A stretch of DNA of 23,232 bases from a virus: positions 1 through 23,232 of the IMG/VR virus record IMGVR_UViG_3300037961_004895. The stretch is one strand, 5' to 3'. The notes beneath the pieces are model-generated. The model was not told where the DNA came from. It searched no databases and worked only from the letters and a program-made list of their open reading frames with translations. Positions 1-23,232 of this stretch are shown piece after piece. How positions within the stretch are numbered: position 1 is the stretch's first letter; each line of letters begins with the position of its first letter. A program made the translations under genes and the position numbers.

Positions 1-610
1 TGCCACTTTCCATTAAGTCTTTTATCATTTGACCTTTTGTTTTGGTTAGTGTCTTGAATATAGCTTCGGCTTTATCTTTATTATAAACACCTTTAGCACT
101 AAATATCTGTCTCATATTATTCTTCATATAATCTGAAGCCAAGTTATAATTCTTAACTGGTGCTGATTCTTTCTTAAAATCTTCTGCCTCTACATCAGAA
201 TATAATCCATATTCATATAAGTCTAGTAGCTTTAATGTAAGGCGATCTTTCCATCTTTTCTCTGCCATATTAAAGAAGTAACCACCCTTACCTTTTACAT
301 TGTCACGTGTAGCGTCAGAAGTAGTCCAGACTTCTTTTGTATAGTCCTCGCCACCATCTGCAATTCTTACAACTCTACCCTTACCCATTATGGCAACCCC
401 AAAAAAATCTGTGTTATTATAAAGTATCTCTACTCTAGGCTCAAAGAACTCAACTCCTTCATGGTTTGCAATTCTGCTTACTGCATCATGCTTCAATATG
501 AAATTGATTCCTACACACCAAATGTCTTTGGTTTTGTCATTTTGGTCTTTAGGTAAACTCAACCTATATTTTTCTGCTATCTTTTTTATTTGTTCTGGTA
601 TTTTAAACAT
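1..610 (-). CDS. Conserved phage protein, C-terminus beyond window (possible recombination-associated)
   Basis: An open frame of 203 codons runs off the left edge. It starts at the ATG at 610 behind AAAGGAGAG, spaced 6 bases. The visible protein begins MFKIPEQIKKIAEKY. It has a W-C-V-G-I-N-F-I-L-K-H-D segment, then a loop holding MGKGRVVRIADGG, then NMAEKRWKDRLTLKL and GLYSDVEAEDF. From memory this order (IAxHEG, AMAEKRAxDRxILKL, YSEEEADDF) recurs in a phage family often encoded among recombination or single-strand-annealing genes, but that association is a recollection and no catalytic residues can be named. It is the last gene visible in operon A and the only one of ordinary size there. The 385 bases before it hold the structured RNA. 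Confidence 0.8.
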   Translation of the reverse strand, partial: MFKIPEQIKKIAEKYRLSLPKDQNDKTKDIWCVGINFILKHDAVSRIANHEGVEFFEPRVEILYNNTDFFGVAIMGKGRVVRIADGGEDYTKEVWTTSDATRDNVKGKGGYFFNMAEKRWKDRLTLKLLDLYEYGLYSDVEAEDFKKESAPVKNYNLASDYMKNNMRQIFSAKGVYNKDKAEAIFKTLTKTKGQMIKDLMESG

Positions 611-686
611 CTTAACTCTCCTTTGTTATAATTCATAGATTGAATATAAATCAATATAAGTTCATAAACAAGCAAAATAAAAATGC

Positions 687-716
687 TTGACAAATTTATA
701 ATTATAATGATATATT
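687..716 (+). promoter_or_regulatory. Consensus-like promoter for the structured RNA
   Basis: TTGACA at 687-692 is a perfect -35 hexamer. An 18-base spacer separates it from TATATT at 711-716. Transcription would begin near 723, exactly where the first paired base of the RNA structure lies. A second TATAAT at 717-722 is too far from this -35 (24 bases). The direction opposes the flanking genes, so this promoter would not serve them. The call rests on hexamer match and spacing only. Confidence 0.5.
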
Positions 717-722
717 TATAAT

Positions 723-988
723 CCGTTATCGGTTTGGTTTGATACTTTTGGCGATAATGGTTTAAAGTGGTTACCAAAAGGGGTTGTTTCTCAAAGCCAC
801 ATACGATCCGAAAGATTTTGAGTAGAGAATATATCATTAACGATGAATAAATCAAATCTCGCAAATTATAGGTTAATTTATAATTTGTATGCACGAAAGC
901 GACTCGGAAGGTTGTAATTTCTAAAGGCATAGGGAACCTACTCCTAGAGACAGGGGTAGGGACTCCTCTATGCTTTAGCTCTCTAAAG
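723..988 (+). ncRNA. Candidate structured non-coding RNA with H-type pseudoknot
   Basis: This stretch is visibly richer in G and C than the AT-rich DNA around it and lies between two minus-strand genes. Reading the plus strand, 723-731 pairs with 752-760 (9 bp, one G-U), and 745-751 pairs with 774-780 (7 bp). The second stem starts inside the first loop, so the two make an H-type pseudoknot with abutting stems. Further hairpins are 790-796/816-822 (7 bp), 834-837/843-846, 861-870/879-888 (10 bp), and a long one at 921-978. In the last, CTAAAG-CATAG pairs with CTATGCTTTAG around one bulge, and CCTACTCC pairs with GGGGTAGG. Several pairs are G-U on this strand and would be A-C mismatches on the other, which favours plus. 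The 3' end is not marked by a U-run and could lie anywhere from 978 to about 1003. I do not recognise an Rfam class; tmRNA, RNase P and 6S hallmarks are absent. Confidence 0.5.
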
Positions 989-994
989 GTTGTA

Positions 995-1150
995 TTATTC
1001 AACGATTCTAACATATACAGGATTATAAGGACTAGAACCTAAACTACTATTAACTTCAAAACCTTCATTGTTAGAACTCATGCTTAAATCACAACTATTT
1101 AAACATATCGCCAAAATATAACCTAAAATTATAAACTTAATTTTGCTCAT
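995..1150 (-). CDS. Small putative lipoprotein
   Basis: A 51-residue protein starting at the ATG at 1150, with GAGGAGAAGAAAA as ribosome site. An upstream start at 1207 is possible, but it lies inside the preceding gene in another frame. Residues 1-18 are a basic N-terminus and hydrophobic stretch (KIKFIILGYILAICL) followed by L-N-S-C, which fits a lipobox with the cysteine at position 19. The mature part is short and rich in serine and asparagine, ending SPYNPVYVRIVE. It overlaps the preceding gene by 14 bases. A lipid-anchored surface peptide would suit superinfection exclusion or a lysis accessory role, but that is inference. Confidence 0.7.
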   Translation of the reverse strand: MSKIKFIILGYILAICLNSCDLSMSSNNEGFEVNSSLGSSPYNPVYVRIVE

Positions 1151-1265
1151 TTTTCTTCTCCTCTTTTTTGAATTTACTTGGCTTTTTGCACCAGCCACAT
1201 ATACCAAAACCTTTTTTATCTACGTCATATAACGGATCTTGCCCACAACATTCGCTCGCATACAT
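1137..1265 (-). CDS. 42-residue cysteine-rich mini protein
   Basis: The ATG at 1265 is preceded by AAGGACTATTAAA, with the ribosome site inside the end of the upstream gene. The protein reads MYASECCGQDPLYDV then GFGICGWCKKPSKF with a lysine-rich tail. The Cys-Cys pair and the CGWC pair, about 16 residues apart, could hold one zinc ion. Size and layout suit a small zinc-binding, protein- or nucleic-acid-contacting peptide, but no family is recognised. It overlaps the lipoprotein gene by 14 bases, which suggests coupled translation. Confidence 0.65.
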   Translation of the reverse strand: MYASECCGQDPLYDVDKKGFGICGWCKKPSKFKKEEKKNEQN

Positions 1266-1266
1266 T

Positions 1267-1437
1267 TTAATAGTCCTTATTTATAAAGTCAAGAAATGTA
1301 ATTTTGCCTTGCTTTGTGTCCATATCTCTAAACTCTTCAATAACATTATAAATCATATCAACGTCGTGTAGGCTAAAATTTTCTTCTAACCACTCAACAA
1401 AATGCCTATCTCTATCTACCTTTACTAAATCTTTCAT
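1267..1437 (-). CDS. Hypothetical 56-residue acidic protein
   Basis: Begins at the ATG at 1437 behind GGAGGACTATTAAA. The sequence starts MKDLVKVDRDRHFVEWLEENF and ends DFINKDY. It is charged and predicted mostly helical, with no membrane segment. Its last codons (AAG GAC TAT) also form the ribosome site of the next gene, one base downstream. Function unknown. Placement and translation signals identical in style to its neighbours support it being real. Confidence 0.7.
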   Translation of the reverse strand: MKDLVKVDRDRHFVEWLEENFSLHDVDMIYNVIEEFRDMDTKQGKITFLDFINKDY

Positions 1438-1438
1438 T

Positions 1439-1585
1439 TTAATAGTCCTCCAGGTCTGCTTTTTGCAGATGTTGTTTTATATCTCTGTTTATATCTCTAT
1501 TGAATTTATAAATCTTGGTTAGTATTGATTTATAAAAACTATGATCTCTTAACAACTCTTCTATATTAATCGGTTTTCTTTTCAT
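1439..1585 (-). CDS. Hypothetical 48-residue basic protein
   Basis: ATG at 1585 behind GGGAGGAAAA, an excellent ribosome site. The protein starts MKRKPINIEELLRDHSFYKS and ends KADLEDY, probably a single helical unit with lysine, arginine and isoleucine prominent. Its start overlaps the stop of the upstream gene as ATGA, and its final GAGGACTATTAA carries the ribosome site of the following gene. No family recognised. Confidence 0.7.
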   Translation of the reverse strand: MKRKPINIEELLRDHSFYKSILTKIYKFNRDINRDIKQHLQKADLEDY

Positions 1586-1689
1586 TTTTCCTCCCTTATG
1601 TATTTTTTACAAGCATTTATAATGTAAAGCATCATTATAATTTTAAATATTGATTCTGAAATATAAAGCCAATCAAATATATTTTCCAT
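1582..1689 (-). CDS. 35-residue hydrophobic peptide, possible membrane protein
   Basis: ATG at 1689 with GGAGGG upstream at a spacing of about 10 bases. The sequence is MENIFDWLYISESIFK, then IIMMLYIINAC, then a basic end KKYIREEK. The hydrophobic middle of roughly 20 residues with positive charges after it suits a single inner-membrane segment with a cytoplasmic C-terminus. It shares an ATGA overlap with the following gene and one base with the preceding stop. Such peptides in phage early regions often affect host envelope or defence proteins, which is inference only. Confidence 0.6.
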   Translation of the reverse strand: MENIFDWLYISESIFKIIMMLYIINACKKYIREEK

Positions 1690-1850
1690 TACCTCAAGCC
1701 CTCCTTTTTTAGAAATTCTTTAGTTATTTCTGTGAATTTGTCTTTTATGTGTTGTTTAGCTACTGCCTTTTTTAAGCCCATTTTATAAGCCCATCTATCA
1801 AATAAACGATCATCTATTTGATACCTCTCTGTATAACGTATATTAACCAT
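1689..1850 (-). CDS. Hypothetical 53-residue basic protein
   Basis: I place the start at the ATG at 1850 (MVNIRYTERYQIDDRL) because AAGGACTATCAA precedes it. An ATG at 1874 in the same frame would add eight residues but has no ribosome site of its own and lies further inside the upstream gene. The protein is helical and basic, with RWAYKMGLKKAVAKQHIKDKF in its centre and a KKEGLR end that supplies the next ribosome site. No family recognised. Confidence 0.65.
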   Translation of the reverse strand: MVNIRYTERYQIDDRLFDRWAYKMGLKKAVAKQHIKDKFTEITKEFLKKEGLR

Positions 1851-2004
1851 TTGATAGTCCTTTTTTATAAACATGATTTGAAATTTTATGCTTAATTATA
1901 AAGTCAAAATCATTTATATTCGGCAAGTCATCCCAGTCATATCCTAAATCTAACTCGTAAGATTGCTCTAAAAAATCGTGTATATGTCCTTTTATTTTAC
2001 TCAT
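1843..2004 (-). CDS. Hypothetical 53-residue acidic protein
   Basis: ATG at 2004 inside the end of the upstream gene, whose GAGGAGTTATAAA forms the ribosome site. The sequence opens MSKIKGHIHDFLEQSYE, followed by LDLGYDWDDLPNINDFDF. It is clearly acidic in the middle and ends VYKKGLSNG. The last 8 bases overlap the next gene. The acidic WDDLP patch is reminiscent of DNA-mimic-like or partner-binding peptides, but this is not enough for a call. Confidence 0.65.
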   Translation of the reverse strand: MSKIKGHIHDFLEQSYELDLGYDWDDLPNINDFDFIIKHKISNHVYKKGLSNG

Positions 2005-2005
2005 T

Positions 2006-2227
2006 TTATAACTCCTCTCTGTATTTTAAGTATTCTTGAAACTCATTATTGTATTTATAACTCTCAAACATAGCCTGTATTATAATGCTCATAATCTGCC
2101 GATCATCATACTCACCTTCTTCTATAAGTTTATCTCTTAACCAATATATAAAGAACTGAAATGTATCTGTATCAATATAATTTATAATGTGGCTTGGTTC
2201 GGCTGGATAGTTTAAAATTTTAGCCAT
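2006..2227 (-). CDS. Hypothetical 73-residue protein
   Basis: ATG at 2227 with AGGAGATTATAATA upstream. The protein begins MAKILNYPAEPSHIINYIDT and continues with FQFFIYWLRDKLIEEGEYDDRQIMSIII, ending EYLKYREEL. It is predicted all-helical with mixed charge and no clear membrane span. It lies one base ahead of the next gene's start and carries that gene's ribosome site in its final codons. Function unknown. Confidence 0.7.
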   Translation of the reverse strand: MAKILNYPAEPSHIINYIDTDTFQFFIYWLRDKLIEEGEYDDRQIMSIIIQAMFESYKYNNEFQEYLKYREEL

Positions 2228-2256
2228 TATTATAATCTCCTATTTATTTATAATTG

Positions 2257-2508
2257 TTATCTTTTATAAAGTTTTTTATAATCTACTTCTGAAATAAAAG
2301 ATTTAGATAAATCATTATCTATAATGTTTTTAAAATTATCAAAGCTACATTTTTTTATATTTTTTTCATTTATCTTATAACAAGCAGTTAAAACAAATTT
2401 TAAAAAACAAGCATCTTTTTTAACACCTACTTTGCCTGTATAAAAACATCTATTATTTTTTATAATATATTTTCTAGCATCATTCTTACTGTCAATATAA
2501 TATTCCAT
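2257..2508 (-). CDS. Hypothetical 83-residue protein, first gene of operon A
   Basis: ATG at 2508 with AAGGGAGTTAAGAGT upstream, a good ribosome site. The protein starts MEYYIDSKNDARKYIIKNNR and is rich in lysine and asparagine, with four cysteines: C21 in RCFYTG, C34 in DACF, C43 in TACY and C54 in KCSF. It is the first gene after the non-coding repeat block and so is the probable promoter-proximal gene of operon A. No family recognised. Confidence 0.65.
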   Translation of the reverse strand: MEYYIDSKNDARKYIIKNNRCFYTGKVGVKKDACFLKFVLTACYKINEKNIKKCSFDNFKNIIDNDLSKSFISEVDYKKLYKR

Positions 2509-2526
2509 ACTCTTAACTCCCTTTTT

Positions 2527-2728
2527 TATTTATAATTATAATCCCTAATTACTTGATAATAATTTATAATGAATATATTTAAGGTCAAAACAAAAAATAA
2601 AATAAATTTATAATTATAAAGAGAATTTATAATCTAAAATGTTGATCAAAATTATAATCTAAATTTATAAACCAAAATTATAATCTAAATTTATAATTCC
2701 AGGCAACCGAAATAATCACCGAATTTAT
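2527..2728. repeat. TTATAA repeat block, probable control region or origin
   Basis: This stretch has 11 copies of the palindrome TTATAA in about 200 bases. A 23-base unit starting AAAATTATAATCTAAATT occurs at 2648-2670 and again at 2674-2696, a tandem repeat of period 26. The surrounding gap, 2509-2929, holds no plausible gene on either strand. On the minus strand TTGCCT, 18 bases, TATAAT gives a reasonable promoter for operon A ending near 2679. Repeats plus very high AT also suit a replication origin or an operator array. The sequence alone does not decide. Confidence 0.6.
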
Positions 2729-2885
2729 AATTTTTATTATATGTTTTTTTATATTCATTATACTTATATATATAGATTTAAATCTAGCCTTTAATATTTA
2801 AGATTAAATAAAAGCCTTATTAAATCAATTTAAAATACGCCTTTTAAAGCCTTTAAAATTTTAAGTGATGGTAAATATTAGATAT

Positions 2886-2915
2886 AAAAAAAGCCCGTAA
2901 AAACGAGCTCTTTTT
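2886..2915 (-). terminator. Intrinsic terminator of operon B
   Basis: Read on the minus strand, AGCTCGT pairs with ACGGGCT (one G-U) around a short T-rich loop and is followed by seven Ts. It sits 15-20 bases after the stop of the last operon B gene. In the opposite direction the hairpin has a mismatch but is also followed by Ts, so weak two-way action is possible. Confidence 0.75.
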
Positions 2916-2929
2916 ATTCCTTTTTTATT

Positions 2930-3067
2930 TTACTTAAATAAGTGCAGTAAATCTTTTATTATATTTTTATTTTCTTGACTATTGCACTTTTTTATATTTT
3001 CGTGATAAAACTCTTCTAATGAATATTTTATCAATCTTCTCTCTTTTTCATTTATTTTATAGTTCAT
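2930..3067 (-). CDS. Hypothetical 45-residue protein, last gene of operon B
   Basis: ATG at 3067 behind AAGGAGCTTGAGGTT; the ribosome site lies in the end of the upstream gene. The protein reads MNYKINEKERRLIKYSLEEF and ends IIKDLLHLFK. It is short, charged and helical with one cysteine. The terminator follows directly. No family recognised. Confidence 0.65.
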   Translation of the reverse strand: MNYKINEKERRLIKYSLEEFYHENIKKCNSQENKNIIKDLLHLFK

Positions 3068-3071
3068 AACC

Positions 3072-3224
3072 TCAAGCTCCTTTTTTAGCATTATCTATTA
3101 TATTTAAAAATTGTTTAGCTTTTTTATCTCCATTATTAACAGCTAATAATAAAACTGTTAATTTATTTTGAAAGCTTATTTTTTTGTTATTGTTCCAAAA
3201 ATCAAACCAATCATTATTTTCCAT
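3072..3224 (-). CDS. Hypothetical 50-residue protein
   Basis: ATG at 3224 preceded by AAAGGGGGTTAAA. It starts with an aromatic, acidic patch MENNDWFDFWNNNKK and continues LTVLLLAVNNGDKKAKQFLN, ending KKGA. The hydrophobic LTVLLLAV run is too short for a confident membrane span. The end of the gene supplies the ribosome site for the next one. Function unknown. Confidence 0.65.
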   Translation of the reverse strand: MENNDWFDFWNNNKKISFQNKLTVLLLAVNNGDKKAKQFLNIIDNAKKGA

Positions 3225-3236
3225 TTTAACCCCCTT

Positions 3237-3479
3237 TTAAATTAATCTTTTAAATATATCTATACAAAGCAGCAAGCAAAGCCACAAGAGGCTGATCGTT
3301 ACGAATTTACTTGCATGCTTGCTAGACTCTATTTTTTCAAAGCTATCTAACAGCCTATTAAAAAAGCCTTTTATTTTATAATATAGCCTTTTAAATAAGT
3401 ATTTTATTTTATTTTCATCCATAATTAATAAATTATGTTTATCAGTTTTTATAAAATATTCTAATTGCTTTTTATTCAT
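3237..3479 (-). CDS. 80-residue protein with C-terminal membrane anchor
   Basis: ATG at 3479 with GGGAGTTAAT upstream. The N-terminal 55 residues are basic and helical (KIKYLFKRLYYKIKGFFNRLL). The end, SKFVTISLLWLCLLLCIDIF, is a hydrophobic stretch of about 18 residues followed by KRLI. This tail-anchor layout suits an inner-membrane phage protein. A second ATG at residue 20 is possible but has a poorer ribosome site. No family recognised. Confidence 0.65.
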   Translation of the reverse strand: MNKKQLEYFIKTDKHNLLIMDENKIKYLFKRLYYKIKGFFNRLLDSFEKIESSKHASKFVTISLLWLCLLLCIDIFKRLI

Positions 3480-3480
3480 A

Positions 3481-3786
3481 TTAACTCCCTTTTATGCTTG
3501 TTTTAAAATCATAAGTATTAAAAATATATTCATGCGACTTTTCATCATAAGAAAATGAATTAACTTTAATACCTTTTTTAATTAGTTCTGATAGTGCTAT
3601 TTCTTTTACGCCGTTTAAAGAATAATCATAACTAATAATAATGCTATCTAAATGCCTACAATCAGTTATTTTAACTCTTGATCCTCTATAATTAGTAGGT
3701 GCTAAATATTTAGCTTTTAAAGTTCTATTATGCCTTAATTTAATATCTTTTTTCTTACCGTTTTTTTCTATTGTCATTTTGTACAT
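3481..3786 (-). CDS. Conserved small phage protein (KYLAPTNYRGSRVK motif)
   Basis: ATG at 3786 behind GGGAGGGTTAATAAA. The 101-residue protein contains KYLAPTNYRGSRVKITDC near residue 26, then a beta-rich middle (SIIISYDYSLNGV) and a C-terminal part ending HEYIFNTYDF. I recall the K-Y-L-x-P-T-N-x-R-G-S-R pattern followed by a YDY segment from small uncharacterised proteins in many phages, so this is a widespread family without known function. It is one of few genes in the left half with recognisable relatives. It is transcribed with the small genes of operon B. Confidence 0.75.
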   Translation of the reverse strand: MYKMTIEKNGKKKDIKLRHNRTLKAKYLAPTNYRGSRVKITDCRHLDSIIISYDYSLNGVKEIALSELIKKGIKVNSFSYDEKSHEYIFNTYDFKTSIKGS

Positions 3787-3790
3787 TTTA

Positions 3791-3964
3791 TTAACCCTCC
3801 CTTTTATTTACAAATTCAGCCATTTTCAAAACTTCTTCCTTGCTTAAATTAATTAGTTGTTTTGGAACGCCATCAACCAAAAAGTCTAAACAATATCCTG
3901 TATTATATTTACTTTTATCAAATTCTAACCTGTATTTATTATTTTTACTTTTATATATTAACAT
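3791..3964 (-). CDS. Hypothetical 57-residue protein
   Basis: ATG at 3964 preceded by AAAGGAGTAAATAAA. It reads MLIYKSKNNKYRLEFDKSKY, then GYCLDFLVDGVPKQLINLSK, ending EFVNKREG. The alternating pattern of the first half suggests a small beta sheet followed by a helix. It is followed four bases later by the KYLAPTN-family gene, for which its last codons provide the ribosome site. Function unknown. Confidence 0.65.
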   Translation of the reverse strand: MLIYKSKNNKYRLEFDKSKYNTGYCLDFLVDGVPKQLINLSKEEVLKMAEFVNKREG

Positions 3965-3965
3965 T

Positions 3966-4145
3966 TTATTTACTCCTTTTATTTAATGCTGATAATATAT
4001 CTAATAGCATATTGTTAGTTAATTTTTTTAATTGTTTTTTATGTTCTTTTTTTGTCTCTAAAGGATTACTTTTTAACATCTTTGCCCATATTTCGTCAAT
4101 TAAATAATCTTTATTTGTATAAGGTTTATATCTTAAGTCTATCAT
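3966..4145 (-). CDS. Hypothetical 59-residue basic protein
   Basis: ATG at 4145 behind GGAAATAAATAAA. The sequence starts MIDLRYKPYTNKDYLIDEIW and contains a lysine-rich helix (TKKEHKKQLKKLTNN). It ends LNKRSK, whose AAAAGGAGTAAA doubles as the next ribosome site. Only one base separates it from the following start. No family recognised. Confidence 0.65.
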   Translation of the reverse strand: MIDLRYKPYTNKDYLIDEIWAKMLKSNPLETKKEHKKQLKKLTNNMLLDILSALNKRSK

Positions 4146-4146
4146 T

Positions 4147-4335
4147 TTATTTATTTCCTTTTAAAAGTTTCATTAAATCAATACTTTTATAGTTTTTTAA
4201 ATCTTTTTTTCTTGCTTTATTGTAATAACAATTTTGACAGTATAGCTTTTTTTTCTTTGAATCAAATTTGCCATCCGCAACAATTAAATCCCAAGAATTT
4301 TTATTACATTTGAAACATCTTTTAAAATATAGCAT
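4147..4335 (-). CDS. Small zinc-ribbon protein
   Basis: ATG at 4335 preceded by AAGGAATAAATAAT. The 62-residue protein has C7-F-K-C10 and C33-Q-N-C36, two CxxC knuckles 22 residues apart, followed by a basic tail KARKKDLKNYKS. This is the layout of a minimal zinc ribbon or HNH-like knuckle, but no H-N-H residues are present, so a nuclease is unlikely. A nucleic-acid or protein-binding role is plausible. It sits in the middle of operon B with one-base spacing to its neighbour. Confidence 0.7.
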   Translation of the reverse strand: MLYFKRCFKCNKNSWDLIVADGKFDSKKKKLYCQNCYYNKARKKDLKNYKSIDLMKLLKGNK

Positions 4336-4336
4336 A

Positions 4337-4570
4337 TTATTTATTCCTTTTATTTTCCTTTAATTCACTTGCTAAATCACTTAATAACACTTTTAACTGC
4401 TTGTCTGTAAATCTGTAAAGCCTTTTCAATATATCTACTAATACTATACTATATCTTATTTCATATAGTTCATATGTATTATATGTTAAGAGGCTTAATT
4501 CATTATCTGAATAACTTGTAATATCTATTCTATTATATTTATTTTTTTCTATTTTGTTTTTTAAACTCAT
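4337..4570 (-). CDS. Hypothetical 77-residue protein, first gene of operon B
   Basis: ATG at 4570 with AAGGAATTAAATAAA upstream. It opens MSLKNKIEKNKYNRIDITSY and continues with a long amphipathic helix (IVLVDILKRLYRFTDKQLKVLLSDLASELKE). The position next to the divergent control region makes it a natural candidate for an early regulator, but no helix-turn-helix pattern is evident, so I leave it as unknown. Confidence 0.65.
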   Translation of the reverse strand: MSLKNKIEKNKYNRIDITSYSDNELSLLTYNTYELYEIRYSIVLVDILKRLYRFTDKQLKVLLSDLASELKENKRNK

Positions 4571-4796
4571 TTTATTTAATTCCTTGTATTAATTCATTAT
4601 AACAAAGTTAACTTACAAAATAAAATATATATAGTGTTAGCTTTTTTTTTAATATGAATTATTACAGATGTAAAGCCGTATATATATATCATTCTATTAT
4701 ATACCATAAAACAAAATAAAATATCTTTTTATTCAATATTAAAAATATCTAAAAAAAGAGCCTAAAAAGGGTTATTGTCTCGCTTATAATTACCAC
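4571..4796. promoter_or_regulatory. Divergent control region with promoter-like boxes
   Basis: No gene fits in these 226 very AT-rich bases. On the minus strand TATAAT occurs at 4601-4596, 26 bases before the first operon B start, and again at 4701-4696. Recognisable -35 boxes are weak for both. On the plus strand TATAAT at 4785-4790 would place a start site at about 4797. The region therefore most likely drives operon B leftward and the terminase small-subunit operon rightward. Confidence 0.45.
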
Positions 4797-4988
4797 ATGA
4801 ACTACAAACCCCTGCACGTGTTGCACGTTTATGGTTGCACGTTATGCACACACCCCCCTAAAGCGTATGACCGAGGAGAAAGCTGTGCAGACAGCATGAC
4901 TCAAAAAATACAAAATGGAACTACAGATAAAATTTGGATAAGAACTACCAGATGTAGTATATTAGTGCAATGGAAACACAAGATTTAG
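4797..4988 (+). CDS. Doubtful 63-residue open frame ahead of the terminase gene
   Basis: An open frame starts at the ATG at 4797 with no ribosome site. It would only work as a leaderless message from the TATAAT at 4785-4790. The first half (PLHVLHVYGCTLCTHPP) is simply the translation of the TGCAC repeat DNA and does not look like protein. The second half from M34 (MTQKIQNGTTDKIWIRTT) is more protein-like but also lacks a ribosome site. It overlaps the next gene by 19 bases. I list it mainly so that the region is covered. Confidence 0.2.
   Translation: MNYKPLHVLHVYGCTLCTHPPKAYDRGESCADSMTQKIQNGTTDKIWIRTTRCSILVQWKHKI
4813..4850. repeat. TGCAC direct repeats with a DnaA-box-like site
   Basis: TGCAC occurs at 4813, 4822, 4836 and 4845, spaced 9, 14 and 9 bases, so a 17-base pair-unit is repeated with a 23-base period. 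The last copy lies in TTATGCACA (4842-4850), which matches the DnaA box pattern TTATNCACA. The block is much richer in G and C than its surroundings and lies 270 bases ahead of the small terminase gene, where cos or pac sites often sit. Terminase, repressor or DnaA binding are all possible. Confidence 0.45.
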
Positions 4989-5119
4989 TGAAAAAGAACA
5001 AAGCAAGGTCTACTTTAAGGGGTAAAGACATTAAAAAGGCAATCCTTAAGGCTTCGGATAATGGGCGTTGTTGGTGGATAGAACAGTATTTAAGAAACTC
5101 TTTTAACTATTACGGATGA
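4970..5119 (+). CDS. Hypothetical 49-residue protein coupled to small terminase
   Basis: ATG at 4970; no strong ribosome site is seen. The protein is METQDLVKKNKARSTLRGKD followed by IKKAILKASDNGRCWWIEQY and ends SFNYYG. It is basic and probably helical. The stop overlaps the terminase start as ATGA (5116-5119), and because the terminase gene itself lacks a clear ribosome site, translational coupling from this frame would make sense. That coupling is the main argument that it is real. Confidence 0.5.
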   Translation: METQDLVKKNKARSTLRGKDIKKAILKASDNGRCWWIEQYLRNSFNYYG

Positions 5120-5784
5120 GCGATTTATTAAAAAGACCTGATGTACAGAAGGCGATAGAATTATATGCTCTTCAACCAGATATTACGGCTGCGGAAGTTG
5201 CTAAAGAATTAGGCGTTTCTGCGCAGTTAATATATGTTTGGAGGAAAAACCCTAACTTCGTCGATGCGATATACGAAAGGTATATGGTAGAATTTGGGGG
5301 AGAACTGCCTGCGGTATTGCAAGCGATGGTCAGGGAGGCTAAAGCGGGTAATGTGCAGGCAGGAAGACTTGTGTTGGAACACAGTGGTAAGTTGGTTAAG
5401 AATGTTAATGTTACTATTGATAGTCCTTTTGAGAAGTTCTTGAAAGCAGAAAAGGCGGAAATTGATTACGAAGATGCTGAAGTAGAAGAGATAATTGATA
5501 GTGTTCCTGATACAAACGTAGACTTACCTGAACGAAATACTGAAGATCAGCGTCAAAGAGTGCGTAAAGAAAAGAAGAAAATAAAAAAAGCCATAAAGAC
5601 CGAGAAAGAGAAACAAGCTTACAATAAGAAGCGTAGAGAGTGGAATGAGTGGCTTTCAAGGGCAAAGAAAGTGGGTGTTGACCCATTACCTGCTAGAAGA
5701 CCTACGCCTGCACAGAAAAAATCTTGGAGAGAAGAAATCATAAGGAGGGAGAATGAAGAGCAAGAAAGCAAAGAAAACGAATAA
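5116..5784 (+). CDS. terS: Terminase small subunit-like protein (helix-turn-helix)
   Basis: The 222-residue protein starts with a helix-turn-helix region, residues 8-45. PDVQKAIELYAL is followed by ITAAEVAKELGVSAQLIYVW, typical of the phBC6A51-type small terminase group that recognises packaging sites on phage DNA. Next comes a helical segment (ELPAVLQAMVREAKAGNVQAGRLVLEHSG) that resembles the oligomerising part of these proteins. The C-terminal half is very charged and lysine-rich (KKKIKKAIKTEKEK) and likely contacts the large subunit or DNA. The large subunit is encoded 4 kb away on the other strand, which is unusual. A transcription regulator is the alternative reading. Confidence 0.75.
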   Translation: MSDLLKRPDVQKAIELYALQPDITAAEVAKELGVSAQLIYVWRKNPNFVDAIYERYMVEFGGELPAVLQAMVREAKAGNVQAGRLVLEHSGKLVKNVNVTIDSPFEKFLKAEKAEIDYEDAEVEEIIDSVPDTNVDLPERNTEDQRQRVRKEKKKIKKAIKTEKEKQAYNKKRREWNEWLSRAKKVGVDPLPARRPTPAQKKSWREEIIRRENEEQESKENE

Positions 5785-5908
5785 AGATAGGGATAAAGGC
5801 ATTATTTATTGTATGGCAGAGATATACGCCATGAAACTAGCAATTAAGGCTCTACAGGGGCAAATTAAGGATATTGACGGTAAGTTAGGCGATAGCCATA
5901 AAGACTAA
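5753..5908 (+). CDS. Hypothetical 51-residue protein
   Basis: ATG at 5753 behind AAGGAGGGAGA, a very strong ribosome site located inside the terminase gene, so the two overlap by 32 bases. The protein is MKSKKAKKTNKDRDKGIIYC, then a helical part (AEIYAMKLAIKALQGQIKDI) and ends GDSHKD. A basic head and an amphipathic helix are all that can be seen. Its last 24 bases overlap the end of the convergent minus-strand gene. Confidence 0.65.
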   Translation: MKSKKAKKTNKDRDKGIIYCMAEIYAMKLAIKALQGQIKDIDGKLGDSHKD

Positions 5909-6085
5909 ACCGCTACCAGTCGCTTCTTTGACTGCATCATAAAGCTCTCTACTTATAGGAGTTACAATATCTTCGGCTTCACTTTCATCGACATAGAGGA
6001 CTTCTTCAAGAGTTTTTAGCCTATCATCACACCTTTTGATTGTTTTTAAAAGCTCTAATAGCATTTTCTTTTCAAATGATTCCAT
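5885..6085 (-). CDS. Hypothetical 66-residue acidic protein
   Basis: ATG at 6085 with TAGGAGGACGC upstream. The first half is a coiled-coil-like helix (MESFEKKMLLELLKTIKRCD). The second half is acidic (VDESEAEDIVTPISREL) and ends GSGLVFMAIA. It is the last gene of the inverted packaging operon and converges with the 3' end of the small terminase operon, sharing 24 bases. No terminator is visible between the two. Function unknown. Confidence 0.7.
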   Translation of the reverse strand: MESFEKKMLLELLKTIKRCDDRLKTLEEVLYVDESEAEDIVTPISRELYDAVKEATGSGLVFMAIA

Positions 6086-6097
6086 GCGTCCTCCTAG

Positions 6098-6592
6098 TTA
6101 TCGGGCTAAACGTCTACTTAAATTTCTTTTTATTCCTGCAAGCAATTTTTTTCCAAACTGTGTGTCAAAGTATGATTTTGCTAAATCTGTACTCATAGCA
6201 TCATGTGTTTGTTGGACAAAATTTCTAGCAGGGACTGGTTTTCCATTAGGCGTAACATTGTCTGTTAAATGAAATTTGGTATAATGCTTTCCATCTCTAC
6301 CTCTAGCTAGCCCCACAATAGCATTTTCTCCTTTATCATACATAATCCCATTAACTAAAGCCCCTGTATCATATAGAGGCTTGTGACCGCCTATAGAAGG
6401 TCTTGTTTTTCTGAATTTTCTTGTTTTTTTAGTTGCGTCTGCAAGTTGAGGTGTCACATTACCTGCTTTTATAAATTTTTTCATAGCTTTTACGGTCGGC
6501 TGACCAATAGATTCTGATTTTAAGGATCTATATTCTTGGCTTGCTAAAAATTTAGAAAGTTTAAAAAAATCAAAGGTGATGCTTGTTTTCAT
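6098..6592 (-). CDS. Head-tail morphogenesis / virion assembly protein
   Basis: I take the ATG at 6592 (MKTSITFDFFKLSKFL, 164 residues), one base after the portal stop, with GAGAG upstream. A TTG at 6604 would add four residues. The centre has GGHKPLYDTGALVNGIMYDK, and later PVPARNFVQQTHDA. This pair of motifs (PLxDTGxL and PARxF) marks the phage virion-morphogenesis/HK97-gp10-like group that joins head and tail. The basic C-terminus (GIKRNLSRRLAR) fits an assembly protein. Its place right after the portal gene supports the call. Confidence 0.75.
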   Translation of the reverse strand: MKTSITFDFFKLSKFLASQEYRSLKSESIGQPTVKAMKKFIKAGNVTPQLADATKKTRKFRKTRPSIGGHKPLYDTGALVNGIMYDKGENAIVGLARGRDGKHYTKFHLTDNVTPNGKPVPARNFVQQTHDAMSTDLAKSYFDTQFGKKLLAGIKRNLSRRLAR

Positions 6593-6593
6593 T

Positions 6594-7865
6594 CTAACTC
6601 TCAACTATTTCTACCTCGTTTTTTGCTTTGTTTTCAGCTACTAATGCTTCTGCTTCTTGTAAAGAAAGGTCATCATTGTACTCAACCATCAGTTTAGCTC
6701 TTGTTATTAAGTTGTTTTGAAGCCTGTGGTTATCCCAAAGAATCTGATCTTGCATTGTTTTAGGATATTCAGGCTCATTAAAGTCTAATTTAAGACTTTC
6801 TGGTAGTCTAATGCCATTATAATCTGCAATTTCTTTCTCAACATGGTATAATTCATGCTCATACATCTTCCATAATTCAATATCATCTTGATAGTCTTCA
6901 AATCTTTCCAAGTCTTTAATCTTTAATGCAATTCCACTTGGAACTTCTCCGCCATCTTGAGCAAATTGAACATATAAATGGTTATTTTGAGCAACTAAAT
7001 CAACCTGAAACTTAACAGTCTCTATTACTGACTGCAAATCAGCTTCAGGAGCCACTATATCAAACACAGAACCTTCAGGTAGGTCAAGTATTGTATCTGA
7101 ACCTGCTCTCTCTAGTCTTTTATCGGCTTGCAGCCCAGTTACATAAGGCTGACCAAACATTTGAAATCTTAACCCTAATTGTAGCTCTGTCATCGTTATA
7201 TTAACATGCTCATTACAAGACACAATATCATCTGCTCCATCTACGAAGAAAGAGTCTAATTGATTTTCTCTGTGCGTAAATACAAATGGAAGAACTCCAT
7301 AACCATGCTCATATTCTTCTAGTATGTTTCCATCTTCATCGTACAAAGCATACATTCCTTTGTCCCAATAAGCATACTTTAATTTTTCTGTGTGAGAAAC
7401 ATCGTCAGAGTTCATCAAAACTGGATACGTAATTGCTTCAGGCTTAAAAGGATTATCGCCAAGATGAACATCAAAGTAATAGACAGGTCTGTAATCAAAA
7501 TGAGGCATGTCTCCGTCTATAAATACAACCTGTGTAGCAATAGTTCCAATCAAACGGGTCATTCTTTCTACATGCTTCATCCTGGCATCTTTCATTACAG
7601 TAAGGTTGTCATAAGCATCGCTTACATTTCTGTTTGCTCCCACAGTATATATTCGGCTCATTTTGTTAATAAATCGTTTTGTAAAGTTTGCTTCATAGCA
7701 AGGAACTTCTCTAAATGCGTCTGAATCAAAATACTGCTCTATGTAGTTTGATGTGTTGGAGCCACAGTAATAGTCTACTAATTTTCTTACATGCCTCCTT
7801 CTTTGCTGCGATTCTGATAATTTGTATTCTCTAATTGCTTCTTCAATAATTTGTTCTACTGTCAT
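6594..7865 (-). CDS. Portal protein
   Basis: A 423-residue protein directly after the large terminase; the start ATG overlaps the terminase stop as ATGA. It forms the dodecameric ring through which DNA enters the head. Features typical of SPP1-like and related portals are an N-terminal helical part (HVRKLVDYYCGSNTSNYIEQ), a central beta-rich body (FDYRPVYYFDVHLGDNPF), and GYGVLPFVFTHREN followed by the long helical stem and crown (ITMTELQLGLRFQMFGQPYV). The C-terminal third is acidic. Length and gene order carry as much weight as the sequence features. The gene points left, opposite to the capsid genes. Confidence 0.85.
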   Translation of the reverse strand: MTVEQIIEEAIREYKLSESQQRRRHVRKLVDYYCGSNTSNYIEQYFDSDAFREVPCYEANFTKRFINKMSRIYTVGANRNVSDAYDNLTVMKDARMKHVERMTRLIGTIATQVVFIDGDMPHFDYRPVYYFDVHLGDNPFKPEAITYPVLMNSDDVSHTEKLKYAYWDKGMYALYDEDGNILEEYEHGYGVLPFVFTHRENQLDSFFVDGADDIVSCNEHVNITMTELQLGLRFQMFGQPYVTGLQADKRLERAGSDTILDLPEGSVFDIVAPEADLQSVIETVKFQVDLVAQNNHLYVQFAQDGGEVPSGIALKIKDLERFEDYQDDIELWKMYEHELYHVEKEIADYNGIRLPESLKLDFNEPEYPKTMQDQILWDNHRLQNNLITRAKLMVEYNDDLSLQEAEALVAENKAKNEVEIVES

Positions 7866-9184
7866 CTCTTCCTCACTATAAGTTGTTGTTGTTTAATTGG
7901 AAATCTGTTTATAAAAAAATATCTAACCATATCACATCCATGGTCATGAAAACCATCTTTTACAGGGTCTGGCTTCAAATCATACCCCTCTTTGTGTTCT
8001 GGATAACGATAATTTTCTAAATCTTCTGCTATGCCTTGACATTTTTTATCAACATGTAGGTATCGTTTGCCCATAGCATTTTCTATAAAACCTCTGACAT
8101 GGCTTATGCCAGAAGATATGTTTCTTGAGACTTTGTCTCTGATAGTTTGTATTATTATACCATTTTGTCTAAATATCTCAATATCCCCCATACCCGATTG
8201 TCCTTGAGCTTGTTTTCCAGCAGGATCACCGTAGTAAGCCCTAACATAATATGGCTTTGATTTAATCCTGTTAACAAGTTCATCTGTTTTAATATTTTTC
8301 TCGTGTATAATTTCATCTACTATATTTATGTGCCATTCCCCATTTATTAACTGTGTTTGAAACCAAGCTACTGCTGGCATCCTGTATCCAAAGTCAATAC
8401 TACAAAAAGTAGGGTAGTTTGGATTGTATGGAAAATAGCCGACATCTAAATTGCGGTCAAACGGGTAAACCTGACCAGCAAATGTTGTAAATTTTGCTCC
8501 ATATTCTTGGTCGTAAGATTCTTTTGACATATTTCTCTTACGCTCAACAATAAAAGAGTCTTCTTGTCCTTCTGGAAAAGCAAACTGATTATCCCAAGAA
8601 GGTGCTTGGTGAGATTCCCATAATTCATCTTTCTGCCCAAGCAAATACATATCGTAGAGCCAATTAAAACCTTCAGGGGTAGAAATAAATATCGCTTTAC
8701 CCTTTCTGTCTGATAAAGTAGGAGATAAATACATATCCCATATCTTTCTTTTTACTTTAGCAGCCTCATCAATAATAAGTAAATCTAAACCTTCACCTAC
8801 CAATGAATCAGGGTTATCTGCCGATTTACCCTCAACAACTGTCCCCCATTTAAACTTAATGTATCTTTCTTTTTCAGAAGCCCTTATAATATCGTTGGAA
8901 TGTCCAACTACCATCTTTTTCCAAATTTCTCGGAACATTAAGTCTGCTTTGTCGTAAGATAGCCCTACGCACCAAATTCTTTTATTCGGCTGCGAGGCAA
9001 CAAACGTGGCTTCCATAGCAGAACAAGTCGTCTTGCCAAATCTTCTACCACACACCATAACAAAAAACCGAGCCGTATCTTTAGTTGGGTAATGCAATTT
9101 TTCTTGACCTTTGTGAGGTTTATACCCCATATAATCAAACCAAGACTTCTTAAAATCTAGCTCTTCTTTTAAATTATTTTTCAT
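7862..9184 (-). CDS. terL: Terminase large subunit
   Basis: 440 residues, the ATPase and nuclease motor that cuts and packages DNA. The ATPase domain shows a Walker A motif GRRFGKT at 46-52, Walker B LLIIDE at 135-140 and coupling motif ISTPEG at 167-172. The RNase H-like nuclease domain has acidic residues in SIDFGYR (D264), YYGDPAG (D320) and DHGCDMVRYF (D418), matching the expected three-aspartate centre. The ATG at 9184 lacks a strong ribosome site. It heads a minus-strand operon with portal and morphogenesis genes and is divergent from the scaffold-capsid genes. Confidence 0.95.
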   Translation of the reverse strand: MKNNLKEELDFKKSWFDYMGYKPHKGQEKLHYPTKDTARFFVMVCGRRFGKTTCSAMEATFVASQPNKRIWCVGLSYDKADLMFREIWKKMVVGHSNDIIRASEKERYIKFKWGTVVEGKSADNPDSLVGEGLDLLIIDEAAKVKRKIWDMYLSPTLSDRKGKAIFISTPEGFNWLYDMYLLGQKDELWESHQAPSWDNQFAFPEGQEDSFIVERKRNMSKESYDQEYGAKFTTFAGQVYPFDRNLDVGYFPYNPNYPTFCSIDFGYRMPAVAWFQTQLINGEWHINIVDEIIHEKNIKTDELVNRIKSKPYYVRAYYGDPAGKQAQGQSGMGDIEIFRQNGIIIQTIRDKVSRNISSGISHVRGFIENAMGKRYLHVDKKCQGIAEDLENYRYPEHKEGYDLKPDPVKDGFHDHGCDMVRYFFINRFPIKQQQLIVRKR

Positions 9185-9287
9185 TAATTGTTGTAATTGA
9201 CAACTGACATAATATAAGTTATGGCGAAAGATAAATACAAGATATAGTATTTATATTTTTAAAACTAACAATATATAGGAGGGCAGT
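9185..9287. promoter_or_regulatory. Divergent promoter region, terminase-portal versus scaffold-capsid
   Basis: These 103 bases separate two outward-facing late operons. Leftward, TTGTTA with a 16-base spacer and TACTAT, and TTGTAT with an 18-base spacer and TATATT, are reasonable promoters. Rightward, TTGTAA with 16 bases and TATAAG (ending near 9220) is possible. AGGAGGGCAGT at the right end is the scaffold ribosome site. The matches are by eye and moderate. Confidence 0.4.
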
Positions 9288-9800
9288 ATGTCCCAAGAAA
9301 ATCAAGTAGCAAGCGAAACAGTAAGTGAGCAGCCTACACAAGAATCACCAACAAGTTCGCCTGATGTTGGCGCATTAATAGCAGAAAGCAAAAAGTACAG
9401 AGCAAGGGCGCAGGATGCAGAAGCTCGTATTTCAGAAATGGAAAAAAAGATCGCAAAAGCAGAAGAAGCCAAGCTAAAAGAAAAAGAAGATTTTAAAACC
9501 TTATACAATGAGGCGTCTTCTAAAATAGAAAGTTTAAGCTCTAATGCTGAAAAATGGTCTAAATACGAAGAAGCAAGACGAACTTCCTTATTAGAAAAAC
9601 ATCCTGAAAACGAAAGAGAACAATTATCAAGACTCGATTTAGAGACCCTTGAATTTGTTACTAGTAAAATTACAAACACAAAGCCTAATGCCCCTGAAGT
9701 TATAGGAAGAAGCAAGGATATTGTCATGAACAAAGACTGGAAAGACATGACGGATTCTGAAAGAAGAGCTTTCTATGAAAGTAAGGCAAAAGGCAACTAA
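9288..9800 (+). CDS. Capsid scaffolding protein
   Basis: 170 residues with AGGAGGGCAGT ahead of the ATG. The N-terminus is polar and disordered (SETVSEQPTQESPTSS). The middle (residues 30-95) is a long charged coiled coil with heptad-like Glu/Lys/Ala (ARAQDAEARISEMEKKIAKA). The C-terminus WKDMTDSERRAFYESKAKGN is a small helical, positively charged unit of the type that binds capsid protein. This composition and the position immediately before the major capsid gene are the standard scaffold signature. No protease domain is seen, so maturation cleavage would need another gene. Confidence 0.8.
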   Translation: MSQENQVASETVSEQPTQESPTSSPDVGALIAESKKYRARAQDAEARISEMEKKIAKAEEAKLKEKEDFKTLYNEASSKIESLSSNAEKWSKYEEARRTSLLEKHPENEREQLSRLDLETLEFVTSKITNTKPNAPEVIGRSKDIVMNKDWKDMTDSERRAFYESKAKGN

Positions 9801-9818
9801 AAATATTAGGAGAAATAA

Positions 9819-10973
9819 ATGTTTAACTTAACTTTTGAAGGTCAAAAGCCTTGGATTCAGTCTGGCATGGATTTCCATGTTACTTCTAGAATCCAAATGA
9901 ATTTGGCTGGAACAAACAATGTTGCACTTGCTGGTGGTTTGCAAGATTCAGGAAATGAAGCTACACTACAAGAGTTTATCCCTGAAGTATGGGGTGCATC
10001 AATAATGGATTACATGGAAAAAAATCTAGTTTTTGGTGCTATGGCAAATGATTTATCTGGATTGGTTGCAGCCGGTGGAGATAGAATACACTTGCCAAGA
10101 CAAACTGAACTAACTGCTTCTGACACTTATGGTGGCGGAACAGCTGCTGTTGAAACTTTGATTGACACAAATTTAGCCTTTGCTAAATCTACTGATGCTG
10201 AAGACGCATACTTTTTAGACATCAATCAAGCTATCCACAGCGCAATTTCAATTACTGATGTTGCAAAAGTTCAGTCAGGTTATGATGTAATGAATCTATA
10301 TACATCTAAACTTGGATATGCTTTAGCTAAAAAAGTAGACCAGTACCTAGCTCTTAAAGTATTTGAAGAAGTTGCTTTCAATTATGCAAACGGAACAGAC
10401 GATGGCGATCAGGCTGGAAATACTATTGAGCTAAACACAACTCATGATTCAACAGACATCATTGCTGCGGGTGTAGCCAATATGTTAGAAGCTATCTATA
10501 CAAACGATTCTAACGCAAGTGACTACTTTATGGTTCTTACACCAGCAACTTATGGTAGCTTGTTTAAATTAGCTGAATTTGCTAAATATGAAGGAACTGG
10601 TTTGGCTGGAGACCAAAACCCATTTATTAATGGTTTTGCTGGACAGCTAGGTGGAGTACAAGTTATTGTTTCTAATAACTTTATGCACTACGGCGCAGGT
10701 TCTACCTCTTCAGCAGCTTCATCTTCACCAGTTGGTAACTTTAGCGCTAATGGCGTTTCAGACGAAAGCGAGAAGTTGCTTGGATACTTAATACATAAAG
10801 ATGCTATGCACATTGCTTATTCTCCAGGAATGAAAGCTAGAGTGCAAAGTGACTATCACTTACCTTCTCTATCTACAAGATTTGTTGCAGATAGCGTTTA
10901 TGGTTGTTTAGTTACTGGTAGCACTACTGCTGGAAACAAAAAAGTTTTCGCATTAGTAAGCCCAGCTTCTTAA
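9819..10973 (+). CDS. Major capsid protein, N4-gp56-like (HK97 fold)
   Basis: 384 residues; TAGGAGAAATAA precedes the ATG. Near the N-terminus are FIPEVWGASIMDYMEKNLVF and later GGDRIHLPRQ, the two landmarks I associate with the N4-gp56 major capsid family. Further on come a spine-helix-like stretch (VAKVQSGYDVMNLYTSKLGY), YFMVLTPATYGSLFKLAEF and GGVQVIVSNNF, again in family order. Codon use is less AT-biased than the early genes, as expected for a highly expressed virion gene. It forms the icosahedral shell, with the preceding gene as scaffold. A terminator-like hairpin follows. Confidence 0.9.
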   Translation: MFNLTFEGQKPWIQSGMDFHVTSRIQMNLAGTNNVALAGGLQDSGNEATLQEFIPEVWGASIMDYMEKNLVFGAMANDLSGLVAAGGDRIHLPRQTELTASDTYGGGTAAVETLIDTNLAFAKSTDAEDAYFLDINQAIHSAISITDVAKVQSGYDVMNLYTSKLGYALAKKVDQYLALKVFEEVAFNYANGTDDGDQAGNTIELNTTHDSTDIIAAGVANMLEAIYTNDSNASDYFMVLTPATYGSLFKLAEFAKYEGTGLAGDQNPFINGFAGQLGGVQVIVSNNFMHYGAGSTSSAASSSPVGNFSANGVSDESEKLLGYLIHKDAMHIAYSPGMKARVQSDYHLPSLSTRFVADSVYGCLVTGSTTAGNKKVFALVSPAS

Positions 10974-10989
10974 TAAGTAGCTATAAATT

Positions 10990-11014
10990 AAGGGGGTGGG
11001 CAACCGCCCCCTTT
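10990..11014 (+). terminator. Terminator-like hairpin after the capsid gene
   Basis: AAGGGGGTGG at 10990-10999 pairs with CCGCCCCCTT at 11004-11013 (10 bp, one G-U) around a GCAA loop. It is followed by TTTAACCTT, a short U-run. It lies 16 bases past the capsid stop. Because the U-run is short it may act as a partial terminator or an mRNA-stabilising hairpin that sets the ratio of capsid to downstream genes. Confidence 0.65.
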
Positions 11015-11030
11015 AACCTTAAAGGAAAAT

Positions 11031-11174
11031 ATGAAATTAACTATAAAAAAATCAGACGGAACAAAACTAGTTAAAGAATTTAAAAAAGAAGATATTGATG
11101 CTGCTAAAGCTATTGGATGGAAAGAGCTAGGCTCAAAGCCGAAAAAGAAAGCTTCTAAAAAGAGTGCAAAATAA
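11031..11174 (+). CDS. Hypothetical 47-residue protein
   Basis: ATG at 11031 behind AAAGGAAAAT. The protein has a short beta-like start (MKLTIKKSDGTKLVKEF), a conserved-looking DAAKAIGWKELGSK and a lysine-rich tail (KPKKKASKKSAK). Small proteins of this kind often follow the major capsid gene in phages and may be head accessory proteins, though the family cannot be named. Its end overlaps the longer possible reading of the lysozyme gene. Confidence 0.65.
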   Translation: MKLTIKKSDGTKLVKEFKKEDIDAAKAIGWKELGSKPKKKASKKSAK

Positions 11175-11205
11175 ATACCAATACTGGACAGAACAGTATC
11201 ATATT

Positions 11206-11610
11206 ATGAAAGATATAATAGAACAATTAAAAATTCACGAAGGATATAAACCTACTGTATATAAATGTACGGCTGGGGTAGACACCATTGGAGTGGGGTT
11301 TGCTATTAAAGACTTACATCTTTCTGAAGAAGTTTGCGAGTTGATTCTTACTGAAAAATTAGAAGCATTAGAAGAAAGATTTGAAAAGAAATTTGATTGG
11401 TTTCAAGAAAGTCCTATAGAAGTCAGGAACGTTATGCTTAACATGGCATATCAATTAGGCTTTGCAGGATTTTGCAAATTTAAGAAAACCATAGCGTATC
11501 TAGAAGAAGCAGAATGGGAAAAAGCCTCTGAAGAAATGCTTGATTCCAAATGGGCTGTGCAAACGCCTAATAGAGCTAAAGAACTATCCGAAATAATAAA
11601 ATCTCTTTAG
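11206..11610 (+). CDS. Endolysin, T4-type lysozyme (GH24)
   Basis: A muramidase of about 134 residues that cleaves the peptidoglycan sugar backbone during lysis. The N-terminus MKDIIEQLKIHEGYKPTVYK aligns closely with T4 lysozyme. The catalytic Glu is E12 in HEG, followed after 8 residues by C21 and after 5 more by T27 in DTIGVGF, giving the E-8-D/C-5-T triad with Cys in the second place. I prefer the ATG at 11206, which matches the T4 start, although a GTG at 11164 in the same frame would add 14 residues. Neither has a good ribosome site. No signal peptide is visible, so export needs a holin. Confidence 0.88.
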   Translation: MKDIIEQLKIHEGYKPTVYKCTAGVDTIGVGFAIKDLHLSEEVCELILTEKLEALEERFEKKFDWFQESPIEVRNVMLNMAYQLGFAGFCKFKKTIAYLEEAEWEKASEEMLDSKWAVQTPNRAKELSEIIKSL

Positions 11611-11640
11611 TTGCTTTTTATCTACGCCATAAGGTAAATT

Positions 11641-12855
11641 ATGTCATCTGATGAATACTTAAATAAAGTTCTAGCTTGCCCTAGATGCTACAATAGAGGT
11701 CTAACCAAAAGTGGGTTTGATAAGTACAAACAAAGATATGAGTGTAGGGGCTGTAAGCATAGAACTGTCAATCCTATAGAGGATTTAGAGCTTCTCCGAG
11801 AGAATGTCAGGTATAGAAAAGAGAAGCAAAAAGCCCAAGATGTTACAAGGATAGAAAGAAAGGGCTTTAGAGAACACGCAAGAATTGAAAACGCTGTAGA
11901 AGAATACAGCAAAGAATTAAAAAAGCTTTTTGAAAAGAACAGACTACACAAGCTCACTAAAAGTCATAAGATTAGTAAAAGGGCGGTTGGGGTCATCCAA
12001 TTTAGTGACGTTCACTTTAATGAATTAGTTGAACTTCAGAACAATAAATATGACTTTAAAGTTGCCTCTCAACGATGCCAATATTTTGTAGAAAAGGCAT
12101 CAGCTTATTTCAAAGTTAATGGAGTTAGCCAAGTTGTGGTTGCTTTAACTGGAGATCTAATGAATAGTGACCGAAGGCTGGATGAATTACTTAATCAGGC
12201 TTCAAATAGGGCAAAAGCTACCTTTTTAGCAGTCGACATAATGCAACAAGTTATACTTGACCTAAATAAAAGCTTTAATGTAAGTGTTGCAAGTGTAGTA
12301 GGGAATGAAGGACGTGCCAATAAAGAGTTGGGTTGGTCAAATTCAGTAGCTACAGATAACTATGATTATACTATATTTACTTGTTTAAGGTATTTATTTA
12401 AGGAATCAAAAGTGCATTTTATAGATGGTGACCCATCTGAAATAGTTATAAACGTAGCAGGGCAAAACCTTTTAATGCTTCATGGTCATGGAGCCATAAG
12501 CGCAGGTGTGGAAAAGTCTATAAACCAAATATGTGGAAGATACTCTATGAAAGGGGTTAGGATAGACTATGTTATATTTGGTCACGTCCATTCAGCTAGA
12601 GTAGGAGATTGTTTTGGGAGAAGTTCAAGTATGGTGGGAGCCAACGACTACTCTGAAAAAGCTTTAAATCTCGGTGGAAGAGCAAGTCAGAACGCCTATG
12701 TGTTCTATGATAATGGAAATCGAGATGGAATTAAAATAGACTTGCAAAATGTAAATTGTAAGGGTTATAACATTGATAAAACTTTGGAGGCGTACAATGC
12801 AAAATCAGCCAAAAAAAGCAAGAAAACTGAAACCATATTCAAGGTGGTCGTATAA
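11641..12855 (+). CDS. Zinc-ribbon plus calcineurin-like metallophosphoesterase
   Basis: 404 residues. Residues 13-38 form a zinc ribbon (CPRC, then RYECRGC) resembling the DNA-binding ribbon of IS1-type transposases. A basic helical linker spans about 45-112. The phosphoesterase core follows: FSDVHF (D123, H125), TGDLMNSD (D172), GNEGR (N222), LHGHG (H281, H283) and FGHVHSA (H315, H317). All metal-binding positions of the family are present, but the usual GNHD/E motif is GNEG. The combination suggests a nucleic-acid-directed phosphoesterase, possibly Mre11/SbcD-like, though the substrate is not shown by the sequence. AAGGTAAATT precedes the ATG. Confidence 0.8.
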   Translation: MSSDEYLNKVLACPRCYNRGLTKSGFDKYKQRYECRGCKHRTVNPIEDLELLRENVRYRKEKQKAQDVTRIERKGFREHARIENAVEEYSKELKKLFEKNRLHKLTKSHKISKRAVGVIQFSDVHFNELVELQNNKYDFKVASQRCQYFVEKASAYFKVNGVSQVVVALTGDLMNSDRRLDELLNQASNRAKATFLAVDIMQQVILDLNKSFNVSVASVVGNEGRANKELGWSNSVATDNYDYTIFTCLRYLFKESKVHFIDGDPSEIVINVAGQNLLMLHGHGAISAGVEKSINQICGRYSMKGVRIDYVIFGHVHSARVGDCFGRSSSMVGANDYSEKALNLGGRASQNAYVFYDNGNRDGIKIDLQNVNCKGYNIDKTLEAYNAKSAKKSKKTETIFKVVV

Positions 12856-12946
12856 TACATCCTTAAGCTTTACCTCTCCTTATTATACGGAAGATAGGAA
12901 TTGCTCAACGCCTCCAATATTTTCGGAGAGTATTTATGCTAGATAG
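12797..12946 (+). CDS. Hypothetical 49-residue protein overlapping the phosphoesterase end
   Basis: The ATG at 12797 has TTGGAGGCGTACA upstream, an excellent ribosome site buried in the phosphoesterase gene. The two genes overlap by 59 bases in different frames. The protein is MQNQPKKARKLKPYSRWSYN then TSLSFTSPYYTEDRNCSTPP and ends SESIYAR. The basic head and the aromatic SPYYTED patch look protein-like. The next gene starts inside its end. No family recognised. Confidence 0.6.
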   Translation: MQNQPKKARKLKPYSRWSYNTSLSFTSPYYTEDRNCSTPPIFSESIYAR

Positions 12947-13082
12947 CTTAAGAACAGTAACAGCAGGTGCTAGCGGCATGGTTGTTACTTGGATGGAATG
13001 GTTGCCTGTTTTAGTTAGAGTTTTAGTGGGGTTGGCGACATTCGTATATATATGTGTAAAAATTTATAAGTTAATGAAGTAA
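12936..13082 (+). CDS. Small membrane protein, holin candidate
   Basis: 48 residues from the ATG at 12936 with TTCGGAGAGTATTT upstream. After a short polar start, the segment LPVLVRVLVGLATFVYICV is one membrane span, closed by the basic tail KIYKLMK. GASGMVVTWMEWL may form a second, weaker hydrophobic segment. Size, charge distribution and its place near the lysozyme fit a small holin that would release the signal-less endolysin. The call rests on composition and context, as holins share little sequence. Confidence 0.6.
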   Translation: MLDSLRTVTAGASGMVVTWMEWLPVLVRVLVGLATFVYICVKIYKLMK

Positions 13083-13085
13083 TGA

Positions 13086-13451
13086 ATGAACGAAGAGGAA
13101 CTACAGAAACAAGCAGAAGGTTTTTTAGGAAACTGGGTATGGTTATTTGTATCTGGCGTTGCTCTATTATTGTTTAAATCAACAATAGAAACAGTTGTTG
13201 AAGGGTTAAAGGTCTTCCTCGGTAAAGACTTGAATACTGACGATGTAGTGATACTAGACGGTCGCCCTGCAAGAGTTATAAGGGTTGGTTTTTGGAAAAC
13301 AACATTCTTTGCTTACGATATTGGAACTGCTAATGGAAAGCCGTTTGTAAAAGGTGGAACAAAGATACAGATCCAAAACGATAAGCTTAAAGACCATACA
13401 ATAGAAAGACCGTTGCAAATGTTAGATTTAAGCAAATGGGAAGAAAATTGA
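13086..13451 (+). CDS. MscS-like single-span membrane protein
   Basis: 121 residues. A membrane span at about 16-36 (NWVWLFVSGVALLLF) is followed by an amphipathic helix (TIETVVEGLKVFLG) and then a small beta domain: TDDVVILDGRPARVIRVGFW, then KTTFFAYDIG. The latter resembles the MscS beta domain pattern (GDxVxxxGxxGxVxxIGxRxT). The three-helix channel is reduced to one or two, so a truncated channel-like protein is likely. It may act as an extra holin or antiholin, or protect against osmotic stress; this is inference. It starts three bases after the preceding stop, and ATGAATG offers two starts, the second in frame. Confidence 0.6.
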   Translation: MNEEELQKQAEGFLGNWVWLFVSGVALLLFKSTIETVVEGLKVFLGKDLNTDDVVILDGRPARVIRVGFWKTTFFAYDIGTANGKPFVKGGTKIQIQNDKLKDHTIERPLQMLDLSKWEEN

Positions 13452-13606
13452 TAAGAAGTAGTTTGCAAGATAAGAAGCTTTTAAAAATGATGAGAAGCGA
13501 ATTAGACATCAAGATAAATAGCTTTGGTTTAAAAATAAGAAAACTTGAAAACGAAGTAAGAAGTCTTCGTGGCAAAGTAAAAAGATTAGAAAATAAAGGA
13601 GAATAA
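13448..13606 (+). CDS. Small coiled-coil protein
   Basis: The frame opens at a TTG at 13448 that overlaps the previous stop (TTGA) behind GGGAAGAAAA. An internal ATG at 13487 would give a 39-residue version. The protein is almost wholly charged helix: SELDIKINSFGLKIRKLENE then VRSLRGKVKRLENKGE, with leucines and isoleucines at heptad spacing. A short homo-oligomeric coiled coil is likely. Within this group it may partner the adjacent membrane proteins. Confidence 0.55.
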   Translation: MIRSSLQDKKLLKMMRSELDIKINSFGLKIRKLENEVRSLRGKVKRLENKGE

Positions 13607-13608
13607 CT

Positions 13609-13875
13609 ATGGAATGGTTAGGTTTAAGTTTAGGATTAGGTGGTGGTGGTATTGTGCTTTTTATACTAAAAAAGATACCTAATGAAAAGATTTGTGCCTT
13701 TGTAGAAGGCGGATTTGAAAAGCTTGGTGTTGCTATGACAGTAGGATTAAGCAAGTTTAGCTGGACTAAAGGCGTATGGAATAAAACTATAGAGCCTTGG
13801 TTTATTGATTTGATAGATAATATATTCGGCTCGATGGTTAGAGGGTTGATTAAAGGACTGAAGTCTGACAAATAA
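13609..13875 (+). CDS. Small glycine-rich membrane protein
   Basis: 88 residues with AAAGGAGAATAACT upstream of the ATG. It opens with GLSLGLGGGGIVLFILKKIP, a membrane span of about 20 residues with a basic stop. Later AFVEGGFEKLGVAMTVGLSK and a tryptophan-containing patch (FSWTKGVWNKTIEPWFIDLI) could lie at the membrane surface. It is probably part of the lysis or virion-membrane set. A holin or antiholin is possible, but no family is recognised. Confidence 0.65.
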   Translation: MEWLGLSLGLGGGGIVLFILKKIPNEKICAFVEGGFEKLGVAMTVGLSKFSWTKGVWNKTIEPWFIDLIDNIFGSMVRGLIKGLKSDK

Positions 13876-14075
13876 TGTTACAGAAGCTCGTTATAAATAA
13901 GATAATTGATTTACTCGCAAAGAACTTTAAGCTCTTCAAGATAATGAAATATGTTGAGGAGCCTAACGAGCTTGATATTAAAGTATTAGAGCTAGAAAAC
14001 AAAATATTAAAGTTAGAAAAGCTACAAGGAAAGATAAAAAAAATAGAAAAGAGGTTGGAATTGTTTAAAAAATGA
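13875..14075 (+). CDS. Small coiled-coil protein
   Basis: 66 residues; the ATG shares one base with the preceding stop (TAATG). The N-terminus is hydrophobic-basic (MLQKLVINKIIDLLAKNF). The rest is a strong coiled coil: LDIKVLELENKILKLEKLQG followed by KIKKIEKRLELFKK. Its end overlaps the start of the first fibre gene as ATGA. It could tether to the membrane through its N-terminal helix or serve as a fibre or tail accessory. Function unknown. Confidence 0.6.
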   Translation: MLQKLVINKIIDLLAKNFKLFKIMKYVEEPNELDIKVLELENKILKLEKLQGKIKKIEKRLELFKK

Positions 14076-15307
14076 AACCTATAGAAATACAAAATCTTGA
14101 CCAGCATTTAAAGCCACTACAGGTAGATGGTGTTTCTACAGGGCTAGAGTTGTCTACTGAAGGCTTTAGAATATCATCAGGTGAGCTTGATATAAAAAAT
14201 CTAACATCTGAAACAGCAAAAGTAGATGGTGATTTAACAGTAGATGGAAACATTCAAATGGTAGGTGAAAGTGGAACAAAAATTAACATGTACAGAGGCG
14301 TGTCTATAGAAGCTACTTCCAATGATGATTTCCTACAAATAGATGCCAAAAGAATACTTCTTGATTCAGCTAGTAATTATACTGATTCAGGATCAGGTTT
14401 ATTTCTTCAAGCAGATGATGGTTTTGATGCACAAATATCTTTTATGGAAGGCGCAACTACAAGCTGGAGCATAGGCAATGATGGTGGAGAGGCAACAAGC
14501 ACTCTTTCTTTTGTTACAGGTGCTGTTTTAGGAACTAATGAAGCAATGTCTTTAGACGCTAATGGGGACTTAACAGTATTTGGAGATATAGTAGCAGGAG
14601 ACGATATAGCAGTAACAGGTACAGGAAAATTAAGTTTAGATGGTATTGGTGGGCATACTTATATACATGAAGCATCTGCTGATGATTTAGAGATTGTAGT
14701 GGGTGGTGATACTATGGCTACTTTTGATGAAGCTAATGACAGAATAACCATGGCAGCTACTAAACATACTTCTGCTTTAGCTAATGGTACAGAGTTTAGT
14801 GCAACAGATAGTGCTTATGCAGGAATGATATTAGGTTACACTAGAATAGCCAATGATAGTACAACTGTAAGCCACAATTTCACAACTATAAATTCAAGCT
14901 CAATGACAGTTTTGCAAACTGATCAAGGCACTAACTTCTCAATACAATTTACTGTACCACCTAGTGGCAATGTTGAAATACAATGTTCTTTTTACATATC
15001 TGCTATAACAGGTGGAGCAAAATTTAGTTTATCTACAGGTACATCTTATTCTGAATTAGATGAAACACATACCTATGATGGTGACCAAACTTTTTATATT
15101 GATGAAAGTGACCATTATGTGCAGAATATCAGCTTTGCAGTAACAGGGCTAACAGCAGGAACAGACACTACTTATTATTTAGCAGGATTAGCTAGTGAAG
15201 CTAATGTTCATATTAGTCATGGAAGAAATAGGACAACAGGAACACATGCACCACCAGTAATAATTAGAGCATTAGCTTTGCCTGCAACAATTACAACAGG
15301 AGAATAG
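14072..15307 (+). CDS. Tail fibre-like structural protein
   Basis: 411 residues, rich in Ser, Thr, Asp and Gly and poor in Cys. It carries beta-stranded repeats seen in marine phage fibres: KVDGDLTVDGNIQMVGE near residue 50, LTVFGDIVAGDDIAVTGTG near 170, and a block with HTYIHEASADDLEIVVGGDT near 200. The C-terminal third (FTVPPSGNVEIQCSFYISAI) looks like a jelly-roll-type receptor-binding or decoration domain. It starts by ATGA overlap with the coiled-coil gene. The host receptor cannot be deduced. Confidence 0.75.
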   Translation: MKPIEIQNLDQHLKPLQVDGVSTGLELSTEGFRISSGELDIKNLTSETAKVDGDLTVDGNIQMVGESGTKINMYRGVSIEATSNDDFLQIDAKRILLDSASNYTDSGSGLFLQADDGFDAQISFMEGATTSWSIGNDGGEATSTLSFVTGAVLGTNEAMSLDANGDLTVFGDIVAGDDIAVTGTGKLSLDGIGGHTYIHEASADDLEIVVGGDTMATFDEANDRITMAATKHTSALANGTEFSATDSAYAGMILGYTRIANDSTTVSHNFTTINSSSMTVLQTDQGTNFSIQFTVPPSGNVEIQCSFYISAITGGAKFSLSTGTSYSELDETHTYDGDQTFYIDESDHYVQNISFAVTGLTAGTDTTYYLAGLASEANVHISHGRNRTTGTHAPPVIIRALALPATITTGE

Positions 15308-16084
15308 ATGGCATTTACAAACAAAACAATAGCAAGCACTTATGGAGATATACTGCAAGTAGATAATAGTGGTAGTGGCAGAACTGCTAATGGTACAAAT
15401 ATTAAAGATGGATTAGGGCAATCTACATCTTTAACATTAGGGCAGAACAAACTTCATGTAAAACCCTCTTCTGACCAAACAGATGCAATGGTGGTTGAAA
15501 CATCAGGTGGTACAGATTTATTAACAGTAGATACAACAAATAGTGCAGTAAAAGTAGGGGCTACTCAAAACTATGCTAATACTCAAATCCAAAGATATTC
15601 AGTACACGACCTACAGCCCACTAGCGGAAAACATCATTCTATGTTTGTTGATAGTGGTTGGGCAGGGCTAACATCACTAGACTTTGGAACAGGCACAGAC
15701 CCTGCAACTACTTTTACACTATCATCTTCAGAGGCTAATGCAAATGCTTTAGTTGGTTCTATCTGGTACATTCCATCTGCAATAACTATAGATGAGGTTA
15801 GGGTTTTAGGTGGTGGAGAGGCAGCAGATACAGTTAATTTCCATTTGTTTTCATATACAATAGCTACAGGAACAGGAAGTGGTGCAGGAGATTTGTCTGA
15901 TGGTACATTGTTAGCACACAATGGCTCTACACTAACAACAGGCAATGACAGAGTAACAAGCACAACATTAACAGTAGATTCTGCAAATGTAGCAGCAGAT
16001 AAAGTAGTGTTAGCTTTTATAGAGAATGTAGGCGCAACAACAGATTTAACAGCTCAATTAATCGTAAAATATCATTATCAGTAA
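15308..16084 (+). CDS. Fibre or virion decoration protein
   Basis: 258 residues with AGGAGAATAG right before the ATG; the stop of the previous gene is adjacent. The first half has the same style of strand repeats (DILQVDNSGSGRTANGTNIK and DLLTVDTTNSAVKVG). The second half, GLTSLDFGTGTDPATTFTLS to the end, looks like a compact beta sandwich. It is probably the second subunit of a fibre built with its neighbours. Confidence 0.7.
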   Translation: MAFTNKTIASTYGDILQVDNSGSGRTANGTNIKDGLGQSTSLTLGQNKLHVKPSSDQTDAMVVETSGGTDLLTVDTTNSAVKVGATQNYANTQIQRYSVHDLQPTSGKHHSMFVDSGWAGLTSLDFGTGTDPATTFTLSSSEANANALVGSIWYIPSAITIDEVRVLGGGEAADTVNFHLFSYTIATGTGSGAGDLSDGTLLAHNGSTLTTGNDRVTSTTLTVDSANVAADKVVLAFIENVGATTDLTAQLIVKYHYQ

Positions 16085-16093
16085 GGAGATAAA

Positions 16094-17659
16094 ATGGCTC
16101 AATATACAAAAGAGATAAAATTAAGTACAGACAGGGGATTAGATTACACTAAAACCATAACAGGTAATTATAATGTAGTTTTTGATAAGGTTATAAAGGT
16201 AGATAATTCTAATAGAGGGATAGATTTAGTTAATTATGGAACAAGTGTAGGAAATGACACAATGACTGCCCCAAAAGCAATATTGGTAGAGAATACTGGC
16301 AATGTAGGCTGTGAACTTCTTATATCTACAGGAGAATGGGTAACTGATGCTGCTACTGATTCAGCAGATACTGTAAATGATGCCACACATTATCTTTCAA
16401 TGTTATTGCCAGCAGGTGAATGTGTTTATCTGCCTAACAATAGGTTAATTGGAGCATCTACTGAATTTGGAGGTGGTATAGGTGTAGAGGTGAGCAATGC
16501 AGCCCCTGATTCTAATGAGTATGTTGATAGTGGTGCAGATGTAGACCATGCAACATCAGCTACAATGGGTTCTGATGCTACACACACTACTCTTAACCTA
16601 GAAAATGGACATAGTAAGTTTTTTAAAGTAGGTGATTTAATAAGGCTAGAAAATGAGATATGTGAAGTAACTGCTGTGGGGACAGGAGCAGATTTGGCTA
16701 ACAGTACACTTACAATTATTAGAGGCTTGTATGGCTCAACAGCAGCAACTCATGCAGATGATGTGGCAGTTAGGCTTCCTTTCTTTAATATGCACCATGA
16801 TTTTGACGACACTTCTTATAATGGGGGTGGTAATGGTAGCGCAACAGTAGCTAAAACAAACGGTAGTGGTTTATTTAGGGCTATGAATTTCTTTGGCTAT
16901 GGAAGAACTGCCGATACTGTATGCGATGGACTTGTTGCAGGTTCTGTAGCTATTAAGTTTTACGAACATGGCTATCAAGAGTTTGGACTGTCGGGAATAA
17001 CGTCTAGCACAAAAACAGGTCTGGCTACGTCAACAACATACACTTTTGCTCTTACAGTATCGGGGGGTTCGTCAGATGATGTAGCTTTCACAACTGATTC
17101 AAGTGATGTTACTTTTGGCAATGTAATTGGCAAAATCCAAAGTGCAATTAATGACAAATTTACGACTGGAACGAATCTAAAAAATAAAAAAGCAACCATA
17201 GCTATTGTTAATGGCGATGTGAGGATTACTGACAGCTCAAGACTTTCCACAGGTGCAATATTAATGGCTGCCCCAAGTGGCGGAACTACGCCATTTGGAG
17301 TAGGCATAATTCCTGCCGTAGGTTCATTGGAGGCTGCTGTTGCAGCGAAATTGCCTGACGACACTATAAGAGATTCTGTTACTTATTCAGAAATGAAAAA
17401 TGTAAATGCTTTTTTGCTTGATGATGGAAAAGGAAATTTAACAGGTGCGGGAGGTAGCGCTACAGTCAACTACGAGACAGGCGAAATTAATATAAATGCT
17501 TACCCAAATGCAGAGTTTGTTGTTAGCGTCAATACTGAAGCAGCTCATTCAGGAGGTGTGGAAGATAGCGCTACTACCATTAATGGCGCAGTTACTTTAG
17601 AGGCAAGAAGCTGCAACTCTAAATCAGATACAGAAATAAGAGTAATAAGTTTAGGTTAA
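16094..17659 (+). CDS. Large virion structural protein, fibre or baseplate-associated
   Basis: 521 residues behind AAGGAGATAAA. The N-terminal part is beta-rich (KAILVENTGNVGCELLISTG). The centre has RLENEICEVTAVGTGADLAN and an RGLYGSTAATHADDVAV segment common in phage structural proteins. Later comes STTYTFALTVSGGSSDDVAF, a carbohydrate-module-like repeat. The end has AFLLDDGKGNLTGAGG then ATVNYETGEININAYPNAEF, an immunoglobulin-like closing module. A third component of the fibre complex is likely. No enzyme motif is seen. Confidence 0.65.
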   Translation: MAQYTKEIKLSTDRGLDYTKTITGNYNVVFDKVIKVDNSNRGIDLVNYGTSVGNDTMTAPKAILVENTGNVGCELLISTGEWVTDAATDSADTVNDATHYLSMLLPAGECVYLPNNRLIGASTEFGGGIGVEVSNAAPDSNEYVDSGADVDHATSATMGSDATHTTLNLENGHSKFFKVGDLIRLENEICEVTAVGTGADLANSTLTIIRGLYGSTAATHADDVAVRLPFFNMHHDFDDTSYNGGGNGSATVAKTNGSGLFRAMNFFGYGRTADTVCDGLVAGSVAIKFYEHGYQEFGLSGITSSTKTGLATSTTYTFALTVSGGSSDDVAFTTDSSDVTFGNVIGKIQSAINDKFTTGTNLKNKKATIAIVNGDVRITDSSRLSTGAILMAAPSGGTTPFGVGIIPAVGSLEAAVAAKLPDDTIRDSVTYSEMKNVNAFLLDDGKGNLTGAGGSATVNYETGEININAYPNAEFVVSVNTEAAHSGGVEDSATTINGAVTLEARSCNSKSDTEIRVISLG

Positions 17660-17668
17660 GGAGGAAAT

Positions 17669-17749
17669 ATGGCATACGGAAAAATGAGATATGGCAAAAA
17701 AAGAAAAATGAAGAGAAAAGTTAAAAGAAGAATTAAAAGGAAAAAGTGA
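17669..17749 (+). CDS. 26-residue arginine/lysine-rich mini protein
   Basis: The ATG at 17669 has TAAGGAGGAAAT before it, one of the strongest ribosome sites in the window. The protein is MAYGKMRYGKKRKMKRKVKR followed by RIKRKK; 16 of its 26 residues are Lys or Arg. It has no room for a folded domain and looks protamine-like. It is the first of four consecutive basic genes, and the next gene starts one base after its stop. Nucleic-acid neutralisation in the head or tail tube is plausible but unproven. Confidence 0.7.
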   Translation: MAYGKMRYGKKRKMKRKVKRRIKRKK

Positions 17750-17750
17750 G

Positions 17751-18008
17751 TTGGCAAAGTTTAAAGGAAAATCAGTTAGATTAAATAAACCAACTCGTAT
17801 TCGTAGAGGGCAAACAGGCTATGGGAGAAAAAAGTTCCAAGTGTATGTAAAAGCTGGAAGTAAAGTAAAAAGAGTAGCTTTTGGTGACCCTAACATGAGA
17901 ATTAAAAAATCAAGCCCTGCTAGAAGAAAGTCTTTTAGGGCAAGGCACAGATGTGCTACAGCAAAAGATAAAACAACAGCAAGATATTGGTCTTGCAAAA
18001 TGTGGTAA
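17751..18008 (+). CDS. Conserved basic phage protein (RARHxC / ARYWSCKMW)
   Basis: 85 residues from a TTG at 17751, one base after the preceding stop; no other start is close. The N-terminal part is basic (IRRGQTGYGRKKFQVYVKAG). The C-terminal half has VAFGDPNMRIKKSSPARRKS, then FRARHRC, KDKTTARYWSCKMW. This RHxC...ARYWSCK pattern recurs in small proteins of many tailed phages, especially marine ones, and could bind one metal ion through Cys and His. Function not established. It belongs to the quartet of basic proteins. Confidence 0.75.
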   Translation: MAKFKGKSVRLNKPTRIRRGQTGYGRKKFQVYVKAGSKVKRVAFGDPNMRIKKSSPARRKSFRARHRCATAKDKTTARYWSCKMW

Positions 18009-18011
18009 ATT

Positions 18012-18197
18012 ATGGCTAGGAAAAAAAGAAAATCAACAGTAAATAAAGCAGGTAACTATACCAAACCTACTATGAGAAAGAGATTGTTTTATAAAATAAA
18101 AGCAGGATCAAAAGGTGGTAGAGCTGGTCAATGGTCGGCTCGCAAAGCACAGATGCTAGCTAGACAATATAAAGCAAAAGGCGGTGGGTACAGATAA
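18012..18197 (+). CDS. Conserved basic phage protein (GQWSARKAQMLA motif)
   Basis: 61 residues, ATG four bases after the previous stop. The sequence contains AGNYTKPTMRKRLFYKIKAG followed by SKGGRAGQWSARKAQMLARQ and the end YKAKGGGYR. I recognise this arrangement as a small phage-wide family without assigned function. High Lys/Arg content, a Gly-Trp turn and a helix suggest binding to nucleic acid or an acidic partner. Its stop overlaps the next start (TAATG). Confidence 0.8.
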   Translation: MARKKRKSTVNKAGNYTKPTMRKRLFYKIKAGSKGGRAGQWSARKAQMLARQYKAKGGGYR

Positions 18198-18442
18198 TGG
18201 CACTTAAGAAATCACAGCGTTCTTTAAAAAAATGGACTGCTCAAAAATGGGATTATTTAAGCTCTAGGGACAAGAAAAAGCCAAAGAGTAAAAGAGGTCG
18301 CTATCTTCCTAAATCTGTGCGAGAAAGCTTAACAAAGTCCCAGAAAGCCTATGAAAATAGAAAGAAAAGAGCGGCAACAAAGAAAGGTAAACAAAGAGCT
18401 AGTTATTCTAGGTCTGTAAGAAAAAAAATGAGAGGCAAATAA
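18197..18442 (+). CDS. Conserved basic phage protein (SLKKWTAQKW motif)
   Basis: 81 residues. It begins MALKKSQRSLKKWTAQKWDY, then KSKRGRYLPKSVRESLTKSQ, and ends in KKRAATKKGKQRASYSRSVR plus KKMRGK. I recall the SLKKWTxQKWxY...GRYLP...RKKRAATKKGKQ order from phage and giant-virus proteins of unknown function (similar to DUF5872, from memory). About a third of residues are basic. It is last of the quartet and runs directly into the head-tail adaptor gene. Confidence 0.8.
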   Translation: MALKKSQRSLKKWTAQKWDYLSSRDKKKPKSKRGRYLPKSVRESLTKSQKAYENRKKRAATKKGKQRASYSRSVRKKMRGK

Positions 18443-19426
18443 ATGGCAACAGCACCAACATATATTACACACGCAGAATTAAAAAGAATATTTCCTCAAA
18501 TGGATGAGTTTGACCAAAAGACTCCTATCTATGGGTGGACAGACACAGATACAACTAATCAGTATCAAGCTAATGACACAGGACTGATTACTCAATTATT
18601 TTTTGATGGCGTTGAGGGAACATCTGTTACAGACAGCCCTAATGCAAATTACGAGTTTAACTATTCTTCAAGCACAGATTCTGTTCAAATATTTTTAACA
18701 ACAAGTGCAGGCGCAACTTTAAACCCTAACGATATACTTGTTGAGGCGGGAGAAGATTTTACAACTATGGTAACTCAATATAGAGCAGATGCAAGCCGAT
18801 ACTTTGATTCAAGAGTTGACCCCTCTTTGCCTAGAGAGCAACTAAAAGATAAGTCAGGGAACTATGACTATATGGTTATAAGAACAGTTGGCTTAATTGC
18901 TTCTTGTTTTATGATAAGGACTAAAGATCATAATTCTGAATTAGCCACATCTTTTATGGAAGAGGCTGAAAATAATATAGCTTTGTTGAATGAGGGAAAA
19001 GCTGCTTTGTCTTGGCAAAATACAGCAGATGCGTCACAAGGAATAATACGAGAAGCCACAACAATACAAGGAGCTTTGCATCCTGTAGATACTAGGGGAG
19101 AATATAGTGGTAGTTGGGATTTAGTTAAATTAGATATAGATACGGCTGGCGCAATAGGAACAGCTACTTATAGCGTATATGTTAAAGATTCAAATGGATT
19201 AAAAAACAATCGAGTAGTGACTAACGAAAAAATTACAGGAGACTTTCAAGCTTTGGCTGGAGGCTTGCAGATTAGGTTTGCAGGCGCAGCCGATAATTCA
19301 GAGGCACACGCAGATGATGAATGGGAAATTGAAGTAACTGGAAGGCAGGAGTATGTAGACTCATCTGACATGAAATCTATTAAGCTTACAAGAACAGCAA
19401 CACCAAATAGAAGGTTTTATAAATAA
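18443..19426 (+). CDS. Head-tail connector / adaptor-like protein
   Basis: 327 residues. The first half holds a short N-terminal unit (YITHAELKRIFPQMDEFDQK), a beta insert, and a helical bundle (YRADASRYFDSRVDPSLPRE) with YMVIRTVGLIASCFMIRTKD. This resembles the adaptor proteins that dock under the portal. The second half is a separate beta domain (GSWDLVKLDIDTAGAIGTAT, ending DDEWEIEVTG). Its place before the tail completion and tail tube genes supports a neck role. It abuts the last basic gene with no gap. Confidence 0.6.
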   Translation: MATAPTYITHAELKRIFPQMDEFDQKTPIYGWTDTDTTNQYQANDTGLITQLFFDGVEGTSVTDSPNANYEFNYSSSTDSVQIFLTTSAGATLNPNDILVEAGEDFTTMVTQYRADASRYFDSRVDPSLPREQLKDKSGNYDYMVIRTVGLIASCFMIRTKDHNSELATSFMEEAENNIALLNEGKAALSWQNTADASQGIIREATTIQGALHPVDTRGEYSGSWDLVKLDIDTAGAIGTATYSVYVKDSNGLKNNRVVTNEKITGDFQALAGGLQIRFAGAADNSEAHADDEWEIEVTGRQEYVDSSDMKSIKLTRTATPNRRFYK

Positions 19427-19860
19427 TGGCTGTAACATTTACAAACAACTGGAAGAACATTCTTGACAAGTTAAGAAGTATTCTTCGCACAGAATTTAAA
19501 GGAGCCTTGCCTGTATATATAGGAGAAGAGGGTAGCGAAGGAACTCAATTTGTTCGGCTCGAGCCTATTGGAAGCGACTTGCTAGAGTATAATATCACGT
19601 CTGAATCAAGGGAATTTACAATTAATGTGTTCTATTTTTTTGCCGAACACAATATTAAAAAAACGGCATTAGACCACGTTTTAAGATATACATCAAGAAT
19701 TGAAGCACTAATACATGATAACACTTCTGTTACACTAGCAGATAACAGTAACTTATATAACTGTAGGTTTGAAACAACTGAATTAAATCCTGATGAAGAG
19801 TCGGGAGCCTATGTGGTTCAATGGGAATGGAAAGGACAACACACAGGAAATATCTCTTAA
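19426..19860 (+). CDS. Tail completion / tail terminator-like protein
   Basis: 144 residues starting by a one-base overlap (TAATG) with the adaptor gene. The fold looks alpha/beta: NNWKNILDKLRSILRTEF, then strands (FVRLEPIGSDLLEYNITSES and EFTINVFYFF), a helix (DHVLRYTSRIEALIHDN), and a closing strand VQWEWKGQHT. This is the expected size and order for a tail terminator or head-closure protein between adaptor and tail tube. The assignment is mostly by position. Confidence 0.6.
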   Translation: MAVTFTNNWKNILDKLRSILRTEFKGALPVYIGEEGSEGTQFVRLEPIGSDLLEYNITSESREFTINVFYFFAEHNIKKTALDHVLRYTSRIEALIHDNTSVTLADNSNLYNCRFETTELNPDEESGAYVVQWEWKGQHTGNIS

Positions 19861-19869
19861 GGAGGGATT

Positions 19870-20052
19870 ATGAAAATAAAGCTAAAAAATCCACAAGCTC
19901 TTCCCAATGCTTGGAAAAGCTGTGGAATGACAAAACAAGAGTGGGCGGATTTGCAGGCAGGAAAGGCTGTTGAATCAAAATCTGTTCCAGAAATGATTAA
20001 AGATAACATAGATGTTGTAGAGTCAGCATCAAAAAAGAAAGGAGATAAATAA
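19870..20052 (+). CDS. Hypothetical 60-residue protein
   Basis: ATG at 19870 behind AAGGAGGGATT. The protein reads MKIKLKNPQALPNAWKSCGM, then TKQEWADLQAGKAVESKSVP and ends SASKKKGDK. The W-K-S-C-G-M-T...EWADLQAGK segment looks like a conserved helical hairpin with a short linear motif (VP). Small genes of this sort often sit just before the tail tube gene in phages. No function is assigned. One-base overlap with the next gene. Confidence 0.65.
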   Translation: MKIKLKNPQALPNAWKSCGMTKQEWADLQAGKAVESKSVPEMIKDNIDVVESASKKKGDK

Positions 20053-21071
20053 TGCCAACAGTAGGACACGCTTTTTCTCCGAAGGAATTTCAGTTATGGA
20101 TTGCTTCTGATGCAACAAATTCTGGAACATCAGGTATACACGCATCTAATATGTATCAACTAGATGTAGATTCTGTAGGATTTCCTTCGTTGAATGTAAA
20201 TCAAGTATTAGACGTAAGAAATGGAGTTGGAGCAACACTTAAAGACGAAGATTTCTTTCAAGATAATAAATTAAGAGTAGTAGAGCTATCAATATCTGGA
20301 ACTCTACATGATGATGTTGGGCACAGATTGCTTTTAGCTAATATATGTGGTGCAGCTCAAGCTGACGACACAAATCAAAGCATAGCATCTGGACATAAAA
20401 TTGCAGGTTTTAAATATGGTGCAGCGGTCACAAATAACGCATCATCTCTTACTGCGATCATTAGACCATCAGACCATACTAATCAAAGAAGTTTAGAGAT
20501 GCCTGGTTGCGTGGTTACAAACTTTTCTATATCTGCTGACACAGGAACAGAGGGTGGTAGATATAAATTTAGCGCTACACTACAAACAGGAAAAGTGCCT
20601 GACTTAAATGAATCGGCTGTAGATAGCGGTGAACCAACAGCAGGCGGTACAGTTTATGCTAACACAACAGACACAACTCTTGCAGCAGCAAGTGGAATAA
20701 AAGTATTCAATATTGATGCACTTTTAAATAGCTTTACAACTACAATAGATTATCCTGCTGTATTTACTGGTATCACAGCAACAGGGTACGAGGTTGTTAG
20801 TAGAGGAGTTGAATGTTCAGTTACACATGACTGTCAAATAAAATATGATGGTGAGACTAAAACATTAATAAACTCGTTTGACACTCAAACAGCAGCATTG
20901 AGTGGAAACAGTTTTGTAGTTGTTAATAATGGAAAGTTTGGGGTTCAAACAGACAATGCAGTATTAACTAATGTAGCATATTCAGAAGGGGATATTATGA
21001 TGTTAGATGTGAGCCTGAAAGCTGTTGATGATGGAACTGATGCGTTAGTTGAGTTTGATTTGAGTGACTAA
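20052..21071 (+). CDS. Major tail tube protein
   Basis: 339 residues behind AAAGGAGATAAAT. The N-terminus has VGHAFSPKEFQLWIASDATN and a stretch with SVGFPSLNVNQVLDVRNGVG, and the protein is beta-rich throughout. It includes RVVELSISGTLHDDVGHRLL, a tail-tube strand pattern, and a closing domain (FGVQTDNAVLTNVAYSEGDI). The position directly before the frameshifted G/GT chaperones and the tape measure gene is the standard siphovirus order and carries the assignment. Polymerised rings of this protein would form the tail tube. Confidence 0.75.
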   Translation: MPTVGHAFSPKEFQLWIASDATNSGTSGIHASNMYQLDVDSVGFPSLNVNQVLDVRNGVGATLKDEDFFQDNKLRVVELSISGTLHDDVGHRLLLANICGAAQADDTNQSIASGHKIAGFKYGAAVTNNASSLTAIIRPSDHTNQRSLEMPGCVVTNFSISADTGTEGGRYKFSATLQTGKVPDLNESAVDSGEPTAGGTVYANTTDTTLAAASGIKVFNIDALLNSFTTTIDYPAVFTGITATGYEVVSRGVECSVTHDCQIKYDGETKTLINSFDTQTAALSGNSFVVVNNGKFGVQTDNAVLTNVAYSEGDIMMLDVSLKAVDDGTDALVEFDLSD

Positions 21072-21093
21072 TAAATAAAAAAAGGATGTTTAA

Positions 21094-21372
21094 ATGGAGA
21101 TAAAACTAAAAAATAAAAAAGCGTTTAAGATTAAAGAGTTTACTATTGCTGATGAAGCAAAGTTAAAAGACATACTGATGAATATGGTTAAATCAGTTGA
21201 TGGAGGGGTAGAGATTGTAGACCCTAACTATAACTGTCTCAAAATTTTGCAAATAGCATTAGTAGACTCTTCAGACGACACTATTAGAAAAATAAACGAT
21301 GAAGACAGGATTAACATCGCTTTAGAAATTCAGAAAGTGTTGTTTGAGGGAAACGAGAAGCCCTCCAAGTAG
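21094..21372 (+). CDS. Tail assembly chaperone, short form (G-like)
   Basis: 92 residues; AAGGATGTTTAA precedes the ATG. The protein is short and acidic-helical (FTIADEAKLKDILMNMVKSV and EDRINIALEIQKVLFEG), ending NEKPSK at a TAG. In siphoviruses this gene makes an abundant chaperone that coats the tape measure protein during assembly. A fraction of ribosomes shift to the -1 frame just before its end. See the signal at 21348-21405. Confidence 0.75.
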   Translation: MEIKLKNKKAFKIKEFTIADEAKLKDILMNMVKSVDGGVEIVDPNYNCLKILQIALVDSSDDTIRKINDEDRINIALEIQKVLFEGNEKPSK

Positions 21373-21809
21373 AACTTAATATACTTTTACCTACTTGCGA
21401 GGGTTGTCAGTATCACAGTTTTCCTTATTCGGCTGAAATTCCAGTCTTGATTGACGGAGTTAGGCAAAAACGCAGATTTGACAATATGGATGATGTTTGG
21501 GCAGTTGCCGATCTTATTATAGAGGAGACTGTCCAAGTCAACCAAGAACAAAACAAATCATTTGATGTTGTTGAATCATTAGTAGCACAAATACCTTTTT
21601 TTGCGTGTCCTAATCAATTTATGGACAGCTGTTTAAGTTCAGACATAGAAAGGTATACATACTGTGAAAAATTTAATATACCTCCTTATGAGGGGTCTTA
21701 TGACAATCAGCCAGCTAAATGGGTTAGGCGGGCATTTGCAATCAGAAAAGCATTTGCTAAAAAAGAAAAGAAGGATATAGATGTCAGAAAGAATACTAAT
21801 AAAGTTTAA
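21094..21809 (+). CDS. Tail assembly chaperone, frameshifted long form (GT-like)
   Basis: The reading is 21094-21354 joined to 21354-21809 by a -1 ribosomal frameshift, giving 238 residues. The -1 frame is open from 21348 and has no obvious start of its own; the first in-frame candidate is a TTG at 21447 without a good ribosome site. The T part has CEGCQYHSFPYSAEIPVLID then DGVRQKRRFDNMDD and ends KKDIDVRKNTNKV. Several cysteines (CEGC, FACP, DSC, YTYC) may bind metal. The short and long forms together are the lambda G/GT system and suit its place between tail tube and tape measure. Its last 29 bases overlap the tape measure start. Confidence 0.8.
21348..21405 (+). promoter_or_regulatory. Programmed -1 frameshift site with stem-loop
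   Basis: GGGAAAC at 21348-21354 is an XXXYYYZ slippery heptamer read G-GGA-AAC in the zero frame. Six bases later CCCTCCAAGTAG (21361-21372) pairs with CTACTTG-c-GAGGG (21391-21403), 12 bp with one bulged C and an 18-base loop. Two more pairs are possible at the base. The zero-frame TAG (21370-21372) lies inside the stem. Heptamer, spacer and stem match the lambda G-T type of signal. Confidence 0.85.
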
Positions 21810-23232
21810 AGCACAGGGCGACAGAAAACTAGAGCAATCTATATTAAGAATTGCTGCCGCACAATCACTCATTGAAGGAAATGCTCAACAGCTAGCAAAG
21901 GGGTTAGATACCCTAAATGTAGCTTTTGCTAAACAGCGAAAAGCAACTAGGCTTTCAGAATCAACTTTTGCAACATTGCGTAATAAAATGCTTTTATTTT
22001 CTTTTGCAATGTCTTTGGGTGGAAGGCAATTAGCTCAATTTGCTAAACAAGCCTCCCAATTACAAGCCATGGAAACCGCTTTTACTAATCTTCAAGGAGG
22101 AACGGAAAATGCTAGCATAGCCATGGACAAATTAAGGTCGGCTACAGACGGCACAATGTCTAATTTTGATTTGTTTCAGCAGGCAAATAACGCTATGGTT
22201 CTTGGGATTACTAAAAATTCTGATGAAATGGCTGAAATGTTTGATATGGCGCAAAGACTTGGTAGGTCTTTAGGTGTAGACACTAGAAGATCTGTAGAAT
22301 CGCTTGTTACGGGTATTGGTCGACAATCAAGGCTTATGCTTGATAATATTGGTATTATTGTAGATAGCAATAAAGCTTACGAAAAATATGCCAAAGAATT
22401 AGGTAAGACTGCATCAAAATTAACCGATGCAGAAAAAAAACAAGCTTTTTTAAATGCTACATTAGAGTCTGCAAGAAAAAAAGTTGCTCTTTTGGGCAAA
22501 GAAACATTATCGCCTATTGACTCTATAAACCAACTTACAGCAGCCTTTGAAAACTTTACAGCAAGAATTGGAAACGTAGCTATTGATGTTTTTCAGCCAC
22601 TAGTAAATGCTTTGGCTGGTTTTTTAGATTTGCTTGATGAAAGCAGAATAAAATCATACGGAATTGCTATAGGCGTTTTAGCTTTAGCTTATGCTGGTGT
22701 TGCGGTAAAAACAAAATTAGCTACTATAGAGCTTCAAAAATTTAAAATAGCTATGGTTAAATCTGGTGTAGGAATTCTTGCGTTGGCGCTAGCAGAATTA
22801 GTTCATCAATTAGGTTTTTTTAGCGAAGAGACAGAAGGGGCAACCGAACAAACAAATGAATATGTTAAGGCTTTAGAAGGTGTGCCTAATACTATTGAAG
22901 CTCTGAACGCCAAGCAAGCTGAATACACAAAGCAACTAAAAGAAATTAGTGGAGGAGGAATTTTAGAATCAGCTATTTCTTTAAATAAGGATTACGCAAA
23001 AGTGCTAGGAGAAGTTGGGGAAAAAACAGAAGAAGGAGCATCGTTTGACGAAATGCGGTTGAACCATTTGAAAAATCAAATTAAAAAGAGAGTCAAAATA
23101 AACGCTTTGCAAAACGATGCTAAAGAAACGCTATCAAAAAATTTAAATCTTGATGAAAAAAGTTTGGAAATAAAATCAGCTTTGACTATAATAGAACAAA
23201 AATTACTTGATTTGGAAATTCTTCATCAAATA
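21781..23232 (+). CDS. Tail tape measure protein, C-terminus beyond window
   Basis: ATG at 21781 with GAAGGATATAG upstream; 484 codons are open to the right edge. The protein starts MSERILIKFKAQGDRKLEQS. It has hydrophobic segments near residue 75 (NKMLLFSFAMSLGG) and 300-315 (YGIAIGVLALAYAGVAV), and a family landmark GIGRQSRLMLDNIGIIVD near 180. Long helical repeats with Gln/Lys and amphipathic character fit a tape measure, which sets tail length and passes into the host membrane. It overlaps the end of the GT gene by 29 bases, as usual for this module. The C-terminal part, where peptidase domains can occur, is not in the window. Confidence 0.9.
   Translation, partial: MSERILIKFKAQGDRKLEQSILRIAAAQSLIEGNAQQLAKGLDTLNVAFAKQRKATRLSESTFATLRNKMLLFSFAMSLGGRQLAQFAKQASQLQAMETAFTNLQGGTENASIAMDKLRSATDGTMSNFDLFQQANNAMVLGITKNSDEMAEMFDMAQRLGRSLGVDTRRSVESLVTGIGRQSRLMLDNIGIIVDSNKAYEKYAKELGKTASKLTDAEKKQAFLNATLESARKKVALLGKETLSPIDSINQLTAAFENFTARIGNVAIDVFQPLVNALAGFLDLLDESRIKSYGIAIGVLALAYAGVAVKTKLATIELQKFKIAMVKSGVGILALALAELVHQLGFFSEETEGATEQTNEYVKALEGVPNTIEALNAKQAEYTKQLKEISGGGILESAISLNKDYAKVLGEVGEKTEEGASFDEMRLNHLKNQIKKRVKINALQNDAKETLSKNLNLDEKSLEIKSALTIIEQKLLDLEILHQI

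What the first reader, a model, noticed from the sequence alone, without database searches (positions are those of the whole stretch)
687..988. Probable new structured small RNA with its own promoter, antisense to the early operon direction
A GC-richer island in very AT-rich DNA begins exactly at the predicted start site of a TTGACA-18-TATATT promoter. It opens with an H-type pseudoknot: 723-731 with 752-760, and 745-751 with 774-780, the stems abutting. Three more hairpins and a long 3' hairpin follow. Non-Watson-Crick pairs in several helices are G-U on the plus strand and A-C on the minus strand, which points to transcription from plus, against the flanking genes. I do not recognise any known class.
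Basis: partly seen in the sequence, partly recalled or inferred. Interest (0 to 1): 0.76.

Follow-up and report, generated by a model that had tools for sequence, protein, structure and literature searches.

The report
Phage RNA with matched address repeats
Several unrelated groups of uncultured bacterial viruses make the same previously undescribed, intricately knotted RNA, which carries one short "address" sequence twice; the address changes fast from virus to virus but the two copies always change together, which suggests that the RNA recognises its own DNA or an opposite-strand copy of it.

Summary
The finding is right and understated. Window 723 to about 996, plus strand, is a real structured non-coding RNA with no Rfam match. 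A relaxed pattern recovered 60 distinct homologues (300 nt or more) in uncultured phage contigs of unrelated groups. The predicted pseudoknot (P1 723-731/752-760, P2 745-751/774-780) is strongly supported: 95% of cells paired against 72% in shuffles, covariation 0.578 against 0.149, at most 0.10 when slid. Further helices (P3, P4 as a second pseudoknot, P5, P8/P9) recur with unrelated sequences. A TTG-17/18-TAnnnT promoter sits at the same place in 29 of 45 distinct upstream regions (1.0 expected), so the plus strand is transcribed.

New: the RNA carries a 7-13 nt direct repeat (window 908-916 and 986-994) either side of the last hairpin. Its sequence varies fast, but both copies match in each phage (7.2 of 8 own, 3.65 swapped, p about 1e-4). 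G/A mismatches always have G in copy 1 (48 to 0). No complement occurs in the phages clearly above chance. My preferred, unproven reading: copy 1 is a guide pairing with the strand complementary to copy 2, as an R-loop (ColE1 RNA II-like) or with an antisense transcript.

The parts
687..692 (+). -35 element TTGACA
   Evidence: TTG at this distance in 29 of 45 distinct homologous upstream regions, 1.0 expected
711..716 (+). -10 element TATATT; start site expected near 722-723, the first bases of P1
723..996 (+). structured non-coding RNA, about 274 nt (3' end inferred from where conservation stops)
723..731 (+). P1 5' strand (pairs with 752-760)
   Evidence: 99.6% of cells paired, 6 of 7 counted pairs with two-sided changes
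732..744 (+). conserved P1 loop, GGNTTGGTTNNA core
   Evidence: invariant columns in A6
745..751 (+). P2 5' strand CTTTTGG (pairs with 774-780; first pseudoknot)
   Evidence: 100% paired, two pairs covary: CUUUUGG/CCAAAAG, CUUCUAG/CUAGAAG, CUUAUUG/CAAUAAG
752..760 (+). P1 3' strand
767..772 (+). P3 5' strand (pairs with 795-800)
   Evidence: 26 distinct stems over 60 sequences; 83% paired on A6, partly misaligned
774..780 (+). P2 3' strand, followed by invariant GGG
788..792 (+). P4 5' strand in the P3 loop (pairs with 825-829; second pseudoknot)
   Evidence: 26 distinct stems over 60 sequences, found by a stem search within fixed windows
795..800 (+). P3 3' strand
813..818 (+). P5 5' strand (pairs with 854-859)
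   Evidence: 30 distinct stems over 60 sequences
825..829 (+). P4 3' strand
854..859 (+). P5 3' strand
861..888 (+). P6 hairpin
   Evidence: z -3.4; the shorter lineage D RNAs appear to lack it
895..921 (+). P7 small hairpin holding repeat copy 1
   Evidence: one search shows the fold, but it is no better than shuffles there; changes GAAA/UUUC, GAG/CUC, AAG/CUU in close relatives and GCAGC/GUUGC, GCAAU/AUUGC in lineage C; not significant family-wide
908..916 (+). repeat copy 1 (AAGGTTGTA), the proposed guide
924..976 (+). P8/P9 hairpin with conserved GGGGTAGG 3' strand
   Evidence: z -3.1; best stems in homologues 19.3 against 13.2 with a shuffled strand
986..994 (+). repeat copy 2 (AAGGTTGTA), the proposed matched site at the RNA's 3' border

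Best explanation
Shown: a new class of phage non-coding RNA (about 270-290 nt) starts at a conserved promoter, folds into interlocked pseudoknots (P1/P2 and P3/P4) followed by P5, P6 and a P8/P9 hairpin, and carries a fast-changing direct repeat whose two copies match. Inferred: copy 1 is an address or guide that base-pairs with the strand complementary to copy 2. The only regular place where that complement is found is the opposite strand of the RNA's own gene, at the RNA's 3' border. I think the most likely event is that the nascent RNA is captured there on the template DNA strand as an R-loop, in the way that RNA II of plasmid ColE1 forms a persistent hybrid, and so opens the DNA, primes replication or otherwise marks the phage's own DNA. 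Steps shown: RNA, structure, strand, promoter position, matched repeats, lack of another complement. Steps inferred: pairing, R-loop, replication or recognition role. The confidence below is for the mechanism; that this is a real new RNA class I hold at 0.97.
For: RNA class; promoter and strand; no Rfam match. Repeats: the top direct repeat lies at the same structural place in nearly every member; fixed-register identity 7.2 of 8 own against 3.65 swapped, p about 1e-4; between lineage C pairs the octamer is 62% identical while the 5' RNA is 87%. Direction: G in copy 1 / A in copy 2, 48 cases in distinct pairs against 0 reversed, which is what rG:dT (or rG:rU) pairing of copy 1 to the complement of copy 2 tolerates and what the reverse pairing would not; gene conversion is hard to reconcile with that neighbouring base never being converted. 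No own-specific complement in the locus and 32 exact complements against 21 expected in whole records. DNA just after copy 2 is 80% A+T against 66% for the loci. In the window's lineage a gene like replication-initiation/primosomal proteins lies about two genes away. ColE1 precedent: PMC4412123, PMC5043065.
Against: No transcript, hybrid or origin data. The G/A direction is largely one conserved position counted in related sequences, and copy 2 lies in A-rich DNA. Cumulative GC skew does not place an origin at the RNA in the window's lineage; in the other lineages the minimum lies near the RNA but coincides with the change of gene direction. An antisense transcript would offer the same complement as the template strand. 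In several lineages the neighbour is a terminase small-subunit gene or an XRE regulator, not a replication gene. P7, which should present copy 1, is not significant family-wide.
Confidence: 0.35

Rival explanations
1. Dual-seed regulatory RNA: copies 1 and 2 are two seeds for the same host (or competitor-phage) RNA, and both change when the target changes.
For: Repeated seeds are known in bacterial sRNAs (general knowledge). The complement is not in the phage itself clearly above chance, so a host target is possible. Fast change fits host adaptation.
Against: Gives no reason for the one-directional G/A difference or for copy 2 always standing at the RNA's 3' border; near-identical RNAs have different octamers.
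Confidence: 0.2
2. Antisense control: copy 1 makes first contact with the opposite-strand transcript of the divergent operon (early genes in the window, terS in other lineages), whose RNA carries the complement of copy 2; the RNA then controls that operon.
For: The leftward genes lie on both sides of the RNA in the window; in other lineages terS starts within about 50 nt of the RNA, divergently. G-U pairing explains the G/A direction equally well.
Against: The opposite transcript would be complementary to the whole RNA, so a matched second copy is not needed; the elaborate plus-strand fold is unexplained.
Confidence: 0.17
3. Packaging RNA: the RNA works with the small terminase to recognise the phage's own packaging site, copy 1 reading copy 2 as the site.
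For: Head-to-head neighbour of terS (Terminase_2, PF03592 above cut-off for the lineage C protein) in three lineages; phi29 pRNA shows RNAs can serve packaging (general knowledge).
Against: In the window's lineage terS lies 4-5 kb away and the RNA neighbours other genes; the extra N-terminal domain of terS has no significant structural match.
Confidence: 0.12
4. RNA-only scaffold or ribozyme in which the repeats are processing or ligation sites.
For: Interlocked pseudoknots with invariant loops; no protein partner shared by all carriers. GOLLD and ROOL are phage RNAs that form RNA-only complexes (PMC12286853).
Against: No guide complementary to the repeats was found in the RNA.
Confidence: 0.1
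5. A minus-strand protein (frame 586-1014).
For: The frame stays open over the RNA in close relatives.
Against: Broken in distant homologues, ends not conserved, no family match; covariation and G-U pairs require a plus-strand RNA.
Confidence: 0.01

Closest known systems
ColE1 plasmid RNA II (replication primer RNA)
   Same: Non-coding structured transcript from its own promoter; an RNA stretch meets the template DNA strand and forms a persistent hybrid that is needed for replication (PMC4412123, PMC5043065).
   Different: No homology; about half as long; a fast-changing matched repeat in place of an rG/dC stretch; no RNA I-like antisense RNA shown; replication role untested here.
GOLLD and ROOL RNAs
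   Same: Large, pseudoknotted RNAs of phages without known function (PMC12286853).
   Different: No Rfam match to either; shorter; no tRNA genes in the window; has the matched repeat.
phi29 packaging RNA (pRNA)
   Same: Phage RNA; here next to a terminase gene in three lineages.
   Different: No Rfam match; adjacency absent in the window; packaging role untested.
IS110 bridge RNA
   Same: RNA loops that read DNA next to their own gene (general knowledge).
   Different: No IS110-type recombinase (PF02371) in 22 carrier records; other architecture.
Group II intron, retron and DRT RNAs
   Same: Structured RNAs, some with repeats flanking a template (general knowledge).
   Different: No reverse transcriptase (PF00078) in 23 carrier records.

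Membership tests
Any Rfam 15 family | Match at or above the gathering score | tested here: not met
   Window, window 560-1100 at E<=5, L093, nine further homologous loci: none
ColE1 RNA II-like primer RNA | Upstream RNA stretch matches a downstream template stretch | tested here: met
   Copy 1 equals copy 2 in each phage while varying between phages; the match is shown, the pairing is not
ColE1 RNA II-like primer RNA | Own sigma-70-type promoter | tested here: met
ColE1 RNA II-like primer RNA | RNA-DNA hybrid and replication start at the downstream site | not testable with these tools
   needs R-loop mapping and origin mapping; GC skew inconclusive
GOLLD / ROOL | Covariance model match; often near tRNA genes | tested here: not met
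phi29 pRNA | Covariance model match | tested here: not met
phi29 pRNA | Required for DNA packaging | not testable with these tools
   terS neighbour in lineages B, C, D only
IS110 bridge RNA | IS110-type recombinase encoded alongside | tested here: not met
Retron / DRT / group II intron RNA | Reverse transcriptase encoded alongside | tested here: not met
Protein-coding gene on the minus strand | Conserved reading frame with conserved ends | tested here: not met
tmRNA-like RNA with a tag reading frame | Conserved reading frame at the repeat; tRNA-like domain | tested here: not met
   An AUG GCU CCR frame occurs in some members, but one-base deletions in both copies in L032 and L103 shift it; ARAGORN finds no tmRNA in the window

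The most novel reading that the evidence does not exclude
A phage RNA reads its own DNA through a hypervariable guide loop matched to an adjacent DNA site: an RNA-guided self-recognition system without a dedicated phage protein that starts replication, packaging or self/non-self discrimination, the matched pair acting as a strain-specific address.
Probability: 0.3. Interest if true: 0.93.

Novelty: categorically new. Interest (0 to 1): 0.82.

Why it matters
A structured RNA shared by otherwise unrelated phage groups, without a shared protein partner, must do something those phages need. The matched, fast-changing repeat is a feature I know of in no described structured RNA class, and it makes a mechanism directly testable: change copy 1, copy 2 or both. 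If the R-loop reading holds, it would be RNA-programmed recognition of own DNA in phages.

Tried and rejected
Complement of the repeat inside the RNA or its flanks: none specific to the own repeat. Complement or third copies in whole phage records: about chance; striking third copies at gene starts in G028, G036 and G038 proved no better than swapped repeats overall. Short reading frame at the repeat: frame not kept. Reverse transcriptase and IS110 recombinase: absent. Shared partner protein: none in all carriers. Cultured relatives: no convincing RNA match in 50,697 phage records, terminases under 35% identical, portal 22%. Bacterial genome hits L113/L114 (Streptococcus): lack the P1/P2 pairing and are rejected by the model. 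P7 as a family-wide helix: not significant. Small-terminase N-terminal domain as an RNA-binding fold: no significant structural match. GC skew as origin evidence: inconclusive.

Full report
1. Setting. The window is bases 1-23232 of a 28,923-base IMG/VR virus record of 34% GC. It holds terminase, portal, major head protein and endolysin genes. The finding lies between two leftward genes: one starting at 610 (a 203-aa frame cut by the window's edge) and a small frame ending at 995. Its relatives come from environmental viral contigs; no cultured phage is near, so the host is unknown.

2. The observation. The promoter TTGACA-18-TATATT at 687-716 is the best promoter-like hit in the first 3 kb. 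The strand folds better than shuffles, but the complement nearly as well (z -3.6 and -3.1), so homologues were needed. Rfam has no match.

3. Homologues. Scans with the neighbouring gene and the terminase gave 87 loci. Several show the RNA plainly at 69-98% identity and three more weakly. A pattern built on the invariant loop and P2 found 23 contigs (sequences), a more relaxed one 93. After requiring P1 and P2 pairing, I hold 60 distinct sequences of 300 nt or more. A covariance model of the first 109 positions separates them from chance: members 65-103 bits, a divergent member outside the seed (L050) at 39.9 bits, the best others about 22. Carriers fall into groups I call A (window type), B (G002-G004 and others), C and D, plus single deep branches (L110, L109, L048, L186, L155). 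Groups A and B share almost no structural proteins, and no protein is common to all carriers.

4. Structure. On a 34-sequence alignment, P1+P2+P3 pair in 95.0% of cells (72.2% in shuffles), with 136 two-sided changes (38) and covariation score 0.578 (0.149; 0 of 500 shuffles reach it); sliding the partners gives at most 0.103. P1 has 99.6% and P2 100% of cells paired. P3 shows 83%, because some sequences are misaligned there. Searching the same relative windows in each sequence gives 32 different P1, 10 P2, 26 P3, 26 P4 and 30 P5 stems over 60 sequences (stems listed per sequence). That search picks the best stem in each window, so P4 and P5 rest on position and recurrence, not on a shuffled test. 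P3 encloses the 3' strand of P2, and its loop pairs downstream as P4, so two pseudoknots interlock. P8/P9 stems score 19.3 against 13.2 with one strand shuffled. P7 is supported by changes on both sides inside groups A and C but not across the family. Many variable pairs are G-U on the plus strand, so the plus strand is the folded one. TTG-17/18-TAnnnT lies at nearly the same distance before P1 in 29 of 45 distinct upstream regions; shuffles give 1.0.

5. The matched repeat. Between P6 and P8 and again just after P8 nearly every full-length member carries the same 7-13 nt twice: AAGGTTGTA in the window (908-916, 986-994), GGTTAAATAG in L097, GGGTTATAA in L110, AGAGTCTA and AGAGACTA in L188 and L185, TACGGGGGTGAAA in L186. 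In L051 and L107 the copies are similar but not identical. With the register fixed by flanking bases and not by identity, copy 1 and copy 2 agree at 7.2 of 8 positions within an RNA and 3.65 between RNAs (19 distinct octamers, permutation p about 1e-4; four registers were misassigned by the script, which lowers the own value). Among group C pairs the 5' part of the RNA is 87% identical and the octamer 62%. L032 and L103 lack the same base in both copies. Mismatches between copies are G/A 48 times, A/G never (43 distinct pairs, related sequences included).

6. What the repeat could match. It has no own-specific complement from 240 bases before to 300 bases after the RNA. In whole records exact complements number 32 against 21 expected. 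Third copies at gene starts in three records looked striking but own repeats do little better there than swapped ones (0.894 against 0.871). So the only regular complement of copy 2 is the opposite strand of the RNA gene itself: the template DNA strand, or a transcript of that strand. Pairing of copy 1 with it tolerates G in copy 1 over A in copy 2 as a wobble; the reverse pairing would not.

7. Mechanism. I therefore prefer a guide reading: copy 1 recognises the complement of copy 2 at the RNA's 3' border. The nearest known behaviour is ColE1 RNA II, where an RNA stretch meets the template strand and forms a persistent hybrid needed for replication (PMC4412123; PMC5043065). DNA after copy 2 is A+T-rich (80% against 66%). 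The replication role is a guess. Rivals are two seeds for a host RNA, antisense control of the divergent operon, and a role with the small terminase, whose gene is the head-to-head neighbour in groups B, C and D (Terminase_2; positions) but not in the window. GC skew does not decide.

8. Alternatives closed. A minus-strand frame is open across the RNA in group A but broken in most distant homologues, without conserved ends or family match. No reverse transcriptase or IS110 recombinase is encoded. A tmRNA-like reading frame at the repeat is not kept.

9. Novelty. It belongs to no Rfam family. Large phage RNAs of unknown function exist (GOLLD, ROOL; PMC12286853), so 'phage structured RNA' is not new as such; the class, and the matched hypervariable repeat, I found described in none of the search results that I looked at, from a library that lacks most subscription journals and preprints. 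I rate it categorically new as an RNA class; if the ColE1-like reading proves right, 'new variant of a known kind' would be the better label for its mechanism.

Noticed in passing
L153, L159, L173, L190, L211: about 60-170 nt after repeat copy 2: A second conserved non-coding block (TTRAAAAATAGTATTAGAATGTGTG, then C-rich runs, then GGTTGAAAATT in some) follows the RNA in groups C and D, next to terS; it could be a packaging site or promoter.
   Followed up: no
terS of L167, L153, L111 and relatives (alignment A7): The small terminase in groups B-D has an extra N-terminal domain of about 100 residues, mostly beta strands in the model, without a significant structural match.
   Followed up: partly
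window 586-1014, minus strand, and relatives: One minus-strand frame stays open across the whole RNA in nearly all close relatives although they are 69-98% identical with indels; probably an effect of the RNA's sequence, but unusual.
   Followed up: partly
L221, between repeat copy 1 and P8: About 30 extra bases are inserted here, yet the two repeat copies still match.
   Followed up: no
L017, L112, L048 and others (cluster C11), 1-4 kb from the RNA: A conserved phage protein with a Cys-containing N-terminal region, of the kind annotated as GP88 (recalled, not tested), is common among the carriers.
   Followed up: no
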